NCBI GenBank assembly: GCA_003223325.1
Contig: QHYS01000071.1
Location: 1-48,213, forward strand
Length of the DNA stretch: 48,213 nucleotides
Source: Acidobacteriota bacterium
GTDB lineage: Bacteria; Acidobacteriota; Terriglobia; Acidiferrales; UBA7541
Reading direction: 5' to 3'
In this document: one piece after another, positions 1-48,213 of the stretch
How positions within the stretch are numbered: the first letter of the stretch is position 1
Layout: every line of letters starts with the position of its first letter
Position numbers and translations under genes: made by a program
Notes under the pieces: generated by a model
Databases searched by the model: none
What the model saw: only the letters and a program-made list of their open reading frames with translations
Told to the model about the DNA's origin: nothing

Positions 1-271
1 TGAACATATCCCGGGTCACCCCTGCACGATGCAGCATGCCCGGAGGAACGGCTTCAATACCGTAGGTTACGATCTGCCCACCTTCATCCTTCACTTCCAC
101 CCACACATAGATGTGAGGATTTGTCCAATCAAGGCGTTTCAGTGTTCCCGTCACAGTAAAACTCTTCTTGGGATCGAATTCCGCGGTGACTGAGTGATGG
201 GCCAGGACCGGCACCGCAGCGAGCAGCAGCCCAAACAGCGTTACCAGAAGACCCTGGATATTGTTTCTCAT
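1..271 (-). CDS. DUF6152-family secreted protein (3' end outside window)
   Basis: The reading frame starts at an ATG at 271 and is open to the window edge, giving 90 residues of an incomplete protein. Residues 1-24 form a signal peptide with a leucine-rich core ending in VLA. The mature part opens with HHSVTAEFD and continues with a GTLKRLDWTNPH block, the pattern I associate with DUF6152, a family of small periplasmic or secreted proteins of unknown function. A second member lies at 39267-39707 and shares the His-His start and the W(S/T)NPH motif. The function is not known. Family assignment is fairly secure from the motifs; the C-terminus cannot be seen. Confidence 0.8.
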   Translation of the reverse strand, partial: MRNNIQGLLVTLFGLLLAAVPVLAHHSVTAEFDPKKSFTVTGTLKRLDWTNPHIYVWVEVKDEGGQIVTYGIEAVPPGMLHRAGVTRDMF

Positions 272-525
272 GGAAGTCTCCCAAGAATGCCTCAATCTGC
301 TGTCGTGCGAGCCGCATCAACACAATTTGCACGGATACTATCAGCCGTTATTTTTGGCGTCAAGTTAATGCCCTGCTCCGCCTGCTCCGCCTGCTCTGCG
401 CGGCTCGGCGGATTCGCTAGTTGTGATAGTGTGTTCGAGCATTGATCGATTGTAGCTGGCTCCAACAAGGTGAAAACGCTAAACCGCACGGGAAGGCTTG
501 ACCTTCCCGGAAGAGAGGACCAGAA

Positions 526-1422
526 ATGTCACGCTATAAAACGATCTCCTTAGGCGTCGGCCTCGCAGTCATGGCGGCCCTGGTCCCACTTACGCCTTCC
601 CTGAGCGCACAACAGTTTCTGCCGATCCAGACGCACGCTCTGAATGGGGGCGTTTACTGGGTCGAAGGAGGCGTGGGCTCCAACTCAGGCGTCGTCATCG
701 GAAAGGACGGCGTGATCGTCATCGATGCCAAGCAGACGCCGGAGTCGGGCAAAGCAGTAATGGCTGAAGTCGCCAAACTCACGCCCAAGCCCGTGACGCA
801 CGTGATCCTCACCCACAGCAATCTCGATCACGTCGACGGCTTACCTGGCTTCCCCAAGGGCCTAACCATTATTGCGCAAGAGAATTGCAAACAGCAGATG
901 GAGCACCCGCGCAACAACCCACAAAACATCGACCTCAGCGGTTACATTCCCACCAAGACCGTCGCCAAGAAAGAATCCATGACCATCGACGGCGTGCGCT
1001 TCGTGCTGTTGCATTGGGCGCCGGCGCACACCAGCGGCGATTTGATCGTCTATCTGCCCGATCAGAAGATCGCCTTTACCGGCGACATCACCGTGATGCG
1101 GCTTCCCTACCCGCTCATTCATCTGGAAGATGAAGGGTCATCCGCAGGCTGGGTCGAAAGTATGAAGGGCATCGTGGCGCTCAACGCTGATACCTATATC
1201 CCCGGACATGGCGGCTCGCAAACCACCGCCGAGCTGCAGCAGCGAATGACGAATACGGCGGCACGACGGGAGAAAATCAAAGAACTGGTCGCCGAGCACA
1301 AATCTTTGGAAGAGATCAAGAAGGAACTCGGCGAGCCGCTCGCGCCGCCTGCTGGTGCTGGCCCCGGCTTCCCCGCTTTTACCGAGGTCGTCTACAAAGA
1401 GCTTTCCAAGAGCAGGAGTTAG
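526..1422 (+). CDS. Secreted MBL-fold metallo-hydrolase
   Basis: A 298-residue protein of the metallo-beta-lactamase fold, with a signal peptide at residues 1-28 ending near LSAQ, so probably periplasmic. Metal-site motifs appear in order: HSNLDH at 97-102, His167 in AHTSGD, Asp186 in FTGDI and His227 in IPGHGG. The usual first motif is HxHxDH; here the second His is Asn99, as in MBL subgroups with HxDxDH, so zinc binding at one site may be altered. A purine-rich GAGAGGA lies just upstream of the ATG. The substrate cannot be deduced; hydrolysis of a thioester, lactone or similar bond is family knowledge only. The preceding DUF6152 gene is on the other strand. Confidence 0.88.
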   Translation: MSRYKTISLGVGLAVMAALVPLTPSLSAQQFLPIQTHALNGGVYWVEGGVGSNSGVVIGKDGVIVIDAKQTPESGKAVMAEVAKLTPKPVTHVILTHSNLDHVDGLPGFPKGLTIIAQENCKQQMEHPRNNPQNIDLSGYIPTKTVAKKESMTIDGVRFVLLHWAPAHTSGDLIVYLPDQKIAFTGDITVMRLPYPLIHLEDEGSSAGWVESMKGIVALNADTYIPGHGGSQTTAELQQRMTNTAARREKIKELVAEHKSLEEIKKELGEPLAPPAGAGPGFPAFTEVVYKELSKSRS

Positions 1423-1458
1423 TTGCGGCGTTACTGAAGCGCGCCAACTTTCCTAACT

Positions 1459-1575
1459 GTCATTCCGAGCCCGCCTCTTCGCGCAAAAGTCATGGCGATC
1501 AGGAGCTTTTGCCCGTCAACAAAGTCGCCGCATTTGCGCCCGATTCCTCCTCCTGCGGGCGAGGAATCTTCTGTG
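1459..1575. repeat. Dispersed hairpin element, degenerate copy
   Basis: The spacer between two convergent genes begins with GTCATTCCGAGC and ends with a GAGGAATCTTCTG segment. These resemble the outer arm and the core of the dispersed element whose better copies lie at 14090, 15586 and 16329. This copy is diverged and has a different interior, so I am less sure of it. Confidence 0.4.
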
Positions 1576-1618
1576 ATTTACTGTAAGCGATGCGGCAGTC
1601 GCACGGCTCCCTTACGGC

Positions 1619-3577
1619 TTACCTCGGTTGCGTCAACACGTCGAGCAGCGCCGGCTCGCCGCGCTTGACCACCGCAATGGCGCGCCGCAGAGCCGGGGCA
1701 AGGTCCTTGGGATTATCGATCGGTCCTTCGGCGTAGACGCCCATGCTCTGCGCGAGTTTCGCAAAATCCACATTCGGGTCCCCGAACGTAGTCCCGATGC
1801 CCGCGCGATCGATGCCGCGGTTGTGGCGGTCAGCCATGCGTTGCACGTGCATCAATTCTTCGTGATAGGCGCGGTTATTGTGCATGACACTCAGCAACGG
1901 AATGCGATGATGCGCCGCCGTCCACAGCACCGTCGGCACAAACAGAAGATCGCCGTCGTCCTGAATACTCAGAGACAGGCGGCCATATTTCCTGTTGGCC
2001 AGCGCAGCGCCCACCGTGGCGGGCGCATTGTACCCGATGCCGCCCCCGCCCTGCCTGCCGATGTATTGGTATTGCTTATCGAAAGCCCAAAGCCGAATCG
2101 GCCACCAACTGAAGTGATGAAGAATCGACACGATCGACCAGTCCTCGTTCTTGATCTGTGCCCAGAGTTCGGCGCTCAGGCGGGCCGTGCTGATCGGACT
2201 CGCATCCCATGCGTAGGTCGCCTCTTTTCGCGTCGCTTCCAGCGCCACGTTGTGCGCCGCTGCGAGCCTGGCCCCGCGATCCTGGAGCACCCGCTTGCGC
2301 TCCAGCGTGATCTGGCGCTTGGTTTCCTCGATCAGCGCCGGCAAGGTCGCTTCCGCATCGGCCGCAATGGCCAGATCGACTTCGGTGAAGCGGTTGAATT
2401 CCTGGTAGTTGGATTTGGTGTAAAGATCGCCTGCAGAAATACTGATCAGTCTCGTTCCGGGCTTGATCAGGGAGCGCGAGCTGCGGTGCACCTGGTCGTG
2501 GAACGAGTTCACTACACTCCACAAATCCAAAGCTTCCAGACCCAGAATTACATCCGCGTTCGAGACGACCGCCCCGCGGCGGTTCGATTGGTTGAGGGGA
2601 TGCCGCGTGGGAAAATTCATCCGCCCGTTTATGTCGATCACCGCAGCTTGCAGCGTCTCGGCCAGCTCGACCAAGTGATTGATGCCCGCCTGCGTCCGCG
2701 CTGTGCGGTCCACTACGATCACCGGATTCTCCGCCTGCACCAAGAGCCGCGCTGTCTCCCCTACCGCGCCCGAATCACCCTGTGGCGGCGCCGGCAGCGT
2801 CACTTTCGGTATGCTCAGCCTGGTCCCTTCAGGAATGGGGTTTTCCTGTAGTTCGCTATCCGCCACCAGCAGCACCGGCGCCATTGGCGGCGTCATCGCG
2901 ATCTTATAGGCGCGCACCGCGGATTCCGCGAAGTGCTGCAGCGAGATGGGCTGGTCATCCCACTTCGTGTAATCGCGCACCATCGCAGCAGCGTCCAGCA
3001 CGCTGTGCGCCCATTCGCCATAAACGGGGGATCGCATCGTGGCGTCCAGGTTGTTGCCAATCACCATGTAAACCGGCACGCGGTCGCAATAGGCGTTGTA
3101 AATCGCCATCGCCGCATGCTGGAGCCCCACGGTGCCATGCGCAAACATGCACAGCGGCTTGCCCTCAATCTTCGCGTAGCCGTGGGCCATCGCCACCGAT
3201 TGCTCTTCATGAAGGCAAGTGATGAACTCAGGATTCTTGTTGCCTCCGTAGTTGATCACCGATTCATGCAGCGCCCGGAAACTCGAACCCGCCACCGAAC
3301 ACACGTACTCGATGCCGAGAGCTTTGAGCACGTCCACCATGAAGTCCGACCCCGTTCGATCCACAGTAAGCACTTCGGTAGTCGGCGGCGGATCGCCTTC
3401 GACTGCAGGAGGTAAAGGCACTCCACGAGGCGCCGGCGTGGCCGCTGCGGCGGCTTTTACCGCGAGCGGGTCCATCGTCGCAGCCAGCGCGGTTGCACCC
3501 GCCAGCGTGCCCGCGCCGGCCGCTACTCCCTTCAGAAACTCTCGCCGCCCCACCGATCGCTTTTTGCTTCTCGCCAT
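1619..3577 (-). CDS. Tat-exported thiamine diphosphate-dependent enzyme (acetolactate synthase-like)
   Basis: A 652-residue protein of the pyruvate-decarboxylase/acetolactate-synthase type. Residues 1-45 carry a twin-arginine signal (VGRREFLKG followed by an Ala/Gly-rich core), so the folded protein is predicted to be exported with its cofactor. The N-terminal PYR domain contains the conserved Glu in CLHEEQSVAMAHGYA (about 124). A central domain follows, then the PP domain with the ThDP/metal motif DDGD at 541-544 and its partner NN at 567-568. The start has a purine-rich GAGGCGGGA upstream. ThDP enzymes decarboxylate or condense 2-keto acids; the substrate here is unknown. Export is unusual because most relatives are cytoplasmic. 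The next gene upstream, a cytochrome, is on the same strand more than 300 bp away. Confidence 0.88.
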   Translation of the reverse strand: MARSKKRSVGRREFLKGVAAGAGTLAGATALAATMDPLAVKAAAAATPAPRGVPLPPAVEGDPPPTTEVLTVDRTGSDFMVDVLKALGIEYVCSVAGSSFRALHESVINYGGNKNPEFITCLHEEQSVAMAHGYAKIEGKPLCMFAHGTVGLQHAAMAIYNAYCDRVPVYMVIGNNLDATMRSPVYGEWAHSVLDAAAMVRDYTKWDDQPISLQHFAESAVRAYKIAMTPPMAPVLLVADSELQENPIPEGTRLSIPKVTLPAPPQGDSGAVGETARLLVQAENPVIVVDRTARTQAGINHLVELAETLQAAVIDINGRMNFPTRHPLNQSNRRGAVVSNADVILGLEALDLWSVVNSFHDQVHRSSRSLIKPGTRLISISAGDLYTKSNYQEFNRFTEVDLAIAADAEATLPALIEETKRQITLERKRVLQDRGARLAAAHNVALEATRKEATYAWDASPISTARLSAELWAQIKNEDWSIVSILHHFSWWPIRLWAFDKQYQYIGRQGGGGIGYNAPATVGAALANRKYGRLSLSIQDDGDLLFVPTVLWTAAHHRIPLLSVMHNNRAYHEELMHVQRMADRHNRGIDRAGIGTTFGDPNVDFAKLAQSMGVYAEGPIDNPKDLAPALRRAIAVVKRGEPALLDVLTQPR

Positions 3578-3631
3578 GTTCCCGCCTCAATCTTTCGCGA
3601 ACTCTAGCCTAGGGAGCGCGTCGCCCCGTTT

Positions 3632-3720
3632 GTTATTCTGAGCGCAGCGCCGCGACATTCCTTTTCCGGAAATCGCGGTTTCGCGATTTCTGTCGCGGCA
3701 CACAGTCGAAGAATCTATCT
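3632..3720. repeat. Dispersed hairpin element with perfect internal hairpin
   Basis: A copy of the dispersed intergenic element. The outer arm is GTTATTCTGAGCG and the core GTCGAAGAATCTATC. Between them is a perfect 9-bp stem, GAAATCGCG at 3669-3677 and CGCGATTTC at 3682-3690, with a GTTT loop. The rest of the 3578-3896 spacer shows no convincing gene or promoter. Confidence 0.55.
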
Positions 3721-3896
3721 TCAATTCCTTCACGTTTTGCCGGCCGTCACGGAGCGAGGTTTTCGCTCCGTTCCGCACCCGTCGGCAACATACGACGAAC
3801 CGTCTCCGAAAAGCAATCCTCCGCTCCGCCCCGTCCGCCCCGCGCCGCCATCTGGTCTTATTTCGAGGGCAGACCGGGGTCCCCGGCATGCGACGC

Positions 3897-5075
3897 CTAT
3901 GGCGTTGCGGCTTTGGGCAGCACGCTTTCGCCGAACTTGCCTTCGTCGATCGGGACGTTGGTCTGAACGTCCGTCATGTCAAAATCAGAGCGCCCATCGG
4001 TCCAGGTGAGCGTCCAGTGGAAGGGCACTTTAACGCCCGCGAGATCGCGATAATCCGAGTAATCCACTTGCGAAGGATTGAAGCCAAGCGCCGTGTCGGC
4101 AAACCGCGCTACCCGCACCAGCAAACCCGATTTTGCATCGAAGAATAATTTTACGCGACTCCCTCCGGGGGCCGTCGCCTGGACGACTTGGACTAGATGG
4201 TCGTCCACGGTCGTAGGCGGGAACCCCACCTGCCAATCGCGGAGATATTTCTTGATCCCGGCGGGGAAAAACATCTCCGCATCCAATTGAGCGCCGTCGA
4301 GTTCTCCTCCTGTCAGTGACTTCACCGGAAGCACGGTGTTGGTCATCGCGATCCATCCGTTGCGACCATCATAGGTCGTGATGTTTTCTGCCTTCTCAGA
4401 CCGATGCACGATTGCGGTACTTTGCCCGGGGAATTTGGCATAGACCTCTGCGGGAACTTTGTCGAGATTTGTGTCGAAGCCAGCGTAAGTCCCTTTGGCG
4501 GTAAAGCTGGTAATGCCGGCCAGGCGCTCTGCCCCGCCGAGCGCCTGAATATATTTGTCGAGGATCTGATCGGCGGTCGGCGACGGAATAGGCTCATCCG
4601 GAACTTCAATGTCATTCGGATCCCGGTCAGGTACAGCGCCATTCTGCACCGCCAGGCTCGGCGTCTCCGGGGGCTGCGTATCGCTGCGATGGCAAGTCCA
4701 GCAGGTGACCCTGTGCGTGCCGCCGAAGTTTGCTTGATTGATGGCTTTCACCATGAGCATCATCTGGCGCGCCTTCTGTTTTTTCGGGGTGTCCGCAGCA
4801 TAGTCCCTGATCATGCCTCTGCCCCCTGCCGAATGACATTCCGTACAATTCACACTCAGAGACGCGGCGATGAAACCCATCGTCCCTAGAAATTGGTCCA
4901 CGGGGATTCCTTTGAGCACTTGAACGTTCTTAAAAAATTGTTCGGACATCAGCGGCTTCGCTGGGGTCGCTTGGCCGCTGGGCGACCCAGCTTGGCCGTG
5001 CGCCGCCGCGCCCACAAAGCACACGGCTGTCATTCCCATGGCGCTAAGAATCCCTCGCTTGGAGCTGAATTTCAC
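3897..5075 (-). CDS. Di-haem c-type cytochrome, reaction-centre cytochrome c subunit family
   Basis: A 392-residue exported protein starting at GTG (5075) behind AAAGGAG. Residues 1-27 are a signal peptide. Two haem-binding CxxCH motifs, CTECH at 77-81 and CWTCH at 125-129, sit in a context (KNVQVLKGIPVDQF, MGFIAASL) typical of the cytochrome subunit of photosynthetic reaction centres. That subunit has four haems and this protein has only two, as in many non-phototrophic acidobacterial homologues. Residues from about 170 form a C-terminal domain without haem motifs that I tentatively liken to outer-membrane lipoprotein-sorting proteins. A role in periplasmic electron transfer is inferred. No reaction-centre genes are in the window. 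Confidence 0.85.
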   Translation of the reverse strand: MKFSSKRGILSAMGMTAVCFVGAAAHGQAGSPSGQATPAKPLMSEQFFKNVQVLKGIPVDQFLGTMGFIAASLSVNCTECHSAGGRGMIRDYAADTPKKQKARQMMLMVKAINQANFGGTHRVTCWTCHRSDTQPPETPSLAVQNGAVPDRDPNDIEVPDEPIPSPTADQILDKYIQALGGAERLAGITSFTAKGTYAGFDTNLDKVPAEVYAKFPGQSTAIVHRSEKAENITTYDGRNGWIAMTNTVLPVKSLTGGELDGAQLDAEMFFPAGIKKYLRDWQVGFPPTTVDDHLVQVVQATAPGGSRVKLFFDAKSGLLVRVARFADTALGFNPSQVDYSDYRDLAGVKVPFHWTLTWTDGRSDFDMTDVQTNVPIDEGKFGESVLPKAATP

Positions 5076-5906
5076 GTTGATCTCCTTTCCCTCCGCCGCG
5101 CGAAAACGCGCCTTGCCGCCAGTGGGTCTACCGCCGCGGCACAGAGCTCCCGCGCCTGCCGTTAGTGTGGCTGACGTGAGTTTCTCCGAACCCGCGCACC
5201 CCCATTGCCGTTATAGTATGGCCGGCGTACAACAACAGATCAAGAAGGCGCTCTACATGTTGAGACAATTCACTCTCTTCTAAGTCCCGTTAGTCGCGCC
5301 TACATGAGCGCTGCTCACGAGTTCGGCGACCTCGTTTTCGAAGCGTTGACCATGATAGGCAATGGAAACCGATTTCACCGTCTCCTTGTTGTATGGGCAT
5401 ATCCTTGTTTTCTGCGGCTACTCCGAAACTACCGGAGCCTATGGCCTTCAGACCAAAACAAGTTGGCCCTCGAGGCAAAATAGAAATACCGCGGGCGAAG
5501 CATCACACCCCGGCAGTCGATGTCTTGTCAAAAAAATCGACCACCCCACGCTGCCAGGGACAGACTGATCGTTTTTCGAACAAACCGCACTCTTCTCGCC
5601 ATCTCTGCCCCGGCCAATTCCTCTCCGTTCTCTGAGCTCTCCGTGTCTCTGTGCCCTCTGTGTTAAATTTCCCATTCCCTGTAATAACTCCGTCCCGCAG
5701 GATACTTGTGCAAAAACGCGCGCGCAACTATCGCACAAATGAATACTTCCGTTTTCGAAGACTTACTGTAAACCGCTTACAATCAACACTTCCGGAAAAA
5801 GCATAGGGGGAGGGGTACCCCAGGGATGTCGTCGAGCGACAAGGCCAATTCCTCCGCCGCCCAATCGCTCACGCTTAGCGTAGAATCGCCTCAAGGAGGC
5901 GAAACC
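5076..5906. other. Long intergenic region without convincing gene
   Basis: About 830 bases lie between divergent genes. Short open frames occur but none has a recognisable domain, strong ribosome-binding site and sensible start together. The stretch is less GC-rich than its neighbours. Recognisable content is the CACAGAG-type repeat near 5631-5670 and the strong Shine-Dalgarno at 5893-5899 serving the cupin gene. Promoters for both flanking genes should lie here, but I could not pick one with confidence. Confidence 0.5.
5631..5670 (-). repeat. CACAGAG/ACACGGAG-type dispersed repeat
   Basis: On the minus strand this reads TTAACACAGAGGGCACAGAG followed by ACACGGAGAG. I recognise it as a short sequence found scattered in non-coding DNA of many soil bacteria, where it is often mis-translated as peptides containing TEGTETRRAQR. 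It is not a gene; its function is unknown. Confidence 0.55.
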
Positions 5907-7101
5907 ATGGCTGACGATGACAGCGATTCCAAATTCTCGCGGCGCGATTTCTTGGAAGTGAGCTCCGGCGCGCTGGCAGGCGCCGGGGTAACCTCCGTGG
6001 CGAACATGTTCGCGCAGGATCAATCCAAGAGACCGGCCTCCGACCGCAGCGCGAGCGATCCGGGCCCGGTGAATTCTCCGCTCGACACGCAGAATCCTGA
6101 TTCCGGCAATCCGCCGCCGACCGACGCCGGCGGCGTGCAGACATTCAAGTATCCCTTCTCCTTCGCGCACAAGCGGCTGCATCAGGGCGGATGGTCCCGC
6201 GAAGTCACCGTACGCGAACTCGCCGTCTCCACAACTCTTGCCGGCGTGGATATGAGGCTTACGGCCGGCGGAGTCCGCGAACTCCATTGGCATACCGCTG
6301 CGGAGTGGGCCTATATGCTCTACGGAAGCGCGCGGATTACCGCCATCGACAACGAAGGCAAAAGCTTCGTCGCCGACGTAAAGAAAGACGATCTTTGGTA
6401 CTTCCCCACCGGAATTCCGCACTCGATTCAGGGATTGAATCCGGATGGCGCGGAGTTCCTGCTCGTTTTCGATGACGGCAACTTTTCGGAATTTGCCACG
6501 GTTTTGCTCTCCGACTGGATGGTGCACACGCCCAAGGACGTCTTGGCCAAAAATTTTGGTGTTCCTCAGAACGCTTTCGACAAGCTGCCCCAGAAAGAGC
6601 TGTTCATCTTTCAAGGCCAGGTTCCTGGCCCCCTCGCAGCCGACCAGAGAGCCGCCGCGGGAACCCGAGGGCTCTCCGCGACCGATTTTGCGTTTCGCAC
6701 GCTGCAGCTTCCCGTCACCAAGCGGACCCGAGGCGGGGAGGTGCGCGTCGTGGATTCCGGCCAGTTCAATGCACTGGCATCAGAACGCGGACGAATGGCA
6801 ATACTATTTCGCCGGGAAAGGCCGAATGACCGTCTTCGCCACCGGAGGGCGCGCGCGGACCATGGACTTCGAAACGGGAGACGTTGGCTACGTCCAGCAA
6901 ACCTTGCCGCACTACATCGAGAACACCGGCAACACCGACCTGAAATTCCTGGAGATGTTCCGCAGCAGTTTCTACCAAGACCTTTCTCTGTCTGAATGGC
7001 TGACCCACATCCCACCCGAGCTCGTCATGGCGCACCTGAACATCGACAAGGCGACGCTCGACGCGATTCCTCGCGACGAGGCCATCATCATGCCGGAATG
7101 A
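5907..7101 (+). pseudogene. Tat-exported oxalate decarboxylase-type bicupin, internal deletion and frameshift
   Basis: The start is the ATG at 5907, preceded by a near-ideal AAGGAGG at 5893-5899. Residues 1-37 carry a Tat signal (SRRDFLEV). The first cupin is intact: manganese ligands His127, His129, Glu133 and His172 in RELHWHTAAEW and GIPHS. The lid loop reads SEFAT (194-198) where Bacillus OxdC has SENST; the catalytic Glu195 is kept. The second cupin begins with EVRVVDSGQFN, but at about 6768 the frame changes and the match resumes at HWHQNADEWQYY in another frame, ending at 7101. Compared with the family, roughly 20 residues are missing at the join. If real, the second metal site is lost; if an assembly error, the gene would encode a normal oxalate decarboxylase converting oxalate to formate and CO2. 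Confidence 0.8.
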
Positions 7102-7152
7102 GACGTCCGCCAGCGAAGCCCTCAGTGCAATCTATTCTGTGGAGGAACTTCG

Positions 7153-8646
7153 ATGCCCTCACCATCGCGCATCTTGTCGCGTTTTCCCATGCTGTTTCCG
7201 CTCGCGATGCTCCTTCTGCTCGCTTTCACGGCCCAGGCTCAGTCGCCCGATTTCTCGAAGACGGTGCAGGATTTCGTGCACGTGCAGGCTGCCAAGGTTG
7301 TCCTGACCCATGTTCGGATTATCGACGGCACCGGAGCGTCGGCGGTGGAAGACCAGAACGTCGTGATAGCGGGCGGAAAAATCGCGGAGGTGCAGAGAGG
7401 CGCCGACGTGCCGCCGGCCGCGGACATAACCGTTCTGGATCTTCATGGGTACACGGTCATGCCCGGCATCGTAGGCATGCACAACCACCTTTTCTACATC
7501 GCGGAGCCGAATCTCGATAGCCAACGGCATTTTGACGCTCCGCTTCTCGTGCCGCAAATGACTTTCTCCGCCCCGCGCCTCTATCTTGCCGGTGGCGTGA
7601 CCACCATGCGCACCACGGGCAGCGTCGAACCGTACAGCGACTTGAATTTGAAGCGCGACATCGATGCCGGCAAGCTTCCCGGCCCGCACATCGACGTGAC
7701 CGGGCCGTATCTCGAGGGGTCCGGCAGCGAATTTATCCAGATGCACGAACTCAGCGGCCCGGAAGACGCGCGGCAGACTGTGGAATACTGGGCCGATCGC
7801 GGCGTGACGTCGTTCAAGGCCTATATGAACCTCACGCGGGCCGAGTTGAAGGCCGCGATCGATGCGGCCCACAAGCGCGGCATCAAAGTCACCGGCCACC
7901 TCTGCTCCGTGACGTACAAAGAGGCCGCCGAGCTCGGTATTGATGATCTGGAGCACGGCTTCTTCGTCAACACGCAGCTTGATCCGGACAAGAAACTCGA
8001 TGTCTGCAGCCAAAGCGAAGGTGACGAAACGCTTGCGCGCATGGATCCCAACGGCCCCGAGGCAGAAGACCTAATCTCCACCCTGATCCGCCATCACGTC
8101 GCCATTACCTCTACGCTGCCGGTCTTCGAGGCAGCGGTGGGCGGGGGGCGTCCGCCCGTGCGGCAGCAAGTGCTCGACGCAATGACTCCGCAGGCGCGCG
8201 AGGATTTCTTTCTGCTTCGGCAGCGGCCCGCGTCGGCGCCAGCTCCGAAGGTCGACCGGCCGATGCTCTGGAAGCGAGACCTGCAACTCGAGCACGCCTT
8301 CGCAGCCGCCGGAGGGTTGCTTCTCTCCGGACCCGATCCCACCGGACGGGGCGACGTGCTTCCGGGATTTGGAGATCAGCGCGGGATTGAATTGCTGGTC
8401 GAAGCCGGATTTTCGCCGGTCGAGGCCATCAAAATTGCCACTCTGAACGGCGCCATTTATTTGGGCAGGGACAAACAGATTGGCTCCGTGGCGGCCGGAA
8501 AAAACGCAGACCTGGCCGTGATCAAGGGAGACCCCTCCAAACAGATTTCTGATATCGAAAACGTCCAAATCGTCTTCAAGGATGGTGTCGGCTACGACTC
8601 GCAAAAGCTGCTGGATTCGGTGAGAGGACGATACGGCCAGTATTGA
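7153..8646 (+). CDS. Exported amidohydrolase (imidazolonepropionase/prolidase-like)
   Basis: A 497-residue metal-dependent amidohydrolase starting 7 bases after GGAGG. Residues 1-30 form a signal peptide ending AQAQ. The N-terminal beta-sandwich strand pattern (VLTHVRIIDGTG, VVIAGGKIAEV) is followed by the first metal pair His110 and His112 in GMHNH, a candidate bridging lysine in TSFKAYM, His in KVTGHL, His in LEHGFF and an aspartate in SGPDPTG. The C-terminal segment (GSVAAGKNADLAVIKGDP) is typical of the superfamily. Substrates in related exported enzymes include N-acyl amino acids and dipeptides; none can be assigned here. It lies about 50 bases downstream of the broken cupin gene and may share its transcript. 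Confidence 0.88.
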   Translation: MPSPSRILSRFPMLFPLAMLLLLAFTAQAQSPDFSKTVQDFVHVQAAKVVLTHVRIIDGTGASAVEDQNVVIAGGKIAEVQRGADVPPAADITVLDLHGYTVMPGIVGMHNHLFYIAEPNLDSQRHFDAPLLVPQMTFSAPRLYLAGGVTTMRTTGSVEPYSDLNLKRDIDAGKLPGPHIDVTGPYLEGSGSEFIQMHELSGPEDARQTVEYWADRGVTSFKAYMNLTRAELKAAIDAAHKRGIKVTGHLCSVTYKEAAELGIDDLEHGFFVNTQLDPDKKLDVCSQSEGDETLARMDPNGPEAEDLISTLIRHHVAITSTLPVFEAAVGGGRPPVRQQVLDAMTPQAREDFFLLRQRPASAPAPKVDRPMLWKRDLQLEHAFAAAGGLLLSGPDPTGRGDVLPGFGDQRGIELLVEAGFSPVEAIKIATLNGAIYLGRDKQIGSVAAGKNADLAVIKGDPSKQISDIENVQIVFKDGVGYDSQKLLDSVRGRYGQY

Positions 8647-9460
8647 GGTCGCGCAAATGGGGGATCTTGCGCCGCCTGCACTCCAGCCGCCAAGCCGCAA
8701 GCGCCAAGAAAACGTCGGCGGCACTTGCGACAGAATGAACAACAGGAATCTCAATTTATCGGGGGCATCCGAATGCGAGAGAGTCTCGCTAGCCGGAGTT
8801 CCGCACCTGATGACCACTTACGAAGCGCACAAATCTCGCGGAGCAAAAAGGAGAAATCTCTACGTCACCGTGCCGTGCCACGGTCGCATCATGCAAACGC
8901 TGCTGGATGCGCCAGAGGGACGTCATTGGCCGAACGATGGCGATCAGATTTTGCGAGAGGGCTGGATCGATTCCGTAGAAGCCTTGAGAATTGCGCGGGC
9001 GGCGACTCACCCGAAGAGTCCGGCGGGCGACGCAAGGGAGATCCAGCAGTTCGAGCTTTCAAGCCGCGCAAATGTGACGGACATGGGAACGCTGCGTCCG
9101 CCCTTCCGCGAGGGAGTGTTCCCGATGGAGACAAGCTGGCGGATTTCGTTTTCAGTCATGAGCGAAAATGCCCGAACCGTTAGCAATGTGACGGTCCCCG
9201 CTTACGGCCACGGGGTCGCGACGCTCACCGTGCACGCCTTCGATAAGCACGGCTCACCCTTAAGCGCCGCCTCAGATCGCACAGACGCTGCCACAAGACC
9301 TGTTGCTCTCCGTAGGTGTCATCGTGAGGGCCCGACCGGGTTCTCGGCACGCGACTCCACCGCGAGTGCCCTCGTCCGACAAGCCCGACAAAAAGACAAG
9401 CATGCCTGGGGTGGCGATTCGGGGCCCCCGACGCGCCGCTTTTGCGTACCTTGGGGTTAC
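8647..9460. other. Degenerate stretch; possible remnant of a PepSY-like secreted protein
   Basis: A long plus-strand frame (8657-9928) crosses this stretch, but it runs through the convergent MoaD-like gene and has no sensible N-terminus. Its middle part, about 8810-9220, looks more protein-like: GWIDSVEALRIARAA and ETSWRISFSV resemble small secreted proteins with a PepSY-like layout, in which a helix is followed by a Trp-containing strand. I cannot name the family. After 9240 the sequence looks non-coding. A remnant of a small secreted protein is the best reading, with low confidence. Confidence 0.25.
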
Positions 9461-9757
9461 TTAGCCGCCGGCGATGGCGCCGATGACCAAAAATGGCTCT
9501 GTGCCGAGCGCCACGGCCTGTGGCAGCGGGTCGTCCGGCGATTCGTGAGACCAATCTTCGCCGCACGCAAAAAAGCGCAGAAAGGGCCGTCGCTGCAGCG
9601 TGTCGTGGTCGCGGATCGTGCCCCGCAGCATGGGATAGCAAGCCTCGAGTGCGTCCAGGATGGAGCGCTGCGTGATCGCACCCTGAACCTCAATGCTCAC
9701 TTCCATGCCGACGTGCGCCAGAGTCCGCAGATGCGGCGGCAATACAACTCGAATCAT
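9461..9757 (-). CDS. MoaD/ThiS-like ubiquitin-fold protein with C-terminal Gly-Gly
   Basis: A 98-residue protein. It begins [13 protein letters not shown], has a central [15 protein letters not shown] helix and ends VIGAIAGG, so the Gly-Gly is the exact C-terminus. This is the layout of MoaD/ThiS beta-grasp sulfur carriers, whose C-terminal glycine is adenylated by an E1-like enzyme and converted to a thiocarboxylate. Length is slightly above the usual 65-90. Its ATG overlaps the stop of the upstream propeller gene by four bases (ATGA), implying translational coupling. No molybdopterin or thiamine gene, E1-like enzyme or JAMM peptidase is visible nearby, so a cofactor-biosynthesis role is not supported by context. 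A link with the propeller partner is inferred. Confidence 0.82.
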
Positions 9758-10941
9758 GGCAGCGTCTGCACCTCCACAGAAAGTACCGCCGGAAGATCGC
9801 GGACGATGGGCGCCCAGTTATTCCCCGCATCGCGCGACGCGTACACCTGTCCGCCCGTAGTTCCAAAGTATACGCCGCAAGTGTCCAGCGCATCGACGGC
9901 CATGGCATCGCGCAATACGTTCACGTAACAATCGCTTTGCGGCAGACCGTTGCCAAGCGGCTCCCACTCATTTCCGCCCGTCCGGCTACGGTAGACGCGC
10001 AGCTTGCCTTCGGGCGGAAAGTGTTCCCCATCGCTCTTGATCGGTACTACATAGATCGTCTCGGGCTCATGCGCGTGAACGTCGATTGCGAATCCGAAAT
10101 CGGTGGGCAAATTCCCGCTCACCTCGTGCCAGGAGTCGCCGGCGTCGTCGCTGCGCATCACGTCCCAGTGTTTCTGCATAAAGAGCACACCGGGGCGCGA
10201 TTTATGCGCGGCAATATGATGAACGCAATGACCGACCTCAGCGGTGGGATCCGGAATATACGGGGACTTCAAGCCGCGGTTGATCGGGCGCCAGTTTTTG
10301 CCGCCGTCATCGGTGCGAAAGGCGCCCGCAGCCGAGATGGCAATAAACATGCGCTTGGGATTGCTCGGGTCGAGGACGATCGTGTGCAGGCACATGCCGC
10401 CCGCGCCCGGCTGCCATCGCGGCCCCGTGCCGTGGCCACGCAGTCCGGGAACTTCCTCCCAGTTCTGGCCGCCATTGGTCGAGCGGAAGAGCGCCGCATC
10501 TTCCACGCCCGCATAGACTGTGTCCGGGTCGCTGAGGGACGGCTCGAGATGCCACACGCGCTTGAACTCCCAGGGATGCTGGGTGCCGTCGTACCACTGG
10601 TGCGTCGTGAGCGGCTTTCCATTTTCAGGCGAAGTGTTATAGACGAATTTGTTGCTGTCACCTTTCGGTGGGCCTTGTTGCGGAACATTCTGTTCGCTGG
10701 GAGGCGTGCCTGGTTGTATCCAGGTCTTGCCGCCATCATCGGAACACTGGATGATCTGCCCGAACCATCCACTGGATTGCGAGGCATAAAGCCGGTTCGG
10801 ATCCGCCGGCGATCCCTTCATGTGATAAATCTCCCAGCCTCCGAAGTGCGGACCGCCCACCTCCCAGCGTTCGCGTTTTCCATCGGAGGTTAGCACAAAC
10901 GCCCCTTTACGCGTGCCGACCAAAACTCGCACTTTGCTCAT
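9754..10941 (-). CDS. Asp-box (BNR) beta-propeller protein, sialidase/VPS10-like
   Basis: A 395-residue protein with at least six Asp-box repeats of the form SxDxGxx[40 protein letters not shown] and SRDAGNNW, spaced along the chain as in a beta-propeller. It begins [16 protein letters not shown] with no signal peptide, so it appears cytoplasmic, unlike true secreted sialidases. The sialidase catalytic Arg triad and Tyr/Glu pair are not evident, so a glycosidase label would be unsafe. A good Shine-Dalgarno (AAAGGAG) precedes the ATG. The next gene, a MoaD/ThiS-like protein, overlaps by four bases. The function is unknown; scaffold or binding protein is the conservative call. Confidence 0.82.
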
Positions 10942-11194
10942 TCCTAGCTCCTTTGACTCCGCAATCGAACGCGGCCCTTCGGCCGCCTCCTACTGAGTAG
11001 GTCGAACGAAGCCGTGCCAGATCGACACTGCCGAGAACTTTTTTGTGCCAGCTCGAGCCCATCCAAAAATCAGCACAAGCCGCTGACAATACGCTGTTTA
11101 GGCGGCGCTGTCGCAGTTGATAACCGGGATTCCGCCAGACCGCGGAAGTTCCGCTCTGCCTCTGCATTGATCGCCAACTATTCGAGGCGATGTG

Positions 11195-13142
11195 CTACTC
11201 CCCCGCTCTCGTCACCGAAGTCCCCGCGCCGGACACTACCGGCAGATCGATGAAGCTGGCTGTGCCGGGTGCGCGATAAATCCGTTGCGTCGCTTTCACA
11301 TAGTCTTCTGGTTTCGCAAAGAACAAACTCGGCACGTAAGTTTGCGGGTTGCGATCGTAAAGCGGGAACCAGCTTGACTGTATTTGCACCATGATCCGGT
11401 GCCCCGGCAGGAAAACGTGATCCGCCATGGGGAGCACGAATTTGTAGGTTAGCGGCGTATTCGCCGTGATGGCCTTCGGCTTCTCGAAACTCACCCGGTA
11501 TCCCCCCCGAAAAATGCCCATGGCGATATTTCAACTTCACAACCCAATCGCTGTCGGTACCGCTCGTCGAAGCGACCAGGTTCACCACCGGCGCGCCACC
11601 GATTCGGATTGGCTCCGTAAGGGGCGGCGTGACATAGGCCAGCACGTCGGGCCGGTCCACCACGCTGCGCTGATCCATCAGCAGCCAGCGCCTCCATGCA
11701 TCGGTATCCGCAAAACGCACCGGGCGCGGCTGATACGGCACAGGCTTAGCCGGGTCGGAGACGTACTCGTCATAGCCCCTGGCGGCTTTTGAATCGGACG
11801 CCTTTGCATCGCGCTGCGCCGCCTCAAGCGCCGTAAACGACAAACCGAACTCTGCCGTCAAGTACAGGGGCTTCGATTTGGCTGGGCAGCCGCTGTCGCA
11901 CGCCAGCGGCCAGGACTTCAGCCGGTCCCAATGGTTCTCACCGGTGTTGTAGATCAATACGGGCGGCGTGTCCGCTTTGGGTGCGCCATCCTTCAGATAT
12001 TGATCTAAGAACGGCTGGAGCACGTCGCGCCGGAATTGCAGCGCGGTATCGCCTTCCCACCTGAGAGGGCCGAGCGAGTAGCCGTCGTAATTCACTCCGC
12101 TGTGCCGCCACGGCCCCATCACCAGGAAGTTCATGTTGTTGCCGTGATCTTTCGGCTCCACGGCCAGATAACAGTGGATCGCTCCCCACATATCTTCCTG
12201 GTCCCACAATCCCTGGATCCACATTGTGGGCACCTTCAACGGCTGCGCGGCTATGGTCTTGTCGAGCGCTTGTTCTTGCCAAAAGGAATCGTAAGCAGGA
12301 TGCTCCGCCAGCTTGCGCCACCATGGCAATTGGTCTAATCCCGCGGCCTTGGCAAAATTCCCCGCGGAACCTGCGCGGAGGAAATTCTCGAAATCGTCAT
12401 AGCCCTCACGCACGATGGGATGTCCCGAACCCTTCACAGTGGTCTGCTCAGTGAAGTAATCGAAATTCGTCTGGCGGAAAGCCCCGAAGTGGAACCAGTC
12501 GTCGCCCATCCAGCCGTCGACCATCGGGCTCATCGGGGCGGCGACCTTCAACGCCGGATGCGGATTGACCAGCGCCATGACCACCGTGAAGCCTTCGTAA
12601 GAACTCCCGAGCATCCCGACCTTGCCATTGGATTCGGCGACGTTCTCCACCAACCACTCGATCGTATCGTAAGCATCGGTGGACTCGTCGGTGCCGGTAT
12701 GATTAAGCGGTCCCCTCAGCGGGCGCGTCATCAGATAGTCGCCTTCCGATCCGTACTTGCCGCGCACGTCCTGGAAGGCGCGAATATAGCCGTCGCGCAC
12801 GAACACCTCGTCACCCTGCGGCAGCGTTCCCAGCATATGCGGCGAAGCTTCCCGCTCGGCGCGACCCGAGGCGTTGTAGGGTGTGCGGGTCAGGATGATT
12901 GGCAGGCGGCTCGCTCCCAACGGAATGACGATAACCGTATGCAGCTTCACGCCGTCGCGCATGGGAACCATCACTTCGCGCTTGACGTAGTCATAGGATG
13001 AGGTGGGCGCCTCATATTTGGGCGGAATGTCCGGCGCTTCGGGCGAAACCTGCGCACCCACGCTCGATCCGAGCGCGAGAAGCAGCGTCACCGTCAGCAG
13101 GCCGCGCTCGAGCCCAAAACCGAACGAAGAGCCACAAATCAT
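11195..13142 (-). pseudogene. CocE/NonD-family exported hydrolase, internal deletion and frameshift
   Basis: The likely start is ATG 13142 behind AGGGG, giving a signal peptide that ends GSSVGAQ. The alpha/beta-hydrolase domain is well preserved: KREVMVPMRDGVKLHTV, the nucleophile elbow GSSYEG and PMSPMVDGW. The C-terminal jelly-roll domain runs to DSDWVVKL at about 11545, after which the frame yields no family sequence. The match resumes in another frame at GIFRGGYRVSFEKP (about 11521) and continues through HRIMVQIQSSWFPLYDRNPQ to a stop at 11195. About 20-25 residues of the family are absent at the join. Intact members are serine esterases or amidases acting on acyl esters or glutaryl-amides; the substrate here is unknown. 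Confidence 0.82.
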
Positions 13143-13287
13143 GTATGCACCCCTAAATCGCAAGTTCGTTTTTGACCCGGCATCTTGCCACGGATTATAC
13201 CAACTGCCGCCCGACGCACGACTCCGGATGCATCTCATCTGCAGCGGATAATTCTCGCCCATCGAATTCTTGGATTCGTTTACACCG

Positions 13288-14070
13288 ATGACTACGTACA
13301 TTATAGAATCGCCACCGAAGAAGATGCCGGCACGTGCCGATACCTCGATCTATATTCCTCCGCCGGACCTCGCCTGCAGCAGGTTGCAGAGGCTCTCTGC
13401 CGAATTTCTCGGCACTTTTGCGCTCGTTCTATTCAGTGCTGGAGCGATCTGCGCCGATCAGTTCCTGCGCAATGCCAACCAGCCTGGCCTTGGGCTTCTG
13501 GGAATCTCGCTCGCTTATGGGCTTACTTTCGGCGCCATGATCGTCGCCGTCGGCCGCGTCTCGGGAGGCCACTTGAATCCCGCCGTGACCATCGGCTATT
13601 GGGTCACCCATCGGCTGGGCACCATCGACACGGTCCTCTATTGGGCGGCTCAGTTTGGCGGTGCGATTTTAGCGGCTTATCTGCTGCGCTATGTCGTGCC
13701 GGAAGAGACCTGGCGCGCCACCGCCCTGGGTACGCCCGACCTCGCCAGTGGCATAACCCGCCTTCCTGGAATGATGATCGAAGGCGTGATGACATTTTTC
13801 CTGATGTTGGTCATCTTTGCAATCGGCCTCGAGGAACACGGCATTCCGCGCCCGGTCGCCGCATTCGCGGGCGGCATCACCGTCACGGCGGCCTCTTGCC
13901 TCGGGGGACCATTCACGGGCGGCGCCATGAATCCCGCCCGCGCGCTGGGTCCCGCCGCAGTCGCGCACCACTGGAGCAACCACGCGGTCTACTGGATCGG
14001 CCCCCTGGCGGGCGGCGTGATCGGCGCGTGGATCTCCGAGTTGATTTTCCTCGGCACTCGAAAAGAGTGA
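13288..14070 (+). CDS. Aquaporin / MIP-family channel
   Basis: An inner-membrane channel of about 260 residues. Both half-helix signature loops are present, GGHLNPAVTIGYW and GGAMNPARALGPA, and hydrophobic segments are arranged as the usual six transmembrane helices. I chose ATG 13288 over an in-frame TTG at 13270, although no strong ribosome-binding site precedes either; the extra cytoplasmic N-terminus of about 35 residues is somewhat long for the family. It transports water or small neutral solutes. Water-selective aquaporins and glycerol facilitators differ at the selectivity filter, which I did not assign. It is divergent from the broken CocE gene. Confidence 0.9.
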   Translation: MTTYIIESPPKKMPARADTSIYIPPPDLACSRLQRLSAEFLGTFALVLFSAGAICADQFLRNANQPGLGLLGISLAYGLTFGAMIVAVGRVSGGHLNPAVTIGYWVTHRLGTIDTVLYWAAQFGGAILAAYLLRYVVPEETWRATALGTPDLASGITRLPGMMIEGVMTFFLMLVIFAIGLEEHGIPRPVAAFAGGITVTAASCLGGPFTGGAMNPARALGPAAVAHHWSNHAVYWIGPLAGGVIGAWISELIFLGTRKE

Positions 14071-14089
14071 CCATCGCGCTGCCGATTTT

Positions 14090-14182
14090 GTAATTCTGAG
14101 TCGCCGCGGCGACCGAAGAATCTCTTTTCACTCAGTCCAGTCAGAGAGATCCTTCGTCCGCCCAGGGCGGACTCAGGATGAC
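14090..14182. repeat. Dispersed element with terminal inverted repeats
   Basis: A good copy of the element. The left arm TAATTCTGAG (14091-14100) is matched by the right arm CTCAGGATGAC (14172-14182) as an imperfect inverted repeat. Inside lie the palindrome TCGCCGCGGCGA, the core CGAAGAATCTCT and its inverted partner AGAGATCCTTCG. The whole unit could fold into a long hairpin. The rest of the 14071-14386 spacer shows no gene; it must contain the pilT promoter. Confidence 0.65.
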
Positions 14183-14386
14183 GAGTCCCCGACCTATCGG
14201 TCCTTGTCACGCCGGCTTGCCCTGACGTAACGAAGGGCTTGCCTCGAGTTCCGAAGGGGGGCAGCGCGGCACGTTTGCCGGACAACTTGCGGCAGTTACT
14301 AAGCGGCAACTCTTTGAGCGCCGCGGCTTGTCGTGCCTCGTGCCCGATGCTAGCTTCGGTGGGACGCTTCCCTGGAGCTGTTTGCT

Positions 14387-15532
14387 ATGGCACAAGGCAT
14401 CGATGATCTGCTTCGATTGGCGGTCGAGAAGAAAGCCTCTGACCTACATCTGAAGGTCGGCAATAATCCCTACGTGCGCATTGATGGCACTCTGGTTCCT
14501 CTACCGGACATGAACCGCGTCACGCCGGAAGAGATGCTCTCCATGGCATTCAGCATGATGACCAACCGCCAGAAGCAAAAATTCAAGGAAACTGCCGAGC
14601 TCGATATGGCTTATGGCGTGGCCGGCCTGGGACGCTTCCGCGTCAACGTCTTTCAGCAGCGCGGCAACGTGGGCATGGTGCTCCGCGTCATCCCCACCAA
14701 GATTCGCACCATTGAGGAACTGAATCTACCGCGCGTGATCGAGAACATTTGCGAAGAGCAGCGCGGCCTGGTACTGGTTACTGGCACCACGGGCTCCGGC
14801 AAATCCACCACGCTGGCCTCTATGGTCGATCGCATCAACACTTCGCGTTCCGACCACGTCATCACCATCGAAGACCCCATCGAGTTCTTGCATCGCGATA
14901 AGCGCAGCTTCATCAATCAACGCGAAGTCGAAGTGGACACCGCGAACTTCTCCACCGCGCTGCGCGCCGCTTTGCGCCAGGATCCCGACGTGATTCTGGT
15001 CGGCGAAATGCGCGACCTCGAAACCATCGCCACAGCCCTGCTCGCGGCCGAGACCGGCCACCTGGTTTTTTCCACCCTGCACACTTTGGACGCCACGGAA
15101 ACGATTCAGCGCATAATCGCCGTCTTTCCGCCGCCGGAGCAAAAGCAGATTCGCCTGCAACTCGCAGGCACTCTCAAGGCCGTCATCAGCCAGCGCCTGG
15201 TGCGCCGCGCTGACGACAAGGGCCGCGTTCCCGCCGTCGAAGTGATGATCGCCACCGGCTACATTCGCGATTGCGTCATCAATCCGGAAAAGACGCGCAT
15301 GATTCACGAAGCTATCGCCGCTGGCACCAGCCAGTACGGCATGCAGACTTTCGACCAATCGCTCTACGATCTCTACACGCGCAACCTGATCAGCTTCGAG
15401 GAAGCCCTCAGCCGCGCCTCCAATCCCGACGACTTCAAGCTGCGCGTGCAGGGCATCCGCTCCGCCGCCGACGCCGCCCGCGAAGAGATGGAGCGCACCA
15501 TGGCCGAATACGAGCAATTCGGCCAGCGCTGA
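14387..15532 (+). CDS. pilT: Type IV pilus retraction ATPase PilT
   Basis: A 381-residue hexameric AAA-type secretion ATPase that powers pilus retraction and twitching motility at the cytoplasmic base of the machine. Visible motifs are Walker A GTTGSGKST (133-141), the Asp box around IEDPIEF (161-167), Walker B DVILVGEMRD (201-210) and the His box HLVFSTLHT (225-233). The C-terminal region has TRNLISFEEAL, a variant of the AIRNLI-type motif of PilT. Length and start (ADLHLKVG-like opening soon after the ATG, GGAG upstream) fit the family. Other pilus-linked genes in the window are the pilin at 36134 and the broken PilZ gene at 35624, but neither is adjacent. Confidence 0.93.
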   Translation: MAQGIDDLLRLAVEKKASDLHLKVGNNPYVRIDGTLVPLPDMNRVTPEEMLSMAFSMMTNRQKQKFKETAELDMAYGVAGLGRFRVNVFQQRGNVGMVLRVIPTKIRTIEELNLPRVIENICEEQRGLVLVTGTTGSGKSTTLASMVDRINTSRSDHVITIEDPIEFLHRDKRSFINQREVEVDTANFSTALRAALRQDPDVILVGEMRDLETIATALLAAETGHLVFSTLHTLDATETIQRIIAVFPPPEQKQIRLQLAGTLKAVISQRLVRRADDKGRVPAVEVMIATGYIRDCVINPEKTRMIHEAIAAGTSQYGMQTFDQSLYDLYTRNLISFEEALSRASNPDDFKLRVQGIRSAADAAREEMERTMAEYEQFGQR

Positions 15533-15585
15533 AATCCTCGTGTCAGCCCGGTGCTAAACCGCCAGGCTCACCCTGTAACCCAATT

Positions 15586-15682
15586 GTCATCCTGAGGTCG
15601 CCGCGGCGACCGAAGGATCTCTCTCTGACTCCCTGAATGAAGAGAGATTTTTCGGGCCACAAGAACGGGCCTCAGATTGACA
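15586..15682. repeat. Dispersed element with terminal inverted repeats
   Basis: The left arm GTCATCCTGAG (15586-15596) pairs with the right arm CTCAGATTGACA (15671-15682). The interior has the same TCGCCGCGGCGA palindrome and CGAAGGATCTCTCT core as the copy at 14090, followed by the inverted AGAGAGAT. It lies downstream of pilT. Confidence 0.65.
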
Positions 15683-15791
15683 CATGGCGGCAGCGTTGTA
15701 GCCATTGGCCTTGGCGCCGCACATTTTGCGGCCCCCGTGCGCACGCGATTGCGTTGCGGATTGCCGCAAAAACTTCTATGCTGGACACACC

Positions 15792-16313
15792 ATGCGCGCC
15801 GAGCCGCACAAGATTTCGAGCGAAGGCGAACTGTACGCCGCGGCGCTGCGCGCACTGATGCGCCGCGCGCACTCCACGTTCGAGCTGCGCGCTTATCTCG
15901 AGCGCCGCGCGCTCGAATCTTCAGTCGAAAAGGGGGCGGTTCGCCGCGTTCTCGCTCGGCTGAAGCAGGAAAACCTGATGGACGATGCGCGCTACGCGCT
16001 CGATTTCGCCCGCTCCCGCGCCAGCGGACGCCGCCAGGGCGGACGCCGCATCTCGCTCGAATTGCGCAAGCGCGGCGTGCCCGATCGCCACATCGATGCG
16101 GCGATCGCCCAAGTCTTCACTGATCTCGACGAAGCCGCGCTCGTGCGCAAAGTGATCGAACGCCGCACGCGCGCGGCGCGCGGGCCGTTCGATGCACGCA
16201 AGGCCGCGTCGGTTTATCGCACGCTGCTTCGCGCCGGCTTCGATCCCGCCGTGATCCGCCGCGAATTGCGTGCCCTGCCTCTGCCCGAAGCCGCCAAGGA
16301 TTTGCCGGGCTAA
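15792..16313 (+). CDS. recX: Regulatory protein RecX
   Basis: A protein of 173 residues from the ATG at 15792; the frame is open further upstream but those residues are not family-like. RecX is a small helical protein that binds and modulates RecA filaments. The three-helix repeats are recognisable: ALRALMRRAHSTFELRAYLERRA, LARLKQENLMDDARYALDFARSRASGRRQGGRRISLELRKRGV, and a C-terminal AASVYRTLLRAGFDPAVIRREL. Length is at the usual value. It sits upstream of alaS on the same strand, an arrangement common in bacteria, although a repeat element separates the two. recA itself is not in the window. Confidence 0.88.
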   Translation: MRAEPHKISSEGELYAAALRALMRRAHSTFELRAYLERRALESSVEKGAVRRVLARLKQENLMDDARYALDFARSRASGRRQGGRRISLELRKRGVPDRHIDAAIAQVFTDLDEAALVRKVIERRTRAARGPFDARKAASVYRTLLRAGFDPAVIRRELRALPLPEAAKDLPG

Positions 16314-16328
16314 GCCCGGCGAAATCTT

Positions 16329-16445
16329 GTCATTCTGAAGGCTATTTTGTGGCCGAAGAATCTCTAAGTAGAGATCCTTCGCTCCTCCACTCCATCGGCG
16401 AAAAACCGGCGTGCGCTGGCGACTCCAGATTCGCTCAGGATGACA
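16329..16445. repeat. Dispersed element with terminal inverted repeats
   Basis: Arms GTCATTCTGA (16329-16338) and GCTCAGGATGACA (16433-16445) enclose the core GGCCGAAGAATCTCT and the inverted AGAGATCCTTCG. The frame of alaS is open through this element, but it is not coding: the conserved alaS start lies at 16550. Confidence 0.65.
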
Positions 16446-16549
16446 AGGTCTCGTGTAGAGCGGCACGCTCCGGCGCGGCGTTCGCATCTGCGCGCATTGC
16501 GGCGGCTATCTGCCTCTGCCATAATTTATTTCCAGCTAACTCGCAACAC

Positions 16550-19294
16550 ATGCTCACCGGCCATCAAATTCGCCGCACATTTCTGGATTTCTTCGCGCAG
16601 AACGGCCACCGGGTAGTGCGCAGCTCGTCTCTTGTGCCCATCGGCGACCCCACTTTGCTTTTTACGAATGCAGGCATGAACCAGTTCAAAGACGTTTTCC
16701 TCGGAGTCGAGCAGCGCGATTACAAGCGCGCGGCTTCGGCCCAGAAGTGCGTTCGCGCCGGCGGCAAGCACAATGACCTCGAAAACGTGGGCTTCACCAA
16801 TCGCCACCACACGTTCTTTGAGATGCTGGGGAATTTCTCCTTTGGCGATTACTTCAAGAAGAACGCGGTCGCATTTGCCTGGGAACTAGTGACTTCTTCG
16901 GTTGCGGGCCGATTCGGCATTCCTTTGGACAAACTTTATTTCACGGTTTTCGGCGGCGCTGAAATCGTTCCGGGGAAAAAACTGCCGCCGGACGACGAAG
17001 CCGCCGCGCACTGGATCCAGGTGGGAGCGCCCAAGCCGCGCGTGATTGCCGTTCCTGGGCTCAAAGAGAACTTCTGGGCCATGGGTGACACCGGCCCTTG
17101 CGGCCCGTGCAGCGAAATTCACTACGACATGGGTCCTGCGGCCTCCGCTGCGGGTCACACCGATTGCCAATTCGGCTGCGACTGCGGGCGCTACGTCGAG
17201 ATCTGGAATCTTGTCTTTATGCAGTTCAATCGCGACGCCGCGGGCAACGTCACGCCTTTGCCTAAGCCTTCGATCGACACGGGCGCGGGACTCGAACGCC
17301 TCGCCGCGGTGTTGCAAGGCAAGATCAGCAACTTCGAAACGGATCTGTTTCGGCCGCTGATGGACTTCGCCAGCACGCTTTCGGGCAAGCATTACGGCGC
17401 TGCGCCTGAAACCGACGCGTCGCTGCGTATTCTCGCTGACCACAGCCGCGCTGCAGCGTTCCTGATCGGCGATGGCGTCATGCCCTCGAATGAAGGGCGC
17501 GGCTACGTCCTGCGCAAGATCATTCGCCGCGCCGTGCGCCATGGCCGCATCCTGGGACTTGAGCGGCCGTTCCTCTTCGAGATGGCGCAGCAAGTCGCGG
17601 AGCAAATGCGCGAGCCTTATCCCGAATTGCTCGAAAGCATCGCCCGCGTCACGGGCGTGATCCGTCACGAAGAGGAGCGCTTCGCGCACACCATCGATAT
17701 TGGCCTCGGCAAACTTGAAGAGGACCTTGCGCTGCTGCTTACGCAAAAGAAATCGCAAGGTCAGGCGAGTTATCCCGGCGAGAAGGCCTTTCGCCTCTAT
17801 GATACTTTTGGCCTGCCGCTCGATTTCATCACGGATACGTTGCGCGACCAAGGCATCGCATTCGACGCCACGGAATTCGACCGCGCCATGCGGGAGCAGC
17901 GGGAGCGGGCCAAGGCCTCCTGGAAGGGCGCGCACAAGGAAGTTGCGAGTCCTGTGTACGCCAAGCTGGCGGAAACATTCCGCACCGAACCGGATTTTTA
18001 CTACGGCACGAGCGCGCGCGACTGCCGAATCGAAGCGATCATCACGCCGAAAGGGCCCGCGAACGAATTGCCTGCCGGCGCAGAAAGCGAAATCGTCCTC
18101 GATCGCACGCCCTTCTATGCAGAATCCGGCGGCCAAATTGCCGATACGGGCACGCTGTGGAACAACGAACGAACGCTCGAGTTGGCGGAAGTGCGCGGCG
18201 CGTATTATCCCGTTACTGGCCTCGTTGCGCATCGCGTGAAGGCCAAGGAAAAGTTGCGCGTGGGTGATCGCGTGGCCGGCGAGGCCGACGCTACGCGCCG
18301 GGAACGGAATAAGCGGAACCACACGGCGACGCACCTCATGCATGCCGCGCTGCGCAATATTCTGGGAACGCACGTCAAGCAGGCGGGCTCGCTCGTGGCG
18401 CCCGACCGGCTGCGCTTCGATTTCTCGCACTTTGCCCCGGTCGATCCCGCGGAATTGACCGACATCGAGCAGCAGGTGAACGACCACATCCGCCAAAACG
18501 CCGCCCTCGAGACGGACATTACCACCCTGGACGACGCGCTGGCTTCGGGCGCGCTGGCATTTTTCGGCGACCGCTATCCGGAGCAGAACGTGCGCGTGGT
18601 GACCATCCCAGATCCAGGCTCGCCTCGCGGCTTTTACAGCAAGGAGCTCTGCGGCGGCACACACGTAAAGCGGGCGGGTGATATCGGCGTTTTCAAGATC
18701 GCCGTGGAGCAATCGGTCGCTTCGGGAATTCGCCGCATCGAGGCGCTCACCGGGGAAGGGGCACTGGCCGATTACCAGCGCTCCAAAGAGCTGCTGGCCG
18801 AGGTCGCCGCCCGGCTACACGTAGGCGAAAGCGAGGTCAACGAAGCCCTGGAACGGCTGGCACAAGCCCAGAAGCAGGTGGAAAAGCAGCTGGAAGCCGC
18901 CCAGCGCAAGGCGGCGGTCAGCAAACTCGACGCGCTGCTGGAGCATAAACGCAACGTCAAAGGCGGTGTTGCCGTCCTATCGGCACAAGTCGAGGGGCTT
19001 AGCCGGGAAGGCCTTCGGGAGCTGGTGGACCCCCTTCGGCAGAAGATGGGATCGGGCGTATTCGTCCTTGCCGCGGTAGAGGATGGCAGGGTGGCCCTGC
19101 TTTCGAGCGTGACCCGCGATCTGACCGACCGGCTGCATGCCGGCAAGATTATCCAGTTTGTTGCCAAGGACTTAGGGGGACAAGGCGGCGGCCGCCCCGA
19201 TTTGGCAGAGGCTGGCGGAAAGGACACATCCAACCTAAAAAGTGCTCTGGACAGGGTTTACGCCCTGGTTGAAGGGATGCTATCCTCTCGGTAG
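16550..19294 (+). CDS. alaS: Alanyl-tRNA synthetase
   Basis: An essential cytoplasmic enzyme charging tRNA-Ala. From ATG 16550 it has 914 residues, within the family range, and opens with the conserved MLTGHQIRRTFLDFF. The frame extends upstream to 16349 but crosses a repeat element and lacks family similarity. The class II catalytic core comes first, with FTNAGMNQFKDVFLG and GDTGPCGPCSEIHYD. The tRNA-recognition region follows, then the editing domain with HTATHLMHAAL (HxxxH, about residue 590) and the CGGTHV metal-site motif (about 698). A coiled-coil segment and the C-terminal DHHA1-like region (GGQGGGRPDLAEAGG) end the protein. A CxC zinc signature is present in FGCDCGRY. All domains are complete. 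Confidence 0.96.
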   Translation: MLTGHQIRRTFLDFFAQNGHRVVRSSSLVPIGDPTLLFTNAGMNQFKDVFLGVEQRDYKRAASAQKCVRAGGKHNDLENVGFTNRHHTFFEMLGNFSFGDYFKKNAVAFAWELVTSSVAGRFGIPLDKLYFTVFGGAEIVPGKKLPPDDEAAAHWIQVGAPKPRVIAVPGLKENFWAMGDTGPCGPCSEIHYDMGPAASAAGHTDCQFGCDCGRYVEIWNLVFMQFNRDAAGNVTPLPKPSIDTGAGLERLAAVLQGKISNFETDLFRPLMDFASTLSGKHYGAAPETDASLRILADHSRAAAFLIGDGVMPSNEGRGYVLRKIIRRAVRHGRILGLERPFLFEMAQQVAEQMREPYPELLESIARVTGVIRHEEERFAHTIDIGLGKLEEDLALLLTQKKSQGQASYPGEKAFRLYDTFGLPLDFITDTLRDQGIAFDATEFDRAMREQRERAKASWKGAHKEVASPVYAKLAETFRTEPDFYYGTSARDCRIEAIITPKGPANELPAGAESEIVLDRTPFYAESGGQIADTGTLWNNERTLELAEVRGAYYPVTGLVAHRVKAKEKLRVGDRVAGEADATRRERNKRNHTATHLMHAALRNILGTHVKQAGSLVAPDRLRFDFSHFAPVDPAELTDIEQQVNDHIRQNAALETDITTLDDALASGALAFFGDRYPEQNVRVVTIPDPGSPRGFYSKELCGGTHVKRAGDIGVFKIAVEQSVASGIRRIEALTGEGALADYQRSKELLAEVAARLHVGESEVNEALERLAQAQKQVEKQLEAAQRKAAVSKLDALLEHKRNVKGGVAVLSAQVEGLSREGLRELVDPLRQKMGSGVFVLAAVEDGRVALLSSVTRDLTDRLHAGKIIQFVAKDLGGQGGGRPDLAEAGGKDTSNLKSALDRVYALVEGMLSSR

Positions 19295-19419
19295 CGCTAG
19301 AGGCGCTTTTCGGGCGATAGTAGCTCATCCGCCTACAGAGCATTGGCTCTCTCTGATTTTCAGCAAACTGACACTTTCTGCTTTCCCCGAGCGAACCTGG
19401 AGCGACGAGGACCTCACCA

Positions 19420-20121
19420 ATGAAGACCATAGTCTTGACCGTTGCCTTATCCACAGCCATGGGTATATTGGCGCTTCCCGCCCATGCACAATTGCCTTAT
19501 TACATGGACGATCATGGAAACTTGGTCTACACCAACGACGACTCGCCACATCCGCGTAAAGCTCTGGCTGGAAAATCAGCAGGTTCAAATCTAAATGGGA
19601 AGGCCTCGGAGCTACACGCTGCCAATTCCGCGCCGACTAACGCGTTTGGTGAGGACGTGCTACATCAGCTCGTCCAGGAAACAGCGCATAAGCACAATGT
19701 TGATCCTGCTCTGGTGAGCGCCGTGATTTCCACCGAATCGAATTGGAATACGTCCGCCATTTCCCGCAAGGGCGCCCAGGGGCTGATGCAGCTCGTTCCG
19801 GAGACAGCCCAGCACTTCGGCGTATACAATCCCTTCGACCCGACGCAGAATGTAGAGGCTGGAGTAAAATACTTGAGCACGCTGCTGGAACGATATAATG
19901 GTGACCTACCCAAGGCGCTGGCGGCGTATAATGCAGGTCCCCGCGTCGTAGATCGCTGGGGCGGCGTTCCCGATTTTCGTGAGACGCGCGAATACGTGCG
20001 AAAAGTGACGAGCAGCTACTTTCAACCCGGGCCCGAACACCACTCGCCGTGGCGCGCGGCCCCCAGGCCGATCTACCGCTCAACGACGGATGACGGCCGG
20101 GTAGTCTTCAGGAACGAATGA
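19420..20121 (+). CDS. Periplasmic lytic transglycosylase (SLT domain)
   Basis: A 233-residue exported murein lytic transglycosylase. Residues 1-23 are a signal peptide ending AHA. Residues 27-40 (YYMDDHGNLVYTND) resemble a DUF4124-like strand motif. The SLT domain, about 78-200, has the catalytic Glu106 in STESNWN, the GAQGLMQLVPETA motif and the AYNAGP motif, all standard for the fold that cleaves MurNAc-GlcNAc bonds to 1,6-anhydro ends. A GAGGA precedes the ATG. Its last codons overlap the next gene, a cell-wall amidase, by four bases (ATGA), so the two peptidoglycan hydrolases are probably translated together. Confidence 0.92.
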   Translation: MKTIVLTVALSTAMGILALPAHAQLPYYMDDHGNLVYTNDDSPHPRKALAGKSAGSNLNGKASELHAANSAPTNAFGEDVLHQLVQETAHKHNVDPALVSAVISTESNWNTSAISRKGAQGLMQLVPETAQHFGVYNPFDPTQNVEAGVKYLSTLLERYNGDLPKALAAYNAGPRVVDRWGGVPDFRETREYVRKVTSSYFQPGPEHHSPWRAAPRPIYRSTTDDGRVVFRNE

Positions 20122-22235
20122 GACCGGGCAGGCCTTCCCCACCCCAACCCGCGCAAAATCAGTGCGCATCGGGGACCCCGGGTAGGTCTTTCTGGGCTAC
20201 TTCAAGACGAAGTATCGTTTGCCGTGTCACTTCTTCCCGGCTCCCCTTTTCTCTAGCCTTGCTCGTGCTCCTGGGATTTGGCGCCGCCCTGCCGGCATCC
20301 CCACAGGAAGACTATGTCTCTCGCCGCGCCGCGGCCCAAGGACAATTTGAACGGGCGGAGGCGCTGCGCGCAACGCTGGAAGCCAAAACCGAGCGCGAGC
20401 GCTCGTTGCGAGATTACAGAAATGTTGTTTCGGCCTACCGGCGCGTCTACCTGATCACGCCCAGCGCCGCGCAAGTTCCCTCAGCCATCAAAAACGTCGC
20501 CGATCTCTATCGCCGAATGGGCGAGCAATTCGAGCCTCGATATTTCGATTCTGCCGTCAAAACTTACGAATATCTCATTCATGAATATCCGGAGTCGCAT
20601 TACCACGAAGAAGCGCTAATGGCCATCGCGGAAATCCGAAAGAACAATCTTTCGCAACCGGACCTGGCGAAGAAGAATTACGAGGATTTCCTCGAACGGT
20701 ACCCGCACTCGTCGTTTGCGCCGCAGGCGCGCAAAGCGGTCGCCCAAATACAAAACGACAAGATACAAAACGCCGCCAAGCACCAAACAGTACAAGAGCA
20801 GGCTGGCGCCGCGGGTGGAACGGCGGCGGGCGGAGCCGCCGCGGGGGGAAACACGCCGGGACCGGATTCGGAAGTCAGTTATGTGCGCATCTGGAATGCC
20901 GACAACTACACTCGAATCATCATCGAATTGGGCGGCAAGGCAAAATATCAGACCGCGCGCATCTCCGATCCCGATCGCATCTACTTCGATATCGAGAACG
21001 CCAAGTTAAGCACTGAACTCCTGCACCAGCCGATCGAGGTTCCTTCCGGCAGCTACCTGAAAGCGGTGCGCGTGGGGCAAAACCGCTCCGACGTGGTGCG
21101 TGTGGTGCTCGATGTGGCCAAGGTGAAGGATTATTCCGTCTTTGAGCTCGCAGATCCCGATCGGTTGGTGGTAGATGTGTACGGGCCCGCCGATGGCGGG
21201 CCCGCGACGGCAAACTCGGCGCCCAAAGCAAGCGCGAAACCCTCGGCTTCAGCATCTGCGTCTTCAGCACCGGCGGCTTCATCGACAAGGACCACGCGCC
21301 TCGAAAGCCCGCCGAGCCCCGCACTCGGATTGTTGCCTCTGTCGGTGAGGGCTTCGACGTCCCTCCTGCCGATGCCGACTTCGCCTAAAGTTGCGGCGGC
21401 GGCGGTTCCTACGACTGAATCGCTCAAGAGTATGGCCGACAACATCGGCCCAGAGCCCGCTGCAAAACCCACGCGTAACGGCGAGCATTCCTTGACGCGC
21501 GTGTTGGGACTCAAAATCGGCCGCATCGTCATCGATCCGGGCCATGGCGGCCACGATACCGGCACGATCGGCTCGACCGGCCTAATGGAAAAGGACCTGT
21601 GCCTCGATGTAGCTCTGCGATTGGGCAAGTTGATTGCGCGGAGTCTTCCCTCGGCGGAGATCGTTTATACCCGACAGGACGACAGATACATCGGGCTCGA
21701 ACAGCGCACCGCCATCGCCAACCAGGCCCGGGCGGACCTCTTCGTATCCATTCACGCAAATTCCAGCGACGATACGAAAGTCAGTGGCATCGAAACCTAC
21801 TATCTGAATTTCAACGCTTCCGCGCAGGCCATGGAAGTGGCGGCGCGGGAAAATGCGTCCGCGCAAAGCTCCGTGCACGACCTGCAGGATTTGGTCACAA
21901 AAATCGCACGCAACGAAAAAATTGGTGAATCACGCGATCTGGCCGCTGACATCCAGGAATCGCTGGCCAGCTCCATGAAAATTGGCGCCCGCCCAGAACG
22001 AAACCGAGGCGTCCGCAAAGCGCCTTTTGTGGTGCTGGTGGGCGCGGATATGCCTTCCGTGCTGGCGGAGATCTCCTTCATCAGCAATCCCGCCGACGAG
22101 CAATGGCTGAAGAAGCCGGAAAACCGCCAGCGCTGCGCCGAAGGACTGTTCCACGGAATCGAGAAATACCTCCGCAGTGTCAATAGCCTCACGACAACGA
22201 TCTCTCCTTCGGTGAACGCGCCTGGTTCGCAGTAG
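20118..22235 (+). CDS. N-acetylmuramoyl-L-alanine amidase with TPR and AMIN domains
   Basis: A 705-residue exported enzyme that removes stem peptides from peptidoglycan. After a signal peptide (hydrophobic core about residues 43-62) comes a helical TPR-like region (about 70-215), a Gly/Ala-rich linker, an AMIN domain (about 250-355) that in relatives binds peptidoglycan or secretin complexes, an Ala/Ser/Pro-rich linker and the amidase_3 domain (about 465-695). Zinc and catalytic motifs are IDPGHGGHDTG, a Glu in GLMEKDL, SIHANSS and VLAEISFISNP. AmiC relatives act in cell separation; the TPR fusion at the N-terminus is an addition. The start overlaps the preceding transglycosylase by four bases. 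Confidence 0.92.
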   Translation: MRPGRPSPPQPAQNQCASGTPGRSFWATSRRSIVCRVTSSRLPFSLALLVLLGFGAALPASPQEDYVSRRAAAQGQFERAEALRATLEAKTERERSLRDYRNVVSAYRRVYLITPSAAQVPSAIKNVADLYRRMGEQFEPRYFDSAVKTYEYLIHEYPESHYHEEALMAIAEIRKNNLSQPDLAKKNYEDFLERYPHSSFAPQARKAVAQIQNDKIQNAAKHQTVQEQAGAAGGTAAGGAAAGGNTPGPDSEVSYVRIWNADNYTRIIIELGGKAKYQTARISDPDRIYFDIENAKLSTELLHQPIEVPSGSYLKAVRVGQNRSDVVRVVLDVAKVKDYSVFELADPDRLVVDVYGPADGGPATANSAPKASAKPSASASASSAPAASSTRTTRLESPPSPALGLLPLSVRASTSLLPMPTSPKVAAAAVPTTESLKSMADNIGPEPAAKPTRNGEHSLTRVLGLKIGRIVIDPGHGGHDTGTIGSTGLMEKDLCLDVALRLGKLIARSLPSAEIVYTRQDDRYIGLEQRTAIANQARADLFVSIHANSSDDTKVSGIETYYLNFNASAQAMEVAARENASAQSSVHDLQDLVTKIARNEKIGESRDLAADIQESLASSMKIGARPERNRGVRKAPFVVLVGADMPSVLAEISFISNPADEQWLKKPENRQRCAEGLFHGIEKYLRSVNSLTTTISPSVNAPGSQ

Positions 22236-22295
22236 CGCGATTCGTCTTGCAGCGGTACCATAATACAAATCCAAGGCGATTGATAAAGGCATGGG

Positions 22296-23480
22296 ATGAA
22301 GGGGACAAGATTCGTTTTTATTTTCGCGCTAGTACTTGGAGGCCTTGCGAGTGTGCCGTTGGCTGCCCAGAGCCTGCTGCCCTCTTCCCTGGGGACATGG
22401 GCTTCCTCCGGCACTCCGGCACAGGTTCCCCCACAGCAGATCGAGCAACTGGCAAACGATCGCGCCAGTATCTTGCGCGAGTACGGGATCACGTCCGGCG
22501 AGCGGCGCCAGTATGCAAATGGGAACGACCAGGCCACCGTTAGGTTGTACCGCATGGTTGACCCCAGCGCCGCGTTCGGCGCGTTTACGTTCCTTCGCGA
22601 TCCCGATATGGCGTTACCCGCCCCGATCTTGGCCGCCTCTTACGCTGCCGGTAAGCGCGGTCGAGCGCTGCTGGTGGTCGGTAATCTCTTGATGGATGTC
22701 GCATCCGCCAAGAGCCAGATGACCACGGCCGATCTGAACGCTTTGGCGCAAAGCGTCGCCGCTCGTGCGGACAGGCGTCCGTATCCGCCGATCGCCACTT
22801 TTCTGCCCCGCGCGGGCCTAATTCCCGGCTCGGAACGATACGTACTCGGGCCACTGGCTCTGGCGCAAGTATTTCCTCCCGGAGCAAAGAACCAGACGGA
22901 CTGGGCGGGGTTTGGCAGTAGCGCCGAGGCGATCGCGGGTCGTTACCGCCTTGAGGAGAAGCCTTCGGACAAGGTTGCGGGAAGGAGCCGCCCGGCCGAG
23001 GGTCTGCTTTTGCTGATCCTCTACCCCACACAGCAGTTAGCTGCGGACCGGTATAACGCGCTAAGTAAGTCTTTTGCGTTGAACGTCGCGCCGAGCCAGG
23101 CGGGCGATAAACCTGCTGTGTTCGGCACACGTTCGAGCGCCCTGATCGGGTTGCTTGCGGGTGTTGAGTCACGCGAAACGGCCGCCGATCTGCTCAATCA
23201 AATCCATTACGCTTCGGACGTTACCTGGAACGAGCCGACGCACGATCTTACCGATCCGAGCATTTCCACGATTGTCGTGGGAGCAATCGTCGATACCGGC
23301 GCGATCATGCTGCTTGCGGTAGCTGCGTCCTTGGGATTTGGAGGATTTCGGCTGCTGACAAAGTTCCTGGCTCCCGGGAAGATATTCGACCGCAACGCCG
23401 AGGTCGAGATTCTTCAATTGGGCATCAACAGTAAACCCATAGACGTCAAGGACTTCTATATACTCAATTCCCCGAGGTAA
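22296..23480 (+). CDS. Secreted or membrane-anchored DUF6599-type protein
   Basis: A 394-residue protein with a signal peptide at 1-24 (ending PLAAQ) and a hydrophobic segment at about 325-350 (STIVVGAIVDTGAIMLLAVAASLGFGG), so probably exported and anchored near its C-terminus. The mature part begins SLLPSSLGTWASSG and contains ATVRLYRMVDPSAAFGAFTFLRD, a pattern I associate with the DUF6599 family common in Acidobacteriota. No catalytic motif is visible and the function is unknown. It follows the amidase by 60 bases on the same strand and may be co-transcribed with the cell-wall hydrolases. The promoter and terminator at 23.55-23.68 kb belong to a separate downstream unit. Confidence 0.75.
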   Translation: MKGTRFVFIFALVLGGLASVPLAAQSLLPSSLGTWASSGTPAQVPPQQIEQLANDRASILREYGITSGERRQYANGNDQATVRLYRMVDPSAAFGAFTFLRDPDMALPAPILAASYAAGKRGRALLVVGNLLMDVASAKSQMTTADLNALAQSVAARADRRPYPPIATFLPRAGLIPGSERYVLGPLALAQVFPPGAKNQTDWAGFGSSAEAIAGRYRLEEKPSDKVAGRSRPAEGLLLLILYPTQQLAADRYNALSKSFALNVAPSQAGDKPAVFGTRSSALIGLLAGVESRETAADLLNQIHYASDVTWNEPTHDLTDPSISTIVVGAIVDTGAIMLLAVAASLGFGGFRLLTKFLAPGKIFDRNAEVEILQLGINSKPIDVKDFYILNSPR

Positions 23481-23558
23481 ACGCCGGCTACCCGTAGATA
23501 TCTGATAAAGCTTAGGATACATATTTACCGCCTAAGGTGGCCTAAGGTGTTTCTTTCC

Positions 23559-23588
23559 TTGACGTCAGCGGGCCCCATCTTCTAGACT
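23559..23588 (+). promoter_or_regulatory. Sigma-70-like promoter of candidate small RNA
   Basis: The -35 box TTGACG (23559-23564) and -10 box TAGACT (23583-23588) are separated by 18 bases. Just upstream is a tandem CCTAAGGTG pair (23531-23539 and 23541-23549). The expected start of transcription, about 23595, leads straight into the hairpin of the candidate RNA, with no open frame. Confidence 0.55.
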
Positions 23589-23594
23589 TCGGGG

Positions 23595-23684
23595 CGAGGA
23601 ACGAGTTTCAGGGCCTTCCGCGCATAGGCCTGGAAACTATTCTCCCCTCTGGAAAGCCCACCGTTTAGGTGGGCTTTCTGTTTT
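23595..23684 (+). ncRNA. Candidate small non-coding RNA
   Basis: About 90 bases lie between a good promoter and a good terminator. The first element is a strong hairpin: GTTTCAGGGCCT pairs with AGGCCTGGAAAC (one mismatch and one G-T pair in 12 positions) around a 9-base loop. A pyrimidine-rich single-stranded stretch follows, TATTCTCCCCTCTGG, which is complementary to Shine-Dalgarno sequences. The terminator hairpin comes last. No reading frame of useful length is present. I do not recognise the family; comparison with Rfam Acidobacteria motifs such as Acido-1 would be the obvious test. A regulatory RNA that pairs with ribosome-binding sites is an inference from the CU-rich stretch. Confidence 0.55.
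23653..23684 (+). terminator. Rho-independent terminator
   Basis: A perfect 10-bp stem, AAAGCCCACC (23653-23662) and GGTGGGCTTT (23668-23677), with a 5-base loop, followed by CTGTTTT. It ends the candidate small RNA and would also stop read-through from the DUF6599 gene. Confidence 0.85.
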
Positions 23685-23890
23685 GAATTCCCACGGTTTT
23701 CACGGCGTCCTAGCTTGGCACAGCAGCGCAACTTCGTGACTTAATTCTCGGCAATTGTCGGCATCCGCTCATTCGTATTACGCGCAATCCTTTTACTCAT
23801 CGGACAAAAACGCCCTCGGTACTATAGCGGCGAGGCCATCGAGCGCGCGAAAGTATTAGTTCCGATTTCCCTTCCCCCGCCGGAGGTTGC

Positions 23891-24841
23891 GTGAAAAAAC
23901 GTTGGCTCGTCGGCACAGCCGAGGTGACTAAGGAACTCCTGCTCATTCTCTCCATCGTTGCTTCGGCCGGCCTAATCACACTGCTGATCACGGGCCAGCG
24001 CATGGCCCTTACCGTCTACAACCTGCCTACCCTCTTCGCCGCATACTATTTCGGACGCCGCCGTGCCGTGGAGGCTGCCATCGCCTCCATTATGTTCGTG
24101 ACGTGGCTGCACATCATGCATCCCTCGGTGCTGGGAAAAGAGCCTGAGGCTCTGCTGGGCTGGTCGGATCTTTCCATTTGGGCCGGCTTTCTATTGATCT
24201 CCGCATACACCACGGGAACTCTCTACGAACACGGACAGCGAAGGCTGCGCGAACTTCGGGAAACGTATTATGGCGTGCTGCAAATTCTGAACCACTTCAT
24301 CTCCAACGACAAATTTACGCAAAATCATTCCTACCGTGTTTCGATCTACTCCACGCAAATTGCCCAAGAGATGGGTATGTCCGAGGATCGCATGGAAGAC
24401 GTGCGCGCCGCGGCGTTGCTGCACGATATTGGCAAACTCGAGACAAGCCGCGAAATCCTCTATAAGGCCGCGCGATTGACCGAAGATGAGTTCATGCAGA
24501 TTCGCGGCCACGTGGATAAGGGAATTGACATGCTGAGCTCGGTGGGTGGGTCGCTCCAACGAATCCTGCCCATCGTGCTGGCCCACCACGATCGATTCGA
24601 CGGATCCGGCTATCACCCCGCCAAGGGCGAAGAAATCCCTATTGAAGCGCGGATCATCAGCGTGGCCGATGTTTACGATGCACTGGTGAGCGACCGGCCG
24701 TATCGGAAAGGCGTCTCGCCTTTCGAGGCCCGCGACACGATTACCAAGGCGGCGGGCAAGGATTTTGATCCACGCGTGGTAAAAGCCTTTGAGGCGGCCT
24801 TCCGCAAACAAAGACTGGAAGTTCCCGAAGTTCTCGTGTAA
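23891..24841 (+). CDS. Membrane HD-GYP-like phosphohydrolase
   Basis: A 316-residue protein starting at GTG behind GGAGG. Residues 1-115 contain about three or four membrane segments; the rest is a cytoplasmic HD domain. Motifs are HD at 178-179 in LLHDIGK, then HHDRFDGSGYH at 232-242 and SVADVYDALVSDRPYR. In cyclic-di-GMP phosphodiesterases of the HD-GYP type the middle motif is HHExxDGxGYP; here it reads HHDRFDGSGYH, so Pro of GYP is replaced. Degradation of cyclic di-GMP is plausible but should be treated with caution. The membrane region may sense a signal. It is the next gene after the small RNA. Confidence 0.82.
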   Translation: MKKRWLVGTAEVTKELLLILSIVASAGLITLLITGQRMALTVYNLPTLFAAYYFGRRRAVEAAIASIMFVTWLHIMHPSVLGKEPEALLGWSDLSIWAGFLLISAYTTGTLYEHGQRRLRELRETYYGVLQILNHFISNDKFTQNHSYRVSIYSTQIAQEMGMSEDRMEDVRAAALLHDIGKLETSREILYKAARLTEDEFMQIRGHVDKGIDMLSSVGGSLQRILPIVLAHHDRFDGSGYHPAKGEEIPIEARIISVADVYDALVSDRPYRKGVSPFEARDTITKAAGKDFDPRVVKAFEAAFRKQRLEVPEVLV

Positions 24842-25021
24842 GCAGCACCGCAGTCCTCCACGCGCTCGCAGGCACTTTTTTTTCATCATAGTTCTTCGCA
24901 CGCCATATCGACACTATCGAAATCCACAGGCGCCCTGCTTCTTCCTCGAAAAGTAAACGTTCGCGTCGTGAGTCTTGGAACTTGAAAAGTTTCTTGGAGG
25001 TGAACCATACCGGAAAGCGGA

Positions 25022-25554
25022 ATGAGCAAACAGCGATCTTCGGAAAGAGCCGGGCAGCGCGGGAGCCAAATACGGAGTTCAGCCGGGATGCAGAGAGGGC
25101 GGGTACTTCCCGTCAACTTGCCGCTCAGCCCGAGAGATTTCTTCACGGCGAGCCCCTTGGGACTGATGAGGAGATTTGCGGATGAGATAGGCCGCGCCTT
25201 CTCGAGCTTTGGAGTCCCTTCCACCGGCACGTCGTCGAGCGAAGAGCTTAACTGGATGCCGGCCGTTGAGGTCCGCGAGACCGATAACACTTTGGTCGTA
25301 AGCGCAGAGCTGCCGGGCATATCAGAGAAAGATGTGAAGGCCGAGGCGCCGAATGAGGCTACGGACACTTCTGGCGGCTTATCCCATTGCCCAAAGGCAC
25401 GGAGGTGGAAGACGCCAAAGCCAGCTTTGAAAATGGTGTTCTGGAGGTAACCATTCCGGTTCCGGACCTTCAGCAGAGGCATCGGCAGATTCCGATCACG
25501 ACGGGCCAGGGAACCAGCGGACAACGGGCCCGTTCAGCGTCGCAGTCAGGTTAG
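25022..25554 (+). pseudogene. Hsp20/alpha-crystallin small heat shock protein, internal deletion and frameshift
   Basis: The frame from ATG 25022 gives the disordered N-terminal arm and the start of the alpha-crystallin domain (NWMPAVEVRETDNTLVVSAELPGISEKDVKAE). At about 25355 it leaves the family. The match resumes in another frame at YGHFWRLIPLPKGTEVEDAKASFENGVLEV and runs to a stop at 25552-25554, covering the C-terminal beta strands. About 30 residues between these blocks, which in the family contain the dimerisation loop with its GER-type motif, are absent. Small heat shock proteins hold unfolding proteins in an ATP-independent way; this copy could not form a normal crystallin fold. The downstream half keeps clean codon structure, so the damage, or an assembly error, is recent. 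Confidence 0.82.
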
Positions 25555-25679
25555 TCCCAAATTCACTGCTCAGTCGATTCCTTGATCAACGAAGGGCGGG
25601 CTTTCCCCCACCATGCTCCGTTCGAGCTGAGAGACACAGGCTCAGTGCTGGGCGAAGCGATAGGCATTCCCACGAGTTT

Positions 25680-26528
25680 CTATCGCTTTTGGGGCCGCAG
25701 ATTATTCCAGTCAGAATCGCTCAACAACTGCCCGACATAGCCGAATTCACTGGCGCCCTGCAGCCACTCTCCGCCATCCATCACGATGACTTCGCCATTG
25801 ACGTGCGTGCAGCCATCGCTCACGAGAAAAGCGGCTAGATTCGCGAACTCCTCAAGCGTCCCAAAGTGTCGGAGCGGAATGCGCGCCAGCGCACGTTGCT
25901 CGAGATCTTTTCGCGGCAGCAGCCGTGAGAATGCGCCCTCGGTGCGAATCGGACCAGGAGCAATCGCATTCAAGCGAATGCCACGCGACCCCCACTCAAC
26001 GGCGAGGCTGGAAGTCAGGGCCAGCACGCCCGCTTTGGCGACGGCGGACGGTACGACGTAAGCCGAGCCACATCCGACTGCCGCATAGGTTGTGGAAACG
26101 TTCAGCACCGTTGCCGGCTGTCCCAACGCCAGCCACCGCCGTCCGCAAGCCAAGATCGAATTCAGTGTGCCATGGAGAATGATGCCCAGCACCGCCTCCC
26201 ACGCGCGTGGAGAGAGCTCCTCGGTACGAGCAATGAAATTGCCGGCAGCGTTGTTCACTAGCACATTCAGCGGCCCGGCATTCCAGATGCTCGCGATCAT
26301 CTGCTCGATAGCATCGCGGTCGCGCACGTCGCAGACAAAACTGCGAATCTCGCGCGGCCCACCGCCAGCCAATTCTCGGCAGGTTTGTTGCAAGACATCG
26401 GCCCGGCGGCCGCAGATGTACACCGCTGCGCCAAGCTGCAAAAAGCGCTCCGCCATGGCGCGGCCGAGGCCAGTCCCGCCTCCGGTGATCAGAATGCGTT
26501 TGCTTTTGAGCAGATCCGCTTGAAACAT
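25680..26528 (-). CDS. SDR-family oxidoreductase, 2,4-dienoyl-CoA reductase-like
   Basis: A 282-residue cytoplasmic short-chain dehydrogenase/reductase. The cofactor-binding ITGGGTGLGRAMA lies at residues 14-26, an Arg in CGRR suggests NADP preference, and NNAAGNF follows. The active-site segment is STTYAAVGCGSAYVVPSAVAKAG, with the spacing of peroxisomal/mitochondrial dienoyl-CoA reductases instead of the classic YxxxK. The end (VNGEVIVMDGGEWL) is standard. Dienoyl-CoA reductases help degrade unsaturated fatty acids. It is divergent from an acyl-CoA ligase gene at 26693, which supports a role in fatty-acid metabolism. AAGGGAG precedes the ATG. Confidence 0.86.
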   Translation of the reverse strand: MFQADLLKSKRILITGGGTGLGRAMAERFLQLGAAVYICGRRADVLQQTCRELAGGGPREIRSFVCDVRDRDAIEQMIASIWNAGPLNVLVNNAAGNFIARTEELSPRAWEAVLGIILHGTLNSILACGRRWLALGQPATVLNVSTTYAAVGCGSAYVVPSAVAKAGVLALTSSLAVEWGSRGIRLNAIAPGPIRTEGAFSRLLPRKDLEQRALARIPLRHFGTLEEFANLAAFLVSDGCTHVNGEVIVMDGGEWLQGASEFGYVGQLLSDSDWNNLRPQKR

Positions 26529-26692
26529 TCGTTACCCCCGCTCCCTTCGATATTTTTTCAACGAGTCGAGCCAATGTGCCATAAGCCGAATTATTTATGA
26601 AGGCCTCGGACCCTCGGACCCGCTTCTCTTGCACTCTTTGCGGGCGTTGACTAAAATTCCGGCTCAAAGGGGTCACGCCGGAGTTCCTGCGC

Positions 26693-28318
26693 ATGAAGAG
26701 CACCATGATGGATTTTCAATTGACGCTTGCGCCTATGCTCGAACGCGCAGCAACCCTGTATCCAGGGGTTGAAATCGTCTCGCGTATGCCGGAACGCAAC
26801 CTGCATCGGCGTACCTATGCGGATTTGGCGAACCGAGCACAGAAGCTCGCTCGCGCGCTGATCGCAGCAGGTTTGCAGCGGAGTGAACGCGTGGCCACGC
26901 TGATGTGGAATCACAGCGTGCACCTGGAGGCGTACTTTGGCGTTCCTCTGGCCGGCGGCGTAATCCACACGCTGAATTTGCGTCTTCCTCCGCAGCAGCT
27001 CGCCTTTATTGCCCGCCATGCGGAAGATCGATTCTTGATCGTCGACGAGGTGCTTCTGCCCTTACTCCAGAAATTCATCTCCGAAGCACCGTTTGAGCGC
27101 GTCTTCGTCCATCGCACCTGCCAAGGCTCGTCCGATCGGTACGAAGACTACGAAGCCCTCCTTGGGGCGGCGCCTGACGATAGTCCCTTGCCGCAGTTGA
27201 GCGAGTATGACGCCGCGGCTATGTGTTACACGTCCGGCACCACAGGCGATCCCAAAGGCGTCGTCTATTCGCATCGCGCGCTGGTGCTGCATTCGCTGGC
27301 ACTGGCGCTGGCAGACTCCTTCGCGATGTCCCACAACGATTCCGTCATGCCGGTCGTGCCTATGTTTCACGTGAATGCCTGGGGCTTCCCCTATGTCGCA
27401 ACGATGGTGGGTGCCAAGCAGGTGCTGCCCGGCCCGCATGTAGACGCGGAAAGCCTTCTCGATTTGTGCGAGCGCGAACAAGTGACTCTTTCGACGGGCG
27501 TGCCGACCGTGTGGATGGCCGTGTGCGCGGCATTGGACAAAGACCCACGGCGCTGGCGCCTCGCACCCGGCTTGCGGCTTGTTGTCGGCGGTTCCGCACC
27601 GGCCGAGTCCGTGATTCGGCGCTTCGATACGCACAACATTCGCTTAATTCACGCGTGGGGCATGACCGAATCAACGCCGATCGCCAGCACCTGCCACCTA
27701 TGCGCGTCGTTGGGAGAAATGTCAGAGGACGAAAAGTACGCGATTCGCGCGACGCAGGGAACTCCTGTGCCATTCGTCCAAGCCAGAGTCATCAACCAGG
27801 ACGGGGCCGTTCCCTGGGATGGCAAGACCATCGGCGAGGTGCAACTGCGTGGGCCGTGGGTAGCGTCGAGCTACTACAACATGCCGGAGCTGAGCGATAA
27901 GTGGACCGAAGACGGCTGGTTGCGCACCGGCGACGTTGTCACCGTGAATAAGCACGGATATTTGCACGTCGTCGACCGCACGAAAGACCTGATCAAGAGC
28001 GGCGGCGAATGGATCAGCTCCGTGGATCTGGAGAATGCCATTGTCGGTTATGCAGGCGTCAGGGAAGCCGCAGTGATTGCGGTTCCGCACCCCAAGTGGG
28101 ATGAGCGCCCGGTTGCGGTCATCGTGGCCAACGAGCCGAGACCCAAACCCGAGGAACTGAACGAATTTCTCGCCAAACGGTTTGCCAAGTGGCAGCTTCC
28201 CGATGCCTACATCTTCGTCGAGGAACTCCCGCACACCTCCACAGGCAAACTGCTGAAAAGCGCCCTACGCGATCGTTACCGGGATTATCTGAACGGACAC
28301 TTCACGATAGCTGATTGA
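26693..28318 (+). CDS. Fatty acid-CoA ligase (AMP-binding enzyme)
   Basis: A 541-residue member of the adenylate-forming superfamily. The P-loop YTSGTTGDPKGVVYSHRA is at about 178-195, an aromatic/Gly motif AWGMTESTP at about 322, and the TGD motif plus hinge DRTKDLIKSGGEWIS at about 405-435. The catalytic C-terminal lysine lies in TSTGKLLKSALR. The layout matches medium- or long-chain fatty acid-CoA ligases, which activate acids as acyl-AMP and then acyl-CoA. Two closely spaced in-frame starts exist (26693 and 26708); the first is better placed behind GGAG. The dienoyl-CoA-reductase-like gene is divergent across a short shared promoter region. Confidence 0.9.
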   Translation: MKSTMMDFQLTLAPMLERAATLYPGVEIVSRMPERNLHRRTYADLANRAQKLARALIAAGLQRSERVATLMWNHSVHLEAYFGVPLAGGVIHTLNLRLPPQQLAFIARHAEDRFLIVDEVLLPLLQKFISEAPFERVFVHRTCQGSSDRYEDYEALLGAAPDDSPLPQLSEYDAAAMCYTSGTTGDPKGVVYSHRALVLHSLALALADSFAMSHNDSVMPVVPMFHVNAWGFPYVATMVGAKQVLPGPHVDAESLLDLCEREQVTLSTGVPTVWMAVCAALDKDPRRWRLAPGLRLVVGGSAPAESVIRRFDTHNIRLIHAWGMTESTPIASTCHLCASLGEMSEDEKYAIRATQGTPVPFVQARVINQDGAVPWDGKTIGEVQLRGPWVASSYYNMPELSDKWTEDGWLRTGDVVTVNKHGYLHVVDRTKDLIKSGGEWISSVDLENAIVGYAGVREAAVIAVPHPKWDERPVAVIVANEPRPKPEELNEFLAKRFAKWQLPDAYIFVEELPHTSTGKLLKSALRDRYRDYLNGHFTIAD

Positions 28319-28383
28319 CCCGCGCCCAAACTAATAGCTGCTGTCGCAATCGTTAATCTAGCATCTAGCTGAACCCGTGCAAA

Positions 28384-28650
28384 TCACGCCTCCGAAGATC
28401 CGCCCGTCAACTGGGCGAGCAATTTCCCCATTTTGCTCCAGTTTAGTTCGCCCAAACCCTGGCGCAGGCGTTCCTGCGCGCGTTGCCAATAACGTCTAGA
28501 TTGCCCCAACTTCACGCTCCCAGACGGGTCAGCCGCAGGAGCCGCTCTCGCCGGTCGCTACAATGACATTAACAAGGTGTATTGCGTAAGCTCCAGTTCG
28601 GTCGCTCGAAGCTCCCGTTTATACATCCTCGTTACAGCCCGAGCTGGGCG
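28384..28650 (-). pseudogene. MarR-family regulator, decayed
   Basis: Pieces of one MarR-type repressor are found in order on the minus strand but in different frames. Near 28626 is AVTRMYKRELRATELELTQYTLLMSL, an N-terminal helix pair. Then, after a stop and a frame change at about 28556, DRRERLLRLTRLG (the wing end) appears. A further shift gives KLGQSRRYWQRAQERL and GLGELNWSKMGKLLAQL, ending at a TGA at 28384-28386. The DNA-binding helix-turn-helix, roughly 60 residues, is missing. A small insertion also seems to break the sequence upstream of AVTRMY. Several independent lesions make true decay more likely here than at the other broken genes. A palindrome lies just upstream. Confidence 0.65.
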
Positions 28651-28668
28651 GCTCTATTTTCAGATTAG

Positions 28669-28680
28669 ATGTATATACAT
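28669..28680. promoter_or_regulatory. Palindrome ATGTATATACAT, candidate MarR operator
   Basis: A perfect 12-bp inverted repeat, flanked by further A/T (AGATGTATATACATATAT), stands out in a GC-rich region. It lies about 45 bases upstream of the decayed MarR start and between that gene and the divergent oxidoreductase at 28914. MarR repressors commonly bind such palindromes next to their own promoters, so this is its likely former operator. It could also be part of a promoter. Apart from this and the MarR pieces, the 28319-28913 spacer shows nothing I recognise. Confidence 0.5.
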
Positions 28681-28913
28681 ATATAGTGAAAGTCAACCAG
28701 GCGATCTCGTGACTTAAGCGCCACAGCTTATTGGCCCTTTCTCGCCCAGAGGGTGGGCCACACTATTTCTGGTCCTGGACGAAGGTGCGCGGCACTCGGG
28801 ATATGATGGAGTACGCAGAGTCAGTGAGGGCGCCCGGCCGCTGCGGCTTGCCTGGCGGACGAATCAGCCAGAGAAAGCTGTGAAGGATCGTTCATCGAAG
28901 GGCGCCGAAGCTC

Positions 28914-30338
28914 ATGCCCTTTTCCCGCCAAGAATACGACGCGGTCGTGATTGGCAGCGGACCGAACGGGCTGTCTGCCGGGATCACCATCGCGGAAGCC
29001 GGCCGCGCCGTTCTATTGATCGAGGGGCAGGAAACCATCGGAGGCGGCGTGCGCTCGGCGGAATTGACGCTGCCCGGTTTCCTGCACGACGTCTGCTCTT
29101 CTGTTTACCCCATGGCCGTGTGGTCGCCCTTCTTTCGACGCCTGCCGCTTGCGCAATACGGCTTGGAATGGGTTCATCCTGTGGCGCCTCTAGCTCATCC
29201 TCTCGATGATGGCTCCACCGTAATTCTCGAACGCTCCCTCGAGCAAACCGCGCAGAATCTCGGCGCCGACGCCGGACGTTACGTTCGGCTTATGGGGCCG
29301 CTCCTTTCCGCATGGCCGAGACTCGAGTCCAGCGTACAAAGTCCTTTCAGCATTCCAGCGCATCCTCTCGCAGCGATGCGTTTCGGATTTTCCGTGCTCC
29401 GTTCCGCTTCGAGCGTGGCCAAGCATGCCTTTCGCGGCGAGCGGGCCCGCGCGCTCGTCGCAGGTCTGGCCGCACATGCCGTGTTGCCCCTGGAACGCGT
29501 CCCCAGCGCCGCTTTCGGCCTCGTTCTGGGAATCATCGCACATACACAAGGCTGGCCCTTTGCGCGCGGCGGCTCACAAAATATCGCCCATGCACTCGCG
29601 AAGCATCTGGCGTCGTTGGGTGGCGAAATTGTTACAGGCATGCCGGTTGCGTCGCTCGAGCAGCTTCCTCGTGCTCGCGCCTTCCTCTGCGACATCACGC
29701 CACGACAGCTTCTAACCATCGCGGGCTCGCGAGTCCCTGCCGGCTTCCGCGGCAAACTAGAGAGCTACCAATATGGCCCCGGCGTTTGCAAACTCGATTG
29801 GGCGCTCGACGGGCCCATTCCGTGGAAGGCCCGAGAATGCGGTCGTGCCGGGACGGTTCACTTGGGAGGCACCTTCGCAGAAATTGCCTACTCCGAACGC
29901 GACGCTTGGTGCGGAAGACATTCCGAGCGGCCGTTTGTGCTGCTCGCACAACCGACGCTCTTCGACAGCACTCGCGCTCCCGCGGGGAAACACACGGCCT
30001 GGGCATATTGCCATGTGCCAAACGGATCCACTCTGGATATGACGGATGCGATCGAGAAGCAGATCGAACGATTTGCGCCCGGTTTCCGCAGGCGTATCCT
30101 GAAACGAAGCGTGCGGGTGGCCGCCAGCCTCGAAGGCTACAATCCGAATTTGATCGGAGGCGATATCGGCGGCGGAGTGGCGGATTTGCGACAGTTCCTG
30201 CTGCGGCCGACGCGTCAGTTCTACCGCACTCCGGCGAAAGGAATTTATTTGTGCTCGTCGTCGACGCCGCCGGGACCGGGGGTGCACGGTCTGTGCGGCC
30301 ATCTGGCGGCACGCGCGGCGTTGAAGGATCTCTTCTGA
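28914..30338 (+). CDS. FAD-dependent oxidoreductase, CrtI/PYROXD2-like
   Basis: A 474-residue flavoprotein. The dinucleotide-binding motif is at residues 8-30 (YDAVVIGSGPNGLSAGI), followed by the acidic LLIEGQETIGGGVRS that closes the FAD site as in phytoene desaturase and PYROXD2-like proteins. The C-terminus has IYLCSSSTPPGPGVHGLCGH, the usual last FAD-contact segment. There is no signal peptide. Phytoene desaturases have carotenoid genes nearby and none are visible here, so the broad name is safer. The start codon is preceded only by a weak purine stretch. The next gene begins nine bases downstream. Confidence 0.85.
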   Translation: MPFSRQEYDAVVIGSGPNGLSAGITIAEAGRAVLLIEGQETIGGGVRSAELTLPGFLHDVCSSVYPMAVWSPFFRRLPLAQYGLEWVHPVAPLAHPLDDGSTVILERSLEQTAQNLGADAGRYVRLMGPLLSAWPRLESSVQSPFSIPAHPLAAMRFGFSVLRSASSVAKHAFRGERARALVAGLAAHAVLPLERVPSAAFGLVLGIIAHTQGWPFARGGSQNIAHALAKHLASLGGEIVTGMPVASLEQLPRARAFLCDITPRQLLTIAGSRVPAGFRGKLESYQYGPGVCKLDWALDGPIPWKARECGRAGTVHLGGTFAEIAYSERDAWCGRHSERPFVLLAQPTLFDSTRAPAGKHTAWAYCHVPNGSTLDMTDAIEKQIERFAPGFRRRILKRSVRVAASLEGYNPNLIGGDIGGGVADLRQFLLRPTRQFYRTPAKGIYLCSSSTPPGPGVHGLCGHLAARAALKDLF

Positions 30339-30347
30339 GGGGCTTTC

Positions 30348-30773
30348 GTGCAGCCTAAAACACTCTTGGCATGGATCGCCGGCCTGGCCGCGATTTTATA
30401 TGCAGGCGATTTCGTGTGGTTCGAATACCGGATGCGAAATGTCAAACTCAACGATCCGCTCGAGACGGTCACGTTCTTTTACGCCACCGCGATGAAAAAT
30501 GGCAAAGTCGAAGTTTTTTACGATCAGCCCCAAACGCAAACCTGCGTTCACTCGATTTTCCCGCTCAGCGGGTACACGCCGTGCTGGCGATTCAATCGCT
30601 CCGGCATCCAACGCGTCTCGCTCTTCATTACGCCGGCCCGAGGCCTTCGCGCAGCGCGCAATTACTTCGCGGGCTGCACGGAACCGGCAGAAAGCGGTAT
30701 CCTGCGCGCCGATGCAGCGACAGCGATGGAGCGCGTGCCGTTCTTCCCTACCGAGCGCACCGCAAAGAAATGA
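30348..30773 (+). CDS. Small membrane-anchored hypothetical protein
   Basis: A 141-residue protein starting at GTG, nine bases after the oxidoreductase, so probably in its operon. Residues 5-22 form a single membrane anchor (LLAWIAGLAAILYAGDFVWF). The region to about residue 90 is well structured and includes NGKVEVFYDQPQTQTCVHSIFPLSGYTPCW, with two cysteines. I recall similar small proteins in Acidobacteriota but cannot name the family. The C-terminal part, after about residue 95, overlaps the convergent M28 peptidase gene by 112 bases, which is long for two real genes; a shorter natural end may have been lost. The function is unknown. Confidence 0.6.
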   Translation: MQPKTLLAWIAGLAAILYAGDFVWFEYRMRNVKLNDPLETVTFFYATAMKNGKVEVFYDQPQTQTCVHSIFPLSGYTPCWRFNRSGIQRVSLFITPARGLRAARNYFAGCTEPAESGILRADAATAMERVPFFPTERTAKK

Positions 30774-32071
30774 TTATCCGTGGATACCCCCTTTAACGCC
30801 GTTTCTCTCGCGCTAGTAACAAACTGAAAGACCTGCCAGCGCGGTTCGGTCGTCTCGCGCCATAGGATCTCGAAGCCGGCGCGCTGGGAATCCTCTTCGG
30901 CGTTCCAGATAATCTTCGCATCGGGCGTAACGCCACCGCCGAGTTTTACGCCTGTGGGAACGGCGGGCGCGAGGGCAAGCTGGCGAAGCGGTTCAGCATT
31001 TGCGCGCGCAACATTTCCGGCAAATTCCAGGTTCAAGTATTTGACTTGATCGCCGTATTCCACGCCATCTTCCGTTCGCGGCGTCTGATGCTGGTGGCGA
31101 TAATCCTCGAGTGGCTCCGTGAATCGCACTGCGGGAAGACCGGCCAAGTAAAAAGGCTCATGGTCGCCGCCACGTTCCACGCGATCCAGAGCAAAAACCA
31201 GGCGAATCGCCTCGCGGCCGTCAATCTCCTCGATGGCGCGGGCCAGTTCTCGCGAGGGCGAATCGGCGTCGTCTTGCTCGCCGCCACCGGAAAAGAGCCT
31301 GATGCGGTGGGGCGCGCCGGGTGCGGGATCGGCGCCCACGATGTCATTGTCCAGCATGCCTCCCACGGTGTAGCCCTGTTGCTGCGCCCAGGACAGCATG
31401 CGCTCCGCGCCGTAGAGATATTGTTCTTCACCCGAAACCGCAGCGAAAAGCAGCGTAGCGCGATACCCACCCGTACCCGGGCTCATGCGGCTCAGCAGTC
31501 GCGCGCATTCCAGACTTACAGCGACCCCTGAAGCGTCATCATCCGCTCCGGGTGAGTCCAGATTTGGGTCCATGACGTCGGAAGCGCGGGAGTCGAAATG
31601 TCCCGAGACGATGAACACGGTTTTCGCAAGCTGAGGATCGGCTCCCGGCAGGATGCCGTAGACATTTTCCATCCGTGCGGGCTTGTTCTTGGTTCGCGTG
31701 CCGCTCGCCTCGAACTTGTCAATGGTGACTTGCAATCTGCCCGCAGAGTTCTTGGCAATTTCATTCAGGCGCGCCACGATGCGATCGCGGCCACATCCCA
31801 CGCCGCGTTTGGGATCGGTCCACGACGAAAGCGAATTGCGCGTTCCGCAGGCCACTAGCTGCTCGATCACACTACGCATCCCCGCTTCGTCCACTTCCCG
31901 GCTCGAGATAGCTCCCGCCGGACGCACCACAAGCTTTGGAGCGGGCTTGCCTTGCGCAGGCTCTGGCGGGTCTTTCTGCGCACGCAAAATACCCGATGAG
32001 GCCATGACCAAAACCACGGACGTGAGGGCGAGTGCTGCGAACCTTCGTGCCGATCTTCTTCGGGTTGTCAT
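30662..32071 (-). CDS. Secreted M28-family zinc peptidase
   Basis: From ATG 32071, preceded by GAGAGGG, the protein has 469 residues; the frame is open further upstream but those codons lie inside the glycosyltransferase gene. A twin-Arg-rich N-terminus (TTRRRSARRF) precedes a hydrophobic signal segment. The peptidase core has the M28 zinc ligands in order: His in VSGHFDSR, Asp in GADDDASG, the Glu pair in VSGEEQ, Asp in DNDIVG and His in HQHQTPRTEDG. A fibronectin-like C-terminal domain (GFEILWRETTEPRWQ, DNHFFAVRSVGKNG) follows. Such enzymes are aminopeptidases that act outside the cytoplasm. It lies 20 bases after the glycosyltransferase stop. Confidence 0.88.
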   Translation of the reverse strand: MTTRRRSARRFAALALTSVVLVMASSGILRAQKDPPEPAQGKPAPKLVVRPAGAISSREVDEAGMRSVIEQLVACGTRNSLSSWTDPKRGVGCGRDRIVARLNEIAKNSAGRLQVTIDKFEASGTRTKNKPARMENVYGILPGADPQLAKTVFIVSGHFDSRASDVMDPNLDSPGADDDASGVAVSLECARLLSRMSPGTGGYRATLLFAAVSGEEQYLYGAERMLSWAQQQGYTVGGMLDNDIVGADPAPGAPHRIRLFSGGGEQDDADSPSRELARAIEEIDGREAIRLVFALDRVERGGDHEPFYLAGLPAVRFTEPLEDYRHQHQTPRTEDGVEYGDQVKYLNLEFAGNVARANAEPLRQLALAPAVPTGVKLGGGVTPDAKIIWNAEEDSQRAGFEILWRETTEPRWQVFQFVTSARETALKGVSTDNHFFAVRSVGKNGTRSIAVAASARRIPLSAGSVQPAK

Positions 32072-32091
32072 TATGCCCTCTCGGGCACAGC

Positions 32092-33141
32092 CTAAACCGA
32101 GCTCACCGTTTCCTGCCCGGCGTAACGCCGCCTCGGGGCCGAAGATGAATCCAGCGGACGAACCTCCGGCCGGGACATCTGCTCCTCGATCTTGCGCAGG
32201 ACTTCGGCGAAAGTGCGCTGCTGCTTTTTTTGCCATTGGGCTCGCCGCGCCTGTACTTTATCCCAAAGCGCCGACGCCTGCACAAACGCCTCCCAATACT
32301 CGATCCGGCCGAGAAATGGGCGGCTTAGGAGCTTCGCACCGACGCCCAACGCGTGGGCCGCCTCCTGCCTACGCGTATCCAGGTGCAGCCAATGGGTCAG
32401 CAGCCGGTTGCGTTCATAAACGGCAGTGGACCGCCGGCGCGACACCTGCGAACCAATGGTCGAGGAAAACTGATGCCAAATGGCGCTGCCCGGCTCGTAG
32501 CGCAGCTCCAATCCTTGTTTCCAGGCGCGCACAGAAAGCTCTACGTCTTCCCAGCCGTACGGCGCAAACATTTCCTCAAAACCGCCGAGAGCCAGAAATT
32601 TCTCGCGGTCGAATAGCGATGAACCGCCGGTCGTGTACAGCGTGATCAGCGGCTGCGTTGGAGCAGGCGGCCAAGGAACAAAAAAACGTGAATGCACGCC
32701 GAGAAAGCCGCGCCGAAATCTGCCGCGTTGTCCAGCGCCGCGCAGCACGCCGGTGGCGAAGTCGTAGGCATTACCGGTCGCGGCGAAGACAATGGGATCG
32801 CGAAAGTGCGCGGCCAGCAGCGGCAGCGTCGTCGTCCTCAGCGCGACGTCGTTGTTGACCAGGTATACGAGCGAGAAACGCGCGGCCTGCACACCGCGAT
32901 TCGCCGTCGGCGCAAAACCTTGCTGGCGCGCGCTGCTCTCGAAGCGCAACGCCGGCCAACGCGTCCGTAGCCATGATTCGCTGTCGTCGGTGCTGGCATC
33001 GTCAGCAACAAGAACTTCGGTTGGCTGGCCGCACGTACCCTCGAAAGCGCGGGCCGCATCAATTATGCTGGGCAAAAATCTCTCGAGTAACGCGCGGCCG
33101 TTCCAGTTGGTGACAACGATGCTGAGCCCAGCAGCGCTCAA
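32092..33141 (-). CDS. Family 2 glycosyltransferase
   Basis: A GT-A type glycosyltransferase. I place the start at TTG 33141, which overlaps the stop of the upstream methyltransferase by four bases (TTGA) and puts the conserved LSIVVTNWNG at the N-terminus, giving 349 residues. The frame is open to an ATG at 33225 but that part overlaps the preceding gene. Motifs are VADDASTDDS (nucleotide binding), YLVNNDVAL (DxD-like site), TTGGSSLFDREKFLALGGF and the acceptor-side YGWEDVELSVRAWKQG. A C-terminal helical tail follows. Family members add sugars to cell-surface polysaccharide or lipid acceptors. The donor and acceptor are unknown. Confidence 0.85.
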   Translation of the reverse strand: MSAAGLSIVVTNWNGRALLERFLPSIIDAARAFEGTCGQPTEVLVADDASTDDSESWLRTRWPALRFESSARQQGFAPTANRGVQAARFSLVYLVNNDVALRTTTLPLLAAHFRDPIVFAATGNAYDFATGVLRGAGQRGRFRRGFLGVHSRFFVPWPPAPTQPLITLYTTGGSSLFDREKFLALGGFEEMFAPYGWEDVELSVRAWKQGLELRYEPGSAIWHQFSSTIGSQVSRRRSTAVYERNRLLTHWLHLDTRRQEAAHALGVGAKLLSRPFLGRIEYWEAFVQASALWDKVQARRAQWQKKQQRTFAEVLRKIEEQMSRPEVRPLDSSSAPRRRYAGQETVSSV

Positions 33142-34044
33142 TTGAAAAATCCCGCCGCTTCCGCTGAGACCCGTTCTGCGCAGACCTGCAGCGACGATCC
33201 ACCGCCCCACCGTGTGCTGATCCACTCCCAGGGATGCAAAAACGGCTTCACCGAGTAGTAGCGCAGGCGCCCTCCGCGCGGGCCATGAAGCCGGGTCAGG
33301 CGTTTCAGCAGGCTGTGCTTGAGCGCATGATAATTCTCCGGGCCGCTGCGATCTTCCATGACGCGAACGCTAAATCCACAACCGTCTAGAAGTCGCGTCA
33401 GCGTCTCGCGCGTGTAATGGCAGAGGTGATGAGGCAAGGACAGCCCGAACCAATCGTCTCCGAAATGGTGGGCTTGATAGCCCCCGAAATTCGGCAACCC
33501 AATCAAGATGATCCCGCCAGGGCGCAGCAGCCGCCCAACCTCTTGCAGGACTGCGCGGGGATTGGGCAGATGCTCGAGCGAATCCCAAAAGGTGACGACG
33601 TCGAACTTTCCCGAAGGCAATCCGGCGGCGATGAGCTCAGTATTCAGAACTCGATCCGCTCCCAGAGAGTGCGCCGCTTCCCGATAAGGGAAAGGCATGG
33701 GCTCGATTCCGTATCGATCCCATCGCTTCGGATCAAGGGCGCGCAAGAAAAACCCGAGCCCGCATCCGACGTCCAGGACACTTCTCTGCGGCCTCGATTC
33801 CGCCCCAATATTCCTCCGCGTAATACGCCTCGAGCTCTCGCGGCGCGAGCTGCGGCTCGGTCCTGACCAAACCACAGGCGGCACAGCGCCAGAGAAGAAA
33901 TGGCAGGGCCGCGCCCGGACCGTCAATTCTCTTCTCCAGGACCGGTTGTGCGTCCCTCGAGCCGCAGAGCGCACAGGCCAGCCGTTGCGTGACTGACGAT
34001 GCACGCATCTCTTCGTGGGAATTTTCGTATCTGTGCGTCTTCAT
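33138..34044 (-). pseudogene. SAM-dependent methyltransferase with N-terminal zinc-ribbon, internal deletion and frameshift
   Basis: The N-terminal part, from ATG 34044, has a four-Cys zinc ribbon: LACALCGSRDA, then WRCAACGLVRTEP and AYYAEEYWGG. At about 33790 the frame changes. The methyltransferase core then runs in another frame: VLDVGCGLGFFL (SAM motif I), VVTFWDSLEHLPNP, LLRPGGIILIGLPNFGG, to a TGA at 33138-33140. In intact relatives about 30 or more residues join the YWGG block to motif I, and these are absent. Relatives methylate sugars or cell-surface components. It overlaps the next gene, a GT2 glycosyltransferase, by four bases, consistent with a surface polysaccharide operon. Confidence 0.78.
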
Positions 34045-34260
34045 TCCTAGGGGATTCGCGTGCTTGCTAATGGGCGCGCGCGGAAAATTATAGCGAATCG
34101 AAAACCCTTGCCCGGCCATTTCCCTGGTGACACGGGATCGTGGCGGATGCAATTGACGTTTCGCCGACTTTCGCTAGTTCTTCGCCTTGCATTCGCCGCC
34201 GGCACTCCTTAACCTTACAGACTCGCTGTTCGCGCGAAGTTCGCATTGCGGAGGTAGTTC

Positions 34261-35124
34261 ATGGCAAGCTCAGTCTGGAAGGGCCATCTCACCTTCGGCC
34301 TGGTTTCTATCCCCATCCGGCTGTTTGCCGCTGCGCGGTCGGAGCGCGTCAGCCTCAACCAACTCCACAAGGTGTGCCACTCGCGCATTCGCCAGCCTCA
34401 GTTCAGCCCCACCTGCAATCGCCAAATCGAGCGCTCCGAGATTATCAAAGGGTTTGAGTACGAGAAAGATCAGTACGTCCTCTTCACCGAAGAGGAGTTG
34501 GACAAGCTCGATCCGCCCTCCGCGCGCACCATGGAGATATTAGAATTCGTCAAAGTCGACGAGGTGGATCCGTTGTACTTCGACGCTTCTTATTACGCCA
34601 CTCCCGAAGACGCCGGAAAAAAGGCCTACCATCTTCTGCTCGCGGCCATGGAGGAATCCGGGCACGCCGCCATCGCCAAGTTGTACATGCATCAGCGCGA
34701 ATATATCGTGGTCATCCGGCCCCGAGCTCACGGGCTCACACTGCACACTATGTTTTACGCCGATGAGATTCGCAACGTCTCGGAATACGGCCAGAAGGAT
34801 GGCGTCGAGCCAAAGGAGCAGGAAAAGAAGCTCGCTTTGCAACTGATCGAGAGTCTTTCGGCGCCCTTTCTGCCACAGAAGTACCGTGACGAATACCGCC
34901 AAAGCTTGCGGTCCATGATCGACGCTAAACTAAAAGGACAGGAAGTCGCCGTGGCCCCGCATCCGCAGCTTGCGCCGGTTGTGGACTTGATGGAAGCGCT
35001 GAAGAAGAGCCTGGCAAGCAAGCAGGCCCCGGGCAAGCCAGCTCCGGTGGAGATGAAGCCGATGAAGGCTGTGCCGGAAGCGGTGCCGGCGCGCAGGCGG
35101 GCAGACAAACGCTCCGCGGGTTAA
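34261..35124 (+). CDS. ku: Non-homologous end-joining protein Ku
   Basis: A 287-residue bacterial Ku, the homodimeric ring that binds double-strand DNA ends and recruits LigD. The Ku core covers residues 1-250: SSVWKGHLTFGLVSIPIRL, then IIKGFEYEKDQYVLFTEEEL, DPLYFDASYYATPED, LYMHQREYIVVIRP and LHTMFYADEIR. The C-terminal tail is Lys/Arg/Pro rich (RRRADKRSAG), as is common. GGAGG lies six bases before the ATG. No ligD is found in the window, so the ligase partner is elsewhere or absent. Confidence 0.95.
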   Translation: MASSVWKGHLTFGLVSIPIRLFAAARSERVSLNQLHKVCHSRIRQPQFSPTCNRQIERSEIIKGFEYEKDQYVLFTEEELDKLDPPSARTMEILEFVKVDEVDPLYFDASYYATPEDAGKKAYHLLLAAMEESGHAAIAKLYMHQREYIVVIRPRAHGLTLHTMFYADEIRNVSEYGQKDGVEPKEQEKKLALQLIESLSAPFLPQKYRDEYRQSLRSMIDAKLKGQEVAVAPHPQLAPVVDLMEALKKSLASKQAPGKPAPVEMKPMKAVPEAVPARRRADKRSAG

Positions 35125-35292
35125 GCCGAAGCCCCTGACGCCCGCCTCTCGAGCACAAGCGCTCTTGCGCGGTAAAGAAAGTCGCGTGCGTTGCGGTTGC
35201 AACGGCGGGCCAAGCGCCCACACGAATTTAGACTCGCCGCCTTGCCGATCGACATCAAATGAACGGCGAACGTCTTACCTAAGGAGCGTCAT

Positions 35293-35559
35293 ATGGCAGG
35301 TTCCAAATGGACTGGACTCTTCGCGTTTTTCCTCGGTGCCGGCCTGGGAGTGGTGGCCGGCATGCTTCTTGCGCCCAAATCGGGCGAAGATTTGAGGGAA
35401 GACATAAGCGGTCGGCTAAACGAAGGCGCACATCGAGTTAGAACGGCAGGCAGAACCGTCAGCCGCCGCGCGCAAGAAATGGCCAACCAAGTGCAACAGA
35501 CTGTTTCCGATGCAGCCGACGCGGCTCTCCGGGCTTCACGGAAAGTGACGCGCTCCTGA
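35293..35559 (+). CDS. YtxH-domain membrane protein
   Basis: An 88-residue protein with a single N-terminal membrane segment (LFAFFLGAGLGVVAGMLLAPKSG, residues 8-30) and a charged, helical remainder with heptad-like spacing and repeated Arg/Gln. The AGMLLAPKSGEDLRE motif is the signature of YtxH-like proteins, which are linked to general stress in some bacteria; the mechanism is unknown. AAGGAG lies upstream. It follows ku by about 170 bases on the same strand. Confidence 0.82.
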   Translation: MAGSKWTGLFAFFLGAGLGVVAGMLLAPKSGEDLREDISGRLNEGAHRVRTAGRTVSRRAQEMANQVQQTVSDAADAALRASRKVTRS

Positions 35560-35623
35560 TTCTGCCTCGGATTTTCTCTTTTTATCTGCGGGCGAGTGAT
35601 TTGTCCGGGGCGCCGCCGACCGT

Positions 35624-35945
35624 TTACCCCGCTCTGCGGCGTTTGCCACGAAGGAAACGATAGCGCTCGACTTTCGCGGCAATTCCCACGCGGCCTTTCT
35701 CTGCGCTTTCCTTTCGCTCAACTCTCGCAGAGCACGGGCTCGCCGCGCGTGATTCCCGATGGCAAAGTCAGCATGAATTCCAGTCGTGACCCGGGATGCA
35801 TGTCTGCTGGTTGCTGCAGGAAAAAATAGACGCCACACGAACTGACGTTCGTGCATTCCGTCAGGATTTCGTCGGCCGCTAAAACTTCTGAGGGCCGTAC
35901 CGACAGGGACAACCTGAGTGCGTATCTCTTCCGGTTACGGCGCTC
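35624..35945 (-). pseudogene. PilZ-domain protein, frame-broken
   Basis: The conserved PilZ cyclic-di-GMP signature is present: ERRNRKRYALRL (RxxxR) at the start and TNVSSCGVYF (N/DxSxxG) about 30 residues later, then LEFMLTLPSG and GEPVLC. Directly after, the frame hits a stop near 35718. The family sequence resumes in another frame as VERKESAEKGRVGIAAKVERYRFLRG and ends at a TAA at 35624-35626. Only about 5-6 residues (the GRVV strand) seem to be missing, so the lesion is small. No ATG, GTG or TTG lies between an upstream in-frame stop and the first motif, so the 5' end may also be damaged. PilZ proteins couple cyclic di-GMP to motility or polysaccharide synthesis. Confidence 0.7.
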
Positions 35946-36133
35946 CCCAATAGCCGATGTACACCTTTGCGAGAAGCACGCCAGCTAACAGTCGACTCCC
36001 AAACGCAAACATACTCCTCTGGCTGGGCTAGAGATTGCTAATCGCAAAGTAGATGCCCGATGCCGCTCAATAGGGATACCGTAAGGGCCTTAGTCAGCTG
36101 CGGTAAAAAGCTCAAACTTACAGTAGTCGAAAC

Positions 36134-36604
36134 TTAGTTGCCGATAGGGGTGCTGGTGGCACTTGCGCCCGTACCGGAGGTGTCCACGCGGATCACGCCC
36201 GACTGATCGGTGTAATACATGCTCTGTCCGGTCGTGCCTACCGCGATGGGAGTAGCCGTTACACTGTAAGATTGGTTGCTCGAGCCAGGCGTATACTTAA
36301 ACGTGTAGCCGCTCTTGGTACCACTCGCCAGCACCGAGTCGATCAAGTCTGACGACGTGGAGCTGGCCGTGCCGCTAGAGCCGATGGGACCCAGGTTCGT
36401 GAGAGCCGCTGGAAATGTGCCATAGCTCGTGGAATAAGCGATGCATGCTGTGTTCAGCGTACGCAGCGAGCCCACCGCCGAAGCCTGATTGGCGGCGATC
36501 TTCGCTCGCAATAAGTTGGGGATGGCGATGGCCGCGATAATCAGAATGATTGCCACCACGATCAACAGCTCAATTAACGAAAAGCCCTTCTGTTTGTTCC
36601 GCAT
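36134..36604 (-). CDS. Type IV pilin / prepilin with class III signal
   Basis: A 156-residue prepilin from ATG 36604 behind AGGGAG; the frame is open further upstream but the ATG next to the signal is clearly right. The leader MRNKQKG is followed by FSLIELLIVVAIILIIAAIAIPNLL, with the prepilin peptidase cleavage after Gly and the conserved Glu5. After the helix comes AKIAANQASAVGSLRTLNTACIAY, then a Ser/Thr/Gly-rich globular domain. Only one Cys is visible in the mature protein, so there is no C-terminal disulfide loop. It could be the major pilin PilA or a minor pseudopilin. pilT at 14.4 kb would power its retraction. Confidence 0.88.
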   Translation of the reverse strand: MRNKQKGFSLIELLIVVAIILIIAAIAIPNLLRAKIAANQASAVGSLRTLNTACIAYSTSYGTFPAALTNLGPIGSSGTASSTSSDLIDSVLASGTKSGYTFKYTPGSSNQSYSVTATPIAVGTTGQSMYYTDQSGVIRVDTSGTGASATSTPIGN

Positions 36605-36667
36605 TTGGTTGTTCTCCCTGGCGAGAAGTTTGCTCATTCTCGGGGACCCGTCAATTTGAGTTCCAAG

Positions 36668-36673
36668 ATTATA
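36668..36673 (-). promoter_or_regulatory. Pilin promoter -10 box
   Basis: A perfect TATAAT on the minus strand (36673 down to 36668) lies about 64 bases upstream of the pilin ATG. A convincing -35 at the ideal distance was not found (TTGGTC is 14 bases away), and no clear sigma-54 GG/GC pair was seen, although many pilin genes use sigma-54. The rest of the 36605-36855 spacer is A/T-richer than the surroundings. Confidence 0.4.
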
Positions 36674-36855
36674 GGAAGCATCTGCTAGACCAATCGTCGC
36701 CACCGATCAAGATCCAGAAAAGTCATTGATAATACGCTATCTACGGCAATCTCGTTCCGGAATGGGCCAGCACTACTGTCCACTCCGCGCACACTAATTC
36801 TAAAGATGCACATTCGCTTGCACATAATGAGAACCGGTCCGCCATATTGCACACC

Positions 36856-37529
36856 TCACAACTCGATGTGTAATCTCAGCGCCGGAACAAAAACAGGGCC
36901 CCGGGCCCGGTTATACCCTGGGTTCGCGACATGCTGAAGATCGAGCGCGCCATATATGCCCCGCCAGAGATGGGCATTATAATACCCTTCGAAAATGTTT
37001 TCCCGCCCATAGGAAAGGGTTCCATCTCCTAGCAAAAAGCCCAACCCTCCGAGTTTCAGATACTCTTGATGGTCCCCGGATATGCCGTTGGTCACGAAAG
37101 CCACCCCGGCCTTATCGTGCTGGTGATGCCAGCGATCACGCGCATAATCCGCGCCGAAAGCGAAAGTCTGATTGACTTCGCTGTAGGCGAAAGACTCGTG
37201 CCGTCCCTCATTCCGCCCGAACCTGCCGAAGGCCCGAAGATTCGCCGATAGTTGCTGCTCCAGGTTGATGCCGAAGCCATACTTCACTGCCATACTTCAC
37301 TCTTCCCTGTCGCCGCGTGTCCTCGATGATGGGCCGAGGTGCTTTTCCTGCCAGGAACAAGCCCACGGCCTCCCGATAATCACCCATATTTGCATGATTC
37401 ACGTAGGAAAGCGGGAGCACCTCGGCCGGTCTCTTTGCGATTAGACCCGGGTGTAATTCCAGTTCCAGATTCTCGCCCCGAGCCCTTCAAAGGTCACCGT
37501 CCGGTCGCGATTCACGCCGGAGAGGCGAA
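36856..37529 (-). pseudogene. Carbohydrate-porin (OprB-like) C-terminal remnant, frameshifted
   Basis: The C-terminal part of an outer-membrane porin of the type common in Acidobacteriota. The first readable segment, ELHPGLIAKRPAEVLPLSYVNHANMGDYREA to RRQGRVKYG, is in one frame. After a perfect 13-bp tandem duplication at 37276-37301 the same protein continues in another frame as FGINLEQQLSANLRAFGRFGRNEG through FLLGDGTLSYGRENIFEGYYNAHLWRGIYG, ending with the terminal strand VFVPALRLHIEL. A further frame change seems to lie near 37470. The roughly 300 N-terminal residues expected in the family are absent, and the remnant starts directly after the stop of the MFS gene. Not functional as read. 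Confidence 0.72.
37276..37301. repeat. Perfect 13-bp tandem duplication inside the porin remnant
   Basis: GCCATACTTCACT occurs twice in direct succession (37276-37288 and 37289-37301). Removing one copy restores the porin reading frame across VKYGFGIN. A 13-base unit shifts the frame by one. Confidence 0.9.
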
Positions 37530-39086
37530 TCAGTGCGCGGCAATCTGGCCGCGCCGTGCCGGCCTGCGCATCAGAAAGACCAGCGGCAACATCAACAAGA
37601 ACAATATGCCCAAGAGCCAAAACACCTGGTTGAAAGAGAGCATGGCCGCCTGCTGCCGCACCATTCCAAACAGCGCATCGTAGGCGCGGCGCGTCGAGGT
37701 CGCCGCGTCTGCGCCGCGGAAGATGAACCAGCTTCGGAACGCCTGCACCAAAGCTTGCACTGGCAGCCTGCCGCCGCTTACATCGCCCGCCAAATTATTC
37801 AGATTGGTTTGCTCGTGCCGGGCCACGAGAGTCGTCACCGCCGCAATTCCCACGCTTCCACCCAGATTGCGCATCAGGTTGAAGATGCTAGTGGCATTGC
37901 CCATGGCTTCGCGCCGAATGGGATCCATGGTGATCGTCGTCAAGGGGACGAAAAGACATGCCAGCGCCACTCCTTGAAGAAACTGCGGCCAGAAAATATC
38001 CCAGTAGCCGACGCTCAGGTTCAGCCGTGCTAACAGAAAAAGGCTGGCAGAGCCTCCGGCAATCCCGCCCAGCAGCAGCTTGCGGGGATCCACGCGCGAC
38101 ATGAATGCGCCCACGATCGGCATCGTCAAAAAAGAGCCCAGCCCGCGAGGAAACAGGGCGATGCCCGCCTGCAGCGCCGGATAACCAAGCAGCGTTTGCA
38201 GCATGATGGGCAAAATGACTAGGCTGCCGTAGAGCACGATTCCCAGCACGGCCATCAAGAATACGCCCGTGCTGTAGGTCCGCACGAGAAAAACGCGCAG
38301 ATCGATGACCGGATGCGGCACCTTCAACTCATATATCACCAGCGCGAGAAGCGCAGCGAAAGAGATCACAGCGAGGGTCGTGATCCAGTGGGCCGCGAAC
38401 CAGTCCGCCTCCTGGCCTTTGTCCAGCACCACCTGAAGAGCCGCCACGCCGATCGCCAGCATCCCGATACCCCAGTAATCGATACGCGACGATGTCCGCC
38501 GGATGTAGGGCGGATCAAAAATGAAGAGCTGGGTCATCATCACAGAAGCCACGCCCACCGGCACATTGATGTAGAAAACCCAGCGCCAGCTATAACTGTC
38601 GGTTAGCCATCCGCCCAATACCGGGCCGAGCATGGGCGCAACGACAATGCCTAGTCCCCAGAAACCCATAGCTTTACCGCGATCTTCGGGCGGAAAAGAT
38701 TCCAGCAGAACCGCCTGGGAAATTGGTTGCAGCGCTCCGCCACAAGCTCCTTGAACCACACGGAAGAAAATGAGGAATGCCAATGTGGGTGCGAGACCGC
38801 ACAAGAACGACGCAGCGGTGAATCCGGAAGTCGCAAAGATCAGCAATCGCTTGCGTCCCAGGTAGTTTGCCAGCCATCCCGTGATGGGCAGGATCACGGC
38901 GTTCGCCACGAGATACGACGTGAGCGCCCAGGTGGCTTCGTCAACGCTCGCGGAGAGACTGCCGGCGATATGCGGTAGCGACACGTTCACAACGGTGGTG
39001 TCGAGCACCTCCATAAACGTGCTCAACATCACAGATACGGCGATGATCCACGGGTTGATTTCCCCTACGGCGGGTTGGATTGCCAT
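37530..39086 (-). CDS. DHA2-family multidrug efflux MFS transporter (EmrB/QacA-like)
   Basis: A 518-residue inner-membrane protein with 14 predicted hydrophobic helices, the DHA2 layout. The MFS motif A region reads GWLANYLGRKRLLIF, the motif C region GPVLGGWLTDSYSWRWVFYINVPVG, and the N-terminus contains LDTTVVNVSLPHIAGSL, diagnostic of EmrB/QacA proteins. They export drugs or other toxic compounds using the proton gradient, often with an EmrA-type adaptor and TolC; neither adaptor nor outer-membrane partner is visible here. The gene is intact. The porin remnant directly after its stop suggests a deletion between the two genes. Confidence 0.9.
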   Translation of the reverse strand: MAIQPAVGEINPWIIAVSVMLSTFMEVLDTTVVNVSLPHIAGSLSASVDEATWALTSYLVANAVILPITGWLANYLGRKRLLIFATSGFTAASFLCGLAPTLAFLIFFRVVQGACGGALQPISQAVLLESFPPEDRGKAMGFWGLGIVVAPMLGPVLGGWLTDSYSWRWVFYINVPVGVASVMMTQLFIFDPPYIRRTSSRIDYWGIGMLAIGVAALQVVLDKGQEADWFAAHWITTLAVISFAALLALVIYELKVPHPVIDLRVFLVRTYSTGVFLMAVLGIVLYGSLVILPIMLQTLLGYPALQAGIALFPRGLGSFLTMPIVGAFMSRVDPRKLLLGGIAGGSASLFLLARLNLSVGYWDIFWPQFLQGVALACLFVPLTTITMDPIRREAMGNATSIFNLMRNLGGSVGIAAVTTLVARHEQTNLNNLAGDVSGGRLPVQALVQAFRSWFIFRGADAATSTRRAYDALFGMVRQQAAMLSFNQVFWLLGILFLLMLPLVFLMRRPARRGQIAAH

Positions 39087-39266
39087 TTTCCGGGCCAGTG
39101 ATCGAAGAACGAGAAGGAAGGACCTCCCTGCTGTCAGGCTCCTCTTACTGAAGAAATCGGATGTCGAAATCGCGTTGCCGGGGCATGGTGTGCCTTTTGA
39201 TCAGCAATCGTCCGCGGCGTCACTCCAGTCGTGCGCCGGCGTTATCGCGTTGCCGGACAGCGAAAA

Positions 39267-39707
39267 TCACTTAGAGGTGCCCTCGCGCACTTGGCGTTCC
39301 AATTCATCGCGCACTTCTCTCGACGCTCCCTCGCCGGAGATTAGCGTCTTCCCATTGGGGAGCAGGACCGAAACGAGGCGTCCGAGCGGCATGCCATTTT
39401 TCACCTGGAGAATGGTGACGGTCACTTCATCGCCAGACTTAATGGCCGCCTTACTCCAGCCAACGTTCGTCATGCTGACGGGATTTTGAGTCTCTCCGAC
39501 CCAATGTACCACTTTCCCATCATCGCCCTTTACGTCGAGCTGCAGGAGACAGTGCGGATTGGACCAAAGCCATTCCGTGACGGTCCCTTTAAGGGTAACT
39601 TTTTTCTCGGTCTCGAATGCGGCCGTTCCGTGGTGTGCGAAGAGGGGAACGGAAAGAGTGACACCCCCAACAGCGAGGACCAATATCGCCATCACTTTAC
39701 TTCTCAT
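39267..39707 (-). CDS. DUF6152-family secreted protein
   Basis: A 146-residue protein with a signal peptide (residues 1-24, ending LFA) and a mature N-terminus HHGTAAFETEKKVTLKGTVTEWLWSNPHC. GGAGG precedes the ATG. The pattern is the same as in the partial gene at 1-271. It ends with a Glu/Arg-rich helix after KTLISGEG. Members are predicted to be periplasmic; the function is unknown. The upstream neighbour on the same strand (39840-40748) is another secreted protein of a type that often accompanies DUF6152 genes, so the two may act together. Confidence 0.82.
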   Translation of the reverse strand: MRSKVMAILVLAVGGVTLSVPLFAHHGTAAFETEKKVTLKGTVTEWLWSNPHCLLQLDVKGDDGKVVHWVGETQNPVSMTNVGWSKAAIKSGDEVTVTILQVKNGMPLGRLVSVLLPNGKTLISGEGASREVRDELERQVREGTSK

Positions 39708-39839
39708 TGCGGTTGCCTCCGCTTCGCGGAATATCGTTCTCCCAAACTTGCAGGTTGATCACATTTTAGGCCGATTGGAATTGTCGCACAATTGTTTCTT
39801 CGGGAAGCTTCGGGAAGCTGGAACCTCCATCTACGCAAG

Positions 39840-40748
39840 CTATCGTCCAGACTTTTGGCCAGTTGGGACGCTAGCGGGGCTAGCAAATACTTTATTGTAG
39901 TTCTCCATCTCCGTGAGCGAACAGTATTGCTCCATGACATCCCTGTGGGGGTCCTCTAGTTTCATCCGGAACTTGTCCATGGCGACCCAAGGTTTCGTAT
40001 ACATTTTGGGATCGTCAATCGTCACCGTCCACTCGAGATGATCGTGGTCGGCGCGATGAATCCGCTCCTCGACATGCACTTGGTCGCTGATGGGGCGCCC
40101 CGCAGTATCCAGCCACACCCTGTCTTCTCCCATCATTCCGGTGGTCTGAACTATCAGCGTAGTGTCGTTCACCCATTTTCCTACTGAATATCCGTAATAG
40201 CGGGGCTCCTTAACTTCCTTACCGATCAGTACGCCGCCATCCACCAACTTGGGAAGTTCGCGGCCGTCCGTCCAGATGACGCGCCAGACGGTTCCGTACT
40301 CGTACAGCATCACGATCTTGTACTCGTTCTGCAGCATCTGCGTTTCCCTCAGGTTGTAAAAAGTCATCCGCGGAAAACCCAGCGGCTCGCACTTGTCGCG
40401 CGGGTCATTATTGAACCCGGGAAGATTCTCGTCGGCGCCCGCCAGTGCGTGATGGGACTTGTACGCTTGTAGTCCGTAAGGCGTGTAGGGCAACTGATGT
40501 TCCGGCTTTCCATCATTCGGCATGGCCTTTACGCCATCGATTTGGATTCCCTCACTCGGACCATTGGCTGGCTCCCAAGTTCCAGAAAGGTCATGACGAG
40601 GAACGGCCGCCGGAGCCGCCTTCTGGCCTTTAAAGGCTCCGGATTTCCGATCTTTGACCACAGGCGCCTGCTGCGGCTGCTTGGTTCGACCGAGCGCCAC
40701 CGAAGAAAAGACCAGGGCCGGCACCACGACGATTATTAAGTGCCTCAT
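39840..40748 (-). CDS. Secreted hypothetical protein, DUF6152-associated type
   Basis: From ATG 40748 the protein has 302 residues, starting with a signal peptide (HLIIVVVPALVFSSVALG). The frame is open upstream to 41000 but those codons are antisense to a repeat copy and inside the next gene. The mature part has DLSGTWEPANGPSEG, then DPRDKCEPLGFPRM, then LYEYGTVWRVIWTDGRELPK and VGKWVNDTTLIVQTTGM, a layout I know from a widespread family of secreted proteins near DUF6152 genes in soil bacteria. No enzyme motif is evident. The repeated Trp/Gly strands suggest a lipocalin-like beta barrel, which is inference. It lies about 130 bases upstream of the DUF6152 gene and is probably co-transcribed. 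Confidence 0.7.
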   Translation of the reverse strand: MRHLIIVVVPALVFSSVALGRTKQPQQAPVVKDRKSGAFKGQKAAPAAVPRHDLSGTWEPANGPSEGIQIDGVKAMPNDGKPEHQLPYTPYGLQAYKSHHALAGADENLPGFNNDPRDKCEPLGFPRMTFYNLRETQMLQNEYKIVMLYEYGTVWRVIWTDGRELPKLVDGGVLIGKEVKEPRYYGYSVGKWVNDTTLIVQTTGMMGEDRVWLDTAGRPISDQVHVEERIHRADHDHLEWTVTIDDPKMYTKPWVAMDKFRMKLEDPHRDVMEQYCSLTEMENYNKVFASPASVPTGQKSGR

Positions 40749-40799
40749 CGTTCTGAGGGCCGACTTTCGGCCCGAAGAATCTCTCCGGCAGTCTGTCAT
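40745..40799. repeat. Dispersed hairpin element, short copy
   Basis: The sequence TCATCGTTCTGAGGGCCGAC followed by TTTCGGCCCGAAGAATCTCTCCGG matches the left arm and core of the element, with an internal GGGCCGA/TCGGCCC hairpin. It spans the 5' end of the 39840-40748 gene and its ribosome-binding region, so it may affect translation of that gene. Confidence 0.5.
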
Positions 40800-41533
40800 T
40801 TGCCACAGCCCTGCCGTGCTTGCTCGAACTGCTTGAAAAGCCGCGCCGCACCTTGGCCATCGAGGGTCCGCATGACGTGGCCCTCCCCCTTTTCCTCGCT
40901 GAATTCGACGGTAAATCCTTGGGTCCGGAACTTCGCGGCCTGCTGCTCTTCGCTTCGGAGCCAGCCCGTATCCATTTCTCCCGCGTACATGTAAATACAC
41001 ATCTTGGTGAGGGCTCGCATCCGCTCTGGCGTCGCTTCGTCGAGAAATCCCGGAAGGCCAGTCACAGACCAGAAATACTGCGGATAGAGAGACGCGATAT
41101 GAAAAGCGCTCAGTCCGCCATTGGAGACGCCAGCGATGTGAAACTTGTTTTGCAGAATCTTAAAATCACCGAGGAGCTTGATTATGAACGCGGGGAATAC
41201 GCGATCGCCGCTCTCGAAGAAGAGGTCCCCGTTCGGTGCAGCCGGGGCGATGACGATGTAGCCCAGATGTTCCGCCTGCTCGCGCCAATTTCGGGCCACC
41301 GTAGCTTCGACCATCCTCATCGTCTGTGGCCCGCCGCCAAAAGCGAGAATTGCGGGATACGCCTTCGCCGGATCGTAGCCATTCGGTAGAATAACTTTGT
41401 ATTCGAGTTCGGTCCCCGAAATATCCATGGTCTTGTCGAGAACTTCCGCGGCCAGGGATTGGCCCACCAACATCACCGCGGCAATAGCCACGGCATCAGG
41501 AAACCACAATCTACGCCAAAGAGAGTAAGACAT
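40796..41533 (-). CDS. Secreted alpha/beta-hydrolase (esterase/PHB-depolymerase-like)
   Basis: A 245-residue protein with a signal peptide (hydrophobic residues 11-28, ending LAAE) and an alpha/beta-hydrolase core. The N-terminal strand pattern LEYKVILPNGYDPAKAYPAILAFGGG includes the oxyanion-side glycines, the nucleophile elbow is GVSNGG with the serine in the expected position, and a late His lies in EGHVMRTLDG. The layout resembles exported esterases of the feruloyl-esterase/PHB-depolymerase type. The substrate is unknown. AAGGAG precedes the ATG. It lies just upstream of the two secreted proteins on the same strand and may head their operon. Confidence 0.8.
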   Translation of the reverse strand: MSYSLWRRLWFPDAVAIAAVMLVGQSLAAEVLDKTMDISGTELEYKVILPNGYDPAKAYPAILAFGGGPQTMRMVEATVARNWREQAEHLGYIVIAPAAPNGDLFFESGDRVFPAFIIKLLGDFKILQNKFHIAGVSNGGLSAFHIASLYPQYFWSVTGLPGFLDEATPERMRALTKMCIYMYAGEMDTGWLRSEEQQAAKFRTQGFTVEFSEEKGEGHVMRTLDGQGAARLFKQFEQARQGCGK

Positions 41534-41676
41534 AGTCGCGCACTCCTTACTGTGGATGGCTGAATGATTTGGCCCGCAGATTATACGTTAATCAGGACGT
41601 GGCAAGGATGGCAAAACGGCTGTAGAATCGTTGCACTCCGCGAGCAAGCCACCAATCCGATCTAGGAGGACCACAG

Positions 41677-43590
41677 ATGCGAAGGCACATCGCACCAGGC
41701 GCCCTCGTTACATTCTTCCTAGCTGCGGCCGCAATCGCAGCTCCGACCGAAAAGTGGGTCGAGGTGCGCAGCCCGAATTTCATTGTGGTCTGCAATGCTG
41801 GCGAAGGACAAGCGCGCAAGATCGCCCTCCAGTTCGAGCAGATTCGCTCGCTGTTTCGTAGTTCCCTTTTCTACGCGAAAACCAACTCCTCACCAGTCAT
41901 CACCATCATGGCTGTCAAGGACGAGGATTCGCTGCGCGAGCTGCTGCCGGAGTATTGGGCGGAAAAGGGGCGCACGCACCCGGCCGGCGTTTTCCTCGGC
42001 GCTGGCTACGATCAATTCCAGGTGGCTCTCAATGTAAGCGCGCACGGCGATAACCCCTACGAGGGCCTGTATCACGAGTACTACCATTCGGTGACCGTTC
42101 CCTATTTCCCGGGCCTGCCGGTGTGGGTCGCCGAAGGCATGGCCGATTTTTACGGTAATTCCGTCATCGGTGACAAGACCGCGAATCTGGGGATGCCCAA
42201 CGCCGGTCTCATCGAGGAACTTCGTCGCGGGCCGTTTATCCCTCTTCCCGTTTTGTTCAAAGTGGACCACAATTCGCCCTACTATAACGAGCAGAACAAG
42301 GTCTCCATTTTTTATGCTGAATCCTGGGCTGTAATACACTATCTCATGCTCGGCGATCGCAGCGCTCACAACCCTTCGTTTGGGGTCTACTTGAGCGCGT
42401 TGAACCAGGGCGCCAGTCAGGACGACGCTGCCACAAAGGCCTTTGGCAATCTCCGCAAGTTACAAGAGAATTTGGACGCTTACATCGGCCGCTTTACGTT
42501 TCCCGCGGTCGAAGTCCCCGCACCTGCAAAAGTTCCCGAAAGCAGTCTCAGCACGCGCGCGCTTTCACGTGCGGAAGCCGACGCCTACTCCGGTGGCTTC
42601 CTCGCGCTTCATCGCCAGTATGAGCAATCCGAGTCGCTTCTAAAGGAGGCTGCGCAGATCGATCCCAAGCTCGCGCTCGCCCAGAAAAACCTGGCATTCC
42701 TGCACATCTCCCGCGACGAACGTGCTGAGCCGCTCGCCTCCCTCTCCGCGGCCATTGCCCTCGATTCGCAGGATGCCACCACGCGCTATCTTCGAGCACA
42801 GTTGACTTTCGATGATGTATCTCACAGCCACACGCAGATCGAGGAAGATTTGCGGCAAGCTGTAGGACTAAAGGCAGACTTCGCCGCAGCAAACGGCCTG
42901 CTCGGGGTATATCTCTCGACCAACAATGAAAAACTGCCGGAGGCGCTTACTTTCGCGGAGAAGGCCGTCTCACTGGAGCCGGGAAACACCTATTTCCAAA
43001 TCGGCCTGCTTCAAGTGCTGGCTCTCCTACGCCGCTATGACGATGCCGAAACTCTGGCCCGCCGCATTCGCGCAAACACCACAGATGATGGCCTTCGTTC
43101 GGAGGTCGATCGGATTCTGACCTACGTTACCCAGGCTCGCGACTACGACGCACGCGAGCGCCAGAGCAAGGAGGCGGCGGCCGCGCGCGCCAATGCACTG
43201 GCCGCAACCGCACAAGCCGACCAGGCCACCGTGCGGCCCGACGAGGCCCCCGCCGAAAGAGTCTCAGAGCCAGCTGGTCCGGCGGACCATGGCGAAGCGC
43301 CGCTCCTTAAGCGACGCGGGCAGCCGAACGAGTTGATCGGTGTTGTAGTCCAGGTGAGTTGCAATGGAAACGAGATGGAGGTCACCGCTAAAGTCGCCGA
43401 AAGGCCGGCGCCGCTCGTCTTTCACGCCAAGGATCGTACTCGCATCGGCTATACGAGCAACGTTCCCGCCATGCACAAGGATATAGAGCCCTGCAGCGAA
43501 TTACAGGGACACACCGCGAGACTCCGCTTTACTCGCTCCGAAACTAAATGGCTCGATGGCGAGCTTGTGCACGTCGAAGTCGAAAAGTGA
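41677..43590 (+). CDS. Secreted TPR protein with HExxH metallopeptidase-like domain
   Basis: A 637-residue exported protein starting behind AGGAGG, with a signal peptide at 1-22. Residues about 25-270 form a domain with HEYYH at 133-137 and a downstream Glu153 in VAEGMADFYG, the spacing of a gluzincin zinc site, as in DUF1570-like proteins. Residues about 290-500 are TPR-like helix pairs (LLKEAAQIDPKLALAQKNLAFLHI, FAEKAVSLEPGNTYFQIGLLQVL). After a Glu/Ala-rich linker a small beta domain (LIGVVVQVSCNGNEMEVTAKV) ends the protein; I have seen this C-terminal domain in other acidobacterial TPR proteins. Peptidase activity is an inference from the motif. Confidence 0.82.
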   Translation: MRRHIAPGALVTFFLAAAAIAAPTEKWVEVRSPNFIVVCNAGEGQARKIALQFEQIRSLFRSSLFYAKTNSSPVITIMAVKDEDSLRELLPEYWAEKGRTHPAGVFLGAGYDQFQVALNVSAHGDNPYEGLYHEYYHSVTVPYFPGLPVWVAEGMADFYGNSVIGDKTANLGMPNAGLIEELRRGPFIPLPVLFKVDHNSPYYNEQNKVSIFYAESWAVIHYLMLGDRSAHNPSFGVYLSALNQGASQDDAATKAFGNLRKLQENLDAYIGRFTFPAVEVPAPAKVPESSLSTRALSRAEADAYSGGFLALHRQYEQSESLLKEAAQIDPKLALAQKNLAFLHISRDERAEPLASLSAAIALDSQDATTRYLRAQLTFDDVSHSHTQIEEDLRQAVGLKADFAAANGLLGVYLSTNNEKLPEALTFAEKAVSLEPGNTYFQIGLLQVLALLRRYDDAETLARRIRANTTDDGLRSEVDRILTYVTQARDYDARERQSKEAAAARANALAATAQADQATVRPDEAPAERVSEPAGPADHGEAPLLKRRGQPNELIGVVVQVSCNGNEMEVTAKVAERPAPLVFHAKDRTRIGYTSNVPAMHKDIEPCSELQGHTARLRFTRSETKWLDGELVHVEVEK

Positions 43591-43630
43591 CCCCCGCCCT
43601 CGCGCCATGGCGCTGGACTCTCTCAGATGC

Positions 43631-44620
43631 TTATTGTTTGCCTAGGGGCGGAGGCGGAGCGCAATTGGCCACGCATTTCACCGCCTGCATTTCGATTTCG
43701 GCCTTCTTATGAGGAACGTTCGAGGTGGATTCTGGGACCGCGATCAGCGACTGTGGCCCATCCTCGGCATTGAAGGTACATTGGAACTGCAACGATTGCA
43801 CCCCCCGCTGCTGGCAAGTGTTTTTCTCCAGTGCGGACTCCAACGCACCGGGCTGCGCATGCAATTGATCGGCGATTTGCGAAGGCAGCATGGCAATAGC
43901 CATGGGAACGGGCGACTTGATTCTGATGCTCACGTGCGTGCCATCGTGGTCGGGTACAAAACCCCCGTAAACCTTCAGGAATGATGTAAGGTCATATTTC
44001 TCTCTGACCTGCTCGATCCATTGATATTCCGGCTGGATGCAGTTTTCCACGCAATCCCAGCGGTAGTACTGGATGTGAACGTCGTTCGGAGCGACGAAAT
44101 GACGAGGGGCTGAATCCCGGCTCTTCATTATCGTCGCGATCCCAAGACCTACGGCGCGTTCGACCTTATTACTCGGGTCAACGATCCCAGTAGTGGGGTT
44201 CAGGACAGCGCCCAAGCCCGTAAAAACGGCACGATCGGGGCTGCCCCGTTCGTCCTGAATGACCAGCGTCATGGCTTGCGGGGGAAGTTCACACACGTAG
44301 GTGGTTTCCACCACGTGCTCTCGCAAGCAGGTTTGTGTCAGCCTCCCGATCTCCTCGGGATGCTGCAATGCTTCGCTCCACTGTGCCGCGTCGGCCATGA
44401 ATATCGTGACGGGCTGCTGCGCCTTGATATCCACGTGCATGTTGCCGCCATTGGAACCGGGATGGTAAGTACGGCCAGAATGGTAGTTCGCCGGGTCCAG
44501 TCGCACACTCTCGTCATTGGCCGGCAGCCAATTGAACACCCTTTGCTGGCCAAAGGAGGGTGAGGAGACCGCGCAAATCGTTGAAAACGCCAAAATGGCC
44601 CATATTTTAGGTGTTTTCAT
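43631..44620 (-). CDS. Secreted hypothetical protein, cysteine-containing
   Basis: A 329-residue protein with a signal peptide (residues 1-24, ending PSFGQ). The mature part is rich in beta-strand-like segments and has paired cysteines (CLREHVVETTYVC, CVENC, CQQRGVQSLQFQC, CVANC), which suggests disulfides in the periplasm or outside the cell. I recognise no family. The end APPPPLGKQ is Pro-rich. It is convergent with the TPR gene and about 440 bases from the Rieske gene, which is divergent. Confidence 0.65.
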   Translation of the reverse strand: MKTPKIWAILAFSTICAVSSPSFGQQRVFNWLPANDESVRLDPANYHSGRTYHPGSNGGNMHVDIKAQQPVTIFMADAAQWSEALQHPEEIGRLTQTCLREHVVETTYVCELPPQAMTLVIQDERGSPDRAVFTGLGAVLNPTTGIVDPSNKVERAVGLGIATIMKSRDSAPRHFVAPNDVHIQYYRWDCVENCIQPEYQWIEQVREKYDLTSFLKVYGGFVPDHDGTHVSIRIKSPVPMAIAMLPSQIADQLHAQPGALESALEKNTCQQRGVQSLQFQCTFNAEDGPQSLIAVPESTSNVPHKKAEIEMQAVKCVANCAPPPPLGKQ

Positions 44621-45057
44621 AGTACTTCAATTTTGAGTGCCCCAAACCCTCGGCTGCAAGGCTCCCGCTCAGATGCGTTGCCATCAGCTAACGTGGCTAA
44701 CTAGGCACGGGAGCGCTAGCGCTCACGACCTGTAACTGTGAGGAAATCGGGGAGATTCGGCACAAATCTCTAGGTGGCTTTTGGGGTTCAGGGAAACTGC
44801 AGCCATAGCGGAGGCTTGAACCTAGCAGGTTTCGAAAGCGTGGGATCGACCTATTGCCTGGCCGGCTATGCGGCCGTGTGCGTGTGGGTAGCTACCGGGA
44901 GTTCGGGAATGAACTCCATCACAAAAACGTGGAGCGCGAATGGAGTTCGGGAGGCGGCCGTGCAAGTTTGACATAGGTTCCGCTGCGGCGTAGCATCCCG
45001 CCAGCTAATTCGATGAATTTAGTTAGTGTTGCCGTTGACGGCGCGGAAGGACTGTGA
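44621..45057. other. Intergenic region with palindrome and inverted repeats
   Basis: No convincing gene. Structured sequence includes a perfect 14-bp palindrome GAGCGCTAGCGCTC (44711-44724), a hairpin GGAGTTC/GAACTCC (44898-44904 and 44911-44917) with a 6-base loop, and a second GGAGTTCGGGA copy at 44942-44952. GGAAGGA at 45046-45052 is the ribosome-binding site of the Rieske gene. Any promoter for the Rieske-PQQ operon should lie here. Confidence 0.45.
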
Positions 45058-45630
45058 TTGGGTTCATGCGGTGAAGGCGCGGGACGGCGGGCGATCTTGA
45101 AGGCCGCTATCGCCTTGGGAATTCACCTGAGTCTCGCCCAGAAATCGTCGGGCCAGGAGAACGGTGCCTCCCAACGACCGAAAGAAGGCGATCTATTGGT
45201 CAAGGTCGGTGATGCAACGGTCACACCACTAGCGCCCGCCGATATTCCAGTGGGAGGCAAGCAGACAATGGCCTGGCCCATGGACCCGACGGACAAAACC
45301 GTGCGCAACGGTTCCCGCCTCAATCGCGTGCTGCTCTTGCGGCTTGATCCGGAGAAACTCAGCCCGGAGACAAAGTCGCGCGCCGCGGATGGCGTCGTGG
45401 CCTACACCGCCATCTGCACCCACACCGGCTGCGAGGTCACCGAGTGGTTGGCGGATGAGCAACTCCTGGCTTGTCCCTGTCACGACTCGAGATTCGAACC
45501 CAAAGATGCCGCCCGGGTGGTCGACGGCCCCGCGCCCCGCAATTTGCCGGCGCTGCCGCTGAAAATTATGGATGGCACGCTGGTCGTTGCGAAGCCGTTT
45601 ACGGCGCCAGTCGCCTTCGAGGTGCAATAA
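45058..45630 (+). CDS. Rieske [2Fe-2S] protein with Tat-like signal
   Basis: A 190-residue protein beginning at TTG behind GGAAGGA. GRRAILKAAIALGIHLSLA forms a twin-arginine-type signal or membrane anchor, the usual route for Rieske proteins. The cluster motifs are box I CTHTGC (Cys120, His122, Cys125) and box II CPCHDSRF (Cys139, Cys141, His142); the usual Gly after CPCH is Asp, and a clear C-terminal GPAPRNL follows. Rieske proteins pass electrons in cytochrome bc1-type complexes, but no cytochrome b gene is present. The partner is more likely the quinoprotein dehydrogenase 24 bases downstream, giving a periplasmic electron path; this is inferred from gene order. Confidence 0.88.
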   Translation: MGSCGEGAGRRAILKAAIALGIHLSLAQKSSGQENGASQRPKEGDLLVKVGDATVTPLAPADIPVGGKQTMAWPMDPTDKTVRNGSRLNRVLLLRLDPEKLSPETKSRAADGVVAYTAICTHTGCEVTEWLADEQLLACPCHDSRFEPKDAARVVDGPAPRNLPALPLKIMDGTLVVAKPFTAPVAFEVQ

Positions 45631-45654
45631 AGTCTCTTCGCCAACCGAAGAAAT

Positions 45655-47472
45655 ATGAAAAGCAGCTACAGGATTCTCGGTACTGTTGCGCTGGCTGGGG
45701 CGCTCCCCTTGTTTTTCACTGGGCTTTTTACGGGGCCGTTTACAGCGGCGTTTAGGGGAGCAGCGCAGGCGGCGCAAACGCCGGCTGCACAAACGCCGGC
45801 GGCCCAGCCGCCCGTCCCGGTTCCAGCCGTACTGCAGAATTACAGGCCGGTGACAGCTGCGCGCCTGATAAACCCGGAAGACGGTGACTGGTTGATGGTC
45901 CGGCGCACCTACAACGGCTGGGGGTACAGTCCGCTCTTTCAAATCACGACAGGGAATGTCCGGCAGCTGCAGCCTGTTTGGGTGTTGGCTACAGGCGTTA
46001 ACAACGGTCATGAGGCGGTGCCGATCGTGAACGACGGCGTCATGTTTGTGGCCACGCCCGGCAACCAGGTGATCGCAGTTGACGTCAGGACCGGCACGAT
46101 TCTCTGGCGCTACCGAAAGCAATTGCCTGATGACGTTGTCTTACTCCATCCTACGAGCCGCGGCGTGGCCCTTTATGGTGACAAGGTCTTTTTCGCCTCG
46201 GGCAATGCGGTTCTAGTTGCAATCGACGTGAAGACCGGCAAAGAAATCTGGTCCACCAAAGTTGCCGAGAACCAGAATGGATACTACATGTCGCTCGCGC
46301 CGCTGGTTGCCAACGGGAAAGTGATGGTGGGCGCGTCGGGCGGCGAACTAGGAATCCGCGGCTTCGTCGCGGCTTTCGACCCGAACACCGGAAAGGAATT
46401 GTGGAGGGTTTATACGGTGCCCGCTCCGGGAGAGCCCGGCAGCGAGACTTGGCCTCAAGGCGACCAATGGAAGACCGGTGGCGGGCCGGTTTGGGTGACC
46501 GGGAACTATGACCCGGAAACGAACCTGGCGTTCTGGGGAACTGGCAACGGTGGCCCGTGGATGGGCGATCAGCGCCCGGGCGACAATCTCTTCGTCGCCT
46601 CGACCCTCGCGATCGATGTCGCTACCGGTAAGATCAAAGGCTACCACCAGTACAATCCGAACGAATCGTGGGACTGGGACGAAGTCTCGCCTCCGCTCCT
46701 CGTCGACTACAAGCGCGGTGGAAGAACGATCACCGGCTTGATTGACGTGGCCCGCGACGGCTATCTCTGGTTCCTCGAGCGCACCGCTGGCGCGATCAAC
46801 TTCGTCGAGGGCGAGCCGTACGTAAAGCAAAACGTCTTCAAGAGCGTGGATCCGCAGACGGGGCGGCCGGACGTTGATCCCGACCATAAGCCCGGGACCG
46901 GCAAAAAAGTAGAATTTTGCCCCTCGCATTGGGGAGGCAAAAATTGGCCGCCGGTCGCTTTCAGCCCGAGGACGCGCATGCTTTACATCCCGGCGAACGA
47001 AAATCTTTGCGCGACATTCACCGCTACAGAGGTCGAATATTCGCCCGGCGCCCCATTCATGGGCACGACGAGTACGCTTGAGATGGCTCCGGGCGCCGAT
47101 CACATCGGCGAAGTACAGGCTTGGGATGTGGACACCGGCAAGCGCGTCTGGACTCACACCTATGCGAAGTCACCGAACTGGGGGCCGCTGCTGACCACCG
47201 CGGGCGGACTAGTGTTCAGCGGCGGGACCAACGACCGAATGTTTCATGCCTTCGACGCGGCGACGGGCCAGATTTTGTGGGAATTTCCCACCAACTCCGG
47301 CGTCATCGGACAGCCTTCCTCATTCCTGGTCGATGGCAAACAATATATCGCGGTGCAGTCGGGCTGGGGTATCGACTCGCGCGCGATGGAGGCGCGGCTG
47401 AACACGCTGTTTCCAGGTGAATATCCGGAGGTTCCAGAAGGCGGAGCAATCTGGGTATTTGCCGTGAAGTGA
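45655..47472 (+). CDS. PQQ-dependent alcohol dehydrogenase-type quinoprotein
   Basis: A 605-residue exported beta-propeller enzyme. After a signal segment and an Ala/Gln/Pro linker (about 35-58) come repeated tryptophan-docking motifs (VDVRTGTILWRYR, IDVKTGKEIWSTK, FDPNTGKELWRVY, DVDTGKRVWTHTY, DAATGQILWEFP). Active-site residues are Glu231 (GGELGIRG), Asn298 (WGTGNGGPW) and Asp340 (SWDWDEV). Asp342 two residues later forms the Asp-x-Asp motif linked to lanthanide-using enzymes such as XoxF and PedH. The vicinal Cys-Cys of methanol dehydrogenases is replaced by Leu163-Leu164 in VVLLHPTSRG. It probably oxidises an alcohol or sugar in the periplasm; the substrate is unknown. It is in an operon with the Rieske gene; no haem domain is attached. 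Confidence 0.88.
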   Translation: MKSSYRILGTVALAGALPLFFTGLFTGPFTAAFRGAAQAAQTPAAQTPAAQPPVPVPAVLQNYRPVTAARLINPEDGDWLMVRRTYNGWGYSPLFQITTGNVRQLQPVWVLATGVNNGHEAVPIVNDGVMFVATPGNQVIAVDVRTGTILWRYRKQLPDDVVLLHPTSRGVALYGDKVFFASGNAVLVAIDVKTGKEIWSTKVAENQNGYYMSLAPLVANGKVMVGASGGELGIRGFVAAFDPNTGKELWRVYTVPAPGEPGSETWPQGDQWKTGGGPVWVTGNYDPETNLAFWGTGNGGPWMGDQRPGDNLFVASTLAIDVATGKIKGYHQYNPNESWDWDEVSPPLLVDYKRGGRTITGLIDVARDGYLWFLERTAGAINFVEGEPYVKQNVFKSVDPQTGRPDVDPDHKPGTGKKVEFCPSHWGGKNWPPVAFSPRTRMLYIPANENLCATFTATEVEYSPGAPFMGTTSTLEMAPGADHIGEVQAWDVDTGKRVWTHTYAKSPNWGPLLTTAGGLVFSGGTNDRMFHAFDAATGQILWEFPTNSGVIGQPSSFLVDGKQYIAVQSGWGIDSRAMEARLNTLFPGEYPEVPEGGAIWVFAVK

Positions 47473-47525
47473 TCAGCGGCGTTTACCTCCACTCGCCGAG
47501 TGAATAGCCAACGGAGGTCATTAGC

Positions 47526-48213
47526 ATGAAGCGCTTCGTTCCTGCAGTCATTTTCGGATCGGCTCTGCTGGCGGTCGCCACAGCCGGGTTGCTACGCACT
47601 CGAGTTGCCGCGCAAGCCAAGCCGGAGTCCGCGCAGCCCGCGGCCATCACCATCGAGCAAGTCAATCGCTGGGAGACCGAACTCTCGAACTGGGGCCGCT
47701 GGGGCAAAGACGATGAACGCGGCGCGCTGAACCTCATCACGCCGCAAAAGGAAGTGCAGGCGGCCGGTCTGGTGAAGGATGGCGTAACCGTATCGCTCGC
47801 GCACTTCGCGGATTTGCAGAAAGCCGCCGACAATTTCAACTTCGGTCCGACCAAGCACAAAATGTTTCACAATCCGGAAACCGGCAAGATCGGCGGCGCC
47901 TTGGACATTATCAGCTTTGGCATTCATGACGGCACCAACTCGCATCTTGATGCCTTGTGTCACTACCGCCTGGACCGTGACGGCAGGCTCCTGGTATTCA
48001 ACGGCCATCCCCAGGACTTGGACGAGAGCGGTTGCAAGGCCAATGCCATTGATCGAATGGGCCCCGGCATCTTCACGCGCGGAATCCTCGTGGATCTCCC
48101 TCTGCTCAAGGGTGTGCTCTATCTCGAACCGGGCACTCCGATCTATGTGTCTGATCTGGAAGCGTGGGAAAAATTCGCCGGCGTCAAAATCGGAAGCGGT
48201 GATGTACTGCTGG
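47526..48213 (+). CDS. Secreted cyclase-family protein (3' end outside window)
   Basis: The frame from ATG 47526, preceded by GGAGG, is open to the window edge (229 codons). Residues 1-30 are a signal peptide. The sequence has ELSNWGRWGKDDERGALNLIT, typical of the exported branch of the cyclase family (PF04199), and the metal motif HDGTNSHLDALCH, a variant of HxGTHxDxPxH seen in kynurenine formamidases and isatin hydrolases. It is probably a metal-dependent hydrolase of an amide or lactam; the substrate is not known. It follows the PQQ dehydrogenase by about 50 bases and may belong to the same operon. Confidence 0.82.
   Translation, partial: MKRFVPAVIFGSALLAVATAGLLRTRVAAQAKPESAQPAAITIEQVNRWETELSNWGRWGKDDERGALNLITPQKEVQAAGLVKDGVTVSLAHFADLQKAADNFNFGPTKHKMFHNPETGKIGGALDIISFGIHDGTNSHLDALCHYRLDRDGRLLVFNGHPQDLDESGCKANAIDRMGPGIFTRGILVDLPLLKGVLYLEPGTPIYVSDLEAWEKFAGVKIGSGDVLL

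Follow-up and report, generated by a model that had tools for sequence, protein, structure and literature searches.

The Acidobacteriota are a major soil phylum almost without known regulatory RNAs, and a 2022 review counted four annotated sRNAs (PMC9029176). Acido-1 and Acido-Lenti-1 are non-coding RNAs that have been predicted in Acidobacteria (PMC2864571). Elsewhere, the alpha-r14 or 'cuckoo' sRNAs of alphaproteobacteria, such as NfeR1, have a conserved unpaired CU-rich anti-Shine-Dalgarno motif together with variable stems, and many mRNAs have been proposed as their targets (PMC10746234). In Neisseria meningitidis, NmsRA and NmsRB have their own promoter and carry anti-Shine-Dalgarno motifs that repress the translation of metabolic mRNAs (PMC5362039).

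We have analyzed a stretch of 48,213 nucleotides of acidobacterial DNA (contig QHYS01000071.1; termed the window below), in which a preliminary description had proposed an orphan small RNA with its own promoter, an anti-Shine-Dalgarno stretch and a terminator. We conclude that a real RNA gene almost certainly exists here. In related loci of the Acidobacteriaceae type its CUCCC, set in a stretch complementary to purines, is invariant and for the most part predicted to be unpaired, and by analogy it resembles the anti-Shine-Dalgarno sRNAs. However, the alpha-r14 RNAs have three hairpins, each with CCUCCUCCC, whereas the RNA in the window has a single hairpin plus terminator, with its different motif CUAUUCUCCC placed after the hairpin and not in loops, and it belongs to a different phylum and locus. 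We therefore rejected membership of the alpha-r14 group. NmsRA and NmsRB are sibling genes with two anti-Shine-Dalgarno motifs each, and we saw no relation to them in sequence or location. 6S RNA is likewise a stand-alone bacterial non-coding RNA, but the sRNA in the window is half as long and has a different structure; 6S (RF00013) has no match in the window, and that of this genome lies on another contig (G000:C260:65653-65852).

The comparison with Rfam suggested in the preliminary description gave no gathering-score match for the sRNA in the window or for 13 related loci, and none to Acido-1 (RF01686) or Acido-Lenti-1 (RF01687) even at E values up to 10. Weak matches to rnk_pseudo, RNAI, htlv_FSE and isrD (E 0.8-10) fall far below the cut-off and were set aside. 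A literature search of incomplete coverage found no earlier report of this Terriglobia sRNA family, and on these comparisons the family is previously uncatalogued.

The promoter, the RNA and its component parts all lie on the + strand. The −35 box TTGACG (23559-23564; the conserved form CTTGAC starts at 23558) is separated by a spacer of 18 bases from the −10 box TAGACT (23583-23588), and a small RNA of ~90 nt (23595-23684), recognized by covariance-model matches and covariation, would begin 6-8 nt past the −10 box. Close to its 5′ end there is a GAGG sequence (23596-23599), followed by a stem-loop (23604-23638) present in both the MFE and centroid folds, with a loop core of CCGCGCA (23618-23624). 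The CU-rich stretch UAUUCUCCCCUCU (23638-23650) is a putative anti-Shine-Dalgarno seed and contains the CU-rich CTCCCCTCT (23642-23650). The intrinsic terminator (23651-23684) has a perfect 10-bp stem formed by the arms AAAGCCCACC (23653-23662) and GGTGGGCTTT (23668-23677), extendable to 12-13 pairs, and then TTTT. The promoter boxes and their spacing, the hairpin, the CU stretch and the terminator stem are all found where the preliminary description had placed them. The fold of 23594-23684 has a free energy of −43.8 kcal/mol compared with −27.4 for shuffled sequences (z −4.6), and none of 200 shuffles was as stable. There is one copy of the sRNA in the genome from which the window comes.

A search of 60 relatives at the DNA level found the element in 10, all within the genus or family of the window. 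From nine of these we built a covariance model beginning at the −10 box, with the −35 box left outside, and this, at E<1e-7, matched 32 of the family's 89 genomes, which fall in 10 of 13 genera. In the 30 best family loci 93% of the named-structure cells pair, and 17 of 23 pairs are changed on both sides compared with 9.6 in shuffles. Because the shuffle control ignores relatedness and the 30-locus alignment had been fitted to the model, we give weight to two other observations: shifting the pairing partners by 1-3 columns abolishes the signal of double-sided change, and changes in the terminator and upper stem are already present in the unfitted alignment A4. In the terminator, 11 of 13 pairs vary on both sides among relatives. 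The covariation check proposed in the preliminary description has thus revealed compensatory changes in both stems.

The promoter-like pair is not significant by itself (1 found, 2.9 expected, in 8 kb). Its significance derives from its conservation in relatives, as a single copy would prove little. All 30 family loci have CTTGAC at a fixed spacing of 17-18 bases ahead of a −10 box of TAGACT, TAAACT or TACACT, even though the −35 box lay outside the search model, and this bears out the proposal of a non-coding RNA gene with its own promoter. Transcription would thus start shortly past the 3′ end of a DUF6599 gene, from a promoter of the sigma-70 type, and end at the intrinsic terminator. On the 5′ side of the −35 box there is an AT-rich block (23498-23527, + strand) that is retained within the genus, and a comparable block is conserved in Acidobacteriaceae as AATAAAGGA (TTGAAAATAAAGGA-TTA; loci L188-L267). 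This could be a binding site for an activator, unlike the tandem CCTAAGGTG (23531-23539 and 23541-23549, + strand) to which the preliminary description had tentatively assigned that kind of role. The pair is not conserved: there is one copy in G001 and an altered single copy in G003, both relatives within the genus, and none in other genera.

The predicted sRNA family is class-wide in the Terriglobia, a class of soil bacteria within the Acidobacteriota. Using a refined model and inspection of sequences 3′ of DUF6599 genes we find relatives in five further families, plainly in f2, f3, f8 and f11 and in divergent form in f5, with one likely case (L115) in a sixth, f7. They have a common plan of (C)TTGAC, a −10 box, a stem-loop of ~11 bp whose loop varies, AUUCUCCCU (or a sequence close to it), and a terminator; the core shared by distant families is the ~11-bp hairpin leading to ACUAUUCUCCC and the terminator. 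Family f11 we take to be the Acidobacteriaceae, and GAACUAUUCUCCC is identical letter for letter between its members and those of the window's family. An exact pattern around GAACUAUUCUCCC matches 30 of 396 genomes of the phylum, all in f11 and none outside the class, compared with 1 for the reversed control. Scanning 84,980 species with the exact pattern gave at least 118 matches, and all 80 of those listed are Acidobacteriota, including Edaphobacter lichenicola, Granulicella, Acidicapsa dinghuensis, Terracidiphilus and Candidatus Sulfotelmatobacter. CTTGAC(A/T) is present in 79 of the 80 named loci listed. Across 78 loci among the listed matches of this Acidobacteriaceae-type scan, the −35 box, the purines at the 5′ end, the hairpin and GAACTATTCTCCC are almost completely conserved; conservation also peaks at the terminator, and past it none is left. 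Within the Acidobacteriaceae alone the stem is too invariant for covariation to be assessed.

Within the window's family, genera g6 and g12 do not show the sRNA 3′ of DUF6599, nor do families f9 and f10 or some f7 genomes; in all of these it has therefore been lost, moved, or altered beyond recognition. Weak R2 matches in other families (E 1e-4 to 1e-3) were rejected unless located 3′ of DUF6599, so that L056, L059, L062, L063 and L064 were discarded. One Acidobacterium MAG has two copies of the sRNA pattern (L225 and L238; DAHUYD010000157.1 and DAHUYD010000183.1), which may reflect duplication or a mixed bin. For a phylum so poor in described regulatory RNAs such a family would offer a concrete entry point, in that its address is fixed, its seed hardly varies, and cultured Edaphobacter, Granulicella and Acidicapsa have members of it.

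The address is that of the DUF6599 gene (PF20244; 22296-23480, + strand, Pfam E=1.6e-26). A DUF6599 gene lies immediately upstream on the same strand in 30 of 30 family loci, and directly upstream in 76 of the 77 named loci, among the matches listed, that have enough upstream sequence. In the exception, L203, it lies ~1.3 kb further upstream, and in G222 some 56 kb separate the f11 pattern from the DUF6599 match that is listed. Of 250 genomes of the class 228 have DUF6599, and the 14 control genomes have none. A gene for N-acetylmuramoyl-L-alanine amidase precedes that for DUF6599 in the window and in some relatives, and this order suggests an envelope role for DUF6599. The downstream genes, as named from their sequences, differ in content and orientation, and include an HD-domain gene (from 23891) in the window, and cytochrome oxidase subunits, a peptidase and others in relatives. 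A gene for tRNA-Thr(CGU) is frequent there (L005, L006, L010, L046, L048, L049, L051, L055, L104-L107, L112, L118, L119 and L132). Because DUF6599 is constant upstream while the downstream genes vary, the sRNA is neither an orphan, as had been supposed, nor the leader of a fixed downstream gene. In family f5, tRNA-Thr(CGU) starts right after the T-run of the terminator, and a single promoter is seen ahead of both.

Given this location, the element might belong to the DUF6599 mRNA as its 3′ UTR and terminator, kept for 3′-end formation or stability and perhaps processed out. It is always directly 3′ of DUF6599 and co-directional with it, and a terminator scan lists none between the DUF6599 stop codon and the terminator of the sRNA. 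Yet an invariant −35/−10 pair separates the stop codon from the RNA, a terminator needs neither an invariant CU linker nor a hairpin, and in L203 and G222 the close linkage is relaxed, so we regard this explanation as quite improbable. Still harder to sustain is a cis-acting leader or attenuator of the next gene, be it the HD-domain gene of the window or the tRNA-Thr(CGU) of many relatives. The tRNA gene is directly next in f5, and f2, f3 and some of f11 have it in the same orientation as the sRNA, but it is convergent to the sRNA in L005, L006, L010 and L055; the variation of downstream genes among genera leaves no constant cis target, and in the fold of 23594-23684 the hairpin is clear of the terminator and does not compete with it. 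Least credible of all is that the element codes for a leader peptide or is a small ORF. In 37 of the 80 named loci listed a frame that begins with ATG, MALPPLELFSL for example, runs across the conserved stretch, but the coding explanation fails because this frame is absent from the other 43, and it is absent from the window as well. No reading frame is conserved, in keeping with the preliminary description, and length differences of one base between loci together with compensation in the stems suit an RNA and not codons.

The remaining alternative is a non-coding RNA whose loop and CU stretch bind or titrate a protein, as a sponge or cofactor RNA, rather than mRNAs. Families f1 and f3 both retain the CCGCGCA loop core (all 30 family loci, and L046-L049 of f3), and its unpaired probability is ~0.99 in most loci. 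In several genomes a gene for an Hfq-related protein is found 2-12 kb from the sRNA gene, and a search for antisense targets within the genus found none. Against this, the Acidobacteriaceae replace the CCGCGCA loop with CUUUGCCU-like ones whereas CUAUUCUCCC persists, and the RNA lacks the repeated binding motifs typical of Csr-type sponges. On these observations a protein-binding function seems unlikely, and we think it rather probable that the Terriglobia sRNA family acts in trans through its CU stretch.

For action in trans, the RNA is predicted to fold as one stem-loop, a short CU-rich linker (A)CUAUUCUCCC(C) and the terminator hairpin. The linker, with GAACUAUUCUCCCU as the candidate pairing seed, would pair with the purine-rich, GGGAGAAU-like sequences at the Shine-Dalgarno sites of several putative target mRNAs, and by blocking ribosome binding would shut them off. 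For members of the window's family, the CCGCGCA loop is accessible and might serve as a second pairing site or as a grip for a protein. The CU stretch had been described as unpaired. It is indeed conserved and anti-Shine-Dalgarno-like, but it is not fully unpaired: base-pair probabilities in the window's family pair the 5′ GAGG with the CCUC end of the stretch, whose mean unpaired probability is ~0.1-0.6. In genus g3 both GAGG and CCUC are absent. This pairing and its joint absence make plausible a closed form of the sRNA, with the linker loosely covered by the 5′ purine stretch, that must open for pairing.

Targets were sought within the genus. Beyond the sRNA gene itself, a long antisense target for CTATTCTCCCCTCTGG gave few scattered matches, none at a clear gene start, and their numbers were barely above those of the reversed control. 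The start of the DUF6599 mRNA was rejected as a target, its duplex of −9.06 kcal/mol being no better than −8.97 for shuffled sequence. We also considered that the CU stretch and the loop, CCGCGCAU with its complement AUGCGCGG, might pair simultaneously with one start codon and its Shine-Dalgarno sequence; the idea was dropped because too many matches would be expected by chance and because conservation of the loop does not extend to the whole class.

Several observations count against action in trans, among them the negative outcome of the target searches in the genus, a pairing with the DUF6599 start no better than for shuffled sequence, and the partial pairing of the CU stretch within the RNA. 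In addition, a trans-acting RNA does not require the strict linkage to DUF6599, and full-profile matches to canonical Hfq (PF17209), present in most other families of the class, were found in none of the 37 genomes searched from the window's family. What these genomes keep is at most a divergent relative of Hfq (PF21979, Hfq_1), carried by most of them and of the other families. The Hfq-related loci are at G000:C216 (L155:575-916) and in L150-L154, L156 and L157. The proximity of the PF21979 gene provides a lead to Hfq_1 as a candidate partner of the sRNA. A broader proposal, which we put forward tentatively and consider doubtful, is that of a core riboregulator ancestral to the Terriglobia, bound to the DUF6599 locus, free of canonical Hfq in the window's family and perhaps served by Hfq_1, that would link cell-envelope genes to global translation control. 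The window's family seems to retain the sRNA despite the loss of canonical Hfq, and so would offer a natural test of riboregulation that is either chaperone-free or dependent on Hfq_1.
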